A stretch of DNA of 64,000 nucleotides, taken from Myxacorys almedinensis A (lineage in GTDB: Bacteria; Cyanobacteriota; Cyanobacteriia; Leptolyngbyales; Leptolyngbyaceae). The stretch spans positions 1-64,000 of the forward strand of contig NZ_WVIE01000025.1 of assembly GCF_010091945.1 (NCBI RefSeq), in the 5' to 3' direction. The position numbers and the translations under genes are program-made. This document shows positions 1 to 64,000 of the stretch, piece by piece. The notes beneath the pieces were generated by a model. It had not been told where the DNA came from and did no database searches. It saw only the letters and a list, made by a program, of their open reading frames with translations. Every line of letters starts with the position of its first letter. Position 1 is the first letter of the stretch.

Positions 1-141
1 AAGGAATTTTACAACTCTTTCAAACGTAGTCTCAGCTTTCTTTTTGCGCTACCTTCCGTTCGTCGAACTCACGTTAAGGTGATGATGACCCAATTTTGCG
101 GAGTGCGATCGCTGCCGCCATAGCCTCTACGCCACTAGACA

Positions 142-1821
142 TTAATCCAACAGGCTCAGTTGAATCAGATTTTCGTCTTCCTTCATTGCCGAACGGCGCG
201 ATTCTTTAGAGCGTTGCGACGCGGAGCGCTCCCGCTTGTGCGGCTGAATGTCAACTTGGGTAACGAGCCACGATCGCAGGGCTTTCGCCTGCTGGAAATC
301 CAACTGATGAAGCGCCAACGGAGGTGGGAAGAGGTCTTGATTTGGCAGGTGCGCCCATCCGATTTCACTGGCAAACTGGTCGTGCCCAAAGGGCAACAGC
401 GACGCCGGCATCGGGGCTAAATACGGCAACACACTTTCCTCATTCCGAAACACAGCCCGTTGACGTTCTAATTGTTCAACTCGTCGCTGACGCGCATCTT
501 TGTAGTTTAGGATCGGCGTCGGATAGCCTTTGACTCGCGGCGGCGCACCGAGTTGAACAGGCGCAACATGAGCCAGTTCAGGAACCCAGCGCTTGATGAA
601 TTCTCCTTGGGGATCGCAGCGCTCGACCGCCACTTGAGCAGGGCTATAAATGCGCGTCCAAGATTTGTCGATGCAATGGGTTATACCGGCTTGCATTGCC
701 CACTGGTAGTGATCGATCGGACAATCGCCATCAATTAAGTGGCGCATAAAATGCAACGCTCCGTAGCGCCAATCCATGCCCAGTAAGTTACTCAAAAAGC
801 TGGAATACAGGGCACGAGTGCGGAAGTTGAGTGCTTGCCAGCCGCCTGTAGCTTTGAGGCATCGCGCTGCTGCATCGATGAGGGGGAAGCCAGTTTCGCC
901 CGCTTGCCAAGCTTGGTAGAGTTCTTCATTAAAGTCCCAACCGTCTTCGTCAAAGACTGAGTAGAGCGATCGCACCTCTAGCTGCGGCAAATATCGAAAT
1001 CGTTGGGCAAACCCACTACCCCATCGCAAGCGAGACACTAGCTGTTTGCGGCTACGCTGAACTCGCGGATCGGCATTACCTTTGAGGATGCGTTGCGTGG
1101 TTTGGTAGCATTCGCGACTCGAAATCGCGCCAAATTTGAGGTGAGGACTTAAGCCCGTAGTGACTTCGGCACTGGGATAGGAGAGTTGCCAGTAGTAGCG
1201 ATCGCTCTTTTCGGCTAAAAATTGGTGCAAAAATGTTCGAGCGGCGTTTGTTCCACCCGGTGGAATGGGTTTACCATCGCTGATCAATCCCAACTCGGAT
1301 AACGTTGGAAGAGGTTCCCCGATGACAGTATCCGGAACTAGAATCTGACTAGGCGTGGGAATCATCGCCGCACTCATTTCGGCAAACCAAAATTTTCGAT
1401 AGTCGGGGTACTCCATTAGCTCTGACGTTCCGGCGGTTGGCTCAAACCAGCGAATGCGAAGATGTTGCTCGGCTAAAGTTTGGTTTAATCGAGCATCTCG
1501 GACTCGCCCGTAGATGCGCTCGTAGTCGATGTAAGCGTAGATCCCTTCTGCTTGGGTTTCGCGGATCAAATTGGGCAGAATTTCGACTGGATCGCCATAG
1601 CGAAGAATTAGCCGTCCGCCGCGATCGCGCAGATCTTGGTCGAGCGATCGCAAACACTCCAGCATAAACGCTACCCGTGCAGGCGACGTTTCGGGATGGT
1701 GTAGCAAAGCGCGATCAAAAATGAAAACCGGAATTACGCCTCCTCGCATTACCGCACGGTGCAACGGAGCATGATCGCGAATTCGCAAATCGCGACGAAA
1801 CCAAACGAGCGTCTGCTTCAT
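142..1821 (-). CDS. Photolyase/cryptochrome-family flavoprotein
   Basis: A 559-residue protein of the photolyase/cryptochrome family, which binds FAD and normally repairs UV photoproducts or senses blue light. The N-terminal photolyase alpha/beta domain opens with the typical LVWFRRDLRIRDH (residues 5-17). The C-terminal FAD domain shows TGFPLIDAAARCL and the WRYG and YQWAMQAG segments. The usual photolyase GWMHNR-type signature is altered to GWQALNFRTRA, so this is a divergent subgroup and repair activity is not assured. The C-terminus is a basic linker (PHKRERSASQRSKESRR) ending in QLSLLD, which resembles a sliding-clamp-binding motif. The start codon overlaps the stop of the upstream 114-residue gene (ATGA), implying translational coupling. 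The family call is firm; the substrate is unknown. Confidence 0.9.
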   Translation of the reverse strand: MKQTLVWFRRDLRIRDHAPLHRAVMRGGVIPVFIFDRALLHHPETSPARVAFMLECLRSLDQDLRDRGGRLILRYGDPVEILPNLIRETQAEGIYAYIDYERIYGRVRDARLNQTLAEQHLRIRWFEPTAGTSELMEYPDYRKFWFAEMSAAMIPTPSQILVPDTVIGEPLPTLSELGLISDGKPIPPGGTNAARTFLHQFLAEKSDRYYWQLSYPSAEVTTGLSPHLKFGAISSRECYQTTQRILKGNADPRVQRSRKQLVSRLRWGSGFAQRFRYLPQLEVRSLYSVFDEDGWDFNEELYQAWQAGETGFPLIDAAARCLKATGGWQALNFRTRALYSSFLSNLLGMDWRYGALHFMRHLIDGDCPIDHYQWAMQAGITHCIDKSWTRIYSPAQVAVERCDPQGEFIKRWVPELAHVAPVQLGAPPRVKGYPTPILNYKDARQRRVEQLERQRAVFRNEESVLPYLAPMPASLLPFGHDQFASEIGWAHLPNQDLFPPPLALHQLDFQQAKALRSWLVTQVDIQPHKRERSASQRSKESRRSAMKEDENLIQLSLLD

Positions 1822-2162
1822 GAATTCGCTTCAAGGTACTGATTAACATCTTCAATAACGCGGCTCAGTTCTGCTTCGGTGCTGAGGCGAATTCGCTCGT
1901 CTCTCACAGTTACCAAAACCTTGGCAGCAAAGGGGGAAGCCCAAATATTTGGGTTACAAAAAATTTCTAGAAACACATCACCCGTATGGCGATATTCGAT
2001 TGGTTTTTGGGGCGTTGCCTTGCTGCCCGGAGCCGCAGTTGAGGCGGTCAACTTTAAGCCTTCTACAAGTTTCATCAAGGCAGCTTTGAGATCTTGCGCC
2101 GCTTCAGGGGAAAAGCCAAACGTTACAGATCCTTCAACGAGATTGAGCGTAAGTTGAGACAT
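1818..2162 (-). CDS. Conserved hypothetical protein coupled to photolyase
   Basis: A 114-residue protein I cannot assign to a known family. I chose the ATG at 2160-2162, beginning MSQLTLNLVEG; the open frame continues 29 codons further upstream but that extension looks non-coding. The protein is soluble, with no signal or membrane segment, and has a short Ala/Pro/Ser-rich linker near residues 44-55. Its stop overlaps the photolyase start by 4 bases, so the two are almost certainly cotranslated. A role linked to the flavoprotein is only an inference from this coupling. Confidence 0.72.
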   Translation of the reverse strand: MSQLTLNLVEGSVTFGFSPEAAQDLKAALMKLVEGLKLTASTAAPGSKATPQKPIEYRHTGDVFLEIFCNPNIWASPFAAKVLVTVRDERIRLSTEAELSRVIEDVNQYLEANS

Positions 2163-2504
2163 GAAGAAATTAAGCGCTAGGGTGTCTCGATCATTGTAAA
2201 GGCGAAAGCAAAGCGTTGAAATTACGGTTTTCTCAACCACTTTGCCCAACCAATTTAAATGGCAATCACTCTAGATAACCCGCAGATGACTTACTGCGTA
2301 CGGGCACTTCCTTTGGGTAACACGAGGGTGAGTTCGACAGGGTTCTTGCGCTACGATCGCACCAAACAGCCCGATCTTGCTTGCCGCTGCTGACCACACC
2401 CTGAGCGATCTGGGGGCGACGATCAGCCCTCTGGCAGGCACGCTGGGCATTTGGCGCTTTCAGCGGCAACGGCTAGATCTCGTGCTAGCGCTCCCCATGG
2501 CACT
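2163..2504. other. Intergenic spacer, guaA to photolyase operon
   Basis: No convincing gene. A 67-codon minus-strand frame (2266-2469) has no recognisable protein features. No clear terminator follows guaA. The spacer presumably holds the promoter of the two-gene photolyase operon. Confidence 0.4.
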
Positions 2505-4136
2505 CTATTCCCATTCAATCGTTCCAGGAGGTTTTGAAGTGATGTCATACACCACGCGATTGACGCCCTTCACCTCATTTACGATTCGGTTAGAAATTGT
2601 TTCTAGTAAATCGTAAGGAGCGCGAGACCAATCAGCCGTCATCCCATCTTCACTCGACACTAGGCGCAACACGATCGGATAAGCATAAGTACGCTGATCG
2701 CCCATGACTCCAACACTGCGAACGGGAAGCAAAACAGCAAACGCCTGCCAAAAATCGTTGTACATGCCTGCCCGATTGATTTCTTGTCGCACGATAAAGT
2801 CAGCATCTCGCAAAATATCTAGCTTCTCTTCATCTACAGCGCCAAGAATGCGGATTGCCAAACCCGGTCCTGGAAACGGCTGACGGTTGACAATTTCTTC
2901 GGGCAAGCCAATCGAGCGTCCGACCTTGCGAACTTCATCTTTAAAGAGTTTCCGCAGGGGTTCTACCAGTTTGAAGCGGAGATCCTTCGGCAACCCACCG
3001 ACGTTGTGATGGCTCTTGATTTTGACGGCAACCCGCTCCCCGGTCTGAGGGTCAACGTTAGTATCTGCCGACTCGATCACGTCGGGGTAAAGTGTGCCCT
3101 GCGCTAAATAATCGAACGGACCAAGCCGCTTTGATTCTGCTTCAAACACTCGAATGAATTCATGCCCGATGCGCTTCCGTTTTTCTTCGGGATCATCTAC
3201 CCCCGCTACGGCAGCCAAGAAGCGATCGCGGGCGTTAACATACTCCACATTGATATGAAATTGTTCATGAAATAGTTTTACCAAGCGCTCTGGCTCTAGC
3301 TTTCTCATAAAGCCTTGATCAATGAACATGCACGTTAGCTGATCGCCGATCGCCCGGTGCAGCAAAAACGCCAGCGTAGACGAATCAACACCCCCCGATA
3401 ACGCCAACAACACCCGCTTTGTGCCCACTCTGCCGCGAATTTCCCGCACCGATTCTTCCACAAAGGCGTCGGTTGTCCAGGTGGGCTGGCATTCGCAGAT
3501 GTGGTAAACAAAATTGCGGATCAGGGCTTGCCCACCCTGGGAGTGCACCACTTCTGGGTGAAACTGCACGCCGTACAGTTTGCGATCGTGGTGTGCGATC
3601 GCGGCGCACGGAGTATTCGAGGTATGCGCCAATACTTCAAACCCGTCTGGCAACCGGGCTACAGAATCACCATGGCTCATCCACATAATCGAGCCTTCGC
3701 CCACATTGGTTAGCAGATCCGTTGGGTCGTCGATCGCAAGATTTGCCTTGCCATACTCGCCCAGTTCCGCCCGTTCAACGCTGCCTCCAAGTTGTTGCAC
3801 CATCAATTGCATGCCGTAGCACACACCCAAAACCGGCACCCCCAGATTCCAAATTTCGGGATCACAGTGGGGCGCGCCAGCGTCGTAAACCGAGCTAGGA
3901 CCACCTGAGAGAATGATCCCCACGGGATTGAGTTGGCGCAGTTGCTCTGCCATCGTGCGATAGGACAGCACCTCTGAATAGACTTGAGTTTCGCGAATGC
4001 GCCGCGCAATCAACTCAGAATATTGGGAGCCAAAGTCAAGGATGACAATCATTTGGCGGTTGAGGCTGGCACGATCGGGTGTGTCTGTAGATGCGGAATT
4101 TGCGTCGAGAAGAGATTGTTCTGTTTGGAGTGTCAC
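2505..4136 (-). CDS. guaA: GMP synthase (glutamine-hydrolysing)
   Basis: Converts XMP to GMP with glutamine and ATP, the last step of guanine nucleotide synthesis, in the cytoplasm. The 543-residue length is normal for the family once a roughly 27-residue N-terminal extension is allowed. The class I amidotransferase domain shows ILDFGSQYS, the nucleophile in GVCYGMQLM and the His/Glu in FHPEVVHS. The ATP-pyrophosphatase domain carries the P-loop [10 protein letters not shown], and the C-terminal dimerisation domain ends in [13 protein letters not shown]. The start is a GTG with an AGGTGA-like site upstream; a later start close to MIVILDFG is possible because the first residues are poorly conserved in such proteins. 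It appears to be transcribed alone. Confidence 0.97.
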
Positions 4137-4412
4137 GGAAACTTCACCTGATCGCGTTTTGAATGTGGGTAAGGAAACAGCCTGCTAAGTTTGGTTTTGA
4201 AGTGTGATGGAATGTCGTTTAAAGTCTAGGTTTTTGAGACTGCTGCAATGTCTAGAAAAACCCTAACCCTTTCGCCTAGGGACAAGATATCCACCTCTCT
4301 TTAGGAAGAAGAGGAGAAGCCTTTAACCCATTTTATAAGGAGGGTTATCGTTGAAATTGAGGGAGTCCTAGTTGTTGAATAGTGGTTGAATATTTTGGCT
4401 ATTTTAATCACA

Positions 4413-5525
4413 TTAGCAAACTTGCTTCAACAGTGTGGTTGCAATTTGACTTTGAATTAAGATTTGCCGCGATCGATCAAACAGCACAGAGCCGACTACA
4501 ACCGAAGCTTCACTTGAGGAGCCGCTATGGGTGTAAATATAGTCTCGGCACCGGCGATCAATCGTGGCAGCGATCGCGCCGTAGACTTGAGTAACCCAAT
4601 CGCCCTCCAGAGTTTTTAGATACTTTAAGCCCTCTTCGGTGGTGGCACACTCGAAAATCGCTCGGAGGTCTGCCGTTGGTAAACCTGCATTGGCACAGTG
4701 GGCGGTAAGAATTTCCAATCGAGCATCAGCAACGTGATGATGGGTATGAAAAATTCCTCCTGCTAGTTTAATTAATTTACCGTGGTAGCCAAAAAGCAGA
4801 ATCGATTTCACCTGCTGCATACCTGCCTCAACGAGAAGCGAACCGAGCCAATTGGCGGTTTTAACCAGGCGTTCGGGTTCGATCCCCATTTTGGTGGCTA
4901 GGTCTAGACCGTTTTCTCCGACGCAAAACACAAGACAGTCAAATCGCTGTGCTTTTTGTTGCAACTCCTGCCGAAAAAGCTCAAGTTGACCCGGAGCGCT
5001 GAGCGGTTGCGCGATGCCAGAGGTTCCCAGGAGAGAAAGCCCTTCTACCACGCCAAAGGCTTCGTTGGAGGTGCGTTTGGCAAGGGAGCGCCCTTCGGGT
5101 AACAAAAGGGTGACGTGGAGGGTTTCGTCGGCTTTTAATAACCGCTCTAAGTTTTCGCTCAAGAGTTGTTTGGCGTAGGCATAGATTGCAGGGGCGTCTC
5201 CTTCCATGTGCCCGATGCCTTCTCCGCCAGCGATCGCAAGCCGAGTTTTCCCAGAAATTGCACCGGTTCCGAGCCTCACCATCGCCCACACCGGCGTGTC
5301 TCGCGTCAAGTCTAAATTGTCACCCGGATCGCTGCGGGTGATTGCCAACGCAACTCCGGGCTGAAGGTTTGCCACCTGCTCGATGGCGATTGTCACGGTT
5401 TTGGCAGGCGCGATCAGATCAACCTCAACCGATCGAATTGATCGCGCCGATCGCAGATGGTTGAGCGCCGCGATCGCAGAGGCACAGGCAAACACCGGCA
5501 GCGTATATCCGGCTCGAACCTCCAT
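4413..5525 (-). CDS. cbiD: Cobalt-precorrin-5B C1-methyltransferase CbiD
   Basis: CbiD acts in the anaerobic (early cobalt insertion) corrin pathway, where it is the C1-methylating enzyme. The protein shows the characteristic N-terminal GYTLPVFACASAIAAL and an internal DPGDNLDLTRDTPVWA segment, and its 370 residues match the family. I set the start at the ATG at 5523-5525, because AGGAGAG lies at correct spacing before it; a TTG five codons upstream would place that Shine-Dalgarno sequence inside the gene. It faces the STAS gene divergently across about 100 bases. No cobalamin riboswitch is visible upstream. It belongs to the same pathway as cobD at 60.5 kb. Confidence 0.93.
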   Translation of the reverse strand: MEVRAGYTLPVFACASAIAALNHLRSARSIRSVEVDLIAPAKTVTIAIEQVANLQPGVALAITRSDPGDNLDLTRDTPVWAMVRLGTGAISGKTRLAIAGGEGIGHMEGDAPAIYAYAKQLLSENLERLLKADETLHVTLLLPEGRSLAKRTSNEAFGVVEGLSLLGTSGIAQPLSAPGQLELFRQELQQKAQRFDCLVFCVGENGLDLATKMGIEPERLVKTANWLGSLLVEAGMQQVKSILLFGYHGKLIKLAGGIFHTHHHVADARLEILTAHCANAGLPTADLRAIFECATTEEGLKYLKTLEGDWVTQVYGAIAATIDRRCRDYIYTHSGSSSEASVVVGSVLFDRSRQILIQSQIATTLLKQVC

Positions 5526-5624
5526 GACTTCTCTCCTCAATTGTGTGATCTAAAACACCAGTAATCGTGACGGGCTTCTCTCCAGTCCTGCTGACTTTAC
5601 AGCATCCTTAGAAAACTGAGAGAC

Positions 5625-6047
5625 GTGTCAGAAGGCGGAACGCACATGCTAAACGGTGATTTGATTTTAGATGAAACGGCAGACAAAGCCACCCCAAACA
5701 CGGTTGTTTTGCAACCAAGCGGCAATCTCGCAGAACCAACCGATACCCCATTTCAGACCAGTTTGGGACAGGCGATCGCCCAAGCAGATGCAGTCGTCGT
5801 TGACTTGCTGTGGATTGATACGATCGATCAGTCGGGGCTTTCAATCTTACTCTCTGGCATGACTCAAGCTAACAAACTCGGCAAATCTCTATCGTTTTTG
5901 TCGATGAATCAGCATACTCGTTCGACCCTAGATTCGATCTGGGAAAAGTTGCAAGAGGTGAATGCATCGGTTCAGACGGATGTGTTTGCTCCAGAGTTTG
6001 AGCAATTTCTAGACAATCATCAAGCTCAAGGCGTTAGCAAAAACTAG
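5625..6047 (+). CDS. STAS-domain protein (anti-sigma antagonist-like)
   Basis: A 140-residue single-domain STAS protein of the type that relays signals through partner-switching kinases and phosphatases. The core matches the fold: VVVDLLWIDTIDQSGLSILLSG contains the DxSG position, where Ser70 would be the phosphorylated residue. The start is uncertain: GTG at 5625 preceded by GAGAG, or ATG at 5646 preceded by AAGGCGG. Its last four bases overlap the convergent O-methyltransferase gene. No cognate kinase or phosphatase lies nearby, so the pathway is unknown. Confidence 0.8.
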   Translation: MSEGGTHMLNGDLILDETADKATPNTVVLQPSGNLAEPTDTPFQTSLGQAIAQADAVVVDLLWIDTIDQSGLSILLSGMTQANKLGKSLSFLSMNQHTRSTLDSIWEKLQEVNASVQTDVFAPEFEQFLDNHQAQGVSKN

Positions 6048-6757
6048 CCCTTTAAAGCGTCCGAAGAGTGTGATGCCGTCGGATTGCTGCCTTCACCTTT
6101 TTTGAGCGCCAGCGTTAAGCCGTCGCCGATCGCAACAAGACTGACATTCACCCGATCGTCGGCGGCTAGCGTTTGGTTAAATCGTCGCAGCGTGGTTGTG
6201 ATCTTGTCGTGATCGGTGGAATCGGCAACCCGACCCGACCAAAGCACGTTATCGATTGCAATCAATCCGCCAGGGCGCACGAGTTGAAGGGCGCGATCGT
6301 AATAATTCTGATAATTTCCTTTGTCTGCATCAATAAACGCAAAATCAAAGGTTTCTGCCTGCCCTGCATCGAGCAATCGATCGAGAGTGCCCAAAGCAGG
6401 GGCAAGGTGTAACTCGATTTTGTCTTCAACCCCTGCCAACTGCCAATAGCGACGAGCGATCGCGGTGTAGTCTTCGCTCACATCACACGCAACAAGTTTG
6501 CCATCGGGCGGCAGCGCCAACGCGACAGATAATGAACTGTACCCTGTAAACACCCCGACTTCAAGCGTTTTTTTCGCCCCCATCAACCGAACCAACAGCG
6601 CCATAAACTGACCTTGATCTGGCGCAATCTGCATTCGGGCTTGGGGGTGCTCTGCGGTTTCGGTTCGCAGTTGGGCAAGAACGTCTATCTCGTTCACCGA
6701 GTGAGACAAAATGTACTCATAAATCGAGTCGTTTAAGCCGATGAACTTCTCAGCCAT
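6044..6757 (-). CDS. SAM-dependent O-methyltransferase (CCoAOMT-like)
   Basis: A 237-residue member of the cation-dependent caffeoyl-CoA-type O-methyltransferase family, which methylates catechol-like hydroxyls. The SAM site is visible in LEVGVFTGYSSLSVALALP, and the metal-binding and catalytic segments in AFIDADKGNY and AIDNVLWSGRV. The length is slightly above the usual 220 because of a hydrophilic C-terminal tail rich in Ser. The 3' end overlaps the convergent STAS gene by four bases. Cyanobacterial relatives act on small phenolics in vitro; the physiological substrate is unknown. Confidence 0.88.
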   Translation of the reverse strand: MAEKFIGLNDSIYEYILSHSVNEIDVLAQLRTETAEHPQARMQIAPDQGQFMALLVRLMGAKKTLEVGVFTGYSSLSVALALPPDGKLVACDVSEDYTAIARRYWQLAGVEDKIELHLAPALGTLDRLLDAGQAETFDFAFIDADKGNYQNYYDRALQLVRPGGLIAIDNVLWSGRVADSTDHDKITTTLRRFNQTLAADDRVNVSLVAIGDGLTLALKKGEGSNPTASHSSDALKG

Positions 6758-6776
6758 CTTAAAATTTCCTCTGAAC

Positions 6777-6890
6777 CTAGTGGTCTGTCAAGATTGAAAT
6801 GGGGGACTAGGAGGAGAGGGAGAGAGGGGGAGTCTAGTAATCGGAACCATCCACCCATTCACCCATCAACTCAAAGTTGACAATCTACTA
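6777..6890 (+). mobile_element. MITE-like element, family A, copy 1
   Basis: A 114-bp element bounded by CTAG. The left end CTAGTGGTCTGTCAAGATTG and the reverse complement of the right end, CTAGTAGATTGTCAACTTTG, form an imperfect terminal inverted repeat. The same ends recur at 7470-7751 and 20365-20500. No coding capacity, so it would need a transposase supplied elsewhere. Confidence 0.75.
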
Positions 6891-6895
6891 GACCC

Positions 6896-6921
6896 CTTTC
6901 CGAGTTCTGTTTCCGAGTTCT
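6896..6921. repeat. Tandem duplication, 13 bp x 2
   Basis: The unit TTTCCGAGTTCTG occurs twice without a gap, just right of the MITE copy and upstream of the lipoprotein gene. Confidence 0.85.
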
Positions 6922-7026
6922 GAAATCTTCTGTGAAGTTAGGCGCGTTTGCCTTGCCTCCCAACTCTACTGGCTTATGCTATCTCTGATAGGCTAGGAGA
7001 AAGAGCGATTTGGTGAGGGCAGAGCC

Positions 7027-7440
7027 GTGAAGCGATGGGTTCGAGTTGTGCTGTCGGTGATGTTGGTGGGACTGCTAACTGCCTGTGGCGGAAATAGTGG
7101 AGTGCCCAAGAATTTGGTAGGCAAAGCGATCGCGCTGCAAGTTGGTCAGACGCAGCAACAATTGAGTCAGCAGCTAAAGCTATCGCTGCCAAAATCTGCG
7201 TTAAACATCGATCGGGTCAACATTGCAACGCAAACACCTGTCACAATTCAAGATTTGCCTTCCTACAAAGTGACGGGAACCTACGATTTTACGCTGAAGC
7301 TGAAGACCCGAGAAGCTACCCAGTCGGATAATCCATTTGAGGTATATGTGCAGCGTCAGCGCGAAGGCAAAACTTGGCGACTGGCGCAGCAGCAGACCAA
7401 CGAAAACGGGACAGGCTGGGTAACGTGGCTGATTGAGTAG
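7027..7440 (+). CDS. Small lipoprotein of unknown function
   Basis: A 137-residue protein with a bacterial lipoprotein signal: positive MKRWVR, a hydrophobic stretch and the lipobox LLTAC, so the mature protein would begin at Cys20 and be lipid-anchored. The start is a GTG. The mature part has a Gln-rich segment (QVGQTQQQLSQQLKLSLP) followed by a beta-rich region that may resemble small DUF4878-like lipoproteins, a comparison I am not sure of. It lies between two MITE-like elements and appears monocistronic. The function is unknown. Confidence 0.8.
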   Translation: MKRWVRVVLSVMLVGLLTACGGNSGVPKNLVGKAIALQVGQTQQQLSQQLKLSLPKSALNIDRVNIATQTPVTIQDLPSYKVTGTYDFTLKLKTREATQSDNPFEVYVQRQREGKTWRLAQQQTNENGTGWVTWLIE

Positions 7441-7469
7441 AGGCAGACTTATGGATCGATCTACGTCGG

Positions 7470-7751
7470 CTAGTGGTCTGTCAAGATTGAAATGATGGAC
7501 TGGGAATCGATGAGTGGATGAGTGGATGAATGGATGGGTAATACCAAATTAATCTGTAAATGCTACAAACGTGCGACCTCCCCCAACCCCTCCTGAGTCA
7601 GAAGAGGAGCCGGAAAGTCCCTCCTGACCAAGGGGGATGTCGTAGGCAGGGGGGTCGAGGGATCTGTCGCCGTGAACAATCAATTTGATATAACATCTCC
7701 CTCTACCCTCTCACCCCTCTACCCATCAACTCAACGTTGACAATCTACTAG
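7470..7751 (+). mobile_element. MITE-like element, family A, copy 2 (interrupted)
   Basis: Outer element with the same CTAG-bounded ends as 6777-6890, including CTAGTGGTCTGTCAAGATTG on the left and TTGACAATCTACTAG on the right. It is interrupted at 7542-7690 by a family B element. Removing the insert and one TAA leaves an interior matching the reverse complement of the 20365-20500 copy (CATCTCCCTCTA and flanks). Confidence 0.75.
7542..7690 (+). mobile_element. MITE-like element, family B, nested copy
   Basis: A 149-bp element with terminal inverted repeats TACCAAATT / AATTTGATA (one mismatch), inserted in the family A element around it. TAA occurs immediately on both sides (7539-7541 and 7691-7693) and is a likely 3-bp target duplication. 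The interior is C-rich then G-rich (CTCCCCCAACCCCTCCTGAG ... AAGGGGGATG) and can form a long hairpin. A second copy of exactly the same length is at 15754-15902. Confidence 0.75.
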
Positions 7752-7921
7752 TTTGAATCGTGCACCTAGGAAAGTTAGCGATTAGACCCCTTGTTCATGA
7801 CATTCACTCCCTCCGAAATGGATGTTGGGCTAACCAGAAAAAACCCACAGCCGCAGGCTCTGCGAAGTAGTCTTGAGGGTTGGGCAAATTGTTGGGCTTG
7901 ATGAGAATTGCAATATCTCAG
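7752..7921. other. Spacer right of the nested elements
   Basis: I see no gene or clear signal here. It separates the nested elements from the 3' end of the alpha/beta hydrolase gene. Confidence 0.3.
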
Positions 7922-9100
7922 CTAATTTGCGTTTGCCACAGGGGGAACATCTTGCGCTTGGGACAGGCTGCCCATGTTGTCCATATTGACTCGACCTTCT
8001 GTGAGAAATCGGAAGGTTTCTTGATACAAGCTTTGCCAAAAGTGGTTGCTCATATTCTGACTCACTTCGGTTGGATCGACCATCGGATGGGGAACCTGAT
8101 CTTTTAGCAAGTAGAGATAAAAGGCATTACGATTTCTTTCGCTGCTGATGTCTTGGAAAAATCGTTTGTTTGTGTCGATGTCTGCCGCATCTTCATTTTC
8201 GGTTAGCACCATGAAGGTGGGAATCGTTTGGAGCGATCGCACCGCCGACGGACTCATCACCACACTGCTGCCAAAGCGATCGACCGCAGTTAATGCCCCA
8301 ACTGGAAAGCGTAAATTGGCATCCCAACCAGACTCGCTAATATCTAACGGGCCTGCAAGATTCACATATTGGCGACGCTCTTTGCCGTGAATTCTCAGCA
8401 ACGGGGCATAGGCAACGACTCCCTTCACCCGATCGGGTCGAGAGGCGGCAAGCCCCAGGGCAACGGCTCCGCCGACCGACAAGCCCACGGTGTAGATCGC
8501 TCCCGGCATAGCATGAAGGTCTTCTAGCCTGGCTTTGGCATCGGTCAGATAGTGCAGGTGAGACGACGTGAAATAGTGATCAAAATCTGGGTTGTTGGGA
8601 GACTCGATCGCGTTCATAATATCGAGCGATCGCGGCTCAAGGGCAACCAATCGCGCCATTAAGGCAATCTGCTGAATAAATCCGGGACGAGCGGCATCTG
8701 GGTGAGTGGCGAAGTTTTTGAAAAAGTCTTGCAAGATCGGATCGCGCCGGAGCTTTTCCCTTAAGGGATCGGCGTAGGGGGGCTTGAGATCGACCTGACA
8801 CCAATTTTTGGCAGGGTTGGTGAGAACGTGCCCTGCGATCGTGCTTTGATAGACGTTAAACCCGTTCTGAAACAAATAGTCTGCCAGTCTCCACATCTGA
8901 TGAGGTTTGGCGCTGAAGCCATGAAACATCATCACCGTGCCGCGAATCGGCTGTCCTGGCTCATGAAATAGATAGTATGGATACGCGCCTTCACGCCGAT
9001 CGGGATGGCGATCGATACTTTGGATATGATGCTCGATCGCCCGTTTGGTCTGATTGATCTGTTCTAGGGCTGGCGTGGTGACAGCCGCAACGTTCATCAT
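7922..9100 (-). CDS. Alpha/beta hydrolase (lysophospholipase-like)
   Basis: A 392-residue alpha/beta-hydrolase-fold enzyme. The oxyanion-hole strand reads GTVMMFHGFSAKP (residues 54-66), the nucleophile elbow is GLSVGG with Ser208, and a late PHPMVDP carries a suitable catalytic His. A long insertion between strands (residues 95-185) forms an unusual lid. There is no signal peptide, so it is probably cytoplasmic. The C-terminus (QAQDVPPVANAN) is low complexity. Ester or amide substrate is unknown. It is separated from its neighbours by over 50 bases and is likely monocistronic. Confidence 0.82.
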   Translation of the reverse strand: MMNVAAVTTPALEQINQTKRAIEHHIQSIDRHPDRREGAYPYYLFHEPGQPIRGTVMMFHGFSAKPHQMWRLADYLFQNGFNVYQSTIAGHVLTNPAKNWCQVDLKPPYADPLREKLRRDPILQDFFKNFATHPDAARPGFIQQIALMARLVALEPRSLDIMNAIESPNNPDFDHYFTSSHLHYLTDAKARLEDLHAMPGAIYTVGLSVGGAVALGLAASRPDRVKGVVAYAPLLRIHGKERRQYVNLAGPLDISESGWDANLRFPVGALTAVDRFGSSVVMSPSAVRSLQTIPTFMVLTENEDAADIDTNKRFFQDISSERNRNAFYLYLLKDQVPHPMVDPTEVSQNMSNHFWQSLYQETFRFLTEGRVNMDNMGSLSQAQDVPPVANAN

Positions 9101-9152
9101 AATTATCCAGTGAAGAAATTATTCAGTGAAAAACTTAGAATTCCCGCATCGT

Positions 9153-9713
9153 TTAAAACGATGATCCAGGCTGCATTAGAAACTCAAGCTCTTCGGGGGT
9201 AGAGTGGCGTCCCAAAATGGTATTGCGATGAGGAAAGCGCCCAAATCGCTCAATGATCTCCCGATGCCTCAGCGCATAGTGGTGAGTATTGTTTAATTCG
9301 GGATCATCTTTAAACTGCTCAAATAGCTTCACAGATTGATGCTGACATTCCAGATCTTCAGCATGTTCTAGGGGAAAGTAAAAAAACTGACGCTGCACAG
9401 GCGGGAGTTGCTGATCGAAGTGGTGGGAGATCGCATGACGCGCAACTTCTAGGGCCGCGCGATCGTAGGCAAACGATTCTGGCTGTCCGCGAAATAGATT
9501 GCGGGAAAACTGATCGAGCACAATCACCAGCGCCAGACACCGTTCGGGCATATCTTTCCAGGTTGATAGCCGCCCGGCGGCAGCTTGGCGATGCAGATCA
9601 AGAAATCGCGATCGCACCTGTTCATCAAACGCTGGATCTTTGATAAACCAAACCTTGCGCGGTTTTAATTCGTTGCCAAACCAAAAGTCTAAAACGTCTT
9701 GAACGGCGTCCAT
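9153..9713 (-). CDS. DUF924 family protein
   Basis: A 186-residue member of the DUF924 family, an all-helical TPR-like fold of unknown function. Typical features are VLDFWFG near the start, a DQFSRNLFRG segment, FFYFPLEHAED, and the late HREIIERFGRFPHRN. I chose ATG at 9711-9713 because GAGGAAA lies upstream at good spacing; the 23 extra codons of the open frame are not family-like. It sits 141 bases downstream of apcD on the same strand, with no evidence that they are linked functionally. Confidence 0.88.
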   Translation of the reverse strand: MDAVQDVLDFWFGNELKPRKVWFIKDPAFDEQVRSRFLDLHRQAAAGRLSTWKDMPERCLALVIVLDQFSRNLFRGQPESFAYDRAALEVARHAISHHFDQQLPPVQRQFFYFPLEHAEDLECQHQSVKLFEQFKDDPELNNTHHYALRHREIIERFGRFPHRNTILGRHSTPEELEFLMQPGSSF

Positions 9714-9814
9714 ATAAAAATTTTCCTCGCGAGTCACGGAAGTTCTAACACAAACTCCCGCGACCTGCGAGGAAAACACCAAACCTGTTTAGTTGTTCAG
9801 CAAAATCGAAGCTG

Positions 9815-9862
9815 ATGACCTTGAGTTCATGACCTTGAATCTAGGACACTAAATCTAGGACA
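9815..9862. repeat. Two adjacent 10-bp tandem duplications at the apcD 3' end
   Basis: ATGACCTTGA recurs at 9815 and 9829, and ATCTAGGACA at 9839 and 9853, both with a 14-bp period. The second copy of the latter contains the apcD stop codon (9855-9857). Confidence 0.85.
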
Positions 9863-10340
9863 TTGCTTGAATAATGAAATCGAAGTAAGGAGCCGCTTCA
9901 GACGCATCGGACGGATTGAGCAACCCAGAAGCTGCCTCTTTGAGACAAGCGATCGCTTCTGCCATGCCCGGAACCGGAACGCCCAGCGCGTTATACATTT
10001 CTCGTGCACCAATCACCCCGATTTTCTCGATCGGATCGGTCGTTCCTGACAGCACCCCATAGGTAACGAGGCGCAAATACCAACCGTAATCGCGCAGACA
10101 AAGTGCCCGTTCCCGGTTCCCATAAGCGTTGCCGCCCGGAGAAATGAAATCGGGGCGCTTCTTCCACAGCTTTCTGCTGGCTTCTTCTACAATTTTCTTC
10201 TCATTTTCAGACAAGACGGCAGCAATGCGGGTGCGTTGTGCGCCAGTCGTGAAAAAGTCTTTTATACCACTAAGTTCGCCGCTCGTCGGATAACGAAGTT
10301 CGTCGTCGGCTTGCAAGATGACTTGGCTAACTACGCTCAT
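9855..10340 (-). CDS. apcD: Allophycocyanin alpha-B subunit
   Basis: A 161-residue phycobiliprotein of the phycobilisome core. ApcD is one of the terminal emitters that pass energy to the photosystems, particularly photosystem I. The chromophore-binding cysteine is Cys81 in [16 protein letters not shown]. The N-terminus [20 protein letters not shown] and the end [11 protein letters not shown] match ApcD rather than ApcA. It has its own spacer of 193 bases downstream of cytM. The promoter lies in an AT-rich region around 10345-10450. Confidence 0.96.
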
Positions 10341-10503
10341 ATTTAAATCGCGGTATCTCAGAATTCATCTTGTAGTTTATCTACTTTTGGTCACTTAGCG
10401 AAAGGGGGATTTCTAATTTACCTTGACAAAACGTAATATATAGTCTCAGGTAAAGGCTCAACGAATTCGTGACAGAGGTTCATGGCAAAAATTCATAGCA
10501 ACC

Positions 10504-10525
10504 CTAGTGGTCTGTCAAGATTGAA
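10504..10525 (+). mobile_element. Solo left end of a family A MITE
   Basis: CTAGTGGTCTGTCAAGATTG followed by AA is identical to the left end of the elements at 6777 and 7470, but no matching right end follows. It ends eight bases before the cytM stop codon, so it is a truncated relic or part of a deletion junction. Confidence 0.6.
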
Positions 10526-10533
10526 CTGACGTT

Positions 10534-10944
10534 CTATAGGCTTTCTAGATAGCCTAATAAATCTGCCATCTCTTTTTGGCTAGGCTGAAACTTGGGCATT
10601 GGAGGCGTTTGCCCACTAATCACCTGCTCGATCAATCGCGCCCGAGACTTGCGGGCAGATACCCCTTTCAAGCTAGGACCTACGTTACCATCTGCCATAA
10701 TGCCGTGACAGCCTGAGCAGTTGATCTGAAAAATGGCATGACCTTGAACCGCATCCCCCTGAAGCGCCAACACCTCTTGAATGTAGGGAACAGGCTTGCG
10801 GATCTGGTACACGGCAAGAACTCCCAACACAACTGAGATGGCAACCACTAGCGCGATCGCAACCAATTTCTGAAAAGAAACGTTAGGTTTGGCAAGTTGC
10901 TCATTCAAAGGGTATGACTCAGCCAAATTTGTAAAGATATTCAC
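10534..10944 (-). CDS. cytM: Membrane-anchored c-type cytochrome CytM
   Basis: A 136-residue class I cytochrome c. One N-terminal membrane anchor (AIALVVAISVVLGVLAVYQI, residues 31-50) is followed by a single haem domain with CSGCH (about residues 76-80) and the axial Met in PPMPKFQP. It also matches CytM at QGHAIFQINCSGCHG and MADLLGYLESL. CytM acts in the thylakoid or plasma membrane and restrains respiration or heterotrophic metabolism in the light. It is longer than the Synechocystis protein by about 30 residues at the cytoplasmic N-terminus. It faces petG divergently across 186 bases. Confidence 0.92.
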   Translation of the reverse strand: MNIFTNLAESYPLNEQLAKPNVSFQKLVAIALVVAISVVLGVLAVYQIRKPVPYIQEVLALQGDAVQGHAIFQINCSGCHGIMADGNVGPSLKGVSARKSRARLIEQVISGQTPPMPKFQPSQKEMADLLGYLESL

Positions 10945-11130
10945 TCATTTACTAAACAGACTTTAACAAATTTTGGCAACCCTTGCCCTCGAAAATTAAA
11001 AACCCTCTGGCGCAAGAAAAGCGCAGTCGGGTGGATTTGTTGCACCGATTGACCACGAGACCAATTAGGATGGAAAATAAGAGCGATCGCACGAATGTTT
11101 CAGAACCTTAAAAAACTGAGGAGATTATTC

Positions 11131-11244
11131 ATGATTGAGCCGATTTTGCTTGGCATCGTGTTGGGGCTCGTTCCTGTGACGCTAGCAGGCTTGTTTGTCG
11201 CGGCTTACACTCAATATCGGCGCGGCAATCAGTTGAACCTGTAG
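11131..11244 (+). CDS. petG: Cytochrome b6f subunit PetG
   Basis: The 37-residue PetG (subunit V), a single-helix subunit needed for assembly and stability of the cytochrome b6f complex. It begins [20 protein letters not shown] and ends with a positively charged stroma-facing tail (YRRGNQLNL). It has the invariant family length. A strong Shine-Dalgarno sequence, GAGGAG, precedes the ATG. It is transcribed alone, divergent from cytM, and followed by a tandem duplication and an intrinsic terminator. Confidence 0.97.
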
Positions 11245-11264
11245 TTTGAATGCATAGGCTGCCA

Positions 11265-11292
11265 TTGAGTCTACAAACTTGAGTCTACAAAC
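11265..11292. repeat. Tandem duplication, 14 bp x 2
   Basis: The unit TTGAGTCTACAAAC is repeated with no gap (11265-11278 and 11279-11292) between petG and its terminator. Confidence 0.88.
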
Positions 11293-11304
11293 TGGCGTCA
11301 TCAT

Positions 11305-11343
11305 AAAAAGCCGCTTTGAGCTAAAAGTTGAGGCGGCTTTTTG
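11305..11343 (+). terminator. Intrinsic terminator after petG
   Basis: Stem AAAAAGCCGC / GCGGCTTTTT around an 18-20 base loop (about 11305-11314 with 11333-11343), closed by a run of T on the + strand, 60 bases after the petG stop. The flanking A/T tracts also make it usable in the other direction. Confidence 0.8.
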
Positions 11344-11371
11344 CTGACCAATTTTTGAACGGGTGGTGATC

Positions 11372-11389
11372 TTGTCATACAAATGACAA
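11372..11389. promoter_or_regulatory. Palindrome, possible operator upstream of DUF1361 gene
   Basis: Perfect inverted repeat TTGTCAT-ACAA-ATGACAA, 120 bases before the DUF1361 start. There is no T-run after it, so it is not a terminator. A similar TGTCAT...ATGACA palindrome with a different spacer is at 52003-52020. A role as a protein-binding site is inferred from symmetry only. Confidence 0.35.
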
Positions 11390-11507
11390 ACCTAGAGAGT
11401 AAGCTATGCCAAGAAAAGCACTTCGATTCTTTGTAACGTCGTGACTTTGAGCATAAAGCGTGCGTTGAACCGCGTATTGTCCATCGTGCCTCATTTCTTT
11501 AGTTTCT

Positions 11508-12194
11508 ATGATCACAACTTTTCTTTCTCAAGCTTGGTACGTTCTACTCCATAGCGCTCCATGGATGGGCTGGAATCTTTTCCTGGCGGTTGTCCCCCTC
11601 ATCTTGAGCGTGCTTTTATTCAGGCAAACACAGTTTCGTGCATCTACCTTGACCCTTCCTCCGATCGGGCTTCAGACGCGCCATCGTTCGCTGTTGTGGT
11701 GGCTAGGGGTGGTGGTCTTTGTTGCCTTTTTGCCAAATGCCCCCTATATCTTGACCGACATTATTCACTTTATTACTAACGTTCAGGCGGCAGATTCAGT
11801 GTGGTTTGTGACGCTCTTCCTGATTCCGTTGTACGTCCTTTTCATCGCTGCCGGATTTGAAGCTTACGTTTTGTCGCTGATCAACCTGGGCGCTTACCTC
11901 AATCAGAGGGGACTTGCTCGGTGGATTTTGCTGTTTGAAATGGTGCTCCATGCGCTGAGTGCGATCGGGATTTACCTCGGACGTTTTTTGCGCTACAACA
12001 GTTGGGATTTGGTGACGCGCTTGGATGAGATTTTAAGGGTGATAGTAGATGACCTGTTGGGCAGTCGCCCCATCTTGGTGATGCTGCTGATCTTTCTGAT
12101 TGTGGCAGGGCTATATGCATTAGTTAAGCCGCTTCATCTTGCGGTTTTCCGCCATCCGCGATCGCGGGTAGCTCGTCACTATGCGATCGATTAA
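11508..12194 (+). CDS. DUF1361 integral membrane protein
   Basis: A 228-residue membrane protein of the DUF1361 family (function unknown). Family signatures are FLPNAPYILTDIIHF (residues 74-88) and GRFLRYNSWDL (about 158-168). Roughly six hydrophobic segments are visible. The ATG follows a T-rich stretch without a clear Shine-Dalgarno sequence. It is separated by 80 bases from the following exported-protein gene, possibly as one operon. Confidence 0.87.
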   Translation: MITTFLSQAWYVLLHSAPWMGWNLFLAVVPLILSVLLFRQTQFRASTLTLPPIGLQTRHRSLLWWLGVVVFVAFLPNAPYILTDIIHFITNVQAADSVWFVTLFLIPLYVLFIAAGFEAYVLSLINLGAYLNQRGLARWILLFEMVLHALSAIGIYLGRFLRYNSWDLVTRLDEILRVIVDDLLGSRPILVMLLIFLIVAGLYALVKPLHLAVFRHPRSRVARHYAID

Positions 12195-12274
12195 TTTCTG
12201 TAATTCTTTTCTGGATTGTAATTAACGGCAGTTGTAGCTTTTCAAGTAATCAACTCGCCGTTTTTTGTTGGACG

Positions 12275-13111
12275 ATGAACACCCTTCATTTTGCAATTTC
12301 TAACGTTATTTTAAGTCTTGGTCTACTTAGCGCCTTGGGGTTGCCAGGTCAGGCGCTTGAAACTGTCAAAACGGCTCAGCAAGGTAGCGTTCGGGCTGAA
12401 CTCTCTTATCAAAAACCTGAGAAAGATTTTCTTCAATACAGCAAGATTCGATTAAAAATTAGCCGATCAGGGCAAACTGTTTTCGACCAACCCTCTAAGG
12501 CAGACGAGTATGATCGACCGTGGATTGATATTACGGATGGGTCAACAGAGTTTGCAGAATCTGGTTTCAAGGTGCAAGATTTGGATGGAGATCAAGAGCC
12601 TGAGATCATCACCGATTTCTTCACGGGCGGCGCGCACTGTTGCACCTATTCTTTGATTTATCGGTATGATGCGGCGAAGAAAACCTATGTCCAAACAGAC
12701 CATTTTTGGGGTGATGTGGGCTATCGGCTGCAAGATGTTGATGGCAATGGAACGATTGAATTTAGAAGTGCCAATCCTGGCTTTGCCTATGCGTTTGCTA
12801 GTTTTGCTGGCTCGGCATTTCCGATTCAAATCTGGCGCTACGATCGCGGCAACATGATTGATGAAACCCGTCGCTATCCGAAACAAGTTTACGCAGATGC
12901 GTATCAGAAATGGCAATTTTATGTAAATGCTGGAGAAGAAGACGGTGAAGTGAAAGGGCTATTAGCCGCGTACATGGCTGACAAATACTTATTGAATCAG
13001 CAAGAAGATGGCTGGAAACGACTACGAGCCACTTACAAGGGTCGCGATCGCAACCAGTTTTTCACCGAGCTAAGCGCCTTTTTGAGAGAGACAGGCTACG
13101 TCGTTAAATAA
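12275..13111 (+). CDS. Exported protein with acidic Ca-loop-like repeats
   Basis: A 278-residue protein with a Sec-type signal (hydrophobic residues 8-26, likely cut after GQA). The mature part has two acidic loops, DLDGDQEPEI and DVDGNGTIEF, which look like the calcium-binding loops of FG-GAP/dockerin-type repeats, and an HCCTY pair of cysteines. It is probably periplasmic. I do not know its function. The stop codon lies in the first copy of an 11-bp duplication, so the last residues may have drifted. It follows the DUF1361 gene by 80 bases. Confidence 0.75.
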   Translation: MNTLHFAISNVILSLGLLSALGLPGQALETVKTAQQGSVRAELSYQKPEKDFLQYSKIRLKISRSGQTVFDQPSKADEYDRPWIDITDGSTEFAESGFKVQDLDGDQEPEIITDFFTGGAHCCTYSLIYRYDAAKKTYVQTDHFWGDVGYRLQDVDGNGTIEFRSANPGFAYAFASFAGSAFPIQIWRYDRGNMIDETRRYPKQVYADAYQKWQFYVNAGEEDGEVKGLLAAYMADKYLLNQQEDGWKRLRATYKGRDRNQFFTELSAFLRETGYVVK

Positions 13112-13126
13112 CCGCCGTTAAATAAC
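13102..13126. repeat. Tandem duplication, 11 bp x 2, on a stop codon
   Basis: CGTTAAATAAC occurs at 13102-13112 and 13116-13126. The first copy contains the TAA stop of the upstream gene. Confidence 0.85.
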
Positions 13127-13150
13127 ACCTGCTGCGTTGCAAAAACAACG

Positions 13151-15646
13151 CTATTTCTGCAACGCAGTTCGAGCATGGTTTAGGAGGAGCCGATGCTCGG
13201 CGCGAGCGATCGCAGCATAGGTTTCTTCTACAGTATCCACAGTGGCGGTAATAGACGTGACACCCCATTCAACCAACCGATCAATAAAATCAGTGTGAGT
13301 CGGAATGTGCCCACAAATAGAGCAGGGAATCGCGAGCGCCTGAGCCGCGTGGATGAGTTGCGCGATCGCAGCCATAACCGCCGGATGAGACTCGTTTAAG
13401 GTGGCTCCGAGCAGCCCTTGATCGCGATCTGCGCCTAACATCAGTTGGGTCAAATCGTTGGTGCCAATGCAAATTCCTTGCACCCCTGCTGCCACAAACT
13501 CTGGCAACAAAAAAAGCGCTGAGGGCACTTCTGCCATGATCCATAGCTGAAACTGAGGCTGATGCAGCAGCCCGGCTTGGTTAACCCGCGCTCGACAGAA
13601 GGTAAATTCTTCTACGGTTCGTACGAAGGGCAACACGAGTCTCAAATTAGAGAAGCCGCCTGCGATCGCGTGTCTGAGGGCATCGAGTTCGAGGTCAAAC
13701 AGGGTCGGATCTAGGACATAACTAAAGGTGCCGCGTCGTCCCAACATTGGGTTGGGTTCTGCGACGGATTGGGAACCCTGAAGCGATTGAAACTCATGCG
13801 ATCGCAAATCCAAACTGCGATAAAACACAGGACGAGGGAAAAATGCCCCAGCAACGGTCTGAATTTGTTCGATCAGGCGCTGCGTTAATTCCGGTTGTCG
13901 GTTCTGTTCGATCCAGTGTTGAGGATGCTGTTGCTCTAAGATTGACACCATCATTAACTCTGATCTCAAAAGCCCAACTCCGTCTACTGGAAGGTGCCCA
14001 ACCCGATCGAGCAGATCAGGCTGACTCAGCGCCACCATCAGTTGAGTTGCGATCGCAGGATTTCCATGAGCCGCAAAACCAGAACTAACACGCTTATTTA
14101 CTGTATTTTTTGCGTTTACATTTCTTACTTCTTCGCTTTTCACTACTGTATTTAATTCTGTGTTTACTCCCATATTTGTCTCTGTATTCACTTTTGTATT
14201 CACCTCATACACTTTTCCCTCATCTCCATCCACGACGATCCAATCTCCCGTCCGAATCTGCTGTGTCGCTTTCCCCACGCCCACAATTGCTGGAATGCCA
14301 AGTTCTCTCGCGACAATGGCGCTATGGCTAGTCATGCCTCCTTGTTCCGCCACGATCGCGGCGGCTTGCTGCATCAAGGGCAACCAGGCAGGCAAAATTT
14401 CTGAGGCAACCACCACGGTTTCCGGCGGCAGCCTAAGCGGCAGATCCTGCTCTGTAATCACTTCGGCTCGCGCGATCGCTCGTCCTCCTGACACGCCAAT
14501 TCCAACCATCATCACAGCGTGAGAGGCGTCTTGCTCTAACGCTACCGGAGCAGGCTCAAGGTGCCGATAATTTGCTTGGGTGACGTAGAGATTGTCTTGA
14601 TATAACTGCCATTCCAGCGCGATTGGGGCAGGGCACACCTTGATAGAATCTGCCCCATTAAAATCAGATTGCAATTGCTGGGTCAGCGTTAGAAACCGCT
14701 GTAACACGGTGGGAGCAAGCACCAGCGGCTGGGGGTCATTCCAGGCTGTGCGCTCTAGCGGCGATGCCTCAACGTCACCAATCTGATAAACGATCGTTTG
14801 ATTTCCTGCATCTTTAGAAGACACCTCCTCACCCCGCCAATCGATCTGATAGACCGAAGGCAACACCTCCCCCCGCTCGATCGCCATTGGCAATCCATAG
14901 GTCGCCAAGATTTCCCAATCGGTTGAATTGGTTTGCAGATAGCCAGATGCATCCGCAGAGCCGATCGGTTGCGCGATCGCAGCCAAATATAAATCTTGAA
15001 ACGACACCTTGGCTCGTTGCAGATAGACCAAATTTCGCGCTCGAAAAAGCTCTGTCCATAATCTTTTCAAGCCATTGGCAACCTCATCTGCCGTCTTCCA
15101 GCATACCTGCGGTTCGATCAGGCTTGTCAAACCCGACAGAGACACCGAGGAGGCTGCCCCTGCCGACTTTAAGGCAAAGGATGGGCGAAGAATCATCGCT
15201 GGCGATTTTGCAGGATCGCCATCCCCAGATTTGCCATCGATCGGAGGCAGCATGTTGAGGCACGACCCTAACTCAGTGATCCAGGAGGGCGATAGAGGCG
15301 TATCGTGAATCAGTTGACGAATTTGCCGAGCGATCGCTTGCAATTGTTGGGCATTTTCGACGTTTAGCCGCAACGAGGCATCGGCTAAATCTGCAAAAAA
15401 GGGTTCTCTCTGGTGAATCGTAGCAAGAAATTCTCGCAGAATCCGTGCCGAAATCACAACCGTTGGTATCACTGCATAGCCTTTACGCACCAGTTGATCG
15501 AGGTGAAGGGCTTGCTCTCCGACCCACACATATTGCTCTGAATCAATCTGATTTAACCAGTAAAAATTATCCACAGTGATAGAAGCAGCATAAACGATTC
15601 GCTGACGCTTGCAACGCAATTGCAGCCTCGTCTGATTGTAAAACAC
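13151..15646 (-). CDS. PEP synthase-like PEP-utilising enzyme
   Basis: An 831-residue protein with the architecture of phosphoenolpyruvate synthase: an N-terminal nucleotide-binding region, the mobile phosphohistidine domain (GGMTSHSAIVARELGIPAIVG, His about 441) and a C-terminal PEP-binding barrel (DGVGLLRSE, GICIGTNDLTQL, and SICGHIPTH with the catalytic Cys about 777). The canonical CGQ is CGH here. The N-terminal ATP-grasp part is divergent, so ATP-dependent PEP synthesis from pyruvate is uncertain. A low-complexity Asn/Thr/Val insert (about 482-523) lies right after the phosphohistidine domain. The start is uncertain: GTG at 15646, or GTG at 15574 giving VDNFYWLNQI, which resembles the usual N-terminus of this group. 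Confidence 0.85.
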   Translation of the reverse strand: MFYNQTRLQLRCKRQRIVYAASITVDNFYWLNQIDSEQYVWVGEQALHLDQLVRKGYAVIPTVVISARILREFLATIHQREPFFADLADASLRLNVENAQQLQAIARQIRQLIHDTPLSPSWITELGSCLNMLPPIDGKSGDGDPAKSPAMILRPSFALKSAGAASSVSLSGLTSLIEPQVCWKTADEVANGLKRLWTELFRARNLVYLQRAKVSFQDLYLAAIAQPIGSADASGYLQTNSTDWEILATYGLPMAIERGEVLPSVYQIDWRGEEVSSKDAGNQTIVYQIGDVEASPLERTAWNDPQPLVLAPTVLQRFLTLTQQLQSDFNGADSIKVCPAPIALEWQLYQDNLYVTQANYRHLEPAPVALEQDASHAVMMVGIGVSGGRAIARAEVITEQDLPLRLPPETVVVASEILPAWLPLMQQAAAIVAEQGGMTSHSAIVARELGIPAIVGVGKATQQIRTGDWIVVDGDEGKVYEVNTKVNTETNMGVNTELNTVVKSEEVRNVNAKNTVNKRVSSGFAAHGNPAIATQLMVALSQPDLLDRVGHLPVDGVGLLRSELMMVSILEQQHPQHWIEQNRQPELTQRLIEQIQTVAGAFFPRPVFYRSLDLRSHEFQSLQGSQSVAEPNPMLGRRGTFSYVLDPTLFDLELDALRHAIAGGFSNLRLVLPFVRTVEEFTFCRARVNQAGLLHQPQFQLWIMAEVPSALFLLPEFVAAGVQGICIGTNDLTQLMLGADRDQGLLGATLNESHPAVMAAIAQLIHAAQALAIPCSICGHIPTHTDFIDRLVEWGVTSITATVDTVEETYAAIARAEHRLLLNHARTALQK

Positions 15647-15753
15647 CGTTTTTAGAGAGCAGGAATTGATCAGAATTTATGCATGATCAGAAAAAATAGG
15701 GGTCTAGGACAAAGTGGCGGGAGGGCATTCTGAAAGGATGATGTTCTTTCTCA

Positions 15754-15902
15754 TACCAAATTAATCTGTAAATGCTACAGATGTGCGACCTCCCCCAACC
15801 CCTCCTTAGTTAAGGAGGGGAGCCGGAAAGTCCCTCCTGGTCAAGGGGGATGCCGTAGGCAGGGGGGTCGAGGATCTGTCGCAGTAAAAGATCAATTTGG
15901 TA
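15754..15902 (+). mobile_element. MITE-like element, family B, copy 2
   Basis: A 149-bp element with perfect terminal inverted repeats TACCAAATT / AATTTGGTA, the same length as the nested copy at 7542-7690 and closely similar inside. It includes the palindrome CCCCTCCTTAGTTAAGGAGG. The flanking triplets TCA and TCG are only a weak match to a target duplication. It ends 26 bases before the comF start, so it forms most of that gene's upstream region. Confidence 0.78.
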
Positions 15903-15928
15903 TCGCCAACCGATCGCTAACCAAGCCC

Positions 15929-16609
15929 ATGCGTCTAGATTCTGTTTTCCATCTCTTTCTCAAGTCTGCCTGCCCCCTCTGCCAGCGCCCAACCGCTACA
16001 GAATTTTGTCTCGGTTGCCAGAAAGAGCTTGAGCAGCAACAGTTTTGTGACCCAGCACAGTTTTGGCAAGAGCAGCCCAGCGTGTTTGCGTGGGGTGACT
16101 ATGGCGGCGCGTTGAAACGGGCGATCGCGCAATTTAAATACTGCGATCGCGCGGATCTTGCTCGTCCCTTGGGTCGGCAGGTGGCTCAAGCATGGCTGGC
16201 TGCCCCAGTTCGCCGAGACCTTGCAAAACCGACTATCGTTCCCATTCCGCTTCACGTCGGCAAACATCAGCAGCGCGGCTACAACCAGGCTGAACTACTA
16301 GCCCAGGAATTTTGTCATCTGACCGGATGCCGACTGCAACCCAATGGCTTGCAGCGCGCTCAAGCGACCGAGGCGCTATTTCAGCTATCTGCTGCTCAAC
16401 GCGAACAAACGCTAAAACACGCTTTTATTCTCGGTAAAGATTTTCAGCGACGCCTTCCAACTGCTCCGGTGCTGCTTTTGGATGATATTTACACATCGGG
16501 CGCAACGGTTCGATCAGCAATGCAAACGCTGAGACGGCATGGAGTTAGAGTAAAGGGTGTCATTGTGTTAGCAAAAGCAATGCCATGGAAAACAAAAGAA
16601 CGCCAATGA
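15929..16609 (+). CDS. comF: ComF-family phosphoribosyltransferase-like protein
   Basis: A 226-residue ComF protein, which in naturally competent bacteria helps DNA uptake; ComF is needed for transformation in cyanobacteria that are competent. The N-terminal zinc finger is visible (CPLC near residues 15-18 and CLGC near 27-30). The C-terminal phosphoribosyltransferase domain has the PRPP motif VLLLDDIYTSGAT and the family's VPIPLH and QRGYNQAELLA. The upstream region is largely a MITE-like element, so the promoter is either inside the element or in the 26 bases between. Confidence 0.9.
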   Translation: MRLDSVFHLFLKSACPLCQRPTATEFCLGCQKELEQQQFCDPAQFWQEQPSVFAWGDYGGALKRAIAQFKYCDRADLARPLGRQVAQAWLAAPVRRDLAKPTIVPIPLHVGKHQQRGYNQAELLAQEFCHLTGCRLQPNGLQRAQATEALFQLSAAQREQTLKHAFILGKDFQRRLPTAPVLLLDDIYTSGATVRSAMQTLRRHGVRVKGVIVLAKAMPWKTKERQ

Positions 16610-16731
16610 TTGCGTTAAACCAGAAACAATGCAACAAACTAATAACAATTCAACCCGAATCCCCTGAGAATTACTGATAATAGCAATGATCCCGTTAATC
16701 GGGTTTGTTACTTTTGCGATCGGAGCCATTC

Positions 16732-17652
16732 ATGACCCCTTTTCCTCAACCCATATCTGAACAGGTCGTTTTAATTACCGGCGCATCTGCTGGCATTGGC
16801 GCAGCCTTGGCTCAAGCGTTAGCCCATCGGTGGACAGGGATTCGACTGGTCTTAGCAGCGCGCAACCAAGATAAATTAACCCGCGTTGCCGACCTGTGCA
16901 GCAAAGCCGGAGCCGACGTGATCACCGTGCCCACGGATATGTCTGATGTGGCACAAGTCCAAGCGTTGGCACAAGCTGCGATCGCAACGTTCGGACGAGT
17001 CGATGTGTTGGTTAACAACGCAGGCTATGGGCAAATGGGTCCCATCGAGTTGATTCCACCGTCTGCCGTGCAGCGACAGTTTCAGGTCAATGTGTTAGGA
17101 ACGATCGCCTTGATTCAAGCCCTCACTCCCGTGATGCGAAACCAAGGCGGGGGAAAGATTATTAATATTAGCTCGATCGCGGGACGCATTGCGTTTCCCT
17201 TGGGTGGGTTATACAGCGCTTCTAAGTTTGCCCTAGAAGCCCTCAGCGATACATTGCGCCGTGAGTTAGACCCGTTTAACATTCGAGTTAGCATCATAGA
17301 GCCAGGACCGGTCAGTACCGAATTTTTCGAGGTGGTAAATCGGGAAGTCGATTATGCTATTCCTGATGGCGGTGCCAATTCTCCCTATCGTGCGGCCTTC
17401 GAGAACCTTGAGAACCTTGATCAGTTAACGCGCCGCCAAGCCTGGACGTCTGAACAGGTGGCCAGTGTGATTGTAAAAGCCATTGGCGCAACCTATCCCC
17501 GCTCTCGCTATGTAGCAGCCACCGCCGGAGATTTTTTAGTGTTTATGATGACCAAACTGTTGCCTACTCGACTGGTGGATCTGTTTTGGCAAAAGTTTTA
17601 TGGCATTGATTTAGTGGCTAAAGACTGGAACAATCAGCGTAAAGCCGGTTAA
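16732..17652 (+). CDS. Short-chain dehydrogenase/reductase
   Basis: A 306-residue classical SDR oxidoreductase. The NAD(P)-binding TGASAGIGAAL, the NNAGYG motif and the catalytic Ser and YSASK (Tyr/Lys) are all present. The chosen ATG gives MTPFPQP and is preceded by GGAG; the TTG 27 bases upstream is unlikely. An in-frame 9-bp duplication gives ENLENL near residue 227. The C-terminal hydrophobic segment suggests membrane association. Substrate unknown. It is followed after 72 bases by sucC. Confidence 0.9.
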   Translation: MTPFPQPISEQVVLITGASAGIGAALAQALAHRWTGIRLVLAARNQDKLTRVADLCSKAGADVITVPTDMSDVAQVQALAQAAIATFGRVDVLVNNAGYGQMGPIELIPPSAVQRQFQVNVLGTIALIQALTPVMRNQGGGKIINISSIAGRIAFPLGGLYSASKFALEALSDTLRRELDPFNIRVSIIEPGPVSTEFFEVVNREVDYAIPDGGANSPYRAAFENLENLDQLTRRQAWTSEQVASVIVKAIGATYPRSRYVAATAGDFLVFMMTKLLPTRLVDLFWQKFYGIDLVAKDWNNQRKAG

Positions 17653-17670
17653 GTTCAAGATTAAGTTCAA
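17649..17670. repeat. Tandem duplication across the SDR stop codon
   Basis: TTAAGTTCAA occurs at 17649-17658 and 17661-17670 (12-bp period). The first copy includes the TAA stop at 17650-17652. Confidence 0.85.
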
Positions 17671-17724
17671 AAAGTTGGGGCAACTGCCGTTTAGACCTGA
17701 TCACCAAACTTAGAGCAGCCTGTG

Positions 17725-18945
17725 ATGGATCTACTGGAATATCAAGCGAAAGAATTATTCCGCGACGCTGGGATTCCAGTTCCGGCTTACCAGCGTATTG
17801 ATCGCCCTGCCGACCTCAAAAGTCTTACCATTCCTTACCCGATCGCGATTAAGTCGCAGGTTTACATGGGGGGGCGCGGGCGCTTGGGCGGTGTGCGGAT
17901 GGCATCCAATACGATCGATGCGATCGCGGCGGCTCACACTATTTTTAACCTGCCGATCATGGGCGAACTGCCCAAGGTGCTGTTAGCCGAGGCAAAGTTT
18001 GAGATTGACCAAGAACTCTATTTGGCAGTAGTGCTAAATCGATCGATTCGTCGCCCAGTGCTGCTTGGCTCGGCTCAAGGTGGAATTGATGTGCAAACTG
18101 CGATCGCTCAAATGCAGCAAGTTGTGGTAGATCAAGAATTTTCCCCGTTTTACGCTCGGCGGTTAGTGCTGAAAATGGGCTTAAGCGGAGACCTCCTCAA
18201 TGCAGTGACTGACGTGATTGAGCGGATGTATCGCCTCTTTTTGAACAAAGATTTAGATTTAGTAGAAATTAATCCGTTGGCGGTCAACACCGCCGGTGAG
18301 GTGATGGCGTTAGATGGCAAAGTCAGCGCCAACGATGCCGCGTTGGGACGCCACCCTGCTTTAGCCGCTTTAGACATGCGATCGGGGCAGGGCGCAACTT
18401 TAAAAGAATCCCGTCCCCCTGGGGCAGCTTGGCTTCCCGATGTGCTATCGACGGTCGATCCAGATGGGCAAATCGGAGTTCTTGCCAACGGGGCAGGATT
18501 GACGATGGCAACGATGGATCTCGTGTGTCAGGCGGGCGGAAAGCCGCTAAACTGTCTCAACATTGGCGGAGAAACCCGCTCGGATGCCTTGCCTGAAGAC
18601 TTGTGTGAACGTCTAGAACAAGGCTTGGAGTTGCTGAGCCGCAATAAACAGATCAAAGTGATTTTAGTCAATATTGTGAGTGGAACCCTGCCGTGCAGTC
18701 GTGTTACTCAAGCGATCGCAAAATTTTTGCAGCGTCCGGTCTCCATTGTTCGCTCGGTCAATTCTCCCCATGATGAAGTCCGGTTGAGCCGTGTCAAGCC
18801 GTTTCCATCGCTGGTTGTGCGGTTAGTTGGCGTGCAGCTTCAAGAAGCAGAACTGTCCCTTGCGAAAACGCCCGCAATTTTTGTTGAAGACCTGGATCAG
18901 GCAATCACTCAAACGCTGTCGCTTGTTAGAAAACGCGAACCTTAA
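17725..18945 (+). CDS. sucC: Succinyl-CoA synthetase beta subunit
   Basis: The beta subunit, which with SucD interconverts succinyl-CoA and succinate with phosphorylation of ADP or GDP in the cytoplasm. The ATP-grasp domain begins MDLLEYQAKELFRDAGIPVP, and the metal and nucleotide segment LDLVEINPLAV and the ligase domain (GLTMATMDLVCQAGGKP) are present. Its 406 residues are slightly longer than the 388 of E. coli. I chose ATG at 17725 over the GTG just before it, to fit the family N-terminus. Unlike the usual adjacent arrangement, sucD follows only after 368 bases. Confidence 0.93.
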   Translation: MDLLEYQAKELFRDAGIPVPAYQRIDRPADLKSLTIPYPIAIKSQVYMGGRGRLGGVRMASNTIDAIAAAHTIFNLPIMGELPKVLLAEAKFEIDQELYLAVVLNRSIRRPVLLGSAQGGIDVQTAIAQMQQVVVDQEFSPFYARRLVLKMGLSGDLLNAVTDVIERMYRLFLNKDLDLVEINPLAVNTAGEVMALDGKVSANDAALGRHPALAALDMRSGQGATLKESRPPGAAWLPDVLSTVDPDGQIGVLANGAGLTMATMDLVCQAGGKPLNCLNIGGETRSDALPEDLCERLEQGLELLSRNKQIKVILVNIVSGTLPCSRVTQAIAKFLQRPVSIVRSVNSPHDEVRLSRVKPFPSLVVRLVGVQLQEAELSLAKTPAIFVEDLDQAITQTLSLVRKREP

Positions 18946-19313
18946 CCGTATCTTAACCGTTTCTTAAATTACAATTAGTCCAGTAAAAATACGGAACTTA
19001 ACAGGAGCATTTTTGTTGCCTTTATCGGATCTAGGAAATTCTCAGATTTAGTGACATATTCAGCAGAAATATAATGAGGTATCTCGTATGCTGCTGATAA
19101 CGCTCAGGCTTATCACTTTGTAACCTGTTTTAGTTTTCTTTAGGAAGGGCTAAAACGCTGAGAAACTCTAATACCTGAGGCTGAAACTATCTACTCTAGG
19201 CGGGTTGCAGGCATCTAATAGAACGTTTATAGTCCTACAGAAACGAGTGTTGAAATCCTGGCTATCCTTAGCCGTTCTCAAGTTTAGATTTGTTCCCTAA
19301 ACTTCCCCATTTT
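18946..19313. other. sucC-sucD spacer
   Basis: 368 bases without a gene. It is AT-rich with no recognisable terminator or repeat. Its length suggests that sucD has its own promoter. Confidence 0.4.
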
Positions 19314-20222
19314 ATGAATTTTACGGCAACCAACACAGTTATTATTCAGGGCATTACCGAACCTCTAGGTGCGTGCTATGCGCCATTAATGCAAGCCTAT
19401 GGAACGACTGTTGTTGCTGGCATTAGCTCTGGCAACGGAGGGCGATCGCTGGCAGGAATTCCAGTGTTTGACATGGTAGAGCAAGCGTTATCTAGCGTTG
19501 GTGCGATCGATACATCGGTGATTTTTTCGCCTCCCTATGCGGCGTTAGATGCCGCCCTCGAAGCGATCGCAGCCGGGGTGCGAACGATCATTCTTGTAAG
19601 TCAGGGCGTGCCTCCCCTGGATATGGTACATCTGATTCGTAAAGCCGAGGCAACCGAAACTCTAATCGTTGGTCCCAACAGCCCCGGAATTATTGTTCCT
19701 CACCAACTTTTGCTCGGCATTCATCCTCCAGAACTCTACAAGCCTGGCTCAGTTGGCATCCTTAGCCGAAACGGTACACTAACTTACGAAGTGGCGTGGT
19801 CGTTATCCCAAGCAGGCATTGGGCAATCGATCGCGGTAAGTATTGGTGACGATGCGATCGTAGGTTCAACCCTGCCCCAGTGGTTGCAAATGTTAGACGA
19901 AGACGACCAAACCGACGCCATCGTTTTAGTCGGCGAAATTGGGGGCGACAGTGAAGAACTCGCCGCACATTATATCGCAGAAGCGATTGATAAGCCTGTG
20001 ATTGCCTATATTGCTGGGCGGAGTGCTCCCCGTGGGAGACGCATGGGGCATGCAGGAGCCATTATTGAGTCTCAAGCGACTGATTTTGGCCCAGACATTG
20101 GCACGGCAGAAAGCAAAATCACAGCGCTAAAACGAGCAGGCGTTCCAGTCGCAGAGCGTCCTTCAGAGATTCCAGAGATCGTGAGAAAATTGCTCAAGCA
20201 TCCGTTAAAAAAGGTATCGTGA
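19314..20222 (+). CDS. sucD: Succinyl-CoA synthetase alpha subunit
   Basis: The 302-residue CoA-binding alpha subunit. The CoA-binding Rossmann region (VIIQGITEPLG, and GPNSPGIIVP) and the phosphorylated His in GHAGAII are visible, together with GILSRNGTLTYEV and the ligase-domain VGEIGGDSEE. The start is ATG at 19314 (MNFTATNTVIIQG); the TTG eight codons upstream is unlikely. It completes the enzyme begun by sucC and in cyanobacteria serves the alternative succinate branch of the TCA cycle. Confidence 0.92.
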   Translation: MNFTATNTVIIQGITEPLGACYAPLMQAYGTTVVAGISSGNGGRSLAGIPVFDMVEQALSSVGAIDTSVIFSPPYAALDAALEAIAAGVRTIILVSQGVPPLDMVHLIRKAEATETLIVGPNSPGIIVPHQLLLGIHPPELYKPGSVGILSRNGTLTYEVAWSLSQAGIGQSIAVSIGDDAIVGSTLPQWLQMLDEDDQTDAIVLVGEIGGDSEELAAHYIAEAIDKPVIAYIAGRSAPRGRRMGHAGAIIESQATDFGPDIGTAESKITALKRAGVPVAERPSEIPEIVRKLLKHPLKKVS

Positions 20223-20364
20223 AAGCCGAGTTTGTGAATGGCAGCGGGTTGGGTGACGCATGTAGCAAATGATACTTTGATGATTTTGAGAGAACTTGCT
20301 TTCTGTAGGCAACGTACCCCTTGTATGGTCTATCCAATCCGCTGTTAATCTAGAACTTTTTAGT

Positions 20365-20500
20365 CTACTAGATTGTCAACTTTGAGTTGAGGGGTGGAGG
20401 GGTGAGAGGGCAGAGGGGTGAGGGGATAGAGGGAGATGACTCATCCACCCATCCACTCATCGATTCCCAGTCCCTCATTTCAACCTTGACAGACCACTAG
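20365..20500 (-). mobile_element. MITE-like element, family A, copy 3
   Basis: A 136-bp element in the opposite orientation to the copies at 6777 and 7470. Read on the minus strand it starts CTAGTGGTCTGTCAAGGTTG and ends TTGACAATCTAG. It preserves the uninterrupted interior that is split by the insertion in copy 2. It ends 12 bases from the 3' end of the methyltransferase gene. Confidence 0.75.
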
Positions 20501-20511
20501 AACATTAGCGA

Positions 20512-21360
20512 TCAAGTAAGTGCCCCCTCTAACCCTGATGGATCTGCCTGATGGATCTGGTAGACATAAACCCCCCCAATATCGAGGGATGGAGCAGGAC
20601 CAATTTTGTCTACAGAAAACTTCAGATCTGCTCTGGCGAGCAAGGTTTCATAGGCTTGGTTCGACACCTTAAAGTCGCCCAGTTCGTGCAATCCAGACCA
20701 GAGGGCTTGGGATTCTAATGCCGCCAGTTCTGCATGACCGTGCTGATGAGCGATCGCAATGATGTGATGGTGATAGTCTTTTAGGGCACGTTGCCAAGCA
20801 CCGCGATCGCGCGGGTCATACGTTCGCAAAAACTCATCGCCAACGACAAACAAGCCACCAGGCTTGAGATTTTGTTTCACCTGTTCAAGATAGTTAGCTT
20901 TTTGCGATCGCTCAATATGATGATCAGAAAACGAAGAACAGATGTAATCAAAAGCGTTGGGCTGCACAAAACTACAACTATCTGCATGCACAACGGTGAC
21001 AAAATCGCACTGATGAAAGCGTTTTTCTAGCCGTTGAAGACAAACTTGATCAATCTCGATCGCAACGATCTCTACATTAGGTAATGTTGCGAGCCGTTTT
21101 GTGAAAATCCCCGTTCCCGCACCCAACTCTAGAATTCGGCAACGCCGCGACTCCTCATTTTGTTTTTGTCGATGACTCGCAATGCTGTCAAGCATTTTTG
21201 CCATCATTTCTTTATAGTAAGCATGATCCTCTTCGTACTCGTCATACGTGTTGATTTCGATGTAGCGAGACATTTCTGCTTTAAGCAGATTCGCTTCGGG
21301 TAAGGCTTTCACAAAGGCGGTTTCGGATTTCATCGAATTTCTGAATAATTGAATCTGCAT
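20512..21360 (-). CDS. Class I SAM methyltransferase overlapping the TIR-like gene
   Basis: A 282-residue Rossmann-fold methyltransferase. The SAM-binding motif is ILELGAGTGIFTKRL, followed by VAIEID and FDYICSSFSDHHI and the post-motif NLKPGGLFVVGDE. The target is unknown. The start at 21360 is supported by AGAGGAAC six bases upstream; this makes the first 27 codons overlap the 3' end of the upstream gene by 80 bases in another frame, an unusually long overlap. Starts at 21333 or 21273 lack a good Shine-Dalgarno sequence. A gapless 13-bp duplication (20534-20559) lies in the last codons, so the C-terminus has probably been rewritten. Confidence 0.85.
   Translation of the reverse strand: MQIQLFRNSMKSETAFVKALPEANLLKAEMSRYIEINTYDEYEEDHAYYKEMMAKMLDSIASHRQKQNEESRRCRILELGAGTGIFTKRLATLPNVEIVAIEIDQVCLQRLEKRFHQCDFVTVVHADSCSFVQPNAFDYICSSFSDHHIERSQKANYLEQVKQNLKPGGLFVVGDEFLRTYDPRDRGAWQRALKDYHHHIIAIAHQHGHAELAALESQALWSGLHELGDFKVSNQAYETLLARADLKFSVDKIGPAPSLDIGGVYVYQIHQADPSGLEGALT
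20534..20559. repeat. Tandem duplication, 13 bp x 2, inside a coding end
   Basis: CCTGATGGATCTG is repeated with no gap near the 3' end of the methyltransferase gene. As 13 is not a multiple of three it would have shifted the reading frame and altered the last residues. Confidence 0.88.
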
Positions 21361-22855
21361 TCGTTCCTCTAAGATTTACTTGAGAAGCTTGAGCCGTTTT
21401 GAAAACATCTTTCAGCGCCTTTTTATAATGATTCACTTCTACCGAAGCGGCGCAAAATCGAATTAGCTTTTGATTTCCTTTACTTGTCATCTCATAGTCA
21501 TATCTCGCTAAAAGCTCGCCATCTTGTTCTGTTTCAATGATTGAGAAGTCTAAATTTGGAGGAATCTGAAATTTCTCAATCAGGCGTAAATATTGATCTT
21601 TGAGCATGACGAAGACATCGTATTTATTGGCATGTCTCAGCAAAATCCCGATGCTTTGATCAAAATCTCGCAATTTTGAGAAAACAAACAGGCGCTGACT
21701 CAAACGATTTGCCGTTTCCCAAATCTCAATTCCAGATTCGTCAGGCCAAAAATGCTCAAGATTGTCAACTAATGCTACAGCGCGCACGCGAGGATTCAGC
21801 GAATTTTTTTGCAAATCAACCAAGCAGTGGGGATACTGATCGGCGGGTAGGGAAAACCTTGATCCCGTTGAGCCGACAGATTGAATCTGTTGACCCATTT
21901 CTCCCAACCGGCTGAGAAATAGCTGACGAAAGCAGTTGTTGTTACGAACATATTCATTGTCCATCAACAAAGACATGCCCGCATCGACAACGACATCGGC
22001 TTCTACTGCGGTTGCAAGAGCCGCTCTGCTTAAGTCATCGCTCAACCATTTTTCCCAATTAGAACTTGAGGCTTTGAAACTCACCCAATCTTCGGCTTCT
22101 CGCAGATCTCCTCCCAGAATGTCATGCAGCAGTTTGGATAACCCTTTTCGGGTGGTTCCGTCGATCGATGCTAAATGAGCTAAAGGCCCTGACAGATCAG
22201 CTTGATAAAGTCGTAATAACTTGAGATGGGGAATTCGGGCGGTGAGAAAGCCAATTTCAAAGTTTAGCCAAGGGCGCTTAAACCCTCGGTGGGTAATGCA
22301 AACAACGCAAACATCGGCGGAGTGTGATGCTGCTTCAGCAATCTCAGTCTGAGACGCATCTGAGGTAATATCAACACTTACGACTTGAGTTTGAAGGGAA
22401 GGATGCTTAAGGATGGTATTGCTCAGGTGTTCTGCCAAAGTTTTGCCGTCTATGCCTGAACAGAGTAGCAACACTTTTTTTCGCCTAGAGGTGGGCTTGG
22501 CAGCATTTGTGATTGCTTCGTTCCCTGCGATCGCGCTTGATACCACACTCAATTGCTCTTGGGGTGGCTGATTCTGAAATTCGGTCATTAAAATAGACTG
22601 AAGTTTGGCTAGCTTTCCAGGTCCCTTACCGAGAATCTTAAACTTTTTGTAGACTTCGCTTAGCCGCTTTCGCGTTGCTTCTGGCTCAATATCTAGCTTT
22701 TTAGCAATCTGATCGGTTGAGTCGCCATTGAGTGCCAAAGATAAAGTTTCTAGCTCAATATCCGAGACGCCGCGCTGTACGGCAGTCGTCTTGAGAAAGC
22801 TGTCAAAAGTCACAATAATAGTCACTGTAGAAAGTGCACCTCCAATTTTAATCAC
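21281..22855 (-). CDS. HTH and TIR-like domain protein, possible conflict/signalling protein
   Basis: A 524-residue protein with three parts. Residues 25-90 form a LuxR-like helix-turn-helix (VSDIELETLSLALNG, EATRKRLSEVYKKFKI, GKGPGKLAKL) of the kind placed before signalling modules in filamentous cyanobacteria. Residues 125-220 look like a TIR-type fold: VLLLCSGIDG, a SADVCVVCITHRG strand and PWLNFEIGFLTAR, where Glu200 occupies the position of the catalytic Glu of NAD-cleaving TIR domains. Residues 285-510 are a conserved-looking domain I do not recognise. The start is GTG at 22855 or GTG at 22825, the latter about 13 bases after GGAGG. It overlaps the methyltransferase gene by 80 bases. 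A defence or stress role is inference. Confidence 0.75.
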   Translation of the reverse strand: MIKIGGALSTVTIIVTFDSFLKTTAVQRGVSDIELETLSLALNGDSTDQIAKKLDIEPEATRKRLSEVYKKFKILGKGPGKLAKLQSILMTEFQNQPPQEQLSVVSSAIAGNEAITNAAKPTSRRKKVLLLCSGIDGKTLAEHLSNTILKHPSLQTQVVSVDITSDASQTEIAEAASHSADVCVVCITHRGFKRPWLNFEIGFLTARIPHLKLLRLYQADLSGPLAHLASIDGTTRKGLSKLLHDILGGDLREAEDWVSFKASSSNWEKWLSDDLSRAALATAVEADVVVDAGMSLLMDNEYVRNNNCFRQLFLSRLGEMGQQIQSVGSTGSRFSLPADQYPHCLVDLQKNSLNPRVRAVALVDNLEHFWPDESGIEIWETANRLSQRLFVFSKLRDFDQSIGILLRHANKYDVFVMLKDQYLRLIEKFQIPPNLDFSIIETEQDGELLARYDYEMTSKGNQKLIRFCAASVEVNHYKKALKDVFKTAQASQVNLRGTNADSIIQKFDEIRNRLCESLTRSESA

Positions 22856-23051
22856 ACAAGTGAAGATTTGACGGTCAATTCTACCTAACTTTAGTGTAAC
22901 TTTACAGACAATTGCGGAGAGAATTTCAGGAGGCAGCGTTAAGAAAACTGTGTCTCAACAGAGCTTATAAAAATAAATAATAAATAGGATAGGTAGTAGA
23001 ACACACGGCGGATGCAATCTGTTTCTACTACCTACAAGTTTAGTGATGAGG

Positions 23052-23345
23052 TCATCCGGCTTGCGATCGCGCGGTCGTTTTCGGTTCTACCACCAAGGTG
23101 ATATTGGAGATACCCACCACCCGAACACTCTCGCCTTCCGGCAAGATGATGTCTTCCTGACAATAGGCATTCCACCAGGTGCTTCGATAGTACGCGCGCC
23201 CTAGCTGATGAGGATGGATCGTCTCAGTTACGATCGCTTCTCGCGCTAGCTCTTCTAAAAGATATGCAAAAGGCGGGGCAATGCGCTGTTCAAGATGTTT
23301 GGAAGGGTTGAAGATAAAGTAGAAGAATTCAACGGGATTAAACAT
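23052..23345 (-). CDS. Small NfeD-like OB-fold protein
   Basis: A 97-residue protein whose second half resembles the soluble OB-fold domain of NfeD proteins (GRAYYRSTWWNAYC, LPEGESVRVVGISNITLVV), which partner with membrane proteases or flotillins. The first half has no membrane segment typical of full NfeD. The ATG has a good AAGGAG upstream. It is monocistronic. The homology is modest, and its function is unknown. Confidence 0.72.
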   Translation of the reverse strand: MFNPVEFFYFIFNPSKHLEQRIAPPFAYLLEELAREAIVTETIHPHQLGRAYYRSTWWNAYCQEDIILPEGESVRVVGISNITLVVEPKTTARSQAG

Positions 23346-23877
23346 TTAATTGACTCCTTGAGGGGCTAACTCACTTTGCGCTCACTCCTGCACTAAATTT
23401 GTTATCGAGATTTTCACTAATGTTATTTTATAGCTAACTATTCGTCAATACATAAAAACATTTTCGCTGGTATTTCTCACATAAAGTTACTTTTTATAGA
23501 GATTTACTGATGGACAATTGCGATTTACTGCGCCAAAACGCCCTCAAACCGTAGATTTATGCCGTTAATCACCGCAACTGGTTCAATTTGAAAAGATTGA
23601 CAGCTTGAAATTAGCCGTATTTCCGTATTTACAGAAGTGCGGGTAACTTAAGTGAAGATAATATAGACGCTGGTTACTAAGACCTAGAGCCAAGTGCAGC
23701 AACTTTTTTGCAGCAGACTGGGGTTTACGCTCAACTTTAAAGGTTTAGGTCTAAAGGCGGAGTCAAAAGTTTAGCGTCACAAAGTTTAGGGGAGGCAGTC
23801 AAACAAGCCCTCCCCTGTAAGACAATTTTGCTTAATGACTCGGCTGCTCTAATGCAATCTAAGTTCTAGAGTGCAAT
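23346..23877. other. Spacer between NfeD-like and DUF4383 genes
   Basis: About 530 bases without a gene, AT-rich at 23400-23520. The one notable structure is the GC-rich hairpin at 23788-23816. Confidence 0.4.
23788..23816 (-). terminator. Stem-loop downstream of DUF4383 gene
   Basis: Inverted repeat AGGGGAGG / CCTCCCCT with a 13-base loop, 62 bases after the stop of the minus-strand DUF4383 gene. No long T-run follows, so termination is only likely. Confidence 0.45.
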
Positions 23878-24363
23878 CTAAGTTGTGGGTTGGGCATTGA
23901 CAAGTTTCGCAGGCTTAACAAAGCCAAAATAGGCAGCTACGATCGCAGCTAGCGCGTTAAACCAAACATTGTTACCGTAAATTGGCATTAGACCAAAGGT
24001 TGTGTTGGTGGCAGGGATCAAGCCGAGAAGCGCGATCGCAACATACATCACCGCAAAGCCTTGATTATAGACCAACGATCCGCTAAAGCTTGTGGCCGCA
24101 GCAATGCCGATCAGCCCGACTACAATGTGAACAGCATTATGCAGAAAATTGGTCGGAAAGATGCCAAACACATGACCATAGCCCTGCGGGGATATAAGTC
24201 TGGGTACAACTACATCGGTAACGGGCGCACTGCTCGGAAGCTGCATAAACGCCGGAATAAATCCAGCAATTCCGACAAAAAGAAACACGATACCGAGAAT
24301 GAAAGCGACAGTACGTTCGCTGACAACCAGTTTTTTGAATAGACCTAACATTTGCTCTTGCAT
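23878..24363 (-). CDS. DUF4383 integral membrane protein
   Basis: A 161-residue protein of the DUF4383 family (function unknown) with four hydrophobic segments: FILGIVFLFVGIAGFIPAF, the HNAVHIVVGLIGIAAA region, VMYVAIALLGLIP and the ALAAIVAAYFG segment. HNAVH in the second helix is the family hallmark. I set the start at ATG 24361-24363, with AAGG upstream; a TTG five codons earlier is less likely. The gene stands alone. Confidence 0.85.
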   Translation of the reverse strand: MQEQMLGLFKKLVVSERTVAFILGIVFLFVGIAGFIPAFMQLPSSAPVTDVVVPRLISPQGYGHVFGIFPTNFLHNAVHIVVGLIGIAAATSFSGSLVYNQGFAVMYVAIALLGLIPATNTTFGLMPIYGNNVWFNALAAIVAAYFGFVKPAKLVNAQPTT

Positions 24364-24645
24364 ATTATGACCTTGCAAAATTATTAAATGGTATGGCGAA
24401 CTGCACAGCAGTTTACGGCTAATTACTATTTCAAGTTTTCGTGATTTGAGAGAGAAAATCAGCCGTTTTGCTTGCTATCCTGCTTCCTATTCAATAAGAC
24501 TTTACAAACAAAAAATCTATCGAAAGGCATCATTAGAAGCGGCGGAAATCTCAACCTTATTAGGAGTATAAACCGCTCTCCACATTGCCTCTGAAGACTG
24601 AAGAAATTAGCAATAATAGAAATATCCGAAAGAGCAAAGCATACT

Positions 24646-25014
24646 ATGAGAATTCAGTCTTCTGTACTGGTTCACTTGGGATTTGGTAAGTACGTGCGTT
24701 CTGATCAGGTAACCGCCGTCATTCCCATTGACGAAGATCGAGGTCCGGGTCGTCGGACGTTTGTGCATGTGCAAGGTCAGAGCGATCCTGTGATTGCCTC
24801 CCGTGCCGAAGATTCGATCGTGCGTGATTTAGTTCAAGAGCCGCGTGAGGTGACACAGGCTCGTCAGCAGCAAGAAATTTTGCAGGATCTGCTAACAGAT
24901 TTGCAGAATCTTAATGGCACAGTTCGGCGATTTACCCGCGATGAAGGTGGATTGGATCTTGAGCGCTTAGAAAGGCGAATTCGAGACATCGTTCAAGACG
25001 TTGGTGAAGAATAG
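24646..25014 (+). CDS. RemA/DUF370-like protein
   Basis: A 122-residue protein whose first 60 residues match the RemA/DUF370 family (VLVHLGFGKYVRSDQVTAVIP, GPGRRTFVHVQGQ, PVIASRA). RemA is a DNA-binding regulator of extracellular matrix genes in Bacillus; cyanobacterial members are uncharacterised. The C-terminal part is a charged, probably helical extension not found in the roughly 85-residue Bacillus protein. It is followed by a strong terminator. Confidence 0.72.
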   Translation: MRIQSSVLVHLGFGKYVRSDQVTAVIPIDEDRGPGRRTFVHVQGQSDPVIASRAEDSIVRDLVQEPREVTQARQQQEILQDLLTDLQNLNGTVRRFTRDEGGLDLERLERRIRDIVQDVGEE

Positions 25015-25034
25015 TTATAGCCAGAAACCTGTTT

Positions 25035-25065
25035 AAGTTTTAGCAACGTTGCTAAAACTTTTTTA
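25035..25065 (+). terminator. Intrinsic terminator after RemA-like gene
   Basis: Perfect inverted repeat AAGTTTTAGCAAC / GTTGCTAAAACTT followed by TTTTAG, 20 bases after the stop. The symmetry allows it to serve the convergent cyclase-like gene as well. Confidence 0.85.
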
Positions 25066-25083
25066 GTTTTTACAAGGTTTTCA

Positions 25084-25737
25084 TCAGCGACCCCAAGCGG
25101 CGATCGTGACGTTAGAAATCTCAAATTCAACCTGTTTCCATTGGCTAATGTCAGGCTTATAGAGTTTCTTGAAGGCTGCTTCGGTTAACAGTAATTCGTC
25201 TATTCCGGCAATATCTTCGCCAAGTTTAGAGGCAAAATTTACCTCGCTGCCATACAGGTCGTTTGAGTATGGCTCACTGCCTTCAATAATCAACATATCG
25301 CCGTATCCAATACCAATGCTGGCATGAAGCCCAGCCGCGTTGAGGCGTCGGAAGATTTCGATCGCTGCTTGAACCGCAAAATCTACATCAGGAAGCACCG
25401 CAAACACGTTATCTGCATCCAGCTTAATCACTGTGCCACAGTACGTCATGACGGTTGGAATGACAATGGACTGCATGTGCTGAATGACAGTTAGCGTCGC
25501 GATAATGCCTTGCTGAACCGTCGTTTTCGAGAACCCAGACATATCTAAAACAAGAACGGCTTGGGTTTGACTAAAAATGTCTTGAATTTCCTGATCGATT
25601 GTGTCGTATTCTACCTCTGAGGCAAATCGTCGCTTAAAGAGAAGTTGTTCTAGGGTTGATCGCGAGTTATGTTTGTTTATCTTTTGCATCGTCAGCGAGA
25701 GGTGAGGAAAGGAGCTACTCGAAGAGATGATCTTCAA
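25084..25737 (-). CDS. Divergent class III cyclase-homology protein
   Basis: A 217-residue protein with an adenylate/guanylate cyclase catalytic fold. Both metal-binding Asp positions are kept (VLVLDMSGFSKTT and GTVIKLDADNVFAV), and the later YGSEVNFASKL keeps the Asn but has Lys where active cyclases carry the transition-state Arg. Activity is therefore doubtful; many short proteins of this kind are sensors or pseudo-enzymes. The start is unclear: TTG at 25737 or ATG at 25689 (MQKINKHN). It is convergent with the RemA-like gene and shares its terminator. Confidence 0.75.
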   Translation of the reverse strand: MKIISSSSSFPHLSLTMQKINKHNSRSTLEQLLFKRRFASEVEYDTIDQEIQDIFSQTQAVLVLDMSGFSKTTVQQGIIATLTVIQHMQSIVIPTVMTYCGTVIKLDADNVFAVLPDVDFAVQAAIEIFRRLNAAGLHASIGIGYGDMLIIEGSEPYSNDLYGSEVNFASKLGEDIAGIDELLLTEAAFKKLYKPDISQWKQVEFEISNVTIAAWGR

Positions 25738-25771
25738 ATCTTCTAAATCTAGACTTCCCTCAGCCCTCTAT

Positions 25772-27055
25772 TTACTTTGCAGCTTTGGTAGCGTGTGCCA
25801 TTTTTTTCATTCGTTCAAAGCTTAAGCCAGTGACACCCAGAGTTACTAGCAATATGCCGACCACTTGAATTTGCGCCAGTTGGCTTTGCAGCACGATCGC
25901 GGCTAATACGGCTGTCAACACTGGGCCGCTAGACGCAATAATTGATGAGCGTGCTGCACCCATATATCGCACCCCAAAATTATTGGTGAGGTATCCAAGC
26001 AGGGTCAATGCACCGAGAACGAATCCCCCGATCGCTAGCCCAAATCGATTTTCTGCCAACACTGAGACACCCAAATCGATCGGAGATAGCGATAGACTCA
26101 GGCTCGATAAAAATAGAATAGTGATGAACTGCACCAAGCTGACTGGAACCGGATGGAGCCTCTTGAAACCGAGTTGCATCAACACGAGGTAAAACGCAAA
26201 CGACACGCCCGCTAAAACGGCGGCAAAAACGCCCCCTCCACTCACCGCCGTTTTCGACAGCGAGGGAATTGCGGTAAACACGACGCCTAGCAAAATTAAA
26301 ACCATAACGCCAACTCGCAGGCGAGACGGCTGATCGCCAAAGAGCCACCATGCCAAGGGAACGGTAACGAGGGGATACATGAATAAAATGGTGACAGCCG
26401 CACTTGGACCAATTTGCCCGATCGCAATGTAGATCAAAACCTGAGAGAGAAAAAGAAAGCCGCCGCTTCCCACAATGTTGAGCAAGAGGCGACGATCGCG
26501 GCTGAGTACAAAATTTCTGATTTCCGTCCATACTGGCGGGTAAAGCGATCCCGCGATCGCAGCCATCATTGGCACAACAATCAGCATTCGTACCCACAAA
26601 ATCAGCAACGAATTCCCTAGACTCGGTTGGATAAATCCGCCCAAGGAGACTAACCCAAACAAATTACTAGGCTTACCTAAAATGATTCTGACGATGATGT
26701 TGTGCACCGAGAGCGAGATTGTCGAGAGCAGGACGAGCCACAGCCCGATCTGGAGTTTTGCAACTAGACTTTTCGCCTTTGGGCTATCTCGAACGGGTAA
26801 GGGAGCCGCCGGAAACTCTAAAGGGATAGGCTTTGCGTCAGGAGGAAAAGCAGCACTGCCAGTGTGCGAATCGGTCTGCTGCACGGCTTCTCGCAGCGAT
26901 CGCACCTGGGTTTGTAACATTTCTACCTCCTGCTGCAACGTTTCTTTCGTCAATTGCAGATGGGCAATATCGTGAGACAGTTGCCCTGAAATGTCGGGAA
27001 GATGTGGCGGATTGTGCGACCCTGAAGAAGTGGATTGCGGAAGTTCTAGACCCAT
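25772..27055 (-). CDS. EamA/DMT transporter with N-terminal coiled coil
   Basis: A 427-residue drug/metabolite-type transporter in the cytoplasmic membrane. Two EamA halves, each with about five helices, span residues 100-420; SAAVTILFMYPLVTVPLAWW is typical of the first half and AARSSIIASSGPVLTAVLAA of the second. The first 90 residues are soluble: a heptad-rich segment (LQLTKETLQQEVEMLQTQV) and then a Pro-rich linker, which ordinary EamA proteins lack. Substrate unknown. It is followed by the cyclase-like gene 34 bases downstream on the same strand. Confidence 0.88.
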   Translation of the reverse strand: MGLELPQSTSSGSHNPPHLPDISGQLSHDIAHLQLTKETLQQEVEMLQTQVRSLREAVQQTDSHTGSAAFPPDAKPIPLEFPAAPLPVRDSPKAKSLVAKLQIGLWLVLLSTISLSVHNIIVRIILGKPSNLFGLVSLGGFIQPSLGNSLLILWVRMLIVVPMMAAIAGSLYPPVWTEIRNFVLSRDRRLLLNIVGSGGFLFLSQVLIYIAIGQIGPSAAVTILFMYPLVTVPLAWWLFGDQPSRLRVGVMVLILLGVVFTAIPSLSKTAVSGGGVFAAVLAGVSFAFYLVLMQLGFKRLHPVPVSLVQFITILFLSSLSLSLSPIDLGVSVLAENRFGLAIGGFVLGALTLLGYLTNNFGVRYMGAARSSIIASSGPVLTAVLAAIVLQSQLAQIQVVGILLVTLGVTGLSFERMKKMAHATKAAK

Positions 27056-27154
27056 TCGTACGTCACCCTTAAGCGTTCATCAACCTGGTTAATAGTATTC
27101 CCATTAAACTATTGATGAGCAAAATGCGACGAGCAAAATGTGAAGTAAGCGATT

Positions 27155-28402
27155 TTAGTTTGCAAAAAGTAACTTGAGGAGCGTAAAGATCACGATGCCC
27201 AACCCCGCCGCGACCGGAATCGTGATCAACCAGGTCAACCCGATCGATCGCACAGTTTTAAACTGAATGGATTTGATGCCTTGCACCAATCCGACTCCAA
27301 CGACGCCACCAACCAAGGCATGGGAGGTTGAAACCGGCAAGCCAAACCGAGACGCCATCAAAATCGTGGTTGCAGTTGCCAGTTCTGCACAAAATCCGCC
27401 GCTTGGCTGAAGAGCAATGATGCCTTCTCCGATCGTGGCGATCACTTTTTTACCCAGTGCTGCCAACCCTCCGACAATGCCAACTCCGCCGAGGATCAGC
27501 ACCCAAAGGGGAACCTCGAAGTCTTCTAGAGGCACGGTTTGGTTTTGGTAAATGTGGGCGATCGCAGCGAGAGGGGCGATCGCGTTGCCAACATCGTTTG
27601 AGCCGTGGGCAAATGCCACAAAACAGGCGCTGACGATCTGAAATCGCGCGATCAACGGTTCGAGCGACGGCTGAGGGGAGGTGTCTATCTGCCGCCAACT
27701 GCTGAAGGAAAGCGCGATCGCGCCTCCTGCCCCGATCAGGATAGGTAGATCGTGGCTCGGAAGAGTAACGCTGAAGTGATCGGAGATCCAGGTGTGGATC
27801 GGATTGCTCAGGGTGGGGAGAACAATCACGCCAAAAATGCCCATCAGGGCTGTGCTGAGCCAGGGAATCCATTCTTGGAATTGGGCGATCGCGTGGGGGT
27901 GATTGAGAATTTGGCGGGTGATCAGGCTGTAAAAGCTAGCCGCGATCGCACCGCTTACCACTGGAGTGATCATCCACGTTACGAAAATGATGCCTAGGGA
28001 TCGCCAATCGACGGCTTGAGATCCGATCGCGACCCACCCGATCCCTGCGATCGCGCCGACGGTGGCATGAGACGACGACACAGGAAAACCAAACACCGTT
28101 GCGATATTAAGCCAAACTCCTGCTGCAATCAGCACTGCCATCATCGCCACCACCAAGACTTGAGGCGCATCAGCAAACCCGTGAGGATCGACGACTCCCG
28201 TTGCCAGTTTTCCGGAGACGTTCTGCCCAAACAGAACCGCGCCTGTAAATTCTAAAATTCCAGCAATCCACAAGGCTTGTTTAAAGGTGACAGCCTTAGC
28301 CCCAACAGACGTACCCATGGAGTTGGCAACATCATTGGCACCGAGGTTCCAGGCTAAGTAGAACGCTAAAAAACAGGAGATAACTAAAAAAAAGTGTGGC
28401 AT
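27155..28402 (-). CDS. PiT-family inorganic phosphate transporter
   Basis: A 415-residue low-affinity phosphate permease of the PiT family, a cation-coupled symporter. Both halves show the duplicated signature: GANDVANSMGTSVGAKA near the start and GSNDVGNAIAPLAAI in the second half, plus the paired PVSSSHATVG and PVSTSHALVG motifs. The length is typical. GGAGG sits just before the ATG. It is 199 bases downstream of alaS; a small hairpin (TAAAGGA / TCCTTTA, 28510-28528) in the spacer has no T-run. Confidence 0.93.
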   Translation of the reverse strand: MPHFFLVISCFLAFYLAWNLGANDVANSMGTSVGAKAVTFKQALWIAGILEFTGAVLFGQNVSGKLATGVVDPHGFADAPQVLVVAMMAVLIAAGVWLNIATVFGFPVSSSHATVGAIAGIGWVAIGSQAVDWRSLGIIFVTWMITPVVSGAIAASFYSLITRQILNHPHAIAQFQEWIPWLSTALMGIFGVIVLPTLSNPIHTWISDHFSVTLPSHDLPILIGAGGAIALSFSSWRQIDTSPQPSLEPLIARFQIVSACFVAFAHGSNDVGNAIAPLAAIAHIYQNQTVPLEDFEVPLWVLILGGVGIVGGLAALGKKVIATIGEGIIALQPSGGFCAELATATTILMASRFGLPVSTSHALVGGVVGVGLVQGIKSIQFKTVRSIGLTWLITIPVAAGLGIVIFTLLKLLFAN

Positions 28403-28601
28403 GACCTCCGGAAACCTGCGCGCCGCCTGTGAAGCATAGTACAGAACGGGTGGGCGAGTAACCCCTCCTGAGAAACGGCTGCAAGGTAAAAATCGGGGCT
28501 GTCTTTGCCTAAAGGAATGCCTCCTTTAACGTCTAACGCCAAACCGCCCCTTTGCCCTGATTTTTAGACCTGCAAGCCCTGCCCGATGGCCTCGTTTGAG
28601 G

Positions 28602-31223
28602 CTAGCGCAGCCCGACCTGAAGCTGATGTTTCGCTTCGGCTAATGCCTCAGGAAGCTTGCTGGCATCGCGTCCGCCTGCTTGAGCCAGATTTGGGCGACC
28701 ACCCCCGCCGCCGCCGCAAAGCTTCGCGATCGCACCGACCAATTTCCCCGCCTGCACGCCTCGCTGCACCACGCCCGAACTGAAAGCCGCCACAAAGCTC
28801 ACCTTTCCTTCTTCTGGCACAGATCCTAAAACCACTGCCCCTTCGCCTAGCTTTTGCAGCAATTGTTCCGCCGCTTTCTGAAGCGATGCCGCATCAATCC
28901 CATCGAGTTGAGTGACCAAAATCTTGAAGGTGCCGATCGATTCTGCTTGAGTAAGAAGCTGATCGGCTTTTGCGATCGCAAGCTGTCCTTTCAAGGCTTC
29001 CAGTTGTTTTTGCGTGGTTTTCAACTCGGTTTGCAACGAGGTCACCCGATCGACGATTTCCTCAGGTCTGACCTTAAAGCGATCGCTGAGATCTTTGACC
29101 ACCGCCTCACGCACATTGAGATATTCCAGCACCGCAGGTCCCGAAACCGCTTCGATCCGCCGGATGCCTGCCGCAACACCTGCCTCGGAAATCACTTTGA
29201 ACAGCCCAATTTCAGCCGTGTTGCTCACATGGGTGCCGCCGCAAAGCTCCATCGACACCCCCGGAAAATCGATCACGCGGACATGATCGCCGTATTTTTC
29301 ACCAAACATAGCGATCGCGCCTTTTTCCCTGGCATCGGCAATCGGCATCACCGAAATCTGAGCGTCGTAGGCTTCGGCGATCCAAGTATTGATTTGGGCT
29401 TCGATTTGCTGAAGCTGATCGACCGTCAAAGGCTTGGCATAGTTAAAGTCAAACCGCAAGCGATCGAAGTTCACGAGAGAACCGGCTTGCGAAATTGCCT
29501 CATCGACAATTTTTTTTAAGGCTGCTTGCAGCAAGTGGGTCGCAGAATGATTTGCCGCCGAGCGCCGCCGACAGGCAAGATCAATCTGAGCCGTCACCGT
29601 TGCGCCGACGTGCAGAGTGCCGCGCTCGACCCGCCCAAAATGCACGAAAAAGGCAGATTCTTTTTTCACATCCTCCACGCGCACCACTACTGCATCGCCT
29701 GACAAATAGCCGCGATCGCCAATCTGCCCACCAGATTCGGCATAAAATGGGGTTCGATTTAAAACAATCTGCACCTCTGTCCCTGCTTCAACGCGATTGA
29801 CCGGTTCGCCATCGACCAACAGCAGTTCGACCGTGGATTGGCTACTAGAGCGTTGATAGCCCAAAAATTCGGTTTCCTGCATCTCACTGGCTAGCTGATC
29901 GAGCGTTCCTTGAACCGTGAGATCGATCGTTTTGTGGGCATCTCGTCCACGTTTACGCTGCGCCTCCATCTGGGCTTCAAAGCCTGCCATATCCACCGTC
30001 AAGCCTTTTTCAAGGGCAACTTCTTCGGTGAGCTCGACGGGGAAGCCGTAGGTGTCGTATAGCTCAAACGCGTCTTTACCGGAAATTTGCGTCGTTGCCT
30101 GACCCAAAATATCGGAGAGCAGCTTCTCACCGCGATCGAGGGTTTTGCGGAAGCGCTCTTCTTCGGCATGAAGCTCGGCTTTGATGGAGTCTGCTTTGGC
30201 TCGCACCATGGGATAAGCAGATTGGGCAAGGGCGATCGCCCGTTCTGCAACCTCTGGCGTAAAGTCTCGCTCAATGCCGATCAACCGACCGTGGCGCACC
30301 ACCCGGCGAATCAGCCGCCGCAACACATAACCGCGCCCTTCGTTAGACGGGGTAATGCCCTCTGCAATCATGTGCACTACCGCGCGGACGTGATCCCCAA
30401 TCACTTTCAGCGAAACCTGGGTTCCATCTTCTACGTGGGCATAGTCAACGCCTGCGATCGCGGCGGCGGCTTCCACAATCGGAAAAATCAGATCGGTTTC
30501 GTAGTTATTCGGCACGTTTTGGAGGATCTGAGCCATCCGCTCTAACCCCAATCCTGTGTCGATATTTTTGCTTTGCAGCGGCGTCAAGTTTCCGTCTGCG
30601 TCTCGGTTGTACTGCATGAAGACGAGATTGTAAAACTCAATAAATCGCGTGTCGTCTTCTAGATCGATCGTGTCGTCTCCGCGCTCAGGGTGAAAGTCGT
30701 AATAAAGCTCAGAACACGGCCCGCAGGGCCCTGTAGCACCCGACGCCCAAAAGTTATCATCGGCTCCCATGCGCTGAATGCGATGCGCCGGAATGCCGAT
30801 TTCATCTCGCCAAATGGCAAACGCTTCGTCATCTTCCTCAAATACGCTCACCACCACGCGATCGGGGGGCAGCCCAAAGGTTTTGGTCGAGAGTTCCCAT
30901 GCCCACGCGATCGCTTGCGACTTAAAATAATCCCCAAAGCTAAAGTTGCCCAACATCTCAAAGAAGGTGTGATGCCGTGCGGTGCGTCCCACATTTTCAA
31001 TGTCATTCGTGCGAATGCATTTTTGAGCCGTTGTCGCCCGCAGAAACTCCGCTTGGCGCTGTCCGAGAAAAATCGGTTTAAAGGGCAACATTCCTGCGAT
31101 CGTCAGCAAGACGGTCGGATCTTCAGGAACCAATGAGGCACTGGGTAAAACGTGGTGCTTGCGGGCGGCAAAGAAATCGAGGAATGTCTGCCGAATTTCA
31201 GCACCGCTCAGAAAACTAGACAT
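28602..31223 (-). CDS. alaS: Alanyl-tRNA synthetase
   Basis: Charges tRNA-Ala and edits misacylated Ser/Gly. The 873-residue length is normal. The class II core is clear ([16 protein letters not shown], the GLGLERM segment); the editing domain has NHSATHLL and CGGTHV with the metal ligands, and the C-terminal domain ends in the glycine-rich [16 protein letters not shown]. The ATG gives [18 protein letters not shown]. Monocistronic or leading into the phosphate transporter. Confidence 0.97.
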
Positions 31224-31253
31224 GGGGTTGTGGGCTTTGACGAAGGGTGGGAT

Positions 31254-31318
31254 TTGACGATTTAACGTTGACGATTTAACTAAAAGTTGATTATTTGACC
31301 AAAACTATTTGACCAAAA
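31254..31318. repeat. Two neighbouring 13-bp tandem duplications
   Basis: TTGACGATTTAAC at 31254 and 31268, then TATTTGACCAAAA at 31292 and 31306. Both have a 14-bp period and lie immediately upstream of alaS. Confidence 0.85.
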
Positions 31319-31427
31319 ATGATTCTACCTATCTTAATCATGCCGCAGGATCTTCACCAAGACAGGATACTTTTGAAATTTGTGGGGTTTGTTGAAAAGC
31401 CGCAGTTTTCTTGCCACCCCGCCAGAG

Positions 31428-32582
31428 CTAAAATATCCGCTTCAAGCCTCGGATCAGCCGTCCAACCCCTGCGATCGCAGTGTCGCGATCTAACGCCCCG
31501 TAAGCCACGCGCAAATAGCACCCCGTTTCCAACCCAAAAGTTGAGCCAGGCAGCACCGCAACGCCATCCTCACAAATCAGCCGTTCTACGACCTCCATTG
31601 ACGATAAATCGGTCTGAACGTTTAGCAGAAAATAAAATGCGCCATGGGCAGGCGGAACCGTACAGAACTGAGAAATAGAGCTGAGTTCTTGCAACACGAT
31701 ATCTCGCACCTCTGCGATCGCGGCAATCTTCTCCTGGCAGTATGCTTTTCCGGCTTCTAAAGCGCCCAGAGCAGCATACTGAGAAATCACCGCCGGACAA
31801 ATCACATTGGTATCCTGAATTTTTTGAATTGATTCGAGCAAATGGGCGGGAACGACCATATACCCAATGCGCCAGCTTGCAAACCCGTAAGCTTTTGAGA
31901 GACTAAACAATGAAATAGTATGGTTGCCGCTGCCGGAAGGCGATCCGGGTGACACATGAGGAACGCCATACGTAAAATATTCATACGTCTCATCACTAAT
32001 ATGATAAAGATGGTGTTGCTGGCATAATTGGTTTACCGTTCGCAGATCGGCTTCTGAGTAGACTGCACCTGTGGGATTGTTGGGTGAAATAGTGACAATT
32101 GCTCGTGTTTTCTCAGTGATAGCTTGGCGAATGCGATCGCATTGCAATTGATGATGTTCATCAGTAGGAACAACGATCGCTCGACAGCTTGCGATCGCGA
32201 TCGCCATCTCATGATTAAAGTAGTACGGAGCTTGCAAAATCACGTCATCGCCTGGATCGGTAATCGCCAAAATTGCGTTCAAAAAACCCATATTGCTCCC
32301 AGCCGTCACCACGATATTTTGGGCAGAGACATCCATGCCATTTTCAGTTTGCAGCTTTTGGGCAATCCGCGATCGCAGGGCGGCAATGCCCTCTACAGCC
32401 TGGTATTTGTGATTGTTGGGCTGACTGAGAAACTTGCTAATCTGCGCGATCGCTTGGGGCGGCGGCGGATAGCTCACCACTCCCTGACCGAGAGAAATCG
32501 TTCCGGGATGTTGGCGAATCAGTTCACCCACGATCGGAATCATCGGCAACTGAACGGACTGCATCCGCAGGGCTTGCCTCAT
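31428..32582 (-). CDS. PLP-dependent class I/II aminotransferase
   Basis: A 384-residue fold-type I aminotransferase. The PLP lysine is in SLSKAYGFASWRIGY, the substrate- and PLP-binding NNPTG is present, and ISDETYEYFTY holds the PLP Asp. The general sequence is like aspartate/aromatic aminotransferases or KAT-type enzymes; substrate specificity cannot be read. I chose ATG at 32580-32582, because GAGGAG precedes it at suitable spacing; the ten codons upstream contain that site. Transcribed away from the caspase-like gene. Confidence 0.9.
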   Translation of the reverse strand: MRQALRMQSVQLPMIPIVGELIRQHPGTISLGQGVVSYPPPPQAIAQISKFLSQPNNHKYQAVEGIAALRSRIAQKLQTENGMDVSAQNIVVTAGSNMGFLNAILAITDPGDDVILQAPYYFNHEMAIAIASCRAIVVPTDEHHQLQCDRIRQAITEKTRAIVTISPNNPTGAVYSEADLRTVNQLCQQHHLYHISDETYEYFTYGVPHVSPGSPSGSGNHTISLFSLSKAYGFASWRIGYMVVPAHLLESIQKIQDTNVICPAVISQYAALGALEAGKAYCQEKIAAIAEVRDIVLQELSSISQFCTVPPAHGAFYFLLNVQTDLSSMEVVERLICEDGVAVLPGSTFGLETGCYLRVAYGALDRDTAIAGVGRLIRGLKRIF

Positions 32583-32611
32583 GGTGCTTCTCCTCATCTC
32601 GACTTTAGCCA

Positions 32612-32644
32612 TTGATCACCCAATGATCACCCAATGATGACCCA
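32612..32644. repeat. Tandem repeat, 11 bp x 3
   Basis: Three imperfect copies of ATGATCACCCA upstream of the aminotransferase gene. Confidence 0.8.
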
Positions 32645-32781
32645 ACCATGAAGATGTTCAATAAACAGTTGAAAAATCAATGACTACAAGAACATAATGC
32701 TCCTTATCCAAGTCGGATGCAACTGTAACACCCTACGCTAGAGATGCGGAGTCAGCATCCCTACGACCTACCCCCCCAGCT

Positions 32782-35700
32782 ATGTCTCGCACTCCTAGTC
32801 GTCCTGAAATCGCCCTTCAATCTGGTCAAGCCAAACTCTGGATACTCATGGTGAGTGTTCAGCATTACGACGATCCGCACCTTCCGGCACTGCCCTACGC
32901 TGCGATCGATTGTCAGAGCTTAGCCTATGCCCTGACCCAAGCCACTCGTGCCTTTCCAGAACGCACCATTTCAATTCACCACGATTTGGCTTCTCGTACG
33001 CCAACTTTAGGTGCAGTACGAGAAAGCTTGCAAGAGATTGCAGAATATGCCCAGCCTCAAGATACCGTTTTATTTTATTTTTGTGGGCACGGTGTGTTGG
33101 AACCGCGATTGCAGCAAGCTGTTTTATGCCTCGCGGATACTCAAAAAGAGGCGTTGTTGAAAACAGGGCTAAGCGCGATCGCGCTTTTAGGATCGCTCGG
33201 CAATTGTCAAGCAAAGCAGCAGGTCGTGTGGCTAGATACCTGCCACAGAGGTGAAGCAAAGCTCAACAGTGTAAACCATCAGACCCTCGATCAACTCGAT
33301 CAATTAGACGATCCCACGGTGCAACTGATCGAAATGCTCCATCGGCGAGCCGCCCAACACCCAGGGTTTGATGCCTTTCTGTCGTGCGATCGCTTTCAGC
33401 AATCCTGGAAGTTTCCAGAGCTTGGGCATGGTCTGTTCACCTACGTTCTGATGCAAGGTTTGCAGGGAGAAGCTGCCAATTCGCAAGGCATCATCGACAC
33501 CGATAGATTGTGCGATTACGTTTATAGCCACACGTTGCAACATCTCAACCAACGCAATCAAGAAATTCGCTCAGCAAATCAACACAAACAAGATTGGGAA
33601 GAGCGGCAGCCTGAATATACCTTGCAGAAACCCAGGAGAATTGTTAAGGGCAATGAAAAAATCGTTTTAGGATTGAAATTAACAGACTCCCCAATTTCTA
33701 CAGTTTCTACAGTTGCAAACCAAGAGTCGAGCAGTCCTTCTGCCCCCGATCAGGCGACAGCACAAGACTCGATCAAACCGTTCCAGCCAGAGATTGTCGA
33801 AACTCAGCTTCCCCCAAGATTGATCCAATCGATCGTGCCCCTCGCTCAAGAGCCGATCATACCGACAGCTAGCCAAATCACGCCGCCTTTCCAAAAATCG
33901 ACAGATCTCTCCTTCGAGCAACGCCAGCGCGAAGAAATCGAACGTCGGCAGGAGATTGAGCAACGCCAACGCGAAGAAATCGAACGTCAACAGCAGCGCC
34001 AAAAAGCGGCTGAGGAGCAGCGTCAACAAGAAGAAGCGGAACGCCGTCGGCAACAACTTGAACAGCAACAGCGTGAACAAAACTTAGAACGCACTCGGCA
34101 ACAGGTTGAACAGCGCCAGCGCCAGGAGAAAGCCAAACGTCTTCAGCAAGAAATTGAACAACGGCGACAAGAGGAAGCAAAGCGCCATCAGCAAGAAATT
34201 GAGCAACGTCAACGCGAAGAAGCGGAACGTCTTCGGCAGCAGCTTGAACAACGTCAACGCAAGGAATCGGAACGGCGACAGCAAGAAATCGAGCAACGTC
34301 AGCGCGAGGAAGAAGCAGAACGTCTTCGGCAATTTCAAAAAGCGGCTGAAGAACAACGTCAACGCGAAGAAGCGGAACGTCTCCGGCAGCAACTTGAACA
34401 ACGTCAACGCGAAGAAGCGGAACGCCATCAGCAAGAAATTGAGCAACGTCAACGCGAAGAAGCGGAACGTGAACAGCAACGCCAAAAAGCGGCTGAAGCC
34501 CAACGCCAACGTGAGGAAGAAACTGAACGCCGTCGAAAAAATGAACAACGGCAGCAAGCGGAAACTGAGCAGCAAGCGGCTGAAGCCCTGCGCCAACGCG
34601 AAGAAGTTGAGCGTTACCGTCAACAGCTAGAACGACGCCAACGCGAGGAGGAAGAGGCGGAACGTCGCCGCCAAGAAATTGAGCGACGCCAGCATGAAGC
34701 AGCCGAACGGCAGCGCCAACAGCTTCAAAAGGCAACAGAAGCCCAACGCCAACGCGAAGCCCAAGCTGAGCGCCGTCATCAACAGCTTCAAAAAGCCTCT
34801 GAGATGACAGATAGCTTAAAACGGCTTGCCTCGACAACCAGCCAACACACGGTTACAGCAGTCGGAGGCTTGAAACAGTCTACCCATGAACTGACCCATC
34901 GCTTTGTTGATCAGCAACGAAGTCCCCAAACTCGCAAAGTGGTTGCCTTTACGTTGGGCGGTCTAGGGCTGCTGGCGTCTGGAATGGCGGTCTTTAGCCT
35001 TTATCAGCACCGCAACGCCCAACTTCGAGATATCAATGCGCTATCTACCACTTCAGAAACGCTGTTATCGTCTCAGCCACAAACCGCCCTGGTGACCGCA
35101 CTCCAAGCTGGGCGTCGATTGCAAAAACTTGATCAACCTTGGAATCTGTTGCCAAAACAGACAAAACTAAGCGCGATCGCAACCCTTCAGCAAGCGATTA
35201 CCCGTTCTCAACCCGCAACTCAACTTTCAGAACGCCAGCCCATCACCGCGATTGCCTATAGGTCTGATGGGCAAAAACTTGCCACCGCCAGCAGCGAAAG
35301 CGGGATTACACTGTGGAATAAAGGCAAAGATTCTGGTCGTTGGGAACGCTCGACTACGACCTTTAAAAGCCACACTGAGCCAGTTACGAAACTTCAATTT
35401 AGCCCTGATGGCACTCTATTAGCCTCTGCCAGCATTGATAAAACCATTAAGCTTTGGAACCTTGAAAAAAGAATCCTCATCAAAACGTTACCCGGACACA
35501 GCGATCGCGTGATCGCTCTTCGCTTTCGCCCGGATGGTGGCGTGCTTGCATCGGGCAGTGTAGATCGAACGATCAAACTTTGGACGGTGCCAAAGGGTGA
35601 CTTAGTAGAAACCCTCAAAGGAAGCGAAGCTGCCATTAGCGCGATCGCGTTTAGCGCAGACGGTCGCATTCTTGCTGCCGGAAGTAGCGACAACACCCTC

Positions 35701-36252
35701 CGCCTGTGGTATCCCGAAAGCAACCAGCCGATTTTGCTGGGTCATCATAATGTCTCGCCTGATCCAGCTAAGCTGCAAGGAATTACAGACTTGACCTTTA
35801 GCCCAGACGGAAAAGCGATCGCATCTTCTGGGTGGGACAAAACGATCAAACTTTGGACGGTGAGCAATGCTAAGCCTGAGCGGGAGGCAAGTCCTTACTT
35901 GACATTAAATGGGCATCGCGGGATTGTGACCAGCGTCAGCTTTAGTCTCGATGGGCAAAACTTGGCATCGGGCAGCCAAGACAAAACCATCAACCTTTGG
36001 AATTTACGCAGCGGCGGAGTGATCAAAACCTTATCCGGGCATCAAGACACTGTGGAGAGCCTCTCGTTTCACGGCACGGAAGAGACGCTAATGAGTGTCA
36101 GCGATCGCAATGGAATCCTGATCTGGGATCTAAATCTAGCAACCCTGATAAAGCAAGGATGCAGCCAGCTAAACCAATCTCCCAGCGATATCTCGGAAAG
36201 TGATTTGCCCTCCCAAACCATTCGCGAAATTGATGCGATTTGCTACAAATGA
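32782..36252 (+). CDS. Caspase-like (C14) protease with coiled coil, TM helix and WD40 propeller
   Basis: A 1156-residue orthocaspase-type protein. Residues 15-275 are a caspase/peptidase C14 domain: the catalytic His is in FYFCGHGV and the Cys in VVWLDTCHRG, both retained. About 375-675 is an extremely repetitive Gln/Arg/Glu heptad region with a recurring unit like QRQREEAERLRQQ, predicted to form a long single alpha-helix or coiled coil. A membrane segment follows (VVAFTLGGLGLLASGMAVFSLY, about 717-738). Residues 815-1120 hold about seven WD40 repeats (for example FSPDGTLLASASIDKTIKLW). Bacterial C14-WD40 proteins are linked to stress and cell death, by homology only. It is monocistronic. 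Confidence 0.9.
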   Translation: MSRTPSRPEIALQSGQAKLWILMVSVQHYDDPHLPALPYAAIDCQSLAYALTQATRAFPERTISIHHDLASRTPTLGAVRESLQEIAEYAQPQDTVLFYFCGHGVLEPRLQQAVLCLADTQKEALLKTGLSAIALLGSLGNCQAKQQVVWLDTCHRGEAKLNSVNHQTLDQLDQLDDPTVQLIEMLHRRAAQHPGFDAFLSCDRFQQSWKFPELGHGLFTYVLMQGLQGEAANSQGIIDTDRLCDYVYSHTLQHLNQRNQEIRSANQHKQDWEERQPEYTLQKPRRIVKGNEKIVLGLKLTDSPISTVSTVANQESSSPSAPDQATAQDSIKPFQPEIVETQLPPRLIQSIVPLAQEPIIPTASQITPPFQKSTDLSFEQRQREEIERRQEIEQRQREEIERQQQRQKAAEEQRQQEEAERRRQQLEQQQREQNLERTRQQVEQRQRQEKAKRLQQEIEQRRQEEAKRHQQEIEQRQREEAERLRQQLEQRQRKESERRQQEIEQRQREEEAERLRQFQKAAEEQRQREEAERLRQQLEQRQREEAERHQQEIEQRQREEAEREQQRQKAAEAQRQREEETERRRKNEQRQQAETEQQAAEALRQREEVERYRQQLERRQREEEEAERRRQEIERRQHEAAERQRQQLQKATEAQRQREAQAERRHQQLQKASEMTDSLKRLASTTSQHTVTAVGGLKQSTHELTHRFVDQQRSPQTRKVVAFTLGGLGLLASGMAVFSLYQHRNAQLRDINALSTTSETLLSSQPQTALVTALQAGRRLQKLDQPWNLLPKQTKLSAIATLQQAITRSQPATQLSERQPITAIAYRSDGQKLATASSESGITLWNKGKDSGRWERSTTTFKSHTEPVTKLQFSPDGTLLASASIDKTIKLWNLEKRILIKTLPGHSDRVIALRFRPDGGVLASGSVDRTIKLWTVPKGDLVETLKGSEAAISAIAFSADGRILAAGSSDNTLRLWYPESNQPILLGHHNVSPDPAKLQGITDLTFSPDGKAIASSGWDKTIKLWTVSNAKPEREASPYLTLNGHRGIVTSVSFSLDGQNLASGSQDKTINLWNLRSGGVIKTLSGHQDTVESLSFHGTEETLMSVSDRNGILIWDLNLATLIKQGCSQLNQSPSDISESDLPSQTIREIDAICYK
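33900..34800 (+). repeat. Coding repeat array in the caspase-like gene
   Basis: Degenerate DNA repeats built on CAACGTCAACGCGAAGAAGC encode the charged coiled-coil region. They are translated repeats, not CRISPR, with no spacers. The bias opens long spurious frames on both strands. Confidence 0.85.
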
Positions 36253-36408
36253 GTTCAAAACTAGATGCTGACCCATCTGATCGTTCCTAACCTCAGCAAA
36301 GAGCAGATGAGCCACCGATGGGAAGCAAGTTCTCTCAACCTCCGCGATCGCTCATCCGCCATAGTCGCTAGTCAACCCCGACCACGACATTAAATTTGCC
36401 CATTTGGG

Positions 36409-37644
36409 TTACCTGTTTTCGATCTGAGCCGTCTGAGTAGGAAACGCCCCAGGCTGAACTGCTACAGTGGTTGCCCGTCCACCCCGGTTGACCTCGATCT
36501 GGAGGCTACTGCCAATCGAACTGCTTTCCACAATTTGCTGAACCTGGGCATCAGTCGTTACAGTTTGACCATTGATCTTCTGAATCACATCACCCGTCCG
36601 CAAACCTCCCCTGGCAGCAGGAGAATTGGGCAACGCTCGAAATACCACAACGCCGCGATCGGCTTGAACCTGAAACCCGATCTGGCGATCGCTGTTAATC
36701 TGCTGTTTCAAAGCAGGGGTCAGCGTTCTCATCTGGATTCCTAGATACGGATGATCAACCTTGCCTTTCGTGATTAGCTGTTGAGAAATTCTCTGAGCCG
36801 TATTGATCGGAATTGCAAAGCCCAACCCCTGGGCACCACCGATAATCGCTGTATTCATGCCAATCACTTCACCACGCTGGTTGAGCAACGGGCCACCAGA
36901 ATTCCCTGGATTGATGGCCGCATCGGTCTGAATAAAGCTGACACGCTTGTCGGCGACCCGAACTTCAGCACTTGAACGACCTGTGGCGCTGATGATTCCA
37001 GCCGTTACGGTGTTGTCAAGACCCAATGGGTTGCCAATGGCGATCGCCCATTCTCCGGGTTTTAGCGTTTCTGAATTGCCTAGCCTCACAGTAGGCAGAT
37101 TATTAGCCTGAACTCGAATCACCGCCACATCCGTGAGCGTATCTTGCCCAATCACCTTTCCGCTAAACTCCCGCCCGTCTTTGAGAACAACGTTGACCGT
37201 ATCGGCTCCATTGACAACATGAGCGTTGGTCAAAATTAGCCCATCTCTACTAATGATGAACCCCGATCCTGTCCCCCGTTCAACCCGCGACGAGGGCGCA
37301 TTGGGAACTTGCCCTCCAAAAAACTGACGGAAAAAGGGATCGTTGAAAATAGCGGGAACGCGAGATTGAACGGTTCGCGAAGAATCGATTCGCACTACCG
37401 ATGGACCGACCTGCTCGGCAGCCGCCGCAATAAAGTTGCCGTCTGCACCGGTGAGCAGGGTAGAGGTGCGACTTTGAGCGACCTGAGCATCTACAGACTG
37501 AGCGATCGCAGGTTGAGGTTGCAGCACCTCCGAAGACAGCAACCGATTTCCCCCAAGGGCGGCGCTCGCTCCTACCAACGGCAGCATCAAATAGATAGCA
37601 GACTGCTTCCAATTTTGTTTATTCTGAGCATTGCGATTTGGCAT
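36409..37644 (-). CDS. HtrA/DegP-type serine protease
   Basis: A 411-residue trypsin-like protease with one C-terminal PDZ domain, the cyanobacterial HhoA/HhoB/HtrA type that handles misfolded proteins in the periplasm or thylakoid lumen. Catalytic residues are visible: His in TNAHVVNGA, Asp in LTDVAVIRV and Ser in GNSGGPLL. The PDZ domain covers about residues 305-400 (AARGGLRTGDVIQKINGQ). An N-terminal hydrophobic signal (SAIYLMLPLVGASAALGG) leads to export. The chosen ATG has GGAG 12 bases upstream; the open frame reaches 28 codons further. Convergent with the caspase-like gene. Confidence 0.92.
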   Translation of the reverse strand: MPNRNAQNKQNWKQSAIYLMLPLVGASAALGGNRLLSSEVLQPQPAIAQSVDAQVAQSRTSTLLTGADGNFIAAAAEQVGPSVVRIDSSRTVQSRVPAIFNDPFFRQFFGGQVPNAPSSRVERGTGSGFIISRDGLILTNAHVVNGADTVNVVLKDGREFSGKVIGQDTLTDVAVIRVQANNLPTVRLGNSETLKPGEWAIAIGNPLGLDNTVTAGIISATGRSSAEVRVADKRVSFIQTDAAINPGNSGGPLLNQRGEVIGMNTAIIGGAQGLGFAIPINTAQRISQQLITKGKVDHPYLGIQMRTLTPALKQQINSDRQIGFQVQADRGVVVFRALPNSPAARGGLRTGDVIQKINGQTVTTDAQVQQIVESSSIGSSLQIEVNRGGRATTVAVQPGAFPTQTAQIENR

Positions 37645-38726
37645 CGGTCTATTATTCTCCTTGTTTATAACTCTGCACAACAAGCCAAGACTGTAAATTA
37701 ACGATCGACTCACTGCTTTCAGCACCAATCATCGGTAGACCCATCTGAGAAAAGATGCACAAACCATCCTGCACTATGAGATGGATATTCTTAGTTTAAG
37801 AAGGAAATAGGTCATTTGGGTTGCGATTCTAGGAATGTTGCTCTGTGAGATTTCACTGGCTAGGCATTAAATCTAACGTTCTGTGACGCAAAAATCGCTC
37901 AGTTTGCTCCCCAAAGTCAGAACATTATTCTGAGACTTTTAGGGTACCGGGTTGTCATTTCAAATTCATGTCTATCACACATACCTGACAACTGAGCTTG
38001 ATAAGGTGATGCTCACAGGTGAATGAATGGTAAGAGTGAGTTGATTGCACTCGGTGGTATTTGCTCTTTAGATTGGCTGATTGTAATGATGCCAATTTGG
38101 TGAGTAAACCCCGCCATACGCGATTGGCTCGCTCCTTTTTATGTCTGTAACTTTTGTAGGCATGGGTGGGGATAGCTCAAGCCCGTTTTGTGATGAAGTT
38201 GGTGCCCCGTGAAGTCTGAAAATCCGCTACAGTCTCCCAACCTTTAATTTAGGAAGCCAATCTGAGGATCTGCGTGCTGAAGCCAGAAAAGATAGTTGCT
38301 GTTCAATAATGCGACGTTCCCCTCAATAATGCGACGTTCCCCAAACCTCGTGCTTAAGAGAAGGCAGCCGTTCAGACCATTGCAACTGAGCGATCGCAGA
38401 GCATTTAATTAAGCGCTGATGCATCCTTAGCAACCTATTTCTAAACCAGCATCGTTGCTTCAGATCGGTTCAACACTTGCTAATAAGACTTTTATTACTC
38501 TGAGCCAATTAAAAGTTGGCTGATCTCAAATCATTCTTTATGGAGTACTCTATTCTAGGGGTTTACCAACTCTTTCTTATCAGCCTGAATGCGATTGAGA
38601 GAACCAAAGAAAATCTCAGTATAATAGGCAAGCAAACGATAAGATTCGGTGCGATCTTTTTTGTATAGCCAAACTAGCAAAGTCCAGTAAAATAGAGACA
38701 ATACCCATCAGTTCAGATGCAAGTTG
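37645..38726. other. Long non-coding spacer before cyAbrB
   Basis: About 1.08 kb without a plausible gene, divergent between the HtrA and cyAbrB genes. It contains the 20-bp tandem duplication at 38303-38342. Around 38158-38260 short frames read partly like coding sequence but carry stops. No known RNA gene was recognised. Confidence 0.4.
38303..38342. repeat. Tandem duplication, 20 bp x 2
   Basis: TCAATAATGCGACGTTCCCC is repeated exactly and without a gap, about 385 bases upstream of cyAbrB. Confidence 0.92.
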
Positions 38727-39122
38727 ATGACTAAAAAGAAGAAAATTGAGCCGCTTACGGGCGAACCCTTGCTCAAGAAAGTTAAGGAATTAGATGACCT
38801 CAATAAAGAGGAAAAAGCAAGAGAATGCGGCTACTACACCGTAACCAAAAATGGTGTAGAACGGGTCAATATGATGAAATTTCTCAATGCTTTAATTGAT
38901 GCAGAGGGAATTGAATTAGATGGTAAGCAAGGAACAAATGGGCGGGGTGGACGGAGCGCCAGCTACCGTATCAGTGTGCAGTCAAATGGTAATCTTTTGA
39001 TTGGTGCTGCCTACACGAAACAGATGGAACTTACGCCAGGAGATGAGTTTGAGATTTCTCTTGGTCGCAAACATATTCACCTGCGTCAAGTAGACCGTCA
39101 AGACGAAGAAGCAGTTGTGTAA
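38727..39122 (+). CDS. cyAbrB-type transcription regulator
   Basis: A 131-residue cyanobacterial AbrB-like regulator, close to cyAbrB1/CalA. Unlike Bacillus AbrB the DNA-binding SpoVT-AbrB domain is C-terminal (RISVQSNGNLLIGAAYTKQM, PGDEFEISLGRKHIHLRQV), preceded by the conserved GYYTVTKNGVERVNMMKFLN region. These regulators control carbon/nitrogen balance and redox genes, and cyAbrB1 is essential in Synechocystis. Start at ATG 38727 rather than the TTG just before it. A small membrane ORF follows after 21 bases. Confidence 0.93.
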   Translation: MTKKKKIEPLTGEPLLKKVKELDDLNKEEKARECGYYTVTKNGVERVNMMKFLNALIDAEGIELDGKQGTNGRGGRSASYRISVQSNGNLLIGAAYTKQMELTPGDEFEISLGRKHIHLRQVDRQDEEAVV

Positions 39123-39143
39123 GCTCAACGTGGTGAATGGTTT

Positions 39144-39254
39144 ATGGAAAATATAGATTGGGCAACAGCGATCCCTGTCGGTGCGGCGATCGCTATTTTT
39201 TTAGGCGGTTTTTTAATGATGTTTACCGGAATCTGGACGAGCCGAAACAGATAA
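39144..39254 (+). CDS. Predicted 36-residue single-helix membrane protein
   Basis: An open frame too short for usual gene callers: MENIDWATAIPVGAAIAIFL and then GGFLMMFTGIWTSRNR. One continuous hydrophobic stretch of about 22 residues has an acidic N-terminus and a positive C-terminus, a design like the small subunits of photosynthetic complexes. It does not match PsbN, PsbX, PetM, PetN or Psb30 as I know them. It is 21 bases after the cyAbrB stop on the same strand, so it may be cotranscribed. Shine-Dalgarno support is weak. Confidence 0.55.
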   Translation: MENIDWATAIPVGAAIAIFLGGFLMMFTGIWTSRNR

Positions 39255-39272
39255 CCGGAGGTTTGTTTGGGT

Positions 39273-41258
39273 TCAAGCCGAGGTCTCTAGCGACAAATGA
39301 GACGGGGTGATCGCGCTATTTATGGCAGTATTATTTATCGTTGTATTTATCGTCGCTTCGGCTGGCTGAGACGGAGGGAGAATCGTCAAATAAGGAATGA
39401 GCGATTCTCGCGTGAGCGCCAAGTTACAGGCAAGCGTGATGCCTTCTTGTTCTAGCAGCCCAATAATCTGATGGGTTTCGTCACTATCGATGACCGGAAG
39501 TTGATGTAAGCCGCGAGTGGTCATGCGATCGAGCGCGTCGATCAATGGCTCGTCTTTGTGAGCATATAAAATATCAGTCGTGCAGACTTCGTTGACCTTT
39601 TGGGTAAGGGGTGAGTAATTAACCCCATCCGAAGCATGAGCTTTTTCCCACCGTGCGATCGCACGATTGACATCCTGTAACGTAACGATGCCGACTAGCT
39701 GCTCGTCTTGATTGACCACCAAAGCGCTATGGCGTTGATATTGAATCAGAGCCAACCCGGCTTCGGGTAACGGCAAGTCAGCAGACAGTCGTAAGAAGTT
39801 TGGCTGCATCGCTTCTGCGACCGATAAGTTTTTGAGAAGCTCTTGATTTCGGTTGGCGAATCGAAGATCTAAAGGGTCAATATCTGGAGTTGATTCAAGC
39901 GGTTTGAGACTAGACTGCGGAGCTTGTTTGCGATTGAGCCATTCTGCTAGCCAAACGCTCAAGCCAACCGCCGCCATCAGCGGTAACACAATCCGGTAAT
40001 CGCGAGTCATTTCAAACAGCAGCAGAACAGCGGTTAATGGAGCATTAACGCTCGCCGCTAAGACGGCTGCCATTCCCACCATCGCATAGGCTGGAGATGC
40101 TGCGATGCTAGAAGCAAACATGGGAAAGACAAAGGGCAGGATTTTGCCGTAGGCTGTACCCAGCGACGCACCTAGAAACATGGCAGGGGCAAAGACGCCC
40201 CCCACCAACCCACTGCCCAAACTAATGCCCGTCACAACCAGTTTGACGATCAGCAATGTCACCAGCAGACCTACTGAAAATTCTGCATTTCGCAACATTG
40301 CCTCGATCGTGTCATACCCCACGCCCAACACCTGAGGCAGTTTTAGCGCCACTAGACCCACACAAAGCCCGCCCATCACCGGATGAATTTCTCGCGGAAT
40401 TTTGGTGAGCCACCCAAACCCGAAGAGTTGCCCTTGGAACGCGGTTTGAGTCCCTTTCAAGAATTGGGTATAGGCGATCGAGACGACGCAGGCAAACAAC
40501 CCTAGCCCCAAATACAGCGGCAACTCTAAAGGACTCCGAACCTCATATGCTGGCAAATCGAAGGCGGGTTGTCCGCCTAGCCCAATTTGCGTAATCAACG
40601 CGGCAACCACTGCCGCCAACACCACAACACTGGCGGCAGAGGTTTCAAAGGTGGTTCCCAAAACGACTTCTAGGGCAAAGAACACCCCAGCGATCGGGGC
40701 GTTGAACCCGGCTGACAAACCCGCCGCCGCGCCTGCTCCCAACAGCAAACGCTGTCGCTCTTGGGATACTTTGAGGAGTTGCCCTAAAAACATGCCGATG
40801 TGAGCGCCAATTTCTACGCTGGGTCCTTCCGGGCCGAGGGAGGCACCAGAGCCAAGCGACACAGACGCCGCGATCGCTTTTCCCACTGATTTGATCGGCG
40901 ACAATTCTTTCCCTGACTGCACCGCCGTCATTAGCCCTGAAATGCCCGTGCCAAAATCTTTCAAACCCCACCGCATCAAGCCGACGAGGATGCCGCCCAG
41001 CATCGGCACGCAGGCTAACGACCAGGCACCCCAATGGTTGATCTGCCCCATCAAGTCTTCTAGCATCCAGCGATGGATGACCTCAATTAAATACCGAAAG
41101 GCAACGACGCCTAAGCCTGCACCGCCACCGATCAGCACCGCTAGCATCAGCACGATGGTCTCAGGGGGGGGATGTAGACGGCTCAGCAGAGGGGTTGGGG
41201 TAGACTCAGGCGAAACTTGGTGATCAGAAAGCAGAACGTGCGGAGGGGCAGACGACAT
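39273..41258 (-). CDS. ClC-family chloride channel/antiporter with CBS domains
   Basis: A 661-residue ClC protein. The selectivity segments are present: GSGASLGPEGPSVEIG (GxEGP with the gating Glu), the GFNAPIAGVFFALE segment and GSGLVGGVFAPAMFLGA. The cytoplasmic part has a CBS pair (about residues 490-610). ClC proteins move chloride or fluoride; whether this is a channel or a proton-coupled exchanger cannot be told. The C-terminus is low complexity (ATINTTINNTAINSAI). It is convergent with the cyAbrB/small-ORF unit, 18 bases from the small ORF. Confidence 0.92.
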   Translation of the reverse strand: MSSAPPHVLLSDHQVSPESTPTPLLSRLHPPPETIVLMLAVLIGGGAGLGVVAFRYLIEVIHRWMLEDLMGQINHWGAWSLACVPMLGGILVGLMRWGLKDFGTGISGLMTAVQSGKELSPIKSVGKAIAASVSLGSGASLGPEGPSVEIGAHIGMFLGQLLKVSQERQRLLLGAGAAAGLSAGFNAPIAGVFFALEVVLGTTFETSAASVVVLAAVVAALITQIGLGGQPAFDLPAYEVRSPLELPLYLGLGLFACVVSIAYTQFLKGTQTAFQGQLFGFGWLTKIPREIHPVMGGLCVGLVALKLPQVLGVGYDTIEAMLRNAEFSVGLLVTLLIVKLVVTGISLGSGLVGGVFAPAMFLGASLGTAYGKILPFVFPMFASSIAASPAYAMVGMAAVLAASVNAPLTAVLLLFEMTRDYRIVLPLMAAVGLSVWLAEWLNRKQAPQSSLKPLESTPDIDPLDLRFANRNQELLKNLSVAEAMQPNFLRLSADLPLPEAGLALIQYQRHSALVVNQDEQLVGIVTLQDVNRAIARWEKAHASDGVNYSPLTQKVNEVCTTDILYAHKDEPLIDALDRMTTRGLHQLPVIDSDETHQIIGLLEQEGITLACNLALTRESLIPYLTILPPSQPAEATINTTINNTAINSAITPSHLSLETSA

Positions 41259-41690
41259 TTCTTGAATGCGAAAATTTTAATAAAGTTAAATTTTGTTTCT
41301 GTCTCTCATTGTGAGGGATTTTTAACTCCTATGCCAAGAAACATTCTGATTGCTAGGGCATCTTTTCATGCAATGACATCGGGTTTCTATGCTCTCTTAA
41401 CAAAAAAGTATGGGGAACTTAATTAGCAGCTTCTGTTCAATGATACAGAACGTTACATCCAGCAAAAAAATTAGAACTTTTTGAATATTAAAGCGTTTAA
41501 AGCTACGCCAAAAATCTGAAGAAGATCTGAGCAAACTTGGGTAGACTGGTCACATAGGCTATGTTTCCTTCGAGCAAATCGGATACCTTTGATATTCAAT
41601 AGCGGAACAAGATTTCTTGCGATCGCACTGTAACTCTGCTCAATTCAATCAAATAAGCTCTTTATAAATTCCTTCCCCCTTCCCTGCGCG
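41259..41690. other. Divergent spacer, ClC to zinc-ribbon gene
   Basis: 432 bases without a gene; AT-rich, presumably containing both divergent promoters. I see no repeat or RNA. Confidence 0.4.
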
Positions 41691-42083
41691 ATGAGTGTCT
41701 ATAGCTTTGACCACTATTCAATTCCTTGCCCAATTTGCGATCGCACAAGCGATGTCCGCTCGGTCAGACTGATGAAAGGATTGTTGACCTGCCCGCACTG
41801 TCGATCTCGCTTTGTGGTTAGCGTCAGTGGGCACTATGTGCGCGACCCATTTGCGAGGAAGCGACTAGTTACCAACGAGAGAAAACTGCGTCGTCAAAGC
41901 CGACCTTTAGCCAGAATTTTGAGAGATTCAGGGGTGGCTCGGCATTCTCGATTTATCGGGATTTTGGGCAGTCTGCTGATTCTTGGGTTCACCATGTCGT
42001 TTTTGAGCGGTGCAGGCGGGCAAACCCGCTTCATTCAGGGGTGGATTGAGCAAATTGTTAGGGTCAGCGAGGCTCCAGAATAG
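41691..42083 (+). CDS. Zinc-ribbon membrane protein, function unknown
   Basis: A 130-residue protein with an N-terminal zinc ribbon (CPIC and CPHC, about residues 13-16 and 34-37), a very basic middle (ARKRLVTNERKLRRQSRPLAR) and one C-terminal hydrophobic segment (FIGILGSLLILGFTMSFLSG). The topology implies that the zinc ribbon is cytoplasmic. I do not recognise a named family. The stop codon is just outside a possible inverted-repeat element. Confidence 0.68.
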   Translation: MSVYSFDHYSIPCPICDRTSDVRSVRLMKGLLTCPHCRSRFVVSVSGHYVRDPFARKRLVTNERKLRRQSRPLARILRDSGVARHSRFIGILGSLLILGFTMSFLSGAGGQTRFIQGWIEQIVRVSEAPE

Positions 42084-42700
42084 GACACAGGGGTAATGTC
42101 GCTGTTGTAGCGCTCTGCGAAGCTCGCCTTCGGAGGCAAATTGCCACGATTAACCCTGCGATCGCAAAAAATCGCAAAAATAGGAGTTCTACGGTTACCA
42201 AAAGGTGACTCCATCCACTCCAAGATTTTGCAACCACAGGATGTAGAAGAAGATTTTCTGGTGGTGCTGACTTACCCCTGTGCTAAACCGGATCTACTGA
42301 CTAACCGTTGAGTCAAAAAGATGATGAAGAAATTGTAATAAATTTGCAACCGATTACTCGCGAATTTGTGTACAAAAATAAACAAATATCTCAGGTTTTT
42401 TATCAAATTGTGTCAGATATCTGCCGAAATGCTCATTGGGTAGGCGTTTTCTGGTAAAAACACATTTATATCTAACGTCACGTCACGCATCGTAGACTAT
42501 GGGAAAATGCTTAATAAAACTTGATTAAGTGCTTTTCAGACCGCGATGCCTACCCCGCCATTTCTAAAGGAGCCACCGTACAAGCTTCCTTAGAATGCGT
42601 CCTTGGTTTGCATTTTTAAACTGTGCTGCCACTGGGCAATCGTCGCTTAAATGCGAGTAAATTGTTGAGAAGAGAACACGCCTCAAAGGAGTCTGACCGC
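42084..42700. other. chlH upstream region
   Basis: 617 bases without a supported gene. The left third is a possible non-autonomous element (42085-42284). The rest is AT-rich and would hold the chlH promoter; AAAGGAGT before 42701 is its ribosome-binding site. Confidence 0.4.
42085..42284. repeat. Possible inverted-repeat element
   Basis: ACACAGGGGTAATGTC at 42085-42100 is matched in reverse by GACTTACCCCTGTGCT at 42269-42284, enclosing 168 bases with no gene. A single copy was seen in this window, so mobility is a guess. Confidence 0.35.
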
Positions 42701-45700
42701 ATGTTCACCCACGTCAAGCCCACCATAAGACACATTGCACCCGACAACTTAGGGGCACGATCCTTACTCAAGGTGGTCTATGTCGTGCTAGAGCCACAGT
42801 ACCAAAGCGCGCTATCTGCCGCTGTGCGATCGATCAACGCTAAGCATCCTCACATTGCGGTTGAAATTAGTGGATACCTGATCGAAGAACTTCGAGACCC
42901 TACAAACTACGAAGACTTCCAGCGCGACGTGGCTAAAGCAAACATTTTTATCGCCTCGCTGATCTTTTTAGAAGACTTAGCAGAAAAATTAGTGGCGGCA
43001 GTGGAGCCTCATCGCGACCACTTAGATGTGGCAGTGGTGTTTCCGTCAATGCCGCAGGTGATGCGCCTCAACAAAATGGGCAGCTTTTCGATGGCTCAGT
43101 TGGGTCAGTCGAAGAGCGCGATCGCGCAGTTTATGAAGAAGCGCAAAGAGCAGTCGGGGTCAAGTTTCCAAGATGCCATGCTCAAGCTGCTCAACACGCT
43201 GCCCAAGGTGCTGAAGTATCTGCCAATGGACAAGGCGCAGGATGCTCGGAACTTTATGCTGAGCTTCCAATATTGGCTCGGCGGCAATGCTGAAAACCTA
43301 GAGAACTTTCTGCTGATGCTGGCAGACAAATATGTTTACAAAGGCTCGGTTGAGGCAGGAGCGACCTACCAAGAGCCAGTGACCTACCCCGATTTGGGCA
43401 TCTGGCATCCCCTCGCGCCTACCATGTTTGAAGACCTCAAAGAATATCTCAACTGGTTTAACTCTAGAAAAGATATTACTTCAGATCTCAAAGATCCTCT
43501 CGCGCCCACGGTTGGGCTAGTGCTGCAACGCACTCACCTGGTTACGGGGGATGACGCCCACTATGTGGCGATGGTGCAGGAATTTGAAGCGATGGGGGCA
43601 CGGGTCATTCCGGTGTTTGCAGGCGGCTTAGATTTCTCTAAACCTGTCGAGGCGTTTTTCTATGACCCGCTGAGCGCAGCGCGCAACGTTGAGGGAACCG
43701 CGCCTGACACCGCGATCGTAGATGTCGTCGTTTCACTAACTGGGTTTGCTTTGGTTGGAGGCCCAGCCCGGCAAGATCACCCGAAAGCGATCGAGTCACT
43801 CAAGCGTCTAAATCGCCCCTATATGGTGGCACTGCCCCTGGTATTTCAAACCACAGAGGAATGGCAAGATAGCGAGTTGGGGTTGCACCCGATTCAAGTA
43901 GCGCTCCAGATTGCGCTGCCAGAGTTGGACGGGGCGATCGAGCCGATCATCGTATCTGGACGCGATGGCATGACGGGCAAAGCGATCGCCCTCCAAGATC
44001 GAGTCGAAGCGATCGCCCAACGCGCCTTAAAGTGGGCAAACCTCCGCCACAAGCCCAAACTCCATAAGCGAGTAGCCATCACGGTATTCAGCTTTCCGCC
44101 AGACAAAGGCAACGTCGGAACTGCCGCCTATCTCGATGTGTTTGGCTCTATCTATAAAGTGATGGAAGGACTCAAGCAAAACGGCTACGACGTGGAAGAT
44201 CTGCCAGAAACCGCCGAAGCGCTGATGCTGGAAGTGCTCCACGATGCCCGCGCTCAATACAACAGCCCCGAACTCAACATTGCCTACCGCATGTCAGTTC
44301 CAGAATATGAAGAACTGACGCCGTATCACGAAAGGTTGATTCCGTCTTGGGGCACGGCTCCAGGGCATCTTAACACCGATGGACAAAACCTGTTGGTCTA
44401 CGGCAAGGCGTTCGGCAATGTCTTTATCGGCGTGCAGCCCACGTTTGGGTATGAAGGCGATCCGATGCGGCTGCTGTTTTCGCGCTCTGCCAGCCCTCAC
44501 CATGGGTTCGCGGCTTACTATACCTATCTTGAAAAGGTTTGGAAAGCCGATGCCGTGCTGCATTTTGGCACCCACGGTTCGCTAGAATTTATGCCCGGTA
44601 AGCAAATCGGCATGTCGGAGGACTGTTTTCCCGATAGCTTGATCGGCACGATTCCCAACCTGTATTACTACGCGGCGAACAATCCGTCAGAAGCCACGAT
44701 CGCCAAGCGTCGCTCTTATGCAGAAACGATCAGCTACCTGACTCCTCCTGCTGAAAATGCCGGACTTTACAAAGGCTTGAAAGAGCTTAGCGACCTAGTT
44801 GGCTCGTATCAAACGCTCAAAGATTCGGGTCGTGGGGTGCAAATCGTAGACACGATTATGGACAAGGCGCGGATCTGCAATCTCGACAAAGATATTGAGC
44901 TTCCAGAAGAGTCTAAAGATCTAACGTCTGAAGCGCGAGATACGATCGTGGGTAAGGTTTACATCAAGCTGATGGAGATCGAATCGCGGTTGTTGCCCTG
45001 TGGGCTGCATGTGATTGGCAAACCACCCACGGCAGAAGAAGCGATCGCAACCTTGGTGAATATTGCGAGCCTCGATCGCCCTGAAGAGAACATGGTCAGT
45101 TTGCCCCGCATCATTGCCAACAGCCTGGGTCGCGATATTGACGAAATCTTCCAAAACAGCGATTTAGGCATTCTCAATGACGTTCAACTCCTCAATGACA
45201 TCAACCAAGCAACTCGCGCTGCCGTGGGTGTCATGGTGAAGTCTCAAGTAGATGAAGAAGGTCGGGTGTCGAAAATGTCGATGCTGACGAGTCTGTTTAG
45301 CTTTAGCGGCAAAAAAGCCCCTTGGGTTGAATCTCTCCACGAGTCGGGCTTCAAGACTGTTGATGAGGAACTCCTCAAGCCATTGATCGAATTTTTGCAA
45401 TTTTGCCTCAAGCAAGTGGTTGCCGATAACGAACTTGGGGCACTGCTGATGGCGCTCGATGGGCAATACACTATTCCCGGCCCTGGCGGCGATCCAATTC
45501 GCAACCCAGATGTCTTGCCCACCGGAAAAAATATTCATGCGCTTGATCCGCAATCGATTCCGACGGCGGCAGCAGTGAAATCTGCCAAAATCGTCGTCGA
45601 TCGCTTGATTGCTCGTCAGTGTGCAGAAAATGGTGGCGCGTATCCAGAAACGATCGCCTGCGTGCTTTGGGGAACCGACAACATCAAAACCTACGGCGAG

Positions 45701-46711
45701 TCGATCGCCCAAATTTTCTGGATGATCGGGGTGCGACCCGTGCCAGATTCTTTAGGACGGATGAATAAGCTGGAATTGGTCACCCTAGAAGAGTTGGCTC
45801 GTCCTCGGATTGACGTTGTGGTGAACTGTTCCGGAGTGTTCCGCGACTTGTTTATCAACCAAATGGCACTGCTTGATCGGGCGGTGAAAATGGCTGCCGA
45901 GGCAGACGAGCCGTTGGAGATGAACTTTGTTCGCAAACATGCGCTCAAGCAAGCTGATGAACTGGGAATTAACCTGCGCCAAGCGGCAACCCGCGTCTTT
46001 TCCAACGCTTCTGGGTCTTATTCGTCAAACGTTAATTTGGCAGTAGAAAACGGCACATGGGATAACGAAGAAGAACTGCAAAACATGTACCTTTCCCGCA
46101 AAGGGTTTGCGTTCTCGTCTGACAACCCCGGCATGATGGAGCAAAACGAGAAAATCTTCCGCGAAACCTTGAAGACCGCAGATGTCACCTTCCAAAACTT
46201 GGATTCGTCTGAAATCTCGCTTACCGATGTTTCGCACTACTACGATTCTGACCCAACAAAGATTGTGGCAAGTTTGCGCGATGATGGCAAAGCACCGACC
46301 TCCTTTATGGCAGACACGACAACGGCAAACGCTCAGATTCGCACCTTGTCTGAAACAGTTCGGCTCGATGCGCGCACAAAGCTCCTCAATCCTAAGTGGT
46401 ATGAGGGCATGTTGTCTCACGGCTATGAAGGCGTTCGGGAACTCTCGAAGCGACTGGTCAACACGATGGGTTGGTCAGCCACAGCAGGCGCGGTAGACAA
46501 TTGGATCTATGAAGACGCGAATGAAACCTTTGTCAAAGATGAGGAGATGCAAAAGCGGCTGCTCGATCTCAATCCGAGTTCGTTTCGGAAAATGGTGACG
46601 ACGCTGCTTGAAGCGAATGGTCGCGGCTACTGGGAAACGAGTGAAGAAAATCTTGATAAGCTGCGTGAGTTGTATCAAGAAGTGGAAGATCGAATTGAGG
46701 GAGTAGAGTAA
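42701..46711 (+). CDS. chlH: Magnesium chelatase subunit H
   Basis: The 1336-residue porphyrin-binding subunit of magnesium chelatase, which with ChlI and ChlD inserts Mg into protoporphyrin IX, the commitment step to chlorophyll. It starts [16 protein letters not shown] and has the conserved chelatase/CobN features, such as [19 protein letters not shown] with its His residues and the late [12 protein letters not shown] region. The length matches cyanobacterial ChlH. I chose ATG 42701 with AAGGAG upstream; the 26 codons before it belong to the leader. Regulation probably lies in the long 5' region. Confidence 0.97.
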
Positions 46712-47093
46712 GCCTACATTCGCCAAATGTAAATTCAAGTAAATTCGATCTCAGGGGCAAGGCAGATAGCGGACAGTACGAAAGTTCAGCATCTGTGTTT
46801 GCCCCATTTTTGGTGTAGAAAAATTTTTGTGCGATCGCGTTCTATCTCTATAAGCTCTATCTCTATAAATAGTTGCGATCGCTCCGCAATACCCAGGCAG
46901 ATTTTCCTTGATCCCCTAGCCTGGAGGCAGTCTTGTAGCCGAGCCAACAAACTAAAGCACCAGAGGACTACACTTTTTCGCAGTTGGCACTCTATGACCG
47001 GCGGTAAAACCTTAAGACTTCCTCAAATCAAGCCTCCTCAGCCGATTCGCTCACTACCATTCGAGGGAGAACCCCTTGATGTAGGAAGTTGTC
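46712..47093. other. chlH-cydA spacer
   Basis: 382 bases. It contains a 12-bp tandem duplication (46842-46868) flanked by HIP1-type sites on both sides, otherwise nothing identifiable. Confidence 0.4.
46842..46868. repeat. Tandem duplication, 12 bp x 2
   Basis: CTATCTCTATAA recurs with a 15-bp period between chlH and cydA. Confidence 0.85.
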
Positions 47094-48539
47094 ATGGATT
47101 TTTTATCCGACACCGTTGTTTTATCTCGCATGCAGTTTGCAGTGACTGCAATCTTTCATATTTTGTGGCCAGTCTTAACAACGGGAATGGGCATTTATCT
47201 AGTCATCGTCGAAGGACTTTGGCTCAAAACCAAAAACCCTGATTACTACCTTCATGCCCGCTTTTGGAGCAAATTTTACGTCCTAAATTTTGGCATCGGA
47301 GTTGCCACCGGAATTCCGATGGAGTTTCAGTTTGGGACGAACTGGGCACCGTTTTCAGAAGCGGTGGGCAATTTTTTTGGGAGCGTGATCGGCTTTGAGG
47401 CATCCTGGGCATTCATGCTAGAGGCGGCGTTTCTTGGCATTATGCTGTTTGGGTGGGAGCGGGTGAACCCGGCGATCCACTTTATGTCTACCATTTTGGT
47501 GGCGGTTGGAGCCAATCTTTCTACCGTGTTTATTTTGATTGCCAATTCCTGGATGCAGACTCCGGCGGGTGTGGAGTTGGTAAACGGTAAATTTGTTGTG
47601 ACTGACTATTTCCGGGCACTGTTTAACCCGTTTTGGCTCAACAGCGTCTCCCATATGTTTTTTGCAACGCTGGAGACATCGCTGTTTGTCATTGGCGGCA
47701 TTAGCGCTTGGTATATTCTCAACCGTCGTCATGAAGCCTTTTTTGCCAAATCTTTCAAAATTGTGCTGGCAGCCGCGATCGCAGTGGCTCCTTTTCAAAT
47801 CTACCTCGGACACACCAGCGGCGAGCAAGTCCAACACTATCAGCCGTCTAAACTCGCCGCGATGGAGGCGCAATGGGAAACCACCCCCGCCGGGCAGCCT
47901 GCCGATTGGAGCGTGATCGCCATTCCCAACGACAAAGCTGAGAAGAATGATTTTGAGGTCACGATTCCCAACGCACTAGGTTACATTCTGGAATTTAGAA
48001 AAGAATTGACCCGACCTGTGATTGGGTTAAAAGATATCAAATCTGATGAGCGACCTCATGCCGTGGGGCTGATCTACTATGCCTTCCGAACGATGATTGC
48101 GATCGGGTTCTTTTTAGCAGCCTTGATGGGGTTAACCGTGGTTCAGTGGCTGCGAGGCAAGTTGTCTACTGATGCGATCGCAGATCAAAAGTGGCTGATG
48201 CGAATCTGGCTCTTTTCTGCACCCCTCGGTTATGTTGCCGTCGAGTCTGGCTGGATCGTTCGCTGTGTAGGGCGGCAACCGTGGTCGGTGTATGGGCAGA
48301 TTCGGACGGCAGATTCTGTATCTAACGTTCCTGCTAGCAATGTTTTAACGTCTCTTCTCGGATTCACAGCCGTGTATGCATTACTGTTGATCGCGACGTT
48401 GTATTTTGGTAGCCGCATTGTTCGCAAAGGTCCTGATTTAGGGTTGCCCATTCCAGGAACCGAGGTAACAAAACCTGCGATCGACACCTCGCCCGGTGAG
48501 TTTGTTCCAGATGAGCGCCCTGTAGAAGCCCAGCAGTAA
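47094..48539 (+). CDS. cydA: Cytochrome bd-type quinol oxidase subunit I
   Basis: A 481-residue integral membrane haem subunit of the bd/cyanide-insensitive quinol oxidase, which oxidises quinol and reduces O2. The haem-ligating His near the N-terminus (FAVTAIFHILW), the second His in SVSHMFFATLETS and the diagnostic GRQPWSVYGQIRTADSVS are present. The Q-loop is short, as in CioA-type enzymes. The start gives MDFLSDTVVLSRMQFAVT. It is followed by cydB after 164 bases, and the pair is probably one transcript. Confidence 0.95.
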   Translation: MDFLSDTVVLSRMQFAVTAIFHILWPVLTTGMGIYLVIVEGLWLKTKNPDYYLHARFWSKFYVLNFGIGVATGIPMEFQFGTNWAPFSEAVGNFFGSVIGFEASWAFMLEAAFLGIMLFGWERVNPAIHFMSTILVAVGANLSTVFILIANSWMQTPAGVELVNGKFVVTDYFRALFNPFWLNSVSHMFFATLETSLFVIGGISAWYILNRRHEAFFAKSFKIVLAAAIAVAPFQIYLGHTSGEQVQHYQPSKLAAMEAQWETTPAGQPADWSVIAIPNDKAEKNDFEVTIPNALGYILEFRKELTRPVIGLKDIKSDERPHAVGLIYYAFRTMIAIGFFLAALMGLTVVQWLRGKLSTDAIADQKWLMRIWLFSAPLGYVAVESGWIVRCVGRQPWSVYGQIRTADSVSNVPASNVLTSLLGFTAVYALLLIATLYFGSRIVRKGPDLGLPIPGTEVTKPAIDTSPGEFVPDERPVEAQQ

Positions 48540-48613
48540 GCGATCGCGATGCCTAACTTGGCGAAGCATTGCCGCAGGGTATTCCTCAGACCATTGGATC
48601 TATATCTATATTG

Positions 48614-48652
48614 TTTCAAGTCCTGGTTTCAAGTCCTGCTTTCAAGTCCTGC
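48614..48652. repeat. Tandem repeat, 13 bp x 3
   Basis: Three gapless copies of TTTCAAGTCCTG(G/C) in the cydA-cydB spacer. Confidence 0.9.
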
Positions 48653-48703
48653 TTTACGTCTTTCATCTGCTCAACCGGTAGAAAGCCCCATTCAGGAGAA
48701 TTA

Positions 48704-49717
48704 ATGGAAACGCTACGCTATTTTCTGCCTCAATGCTGGTTCATCATTTTGGCATTGTTCTTATTGCTCTACGTCATGCTCGACGGGTTTGATTTGGGAG
48801 TCGGCATTTTGTCGCTAACGTCGTCTGATGAAGAGCGACGCGGCATTTTGATGACCAGTCTAAGCAACATCTGGGACGCCAATGAAACATGGCTTGTTCT
48901 GATGGGGGGTAGTTTGTTTGGGGCATTTCCCTTAGCCTACGGAACCATTTTGAGCGCGTTATACATTCCGATCTTCATCATGGTGTTTGGGTTTATTTTT
49001 CGCGGCGTCGCCTTCGAGTTTCGAGAACAAGCTAACCGCAAATTCTTCTGGAATATTGCTTTTGGAACTGGAAGTTTTGCCGCCGCTTTGGGTCAAGGTT
49101 TTGCGCTGGGTGCAGTGCTATCGGGCATTAGCGTTGATCAAGCCGGTCACTTTATTGGCGGCACCTGGGACTGGCTGACGTGGCAATCTGTTCTGGTGGC
49201 GCTGACGCTGATTCAAGGCTATGTGCTGATCGGCTCAACCTATCTGATTTGGAAAACGAGCGGTGAGCTACAAGAGATTCACTATGGGACGGCAAAACTT
49301 GCTGCCTGGACAACACTGATTGGTGCAGTTTTTATTACGGTGTCTACTCCAATTTTTTATGAAAGCGCTAGAGCACGTTTATTTGAGCCTCCATTGGTTT
49401 ATATTTTTGCGGCAATTCCATTTGTTGGAGTGTTTCTGATTGCCCAACTTTTGCGAAGTCTTAATCGTAAAGAAGATCGTGCTCCCTTTGTTTGGACAAT
49501 TTTGCTGTTTGTATTCACGTTTCTGGGTTTAGGACTGATTGTTTTTCCATACATCATTCCAACCCAAATTACCATCTATGAAGCGGCTGCTGATCCAAGT
49601 TCATTGGTCATTATGATCATTTTTATTGGTTTTCTGATTCCAGTGATGCTGTTTTACAACCTGTACCAATACATTGTTTTTCGGGGAAAAGTATCTGGCG
49701 GGCAGTACGGCGAATAG
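48704..49717 (+). CDS. cydB: Cytochrome bd-type quinol oxidase subunit II
   Basis: The 337-residue partner of CydA, with eight or nine hydrophobic segments and the family start METLRYFLPQCWFIILALFL, then YVMLDGFDLGVGIL and the NIWDANETWLVLMGG region. I set the start at ATG 48704, which has AGGAGAATT upstream; the open frame extends 45 codons through the tandem-repeat leader. The enzyme offers respiratory electron disposal under low O2 or high light. Confidence 0.95.
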   Translation: METLRYFLPQCWFIILALFLLLYVMLDGFDLGVGILSLTSSDEERRGILMTSLSNIWDANETWLVLMGGSLFGAFPLAYGTILSALYIPIFIMVFGFIFRGVAFEFREQANRKFFWNIAFGTGSFAAALGQGFALGAVLSGISVDQAGHFIGGTWDWLTWQSVLVALTLIQGYVLIGSTYLIWKTSGELQEIHYGTAKLAAWTTLIGAVFITVSTPIFYESARARLFEPPLVYIFAAIPFVGVFLIAQLLRSLNRKEDRAPFVWTILLFVFTFLGLGLIVFPYIIPTQITIYEAAADPSSLVIMIIFIGFLIPVMLFYNLYQYIVFRGKVSGGQYGE

Positions 49718-49872
49718 TATCATTAACTCAACCCGAATAGGAGATGCAGCCCTTGCATTCGGGTTGGCGCGATCGCAGATCTACTCGACGGGTACATCGT
49801 GGAGGACGTAAGAGTAATTTACAATTATACGCCAGACCATTACACGCCAGACAATGCGAAACAGATTAGTCA

Positions 49873-50889
49873 TCACAAAACTCTGCTAACCGGAAGATAT
49901 AAAACGTGAGGCTTGCGCTGATTGACGGGTTCAGGATTGCCCAAGACTCGCTTCTGATCATTTAGACAGATCACAACTTGATTGCTGCTGGGATAGTACT
50001 GCTCAACAAATTTAATGAAATCATCGATCGTGCAAGGTTTGCCATACCCTCCCATATATTGATGAAACTGTTCGTGGACTTCACAGGTGAGTGTAATCAA
50101 ATTTTTATCAACATCGGCAAGATGAGGATAAGAATTTCGAGAATACAAGTGATGGGCTGCAATTTTAAAGTTATTCACTTTGTCAGGTTTTTTTCCTGTA
50201 ACCTGGCAAGTGTTGTCATTATCTCTCTTGACTTTGCAGATCGCTTTCTGGATTCCCTTATCTCGTTTAATAATTTGATCAACGATATCTTTAACTTGCG
50301 GACGAATCACTTCGCCTACGTCAGTACACCACTCCCGGCGATTCTTCTTCGTTAACGATGTCTTCAGCACTTGAGAGAGCTTATCGATGCCTGCCAGCGA
50401 ATAATGCAAGCCGCCTTCGTCGATGAACTCATCGTAATCTTGACCTTTGAGGAGCGGTTGCTCAGCGCGTTGTGCTATCTCAGACATTTTTTTAAGATAA
50501 CTAGGTTTAGTTCCAAAAATAGCAACGACATCAGATCTTGAAACAAAAAAAATATCGTTACGTTTTACTAGTGAGGAACAGTTATCTAGAATCTTTTTTC
50601 TAACAAATGCTCTACGAACCTCGCGCTTCCTATGCGAGAACCATTCTTTGATTACCTCCCAAAAACCTTGTTTCTGTGTTGCATCTAAATAACGTGCGAG
50701 CGTATATGCCCCTGGCGTAGTGTACTCGCGCAATCCGTTTCCAGCAACAACTCTATAGTCTTTTCCTTCGAGCAATTCCCATTCATCGTCTGGAATGGCA
50801 TCAAAAAACTGTTCGATTGTAATCAACTCTTGAGAACTAATCTTTAGAGTGCTGATCAGTTCTTTGGATGTAATGTAATGTTCTGCCAT
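49873..50889 (-). CDS. HNH endonuclease-domain protein (partner of J-domain gene)
   Basis: A 338-residue protein. Residues 228-278 form an HNH nuclease fold: Cys228, a His pair at 246-247 (IAAHHLYSRN), Asn263 in KNLITLTCEVH and His at 272 and 276. The preceding part has two copies of a roughly 30-residue module: GKDYRVVAGNGLREYTTPGA (about 42-61) and GQDYDEFIDEGGLHYSLAGI (about 149-168), followed by a similar helix. These may be DNA-binding. The last 60 residues are unassigned. The start lies two bases after the J-domain gene's stop, so the two are translationally linked. Function unknown; a nuclease acting on foreign DNA is inference. Confidence 0.78.
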   Translation of the reverse strand: MAEHYITSKELISTLKISSQELITIEQFFDAIPDDEWELLEGKDYRVVAGNGLREYTTPGAYTLARYLDATQKQGFWEVIKEWFSHRKREVRRAFVRKKILDNCSSLVKRNDIFFVSRSDVVAIFGTKPSYLKKMSEIAQRAEQPLLKGQDYDEFIDEGGLHYSLAGIDKLSQVLKTSLTKKNRREWCTDVGEVIRPQVKDIVDQIIKRDKGIQKAICKVKRDNDNTCQVTGKKPDKVNNFKIAAHHLYSRNSYPHLADVDKNLITLTCEVHEQFHQYMGGYGKPCTIDDFIKFVEQYYPSSNQVVICLNDQKRVLGNPEPVNQRKPHVLYLPVSRVL

Positions 50890-50891
50890 CT

Positions 50892-51515
50892 TTAAAATCT
50901 CTCAGTCAAACTTTTGTAGAAAACAGTCAAACGGTTAAAAACGTCGGCATTCCCTGTTTCACGATTATCAGGGTGATAGATCTTGCTCAATTCTCGGTAC
51001 GCAGATTTCACATCTTCTGTTGAGGCAGTTTTACGATTGAGTCCAAATGCCCGCCACGGCAAATCGTATTTGAAGATGTTGATACCATTGATACAGCCCT
51101 TGCCTGTTTCGTTGTCCTCTCCGGGTAGAACTCCAATAAACTTGCGATACAAAGCTTCCCAACCATCTTTCTTGCTGAGATCCAGCTTGCCCATACCACT
51201 TGTTGCAAGTTGAAAAGTGCTAGATTTCTTCAGGGCTGTTGTGTCTTTTGTATGGAAGTGCTCATAAACGGCTGCTTTGAGTTGAGCAAGAGTCAACGGC
51301 TTAGGTTTTACAACTTTGGGCAGCTTCGGCTTTTTCTTGTGATTCGCAATGACGAACTGAGCGAATTCTTCAAGAATGGCTGAGTGGACGCTTTGTAGCT
51401 CTGAAATCCGAGAGATTTCATTTTGAATCAGGTCATTCAGCAGTGCTTTAGAAGTGCTTGATTGATCTGGTTTAGGTTTTTCAGCAGATGGTGTTTGTTT
51501 TTTTGTGGTTGTCAT
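50892..51515 (-). CDS. J-domain protein, first gene of an HNH pair
   Basis: A 207-residue protein with a C-terminal DnaJ domain (about 154-207) including the HPD motif at 181-183 (LSKIYHPDN), but no Gly/Phe linker or zinc fingers, so it is a type III-like J-protein that would recruit an Hsp70. The N-terminal 150 residues are a Lys/Ser/Pro-rich tail and a helical region (ISELQSVHSAILEEFAQFVI) with no known family. It is immediately followed by the HNH gene. The ATG lies near MTTTKKQT. There is no other chaperone gene nearby. Confidence 0.78.
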   Translation of the reverse strand: MTTTKKQTPSAEKPKPDQSSTSKALLNDLIQNEISRISELQSVHSAILEEFAQFVIANHKKKPKLPKVVKPKPLTLAQLKAAVYEHFHTKDTTALKKSSTFQLATSGMGKLDLSKKDGWEALYRKFIGVLPGEDNETGKGCINGINIFKYDLPWRAFGLNRKTASTEDVKSAYRELSKIYHPDNRETGNADVFNRLTVFYKSLTERF

Positions 51516-51545
51516 GATGCAAACCTGTGTGATGAATAACTGAAT

Positions 51546-51566
51546 GCTGTAGCACTTCAGTACAGC
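51546..51566 (-). promoter_or_regulatory. Inverted repeat upstream of J-domain/HNH operon
   Basis: GCTGTA-9 bases-TACAGC, about 35 bases before the J-domain ATG. On the minus strand TGTACTGAAGTGCT approximates the cyanobacterial LexA-type GTAC-N-GTWC pattern with two mismatches. A regulatory role is speculative. Confidence 0.3.
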
Positions 51567-52002
51567 TTGACTGTTTTAAAGTCCTCAGCCAAACGGAAAC
51601 AATCCGCATAAAATGCAATAAAATGTTGCATCCAAAGGTAGCAATATACCGAGAATTCCCTGGCTCCCATCAAGATCACCGTAAACCCTTTAAGAGTTTG
51701 TGTCAGTAGAGCAACCGTTGATGGTTTGCTGACAATGCCCTTAGTTTGCCTTGCTTTCAGCGGTTTTTAGAAACACAAAGCTGCCTTACCAACTAACATA
51801 CAAACTTTACACAAGAAGTGTCGGTATCAATACGATAAATTCAATCCTGAAATGCGTAAAGTTTTTATAAAGAATTAATTTGTATATAAATAAATATTTT
51901 TATCTACGCAATTTTGCTGAGTTTCCTAGCATTGGCACTGCCGATTTCTGATTTAATGAACTAGTTTCAACGTACTATTTCAATACCATTTTCAATACTA
52001 TT

Positions 52003-52020
52003 TGTCATAGCGTTATGACA
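52003..52020. promoter_or_regulatory. Palindrome TGTCATA-GCGT-TATGACA
   Basis: Perfect 7-bp inverted repeat in the AT-rich spacer, resembling the half sites at 11372-11389 but with different spacing. No T-run follows. Confidence 0.3.
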
Positions 52021-52138
52021 GAATTGATCGCTACGACAACCAAAACGGCGCAATTCGTCAGAGCCTAGCTTTGCAAATCGCGCCATTTTAGCAACTCCTC
52101 TAGCATTGTTCTAGACGAGATGGTTCTAAACCAATCGA

Positions 52139-52834
52139 TCAGCTTGGTGGAAGACCGAGAGAGTTGACAAATTCTAGACCAGAGTTCTCGAAAAACTCGA
52201 TCGCAAGATTGCCCACTGCTTGGGTTGTCAGCCAATCTACACCGCCGCTCAGCGTTGCGCCAATGATGGGAACTGCGATCGCAGTCGAGCGTTGCAGCAA
52301 TTTCTCGGTCAGCTTTCGACCCGACACCCTACAGAGCGCTTCTGCCAAATATTTAGGAGCCTCTTTTGTCGCCACTCGGATCGAGGACGTTTTCACCAGA
52401 TCAACCGCATTGAAGGCAGAATGTTTCATCACATTGGCGGTTTCATTGATCGCAAACTCTTTCAGTTCATCAAACGACCCATTCGACATCAGCAGGAAAA
52501 CAGCCGTTTTCAGATCTGTCGTGTAAGGCGTGTGCCCGTAAGCGTATGCGATCGCTTTAATTGTAAAATCCTGAATCTTCCACGTTCTAATCACATCCAA
52601 CGGCAACGTTAACGCCAATGCAGACAGCCCCACTAACCCTGTTGCTGCCCCAACCCAACCATTATTAAAAGCTTGCTCATCGACAATCTTTCGAGCAATG
52701 GCTTGACGATCGAGATGGGGATGCTGGCTACGAAGATTTTCAACATACGCGGCAATGGCATTTGCATCCGATCCTAAAATCCAATCAAAAAATTCAACCG
52801 TCTTTTCTGCCAAGGTGGGGGCTGCAATACTCAT
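52139..52834 (-). CDS. EcsC-family protein
   Basis: A 231-residue EcsC-like protein (a family named after the Bacillus ecs locus, function unclear). It has the typical helical region with glycine-rich hydrophobic patches (GWVGAATGLVGLSALALTLP, VPIIGATLSGGVDW) that suggest membrane association. The ATG gives MSIAAPTLAEK; the extra six codons begin with a TTG. The protein is probably peripheral or inner-membrane. Monocistronic. Confidence 0.82.
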   Translation of the reverse strand: MSIAAPTLAEKTVEFFDWILGSDANAIAAYVENLRSQHPHLDRQAIARKIVDEQAFNNGWVGAATGLVGLSALALTLPLDVIRTWKIQDFTIKAIAYAYGHTPYTTDLKTAVFLLMSNGSFDELKEFAINETANVMKHSAFNAVDLVKTSSIRVATKEAPKYLAEALCRVSGRKLTEKLLQRSTAIAVPIIGATLSGGVDWLTTQAVGNLAIEFFENSGLEFVNSLGLPPS

Positions 52835-52940
52835 AAACAATCTGCAAAACAAAGTGCAATTCTCTGCATTCTAAATGATTAAAATTTAGTCTAGACAGGG
52901 CTTTTTAATTAATCATCGAATTGCGCCGTTCCTGCTCAGC

Positions 52941-55271
52941 CTATACTTCATCCGCAGGCAAGTTTACGATGAAGGTCGTCCAACCCCCTCCACTGGAAAC
53001 CTGAATTTTTCCATTCAAGCATTCGACCAAGCGTTTTACGAGGGCAAGCCCTAGCCCTGTGCCGCCTTGTTTCCACGGATCGGCTTTAGGAACGCGATAA
53101 AACCGATCGAAAACGCGAGATAATTCTTCTTCTGGGATCTCGACTCCCGAATTGCATACCATGACCTTAAAATCTGGATCTACCATATCTGCCGTCACCA
53201 AAATCTCTCCTTCGGGGGGCGTGTATTTGCAGGCATTGTTCACCAACTCCACAATCACCCGTTCTAGACTAGAGCGATCGCACTCGATGTCTGGTAGATC
53301 CTCATCCACGCGCACGGTTAACGCCTGCCTGCGAGCCTCCGTCCGTTTATAAAATGGCTCAATTAATTCAGGAAGCCAGGTTCGCAGATCAATATGCTCT
53401 GGGCGAAGAACTTGCCCCCCGACTTCTAAGCGCTGAAGGTCAAGCAGATCATTAATTAGCTCGGTTTCACGAGTGCACTCGTTATCGAGAATTTGCAGGT
53501 AGTGGTCACGCTGAGCCTCTGTTCCCACCATTTTCAAAAGTTGAATCGCCATTTTCATGTTGGTGAGTGGCGTCCGCAATTCGTGAGAAACGGTACTCAA
53601 AAAGTCATCTTTGAGTTGACTCATCTGATGCAGTTCATCAATTTGCTGGTCTAAACTCGCTTCGATTTTCTTGCGATCGCTGATGTCTTCAAGCAACAGC
53701 AAAATGCCGTCTAACCGAAAATGGCTCCCCCCGTCAGGTGGCAGAGCGTCGTGGGCAGATGGCGGGTCAAGGGCTGCATGAGTTTGATAGGTCAACGGTT
53801 CTAGCCCCAAACAGTACCAGCGCGTGCCCAGCAAACGCTCTTTAGGACGGGCAGATTTTTCCGATTGCAGCGTCGTCAAGGCGTCTTGCCACTCTGCGTC
53901 GCTTAGCCAGTGAGGCACTAGCTCTATTTCTAGCCGACTGCCAATTTCTAGCTTCAGCAGAGTGGCGGCAGTCGGGTTGCAAAACCACACCAAACCATCA
54001 AAATCAGCAGCGGCTAAGCCCATCGACAAATTGCGCGCGATCGCAGCTTGGGTAGATTGCGATCGCCCAAATCGTTCGGCAAGGGCAGCCAACTGCGTCA
54101 CGCGCTGCATCGACGCTAGAGAGGTGGGCGGCAGCGGCGGCGGCTCTCTGAGATCGGGAGGGCTGATTACCAAATCAGACTCGTAGCGTTGCCATAGTTG
54201 CCGCACCTGCTGCTGCAACATCGCATTCATGCGTAAGCGTTCTGTTAACACAACTAATATGGTTGTTGAAACAATCAGACCAATGGGAAACGCAACCGGA
54301 ATAAGATAGTTGAATTTGAGCAAAAGCAAACTCACCCCGCCCCAGCCTAGAGTGCTGCCAAAGGCGATCAACGCCTGAATTTCGGTGCGCCAGAAACTGA
54401 GAATGAGGCTCAGTAGCGGACCACCTAGCACCAGCAAAACCCACGTAGACCTCACAGGCTGGAGAATGTTGTTTTGCAAAACGTTGTGAATCAAAGTCGC
54501 TTGCAGATGGACGCCGCTAGCAGGAACGTTTAAATTAAACGGCGTGCGGAGCGGATCGAGACCCGCAGCCGTGGCTCCAACAATCACAATTTTGTTGCGA
54601 AACACGCGATCGTTGACCCGCCCCTGCACCACATCAGCAAACGAGTAGCGCCGAAGATGGGTGACCGACCCCGACCAGTTTAGCCACATCGGCTGGCGGC
54701 GATCAACCGAGGGAATCGCGGCATGGGCAAGCGCATAGGCATCGATCGCCGCCAGCCCAAACGCAATATTGTTCTGAAACTGCGGGTCTAGTTTCCGCAC
54801 GATGCCGTCAGCATCCATCACGGCACGAGTATGCCCCGCCGCGAGGGCAGCATCGTACAACTGGGGCACAGGCAGCAACGGAAACTCGATTTGCTCGTCT
54901 GCCTGTGCTAGCACGACTCGCCCCGATCGCACCATCGCTTGAGCCAACCCTTGATCTTCGGGCGTCTGTTCAGAAAACAAAACATCTAGGGCGACGACGC
55001 TGGCTCCGGCTGTGTCCAGGCGATCTACCAGTTGAGCATAATATTTTCTTGAGAACGGGAATCGCCCTAACCGTTTTAGCGTGCCATCATCAATGGCAAC
55101 CAGCACAAGGCGGTCGTCCCACGGCACTTCACCCCGCGCCTGAAATAGGGCAGTGTACGCAAGCTGTTCGGCAGGTTGCAGCACCCCCAATTTGAGTAAC
55201 GCCGCGATCGCGAGTGCGGCAATGCCACCAGGGAGTAAGCGCCATCCGAGTTCACTGAAGCGCCAGTTCAT
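52941..55271 (-). CDS. CHASE2-PAS histidine kinase
   Basis: A 776-residue sensor kinase. An N-terminal membrane segment is followed by an extracytoplasmic CHASE2 domain (about 40-275), three more membrane helices (about 280-350), a PAS-like domain (about 400-540), a HisKA domain with the phosphorylated His in VSHELRTPLTN and a HATPase domain with N box NNACKYTPP and G box GTGLGL. Ligand unknown. The ATG start overlaps the upstream fecR-like gene by 20 bases; the open frame reaches a TTG further upstream. No response regulator is adjacent. Confidence 0.92.
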   Translation of the reverse strand: MNWRFSELGWRLLPGGIAALAIAALLKLGVLQPAEQLAYTALFQARGEVPWDDRLVLVAIDDGTLKRLGRFPFSRKYYAQLVDRLDTAGASVVALDVLFSEQTPEDQGLAQAMVRSGRVVLAQADEQIEFPLLPVPQLYDAALAAGHTRAVMDADGIVRKLDPQFQNNIAFGLAAIDAYALAHAAIPSVDRRQPMWLNWSGSVTHLRRYSFADVVQGRVNDRVFRNKIVIVGATAAGLDPLRTPFNLNVPASGVHLQATLIHNVLQNNILQPVRSTWVLLVLGGPLLSLILSFWRTEIQALIAFGSTLGWGGVSLLLLKFNYLIPVAFPIGLIVSTTILVVLTERLRMNAMLQQQVRQLWQRYESDLVISPPDLREPPPLPPTSLASMQRVTQLAALAERFGRSQSTQAAIARNLSMGLAAADFDGLVWFCNPTAATLLKLEIGSRLEIELVPHWLSDAEWQDALTTLQSEKSARPKERLLGTRWYCLGLEPLTYQTHAALDPPSAHDALPPDGGSHFRLDGILLLLEDISDRKKIEASLDQQIDELHQMSQLKDDFLSTVSHELRTPLTNMKMAIQLLKMVGTEAQRDHYLQILDNECTRETELINDLLDLQRLEVGGQVLRPEHIDLRTWLPELIEPFYKRTEARRQALTVRVDEDLPDIECDRSSLERVIVELVNNACKYTPPEGEILVTADMVDPDFKVMVCNSGVEIPEEELSRVFDRFYRVPKADPWKQGGTGLGLALVKRLVECLNGKIQVSSGGGWTTFIVNLPADEV

Positions 55272-56103
55272 AGGTTTGCGTTTTTCCAAGCGGAGTAGTG
55301 ACAACGACTTTGATTTTTAGAAATGAAGGAGCAAGATAGAGAACCCGGAAGAACCCGTTGCGATCGACGGGTTCAGGCTGTCCATCAACAGTGACCGAGT
55401 TCACTGGGTCAACTCGACCCATGAGCCGCACATTGCGAATACCACCGTCCGCCAGAATTTTGTCGAATCGGTATTCCAACCTCGGATCATCTCTTAAAGG
55501 TACTGGGTTTGTGGGCGCTTCACCAGGGATCGTAAAATTTTGAAAACCGGCGGGCACTGAAACTTCCACCCCCTGAGCCGCTGTCGCTACGGCTCCTTCT
55601 AAAGTGGCGACAGCCGTTTTGCCACTCGGCTGCACGCTCACCCCAAACTCGGTTCCCCGGACGCTGCTTAGCCCTGCTGGCGTGCGAAGCTCTAGCTGGG
55701 ATTCGCGGTTGGTAAATCTTCGTAGTTTGAGCCGCACCTGCCCTTGCACCACATCGAGCCGCGTAATGTGACCATCATTGGGAGTTTTTGTGAGTTCTCG
55801 TAGCAAGAGTTTAGTTTTCTCTAAAACGTTAATGGTGCCGATGCCAGTATCGACGAGCAGCGCGGCTGAGGCGCTTTTGCCAGTGGTAATGCTGTCTCCC
55901 GGATTTTGCAAGCGATCGCCCACCCGAGCGGGGCGAACACTGTTTTGAGCCGTGTAGCTGACGTCTCCAAAAACCTGTTGCACCCCAATCCAACGATTGA
56001 CTCGAACCCGAATACTACTCTGTTGTGCAGTGCTTTGTGATACAAATAAGGCCATTGAGGACAGAACAGCAGCATTAGCGCCCAGCAAAATCCTGCGTTT
56101 CAT
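55252..56103 (-). CDS. FecR-domain exported protein
   Basis: A 283-residue protein with a Sec signal (residues 2-27, ending STAQQ) and a FecR domain: PGDSITTGKSASAALLVDTG, VVQGQVRLKLRRFTN and TPAGLSSVRGTEFGV. The C-terminal part is an Ig-like fold. In cyanobacteria FecR proteins are often encoded beside CHASE2 proteins, and the 20-base overlap with the kinase here means both are produced together. The FecR protein probably presents a periplasmic signal to the CHASE2 domain; that is inference. Confidence 0.85.
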   Translation of the reverse strand: MKRRILLGANAAVLSSMALFVSQSTAQQSSIRVRVNRWIGVQQVFGDVSYTAQNSVRPARVGDRLQNPGDSITTGKSASAALLVDTGIGTINVLEKTKLLLRELTKTPNDGHITRLDVVQGQVRLKLRRFTNRESQLELRTPAGLSSVRGTEFGVSVQPSGKTAVATLEGAVATAAQGVEVSVPAGFQNFTIPGEAPTNPVPLRDDPRLEYRFDKILADGGIRNVRLMGRVDPVNSVTVDGQPEPVDRNGFFRVLYLAPSFLKIKVVVTTPLGKTQTYELALQ

Positions 56104-56522
56104 CACGTTTTATCCATCGTGTAGTGTCTGAGCAACGCCAGAGCATCCAGAGCAATAACCAGAGGAATCGGCATCTAGAGCTTGGCATCGGCGAAACCTG
56201 TGTTCAACTTAAGCTGTCACTAGAAGTTTGGCAAGGGGGAGGGGTTTGATCGGGGTTCTTCATTCAAAACGTGCCATTCTCATCTTTTATTCTGCTCTAA
56301 ATAATATCAGTCTGCCGGTCGAGTTGGAACCATCGGTTGAATGCTTAAGGTTGCTCGGCAGGACTGAGCCGGGGTAGGGTGAGACAGGAAAGGCTGAAGT
56401 GAGAGATCAGGGGCGGACTGAGATCGGTTGGAAAATCGGGCAGACTTTGTTTGTATCAATTTGTTTAGGTCACTTTGTTTATATAACAGTTGTTTGTATA
56501 CCAGTGGAACAGAGGGTGAGTT
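56104..56522. other. Divergent spacer FecR to FAD oxidoreductase
   Basis: 419 bases with no supported gene. GAGGGTGAGTT before 56523 supplies the oxidoreductase ribosome-binding site; TATATAACA around 56480 could be part of its promoter. Confidence 0.4.
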
Positions 56523-58532
56523 ATGAAGAACGTGTTGTCTCTGGGCGCGATCGCGCTGCCCCTCAGCGGAGCGGTCATGACCGGATGGGGCGCGCTCTCG
56601 GCAGTTGCCGCACCCGATCACCGGGTCGCGCAGAGTGCACCTGCGAGGGCGGTTGATCAAGAGGTGGCGTGTGATGTGCTAGTGGTAGGCGGCGGAATTT
56701 CTGGAGTGGCAGCAACAGCGGAGGCACTGAAGGCAGGACGAACCGTTTGCCTCACTGAGATTACCGATTGGGTGGGCGGGCAGATCACCGCGCAAGGAAC
56801 GTCTGCGTTAGACGAGAAACCCACGCAGCGATCGCGGCTCTATTTTCCCCAAGGCTACACCGAACTGCGGCAAGCCATTTTGGCGCAAAACAACAACAAA
56901 AATCCGGGCAGTTGTTGGGTGAGTTTGGTCTGTTTTATGCCCAAACAAGGGCACGACAAGCTGCAAGCGATGCTGAGAAACGCTGAAAAAGAAGGCAAAG
57001 GCAAGCTGCATTTTTTTCCGAATACAGTCGCAAAATCGCTGCAAGTGGAAGGGAGCCAAATTCTGTCGGTGCGAGGAATTCAGCACAGTCCGGCGGCTGG
57101 TGCACCCCCGCTCAACACCTACCCGCTCTCGCGCACGATCGAAGATAGCTATCGGGAGACCGATTCTGAATTATTTACGAAAAAAATTGTCCGGTTTACG
57201 CCCCCTGCCTCTGGCAACTGGTATGTGGTGGAAGCAACGGAAACCGGGGAACTGCTCGCCCTAACTGATGTACCCTACCAAGTGGGAATCGATCCGCGAT
57301 CGCATCGCAATCCTTCTTCTCCGAGCGAGACGGGGAATCCCTACTGCCCACAAGCGCTGACCTACACGTTTGCGATGGAGGCAACCGACACGCCGCAACC
57401 CGCCTCCCCGCCCGATTTTTACGAGCAGTACGCCAAGTCTTACAGTTTCAACGACGATCGCTACGCCCAAACGCCGGAACTGGTGTTTACCTATCGCCGC
57501 ATTGCCAGCCAAGATCCCAATTCTGGGTCTAGAACGGTGGTTCCGGGCGATATTTCGATGCAGAACTGGAGTTGGGGCAATGATTATGGACCGGGCACCG
57601 CGGCGGATAACTATTTGCTGACCCGTGAGCAACTGCGATCGGCTGGGCAGCTTGATCTAGGCGGGTGGCAAGGCGGCTATCGGGTCAGCGCTCTGAAAGG
57701 GGCAGAAGAGCAAGCCATCGGCTTTTTCCACTGGTTTCACTCTGGCACATCGGATGCAAAATTGCCGATCAAAAAGCCTTATCCCAACCTTCGCTATCTC
57801 CAGGGCTTTGATGCCCCGATGGGCACAGCACACGGATTGTCGAAATACCCTTATCTGCGGGAGGCGCGGCGGCTGGTGGGTCGCTATTCCTACGGCTACC
57901 CCGACGGCTTTTTGATCGACGAAGTGGCGATGTCTCGCAAATCGTTTAACGAACCGTACTACCGCGAGACGTTGACGCCCGAAGCCTACCGCAATTTGGC
58001 AGCCGCGATCGCGGGGTTACGCACGATTGATGTGATTCGCGGCAACATTGAGCCGGAAACTGTGGAAACAAGAGCGCGATCGCACATTTACCCCGATAGT
58101 GTGGGCATTGGTCATTACAACCTCGATTTTCATCCGTGCATGGCAGAAACGCCACCGGAAAAACCAGGGAATCAAGAGCTTCCTGGAGAACGGCAAGGGG
58201 CAGGCGAATCGTTTCCATTCCAGATTCCGTTGCGATCGATGATTCCTCCCAAGATCGATAACCTGATTGTGACGGGAAAAAGTATGGCAATGAGCCACAT
58301 CAGCGCCTCGGCGTATCGGGTTCATGCGATCGAATGGTCGATGGGGGCAGCGGCAGGCACAACGGCGGCATTTTCGTTGGAAACGGGAGTGATGCCGTTC
58401 CAGTTAGTCGAAAATTTACCCAGGGCAAATCCTAAATTAGAAGAATTGCAAAAGCGATTAAACGCAAATGGCAATCCTACGGCGTTTCCAAATACATCTA
58501 TTTTGAATACAAATTGGAAAGATTGGAAATAG
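56523..58532 (+). CDS. Exported FAD-dependent oxidoreductase
   Basis: A 669-residue flavoprotein of the FAD-dependent oxidoreductase type seen in large bacterial families with a GGGISG motif. The FAD Rossmann site is CDVLVVGGGISGVAATAEAL, and the downstream VTGKSMAMSHISASAYRVH segment is typical of the family's C-terminal FAD contact. The first 45 residues form a Sec-like signal peptide plus linker, so it acts outside the cytoplasm or in the lumen. The substrate is unknown. Monocistronic. Confidence 0.86.
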   Translation: MKNVLSLGAIALPLSGAVMTGWGALSAVAAPDHRVAQSAPARAVDQEVACDVLVVGGGISGVAATAEALKAGRTVCLTEITDWVGGQITAQGTSALDEKPTQRSRLYFPQGYTELRQAILAQNNNKNPGSCWVSLVCFMPKQGHDKLQAMLRNAEKEGKGKLHFFPNTVAKSLQVEGSQILSVRGIQHSPAAGAPPLNTYPLSRTIEDSYRETDSELFTKKIVRFTPPASGNWYVVEATETGELLALTDVPYQVGIDPRSHRNPSSPSETGNPYCPQALTYTFAMEATDTPQPASPPDFYEQYAKSYSFNDDRYAQTPELVFTYRRIASQDPNSGSRTVVPGDISMQNWSWGNDYGPGTAADNYLLTREQLRSAGQLDLGGWQGGYRVSALKGAEEQAIGFFHWFHSGTSDAKLPIKKPYPNLRYLQGFDAPMGTAHGLSKYPYLREARRLVGRYSYGYPDGFLIDEVAMSRKSFNEPYYRETLTPEAYRNLAAAIAGLRTIDVIRGNIEPETVETRARSHIYPDSVGIGHYNLDFHPCMAETPPEKPGNQELPGERQGAGESFPFQIPLRSMIPPKIDNLIVTGKSMAMSHISASAYRVHAIEWSMGAAAGTTAAFSLETGVMPFQLVENLPRANPKLEELQKRLNANGNPTAFPNTSILNTNWKDWK

Positions 58533-58587
58533 CACGGTTAGGCATCACCCAACGGGAACGTACATCAGCTACTCCTAGCTCAAGGCT

Positions 58588-60399
58588 CTAGAACCCAGCG
58601 GCAATGCCTTCGCCTCGCGGATCAGCCGCTCCTTCGAGGGAGCCATCGGGCTGCACCACAATCGCGGTGGCATTTCCCCAGCTAGGGCGAGATTCGTCGA
58701 TTTGATGCCCGCGCTGCCGCAAAGCTTCGACGGTTAAAGGATCAAAGCCCCACTGTTCGATCATCAATTTATCCGGCAGCCATTGATGGTGAATGCGCGG
58801 AGCGGCAACAGCTTTTTTAGCCGTCATGTCGTAGGCTAAGACATTCAAAACAATCTGCAACACGGTGGTGATGATGGTGCTGCCTCCGGGCGCGCCGACG
58901 GTCATTCGCAAGCGACCGTTTTCAGTGACGATCGTGGGCGTCATGCTAGAGAGCGGGATTTTTTTAGGCGCGATCGCATTAGCTTCTCCGCCGACTAACC
59001 CAAATGCATTGGGCGTATTGGGCGCGATCGCAAAATCATCCATTTCGTTGTTGAGTAAAATGCCGGTTCCTTTTGCCACAACGCCTGCCCCAAATCGCAG
59101 ATTGACTGTGAAGGTTAGGCTTACAGCATTGCGATCGCGATCAACCACGGTTAAGTGGCTCGTTTCATTCGATTCGCGGGACAACTGCTGAATCAGATTT
59201 GGATCACCCGCTTTCACCTGGTTGGAAGGAGTTGCTTTTGTTGGGTTAATTTCTCGCCGTCGGATCTGCGCGTATTTTGGATTTGTCAACGCTGCAACAG
59301 GCACTTTTACAAAGGCTGGATCGCCCAAATAGGTAGCACGATCGGCATAAGCAATTCGCATGGATTCTGCAAACAAATGCAATGCATCTGGGCTATGCCA
59401 ACCCACAGGTTTGAGATCGGTAACACCAATCAGATTGAGCATCTGTAGTAAATGCACTCCACCCGATGAAGGCGGCGGCATAGAGCATACTCTCGCCTTG
59501 AGAAAATTACCGCAGACTGGCGCTCGCCACGTCGGGCGATATTGCTTAAGGTCGTCTAGGGTAATTAAGCCACCGTTGGCAGCCATGTCTTGCGCGATCG
59601 CAGCCGCAGTCTTACCCGTGTAGAAAGAATTGGGATTTTCGGAGAGCGATCGTAAGGTTGCCGCCAAGTCTTGCTGCACCAGCCGTTCCCCTACCTGAAG
59701 CGGCTTGCCATTGCGCGTAAAGAGCCTCTTGGCATCTGCATCTTTTGCCAGGATTTCTAGCCGTTCTTGAGAAGCATTGGCTAGCGGTTTGCTCACCGGA
59801 AACCCAGATTGGGCGATTTGAATCGCAGGCGCAATCACCGTTTTCCACGGCAACTTACCAGCGTGGCGGTGGGCTTCATACATGCCTGCCACGGTTCCCG
59901 GCACTGCGATCGCTAGATGCCCGTTGATGCTAGCTTGAGGGCGCACCTTCCCTTGAGCATCAAGATACATCGTACGACTCGCCTTGAGGGGAGCTTTTTC
60001 GCGAAAATCGAGCGCTTTGGTTTCATTTTTTTTCGCCTCATACATCAGCATAAATCCACCGCCGCCGATTCCCGCCGAAAACGGTTCTACAACGGAAATG
60101 ACAAAGGTTGTGGCAACAGCAGCATCAATGGCATTTCCGCCCTGTTGCAATATGGCAAGCCCAGCTTGAGACGCGAGGGGATGGGCAGAAGCAACCATGC
60201 CGTTGGAGGCGCGATCGAGGAAAGGATAAGGAACCTGGGAGGCGGATGTAGCGGGCGATTGGGAAATCTTTTCGGCGCGGTGTGCTTCACCAATAGCAGT
60301 GGCGATCGCGAAGGGATAAAGAATAACAATAGAAGTTGAAACGCTGAGACAGGTTAGTTGAAAAAACTTGGAGAAGATGAATTGTTTCATAAATGACAT
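58588..60399 (-). CDS. ggt: Gamma-glutamyltransferase
   Basis: A 603-residue gamma-glutamyltranspeptidase that splits glutathione and transfers the glutamyl group, after export. The precursor self-cleaves at the catalytic Thr in SNETSHLTVVDRDRN. The large-subunit core includes GNAIDAAVATTFVISVVEP and GGGGFMLMYEA, and the small subunit SLSFTVNLRFGAG-like and GVGGEANAIAP-like regions. An N-terminal signal peptide is visible. ATG at 60397-60399 or 60388-60390 is the start. Monocistronic. Confidence 0.93.
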   Translation of the reverse strand: MSFMKQFIFSKFFQLTCLSVSTSIVILYPFAIATAIGEAHRAEKISQSPATSASQVPYPFLDRASNGMVASAHPLASQAGLAILQQGGNAIDAAVATTFVISVVEPFSAGIGGGGFMLMYEAKKNETKALDFREKAPLKASRTMYLDAQGKVRPQASINGHLAIAVPGTVAGMYEAHRHAGKLPWKTVIAPAIQIAQSGFPVSKPLANASQERLEILAKDADAKRLFTRNGKPLQVGERLVQQDLAATLRSLSENPNSFYTGKTAAAIAQDMAANGGLITLDDLKQYRPTWRAPVCGNFLKARVCSMPPPSSGGVHLLQMLNLIGVTDLKPVGWHSPDALHLFAESMRIAYADRATYLGDPAFVKVPVAALTNPKYAQIRRREINPTKATPSNQVKAGDPNLIQQLSRESNETSHLTVVDRDRNAVSLTFTVNLRFGAGVVAKGTGILLNNEMDDFAIAPNTPNAFGLVGGEANAIAPKKIPLSSMTPTIVTENGRLRMTVGAPGGSTIITTVLQIVLNVLAYDMTAKKAVAAPRIHHQWLPDKLMIEQWGFDPLTVEALRQRGHQIDESRPSWGNATAIVVQPDGSLEGAADPRGEGIAAGF

Positions 60400-60549
60400 C
60401 AATGCAGACTCAATGACGATAACACTAACATCTATTGCTTAAATGTAAGCCTGACGCAAATTTCTCGAAAGCCCTGCCTTGCAAAGCGGGTCGAAGACCT
60501 CTTTAACCCCTGTATCTTGAGAGTTGGTTAAATCTGCATTAATTAAGTC

Positions 60550-61548
60550 TCAGTTGATCAAGTAATGAGCGGTTTTCCATATTCCATAGCCTACACCCCA
60601 TATCCCAAGCCAAATTGAGACACACCAGCGAGTTAATCGCAATGCTGCCCAAACGCGCTCTGCCGTAATGGGACGGAGCGCTTCACCTAAAAAAGGCTTT
60701 TGTTTTTCGATGCCGCCATAGTGATTGACGCCGCCAACTTGCACATCTAGCGCAGCGGCATAAACACACTCACTCCAGCCAGAATTTGGACTTGGATCGT
60801 GCGGGGCATCTCGTCGGCATAGTGCCCAAACATGAGCAGGTTTACCTGAAAGCAACGCCAATGTCACCACGGTTAGCCGACACGGAAGCCACGTTAAAAG
60901 GTCGTCTATTTTGGCGCTAAACCAACCAATTTCGGCATAGGGTGCCGTGCGATAACCGATCATTGAATCTAGGGTGCTCGATGCTTTGTAGGCGATCGCT
61001 AAGCCAACGCTTCCCGCAGGTAACAACGCTCCGAGCAACGCATAAAACAATGGAGCCGTTACCCCATCGACAGCATTTTCAGAAACGGTTTCAAACACGG
61101 CTCTGAGAATTTCGGGTTCAGATAAGGTTTGGGTATCTCGCCCTACATAAAGCTGCAACCGCGATCGCGCCTCTGCCAAATTTCCGGCTGCCAACGGCTC
61201 TAAGACATCTGTGGCGGCGTTGCGTAAGCTACGTCCTGCAAAGCAACTCGCCAGTAGAATTACCGCAACGAGTATTCCGAAGATCGGATGCAGCGATCGC
61301 GCCATGGCGATGATGAGTTGCGCGATCGCGCTGCTACCAACGATAAGTGCGATCGCGAATCCGGTTCCCGTTAATTTCAGTAGGGTTGGATGGTTGATCC
61401 CTCGGAGTACCACCTTTAGGTAGCCCGTAATGCACCAGCCCATCACCTGCACAGGATGCAGCCACCCTCGCGGATCGCCAATCAGATAATCTAGCACCGC
61501 CGCGCCTATTAAAATAAGTTCTGGACTATTCAAAGCTGCCTCAAGCAC
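60550..61548 (-). CDS. cobD: Adenosylcobinamide-phosphate synthase (CobD/CbiB)
   Basis: A 332-residue membrane protein that attaches aminopropanol phosphate to adenosylcobyric acid in cobalamin/pseudocobalamin synthesis. The family features GDPRGWLHPVQVMG, ETVSENAVDGVTAPLFYA and a WLPCRLT segment are present. The GTG start at 61548 lies only three bases after the Rrf2 stop, and a nearby TTG (61533) with GAGG upstream is an alternative. It shares a pathway with cbiD at 4.4-5.5 kb. Confidence 0.92.
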   Translation of the reverse strand: MLEAALNSPELILIGAAVLDYLIGDPRGWLHPVQVMGWCITGYLKVVLRGINHPTLLKLTGTGFAIALIVGSSAIAQLIIAMARSLHPIFGILVAVILLASCFAGRSLRNAATDVLEPLAAGNLAEARSRLQLYVGRDTQTLSEPEILRAVFETVSENAVDGVTAPLFYALLGALLPAGSVGLAIAYKASSTLDSMIGYRTAPYAEIGWFSAKIDDLLTWLPCRLTVVTLALLSGKPAHVWALCRRDAPHDPSPNSGWSECVYAAALDVQVGGVNHYGGIEKQKPFLGEALRPITAERVWAALRLTRWCVSIWLGIWGVGYGIWKTAHYLIN

Positions 61549-61551
61549 CCT

Positions 61552-61995
61552 CTACACAATAAAGCTGGCTTCTTCTCCCTGAGCAGCTTGCCAGCTTCGG
61601 GCATCGTAGTATAAATCTTCTAACGAGATGCCGTACAGGGCTTCCTTCATTTTTTGGTGCAGCCGATTCCACACGCTAAATGCCACCCAATCTTCCGCCT
61701 GAGCGCCATCGGGTGTGTGACGCGGCAACGGCTCCACTGTTTCACCCACCGCTTGCAAAATTTGCCCTAAGGAAATTTGAGCAGACGGGCGAGCGAGTTG
61801 ATATCCGCCTTGGGCACCACGGACTGATACGACCAATCCGGCGCGCCGCAGTTCGATCAACAGTTTCTCAAGATAAGGGGCGGGGAGATCTTGGCGCTTT
61901 GCGATCGCAGCGATCGAGGTGGGCTGACCGGGCGGCTGAAAGCACAGATCGAGCAGTGCCTTAACGCTGTAATGTCCGCGAGTCGTGAGTTTCAT
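61552..61995 (-). CDS. Rrf2-family transcription regulator
   Basis: A 147-residue winged-helix Rrf2 regulator. The N-terminal DNA-binding helix region (MKLTTRGHYSVKALLDLC and QDLPAPYLEKLLIELRRAG) is typical. The three cysteines that bind the Fe-S cluster in IscR/RsrR-type members are not present in the usual position, so it may not be an Fe-S sensor. It starts at ATG 61993-61995; an earlier ATG at 62019 is possible. The gene is followed by cobD with a 3-base gap, so the two form an operon. Confidence 0.88.
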   Translation of the reverse strand: MKLTTRGHYSVKALLDLCFQPPGQPTSIAAIAKRQDLPAPYLEKLLIELRRAGLVVSVRGAQGGYQLARPSAQISLGQILQAVGETVEPLPRHTPDGAQAEDWVAFSVWNRLHQKMKEALYGISLEDLYYDARSWQAAQGEEASFIV

Positions 61996-62034
61996 GGGAA
62001 TCAACTGAGAAAGGCACATTCCCCATCTTACGAG

Positions 62035-62445
62035 TTACTGAGGTTGGGCGTCGCGCATTTTTAGGAGTTCTTGGGCTGAGGCAATGAGTTTAATCCGAAC
62101 CTCTACGATCGCTTGCGCCTCGTTTAGGTGAAAAATCCAGGCAATCTTGACTTTAAGACCTGCAAATTTGGCAAATCCCGTAACGTGAGACTCTAGCGAA
62201 CCGTCGGCGCGAGTTAACGTTGTCATATCTTGAGGCACTGCCTGCATTCCTTTGGCTTCGGTGCTGAGATAGGTTGCGATCGCATCTCTACCCGCAACAT
62301 CAACTCTAAACGGCGCGTGCATCACACCGTCTACTGCAAAAAGCCGAGCCGTCGCCTCAAACGCTCCTGCATTAAAGGTTTCAAAATACTGCCGCACTGT
62401 TTCAATTTCAATAATCGTAGAATCTAAAGTAACGTCACTCATCAT
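62035..62445 (-). CDS. OCP C-terminal domain homolog (CTDH, NTF2 fold)
   Basis: A 136-residue NTF2-like protein that matches the C-terminal domain of the orange carotenoid protein rather than a generic SnoaL enzyme. Supporting features are VRQYFETFNAGAFEATARLF with a Tyr at the carotenoid-ligand position, GVMHAPFRVDVAGRDAI, VKIAWIFHLN with the conserved Trp, and the end LIASAQELLKMR. CTDHs bind ketocarotenoid and pass it to HCP or OCP partners. This copy has no cysteine, whereas some characterised CTDHs dimerise through one. No HCP or OCP gene is adjacent. Confidence 0.8.
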   Translation of the reverse strand: MMSDVTLDSTIIEIETVRQYFETFNAGAFEATARLFAVDGVMHAPFRVDVAGRDAIATYLSTEAKGMQAVPQDMTTLTRADGSLESHVTGFAKFAGLKVKIAWIFHLNEAQAIVEVRIKLIASAQELLKMRDAQPQ

Positions 62446-62528
62446 TTATTTTCGTTTTTTTAGAACGGTTGCTTGTGTCTCAACTTAAAAATTACAAATC
62501 ACAACGCCTAAATTCTCTTCTCTCTCTA

Positions 62529-62558
62529 GATTGAAATAGATTGAAATAGATTGAAATG
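62529..62558. repeat. Tandem repeat, 10 bp x 3, over the queG start
   Basis: GATTGAAATA, GATTGAAATA and GATTGAAATG in tandem; the third copy supplies the queG ATG at 62556. No ribosome-binding site is evident in it. Confidence 0.88.
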
Positions 62559-63515
62559 CACAAAATTGAACTGCACGACTTCACCCATCAGATCAAGCAG
62601 AAAGCCCTAGAGCTTGGATTTCATAAGGTTGGCATCGTTCGAGTAGAAGACTTTGATGATGATTTGGCAGCATCTGTTGCCCTACGATCGTGGCTTGACC
62701 AGGGCTACCAAGCAGACATGGCGTGGATGGCGAATCCGAAACGAGAAGAGATTCGTCGGGTGATGCCAGAGGTGCGATCGCTCATCTGCGTGGCGCTCAA
62801 TTATTACACCTCAGATTCCAGACCAGAAGGCAACGAGTACGCTAAGATTTCTCGCTACGGCTGGGGACGAGACTATCACCGGGTTTTGCAGAAAAAATTA
62901 AAAGCGTTGTCAGCATGGTTGGAAACTCAGGGCGAAGGGATTCAAGCTCGGTTCTATGCAGATACCGGACCGGTGCAAGATAAAGTGTGGGCGCAGCGTG
63001 CGGGGATTGGTTGGATTGCAAAAAACGGCAATGTAATTACTCGCGATTATGGGTCGTGGGTGTTTTTAGGCGAAGTATTGACGAATTTAGAATTAGTGAG
63101 CGAATCGCCGCAGGATCGCCCGCACACTCAGCACTGCGGAACCTGTACACGATGTATCGAAGCGTGTCCTACTGGCGCAATTACCCAACCCTTTGTTGTA
63201 GATGCGAATCGATGTATTGCTTATCACACCATTGAGAATCGGTCTGAAACCTTGCCAGCTGCGATCGCGCCTCATCTCAACAACTGGGTCGCTGGCTGCG
63301 ATATCTGTCAGGATGTCTGTCCTTGGAATCAGCGCTTTGCTCAAGACACCGATGTTGCTGATTTCCAGCCTTACCCGTGGAATGTCAATCCAACCTTAGA
63401 AGAATTAGCCGAGATCTCTGATGAAGAGTATGAGCAACGGTTTCCGGCTTCGGCATTGCGACGCATCAAACCTGCAATGCTGCGCCGCAATGCTAAAGCT
63501 AGCCTAGAGTCATGA
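62556..63515 (+). CDS. queG: Epoxyqueuosine reductase
   Basis: A 319-residue cobalamin-dependent reductase that performs the last step of queuosine synthesis on tRNA. It has the family [20 protein letters not shown] start, the WIAKNGNVI-like region and two 4Fe-4S sites, [14 protein letters not shown] and [11 protein letters not shown]. The start lies in a 10-bp tandem repeat without a clear Shine-Dalgarno sequence. It ends next to an epimerase remnant. The cobalamin requirement links it loosely to the corrin genes in the window. Confidence 0.94.
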
Positions 63516-63521
63516 GCTTGG

Positions 63522-63662
63522 GTACTCGTTACTGACGATTTGTACGCCAATCAACAGCAAATTCGAGATCACATTCAAGATTGCGATGCAGTTGTGCATC
63601 TAGCAGCATTGCTTGGGCATTCGGAGGATAGTGCCAACGATAATAGAGGAGTTATCCGGTGA
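63522..63662 (+). pseudogene. Remnant of an NAD-dependent epimerase gene
   Basis: An isolated 46-codon frame reading VLVTDDLYANQQQIRDHIQD and then CDAVVHLAALLGHSEDSAND before a stop. The CDAVVHLAAL segment is typical of the third strand in extended-SDR sugar-nucleotide epimerases. No start, NAD-binding GxxGxxG or catalytic YxxxK part is present. It directly follows queG in the same frame, so it is probably a deletion relic. Confidence 0.6.
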
Positions 63663-63816
63663 AGATTCGGGACAAAACCCAAAGAAGGGGAATTATCCTG
63701 CTTGCAATCGGCATAACGTTCCGGTTGAGCGGCAGCAGATTTACCACAACGCTAGACGAAAAGACTCTCAACTGTCCGCTCCAACCGGGTTGTTATGCCG
63801 CACCAATCTACACCAA

Positions 63817-64000
63817 TTAAACGGGACGTTCCCAAGGTTCACTATATTGCCGATAGCCAACCCGCTTGAACGCAGAGATCATTGGCACATTAGCGACTGC
63901 TGTATCGCAAAATACTTGCCAAACTCCAACTTCTTGTAATGTCCGCGTTCCTTGCGCCAAAAGATCGTTCGCAAAGCCAAGCCCTCGATACTCCGGCAAA
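63817..64000 (-). CDS. GNAT-family acetyltransferase, C-terminal part
   Basis: The open frame runs off the right edge; only the last 61 codons are inside. They show the acetyl-CoA-binding MPEYRGLGFANDLL (R/Q-x-x-G-x-G/A type), the strand VWQVFCDTAVANVPMISAFK and the typical YRQYSEP end of GNAT N-acetyltransferases. The start lies outside the window. Substrate unknown. Confidence 0.7.
   Translation of the reverse strand, partial: LPEYRGLGFANDLLAQGTRTLQEVGVWQVFCDTAVANVPMISAFKRVGYRQYSEPWERPV

What the first reader, a model, noticed from the sequence alone, without database searches (positions are those of the whole stretch)
20512..22855. HTH-TIR-like gene overlapping a methyltransferase gene by 80 bases
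Seen: a LuxR-like HTH, a TIR-like region with Glu200 in PWLNFEIGF, and a large unassigned C-terminal domain, followed out of frame by a methyltransferase whose Shine-Dalgarno sequence AGAGGAAC lies within the first gene. Known: TIR domains in bacteria often deplete NAD in immune systems. Inference: a two-protein signalling or defence operon with translational coupling.
Basis: partly seen in the sequence, partly recalled or inferred. Interest (0 to 1): 0.62.

Follow-up and report, generated by a model that had tools for sequence, protein, structure and literature searches.

The report
Cyanobacterial TIR protein with partner methyltransferase
In a cyanobacterium, two overlapping genes make a TIR-domain protein and a methyltransferase that lie side by side or fused in the relatives found, so they probably work together in a rare signalling or defence module whose job is untested.

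Summary
On the minus strand, gene 1 (21281-22855, 524 aa) and gene 2 (20512-21360, 282 aa) overlap by 80 bases out of frame. Gene 1 is HTH + TIR + a C-terminal domain that models as phospholipase-D-like (PLD-like), without a conserved HKD motif. Gene 2 is a class I SAM methyltransferase.

The pairing is real: all 9 close methyltransferases found (window included) follow, or are fused to, this TIR-PLD-like gene or its remnant (two are broken). In ten other loci the protein has GAF domains instead; one of these is cut short.

The overlap is peculiar to this genome: the methyltransferase core starts 4 bases after the gene 1 stop here, 84-213 bases after it in six relatives.

NAD depletion is doubtful for the family: the WxxxE glutamate is kept in the window and both fusions but replaced in 14 of 17 aligned members. 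Both fusions lie near an 8xMP membrane-protein gene, not found in the window genome or six pair genomes.

Best reading: a sensor/regulator controlling a partner methyltransferase, possibly in defence; function and substrate untested. The paper searches run showed no such module.

The parts
21281..22855 (-). Gene 1: HTH-TIR-PLD-like protein, 524 aa from GTG 22855 (an inner GTG at 22813 is a plausible alternative start)
22568..22807 (-). N-terminal LuxR-like HTH (residues 17-96) with the GxGPGKLxKLQ extension, shared with NB-ARC/NACHT STAND proteins of related genomes
   Evidence: (GerE E 0.0039, below cut-off)
22076..22486 (-). TIR domain
22256..22258 (-). Codon of Glu200 (WxxxE, aligned with the AbTIR W-x-N-Y-E glutamate)
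21398..22045 (-). C-terminal domain, PLD-like fold by AlphaFold model and VIA-align; no conserved HKD motif
20512..21360 (-). Gene 2: class I SAM-dependent methyltransferase, 282 aa
21100..21135 (-). SAM-binding motif I of the methyltransferase (ILELGAGTGIFT, residues 76-87)
   Evidence: mostly invariant columns
21281..21360 (-). 80-base out-of-frame overlap of the two genes (not conserved in relatives)
21363..21370 (-). AGAGGAAC, Shine-Dalgarno-like sequence for gene 2 inside gene 1
   Evidence: sequence
21241..21276 (-). Start of the conserved methyltransferase core (EMSRYIEINTYD), 4 bases after the gene 1 stop

Best explanation
A rare cyanobacterial two-protein module. Gene 1 is a sensor/regulator: an HTH of the kind found on STAND proteins, a TIR domain, and a PLD-like domain without a conserved HKD motif, comparable in fold to the PLD-like domain of TrmB/TrmBL2. 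Gene 2 is its dedicated class I methyltransferase, the likely enzymatic output. Shown here: the linkage of this methyltransferase to the TIR-PLD-like protein, the fused forms, the TIR fold, and the replacement of the WxxxE glutamate in most relatives. Supported by a model only: the PLD-like fold. Inferred: the two proteins bind each other; the PLD-like domain and/or the TIR pocket sense a ligand (an NAD-derived or stress metabolite, or a phage cue), which switches the methyltransferase and/or transcription; in the window the TIR may still cleave NAD, because Glu200 is kept. A role in stress or phage defence is plausible but unproven.
For: Linkage: 9 of 9 close methyltransferases (E < 1e-120, window included) in the genomes scanned (208 of one family; 257 of the class; 28 relatives; samples overlap) follow or are fused to TIR-PLD-like: window; G040 and G141 fused; G451, G458, G459, G564 separate; G411 interrupted; G412 truncated. 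By eye the gene 1 C-terminus ends at an equivalent place in the window and the pair relatives, so the two-gene form looks natural. TIR fold. PLD-like: the first 35 rows, Z 8.8 to 5.3, are all proteins that I know as PLD superfamily; the first other fold (actin) is at 4.9. The same domain, at low identity, follows a different TIR in two further proteins. HTH shared with NB-ARC/NACHT proteins. The glutamate is replaced in 14 of 17, while the PLD-like domain keeps 22 invariant columns and methyltransferase motif I keeps 10 of 11 positions invariant in 7 of 7: the conserved activity is not TIR catalysis.
Against: The window keeps Glu200 and so may well be an active NADase. No physical interaction, ligand or methyl acceptor is shown. 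The PLD-like assignment rests on a model from four sequences (mean pLDDT 60.5, pTM 0.63); Foldseek gave no hit under E 0.05; the best VIA Z of 8.8 is only a little above the 7 to 8 that the tool quotes for models without a clear match. The GAF forms carry no methyltransferase, so the TIR-PLD-like protein can act without one. The HTH could be a protein-interaction adaptor rather than a DNA binder.
Confidence: 0.5

Rival explanations
1. An abortive-infection or stress NADase: the TIR of gene 1 cleaves NAD (or makes a cyclic ADP-ribose signal) when triggered, and the methyltransferase is an accessory or restraining partner.
For: Glu200 kept at the AbTIR position; TIR fold close to SPARTA, SARM1 and TIR-STING; the fusion relatives keep the glutamate and lie near an 8xMP membrane-protein gene, which would fit a TIR-signal/membrane-effector pair; patchy distribution, 5 of 388 class genomes, window included.
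Against: Glutamate replaced by A, L or T in 14 of 17 aligned members, including all four intact two-gene relatives; the window TIR scores under the Pfam cut-off (17.0 against 28 bits); no 8xMP found in the window genome; no ThsA family among 34 chosen window ORFs at E 1e-10, though one caspase-like and some protease-like matches were seen.
Confidence: 0.27
2. An ordinary environmental regulator: a TrmB-like HTH/PLD-like transcription factor with a scaffold TIR, controlling a small-molecule methyltransferase of metabolism, with nothing to do with defence.
For: Ten of 18 family loci carry GAF-type C-termini instead of the methyltransferase (Pfam GAF in two; by alignment in the rest); TrmBL2 and TrmB are among the fold matches; the annotated window neighbours look like housekeeping or membrane genes.
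Against: Patchy distribution; two broken copies in two genomes of one genus, typical of accessory genes; the HTH is shared with STAND proteins.
Confidence: 0.2
3. The two ORFs are halves of a former single fused gene, split by a frameshift in the window genome.
For: TIR-PLD-like and methyltransferase occur as one ORF in two relatives; the frames meet within 80 bases.
Against: The fusions lack the HTH and form their own branch; in the HTH form with methyltransferase the separate arrangement is the rule, with spacers of 84-213 bases before the methyltransferase core and, by eye, the gene 1 stop in an equivalent place.
Confidence: 0.03

Closest known systems
Bacterial TIR domains (AbTIR, SPARTA TIR-APAZ, TIR-STING, Thoeris ThsB)
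   Same: TIR fold; W-x-x-x-E motif kept in the window
   Different: Partner is a methyltransferase; no ThsA family among the window ORFs scanned; glutamate replaced in most relatives
TrmB / TrmBL2 (archaeal HTH + PLD-like regulators; domain make-up recalled)
   Same: HTH plus PLD-like domain without a conserved HKD motif; among the fold matches, TrmBL2 Z 8.6 and TrmB Z 7.3
   Different: A TIR domain sits between HTH and PLD-like domain; no sequence match in the PDB search
STAND NTPases of cyanobacteria (NB-ARC, NACHT-NCH2, WD40 proteins)
   Same: The same kind of N-terminal HTH with its GPGKLxKLQ extension
   Different: No NTPase domain in gene 1
PADLOC TIR-TM and MADS mad2 models
   Same: TIR part matches TIR-TM (2.6e-5 in the window, 3e-20 in fusion L029); in fusion L004 the TIR-TM match runs on to residue 293, into the C-terminal domain, so kinship beyond the TIR is possible; methyltransferase matches mad2 (4.5e-19)
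   Different: In the window only the TIR part (169-246) and only the methyltransferase part of mad2 match; transmembrane segments were not looked for
8xMP octameric membrane protein family (PF24838)
   Same: Near both fused relatives, the only 8xMP found in those genomes
   Different: Not found in the window genome or the six pair genomes

Membership tests
TIR domain superfamily | TIR (flavodoxin-like) fold | tested here: met
   Model residues 121-251 match SPARTA TIR Z 11.4, rmsd 4.0, 122 aligned; SARM1 Z 10.4; TIR-STING Z 10.4. Some GTPases reach Z near 10, so fold alone is not specific; sequence profiles agree
TIR domain superfamily | Score over the curated Pfam TIR_2 cut-off | tested here: inconclusive
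   Window 17.0 bits against 28; fusion relative L026/L029 32.9 bits, over the cut-off; 12 of 17 members match TIR_2 at E <= 0.1
Catalytic TIR NADase | Catalytic Glu in WxxxE (that the AbTIR Glu is catalytic is recalled) | tested here: met
   Window Glu200 aligned to AbTIR; but only 3 of 17 members have it
Catalytic TIR NADase | NAD cleavage | not testable with these tools
   needs an enzyme assay
Thoeris | ThsA (SIR2-SLOG) effector next to the TIR gene | tested here: not met
   No ThsA family among 34 chosen window ORFs at E 1e-10; window only
TIR-TM (PADLOC) | TIR followed by transmembrane part | not tested
   Profile matches the TIR part in the window and nearly its whole length in L004; transmembrane segments not examined
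Class I SAM methyltransferase | Intact SAM motif I and family profile over cut-off | tested here: met
   Methyltransf_25 55.6 bits against 27; in L-E-(L/V)-G-A-G-T-G-I-F-T 10 of 11 positions invariant in 7 of 7
PLD superfamily | PLD fold | tested here: inconclusive
   VIA-align Z 8.8 (NucT), 8.6 (TrmBL2), 8.5 (SauUSI); model mean pLDDT 60.5; Foldseek best E 0.068
PLD superfamily, catalytic | Conserved HxK(x)4D motif | tested here: not met
   0 of 18 relatives; one unconserved match near the C-terminal end of the window domain
LuxR/GerE HTH | Score over the Pfam GerE cut-off | tested here: not met
   17.2 against 23.5 bits; helices in the model
MADS defence system | Set of mad genes | tested here: not met
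   Only the methyltransferase part of mad2 matches gene 2; among 34 chosen window ORFs one other mad2 match and no other mad gene at E 1e-10

The most novel reading that the evidence does not exclude
A TIR-based module whose output is methylation rather than NAD depletion. In most members the TIR is a pseudoenzyme that, with the PLD-like domain, senses a ligand (perhaps an NAD-derived or phage-induced signal) and switches a dedicated methyltransferase. A fused branch keeps an active TIR and adds an 8xMP membrane effector.
Probability: 0.25. Interest if true: 0.75.

Novelty: new variant of a known kind. Interest (0 to 1): 0.5.

Why it matters
TIR proteins are known mainly as NAD-consuming enzymes or scaffolds. 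A TIR protein tied to its own methyltransferase, with natural relatives that have and lack the catalytic glutamate and with fused and split forms, offers a ready comparison for asking what a bacterial TIR does when it does not cleave NAD, and whether methylation can be an immune or stress output.

Tried and rejected
Overlap as a conserved coupling device: rejected, relatives have spacers. Split of a fused gene by frameshift: unlikely. C-terminal domain by sequence: Pfam on 17 members and PDB profiles gave nothing useful, and hhalign against two other TIR proteins gave nothing. The FliG_C and Sgo0707 hits and the methylmalonyl-CoA mutase and Csa3 hits are weak and below their cut-offs. Foldseek on the whole gene 1 model put NanR, an unrelated regulator, first (E 5.8e-4, rmsd 24) and TIR proteins at E 0.018-0.07. 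Plasmid and phage records: no relative of the TIR-PLD part (one plasmid HTH match). Viral contigs: none of 90 pattern matches. Weaker methyltransferase relatives (E 1e-19 to 1e-22, 6 genomes): in the three inspected by eye, no TIR beside them. Defence neighbourhood: 34 window ORFs gave single caspase, protease and mad2 matches; the flanks of the pair loci differ by eye, apart from G451, G411 and G412, which share theirs. Promoter scan: 2 promoter-like sites against 4.3 in shuffles; 8 terminator-like sites against 2.9, several inside gene 2, not followed up. The methyltransferase tree (7 rows) has a very long window branch and no firmly supported branch. The root of the TIR-PLD-like tree is not settled. 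Papers: no title, abstract start or passage that I saw in searches describes a TIR-methyltransferase pair or fusion. For 8xMP, one search gave 4 unrelated papers; two searches matched tens of thousands of papers, of which 10 each were listed, so they show little.

Full report
What is there. The window lies in contig G000:C17 of a genome of 4.96 Mb. That it is a cyanobacterium follows from kinship: its class also holds Cylindrospermum, Nostoc and Calothrix loci found here. Gene 1 (21281-22855, minus, 524 aa from GTG) and gene 2 (20512-21360, minus, 282 aa) overlap by 80 bases in different frames.

Gene 1, HTH. Residues 17-96 give a sub-threshold GerE match (17.2 against 23.5 bits) and helices in the model. 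The same kind of HTH with its GPGKLxKLQ extension heads proteins of 449-1242 aa in related genomes. Pfam was run on four of these: one listed WD40 models in its best 25, one NB-ARC, and two NACHT with NCH2.

Gene 1, TIR. The window TIR is below the Pfam TIR_2 cut-off (17.0 against 28 bits), but a fusion relative passes it (32.9 bits) and 12 of 17 members match TIR_2 at E up to 0.1. The AlphaFold model (mean pLDDT 58.8; ten-residue means of 49 to 85 in the TIR part, lowest around Glu200) matches SPARTA TIR at Z 11.4, SARM1 at 10.4 and TIR-STING at 10.4; small GTPases reach about 10. Foldseek put NanR first, with TIR proteins further down. A profile of 17 TIRs finds AbTIR and another TIR protein in the PDB (E 0.007-0.027), with the AbTIR W-x-N-Y-E lying on the family's W-x-N-F-E. 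At that position the 17 members read E in 3 (window and the two fusions), A in 8, L in 5 and T in 1; a fragment of the interrupted G411 gene reads A. The window is the only one of 15 aligned HTH-bearing members with Glu.

Gene 1, C-terminal domain. No useful Pfam or PDB sequence relative was found. Folded alone with three relatives it gave pTM 0.63 and mean pLDDT 60.5. In VIA-align the first 35 of 50 rows are PLD-superfamily structures: NucT 8.8, TrmBL2 8.6, SauUSI 8.5, PLD3 8.2, Zucchini 8.2, BfiI 7.9, TrmB 7.3 and others down to 5.3; actin follows at 4.9 (that these are PLD-like is my own knowledge). This is a second look at Foldseek's own candidates, and the best Z is little above the 7 to 8 that the tool quotes as background. 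Foldseek gave TrmBL2 first, at E 0.068. A conserved HKD motif is absent: 0 of 18 relatives; the window has one unconserved match near the end of the domain. The same domain, at low identity, follows another TIR in two more proteins with a Dabb match (one over the cut-off, one below).

Gene 2. Class I SAM methyltransferase (Methyltransf_25, 55.6 bits), 46-52% identical to its relatives, motif I with 10 of 11 positions invariant in the 7 aligned. PDB matches include small-molecule, phosphoethanolamine and rRNA methyltransferases, so the substrate cannot be named.

Relatives and architectures. The TIR-PLD-like family was found at 18 loci in 17 genomes. In the first class sample it was 5 of 388, window included; in the family of G141 14 of 217 genomes hold it (one gene interrupted, one cut at the end of its locus), and 5 further hits matched the TIR part only. 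Ten loci are HTH-TIR-PLD-like forms with a GAF C-terminus (Pfam in two; by alignment in the rest; one cut short). Two are TIR-PLD-like-methyltransferase fusions without HTH (G040, G141). Six are two-gene forms: window, G451, G458, G459, G564 and G411, the last interrupted. Searching by the methyltransferase found the same two-gene and fused loci plus G412, whose TIR gene is truncated. All 9 close methyltransferases are thus tied to a TIR-PLD-like gene or its remnant. Six weaker methyltransferase relatives exist; the three inspected by eye have no TIR neighbour. In the TIR-PLD-like tree the GAF form, the pair form and the fusions are each one side of a branch; the window is a long branch next to the GAF group. 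The root is open.

The overlap. In six two-gene relatives the conserved methyltransferase core (EMSxYI) begins 84, 88, 88, 89, 197 and 213 bases after the gene 1 stop; in the window it begins 4 bases after. A start upstream of the core must therefore lie inside gene 1, and the overlap is best read as loss of a spacer. It may couple translation here, but it is not a conserved feature.

8xMP. Each fusion genome has one 8xMP (PF24838) match, on the same strand as the fusion: next gene downstream in G141, and upstream with one gene between in G040. The window genome and the six pair genomes have none (the two proteins are 51% identical). This links the Glu-keeping fused form with a membrane protein, reminiscent of the SLATT genes found beside TIR and similar domains (passages of PMC7159879, and PMC9503650); but the window, which also keeps Glu, has no 8xMP.

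Mechanism. I judge most likely a regulator (HTH, TIR, non-catalytic PLD-like) with a dedicated methyltransferase as output. The linkage and fusions are shown; binding, ligand and substrate are inferred. NAD cleavage by the window protein remains possible because Glu200 is kept. A role in defence rests only on family resemblance, patchy distribution and broken copies in two genomes of one genus.

Literature. In full-text searches I saw no TIR-methyltransferase module. I read passages of PMC8195603, PMC7159879, PMC7517822, PMC9503650 and PMC10853773; the others I saw only as listings. The library lacks most subscription papers.

Noticed in passing
L004:601-4006 and L026:1486-4061: TIR-PLD-like-methyltransferase fusions each stand near the only 8xMP (PF24838) match of their genome; the window genome and six pair genomes have none.
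   Followed up: partly
L086:907-2685, L087:952-2718: Proteins with a different TIR, the same PLD-like domain at low identity, and a C-terminal Dabb-like match: a further TIR-PLD-like architecture.
   Followed up: partly
L065:8571-10045 and L108:5780-6100: Broken copies of the TIR gene (one interrupted, one truncated) beside intact methyltransferase genes in two genomes of one genus.
   Followed up: partly
window 32782-36252: A 1156-aa protein ending in WD40 repeats; a caspase-like PADLOC match among the window ORFs may belong to it, but which ORF was not determined.
   Followed up: no
L067:6534-8537: Three tandem von Willebrand A-like genes (by eye, no family search) upstream of the G141 fusion.
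   Followed up: no
window 17722-20222: Two genes in a row that look like succinyl-CoA ligase beta and alpha subunits with a 344-base gap between them (by eye, no family search).
   Followed up: no
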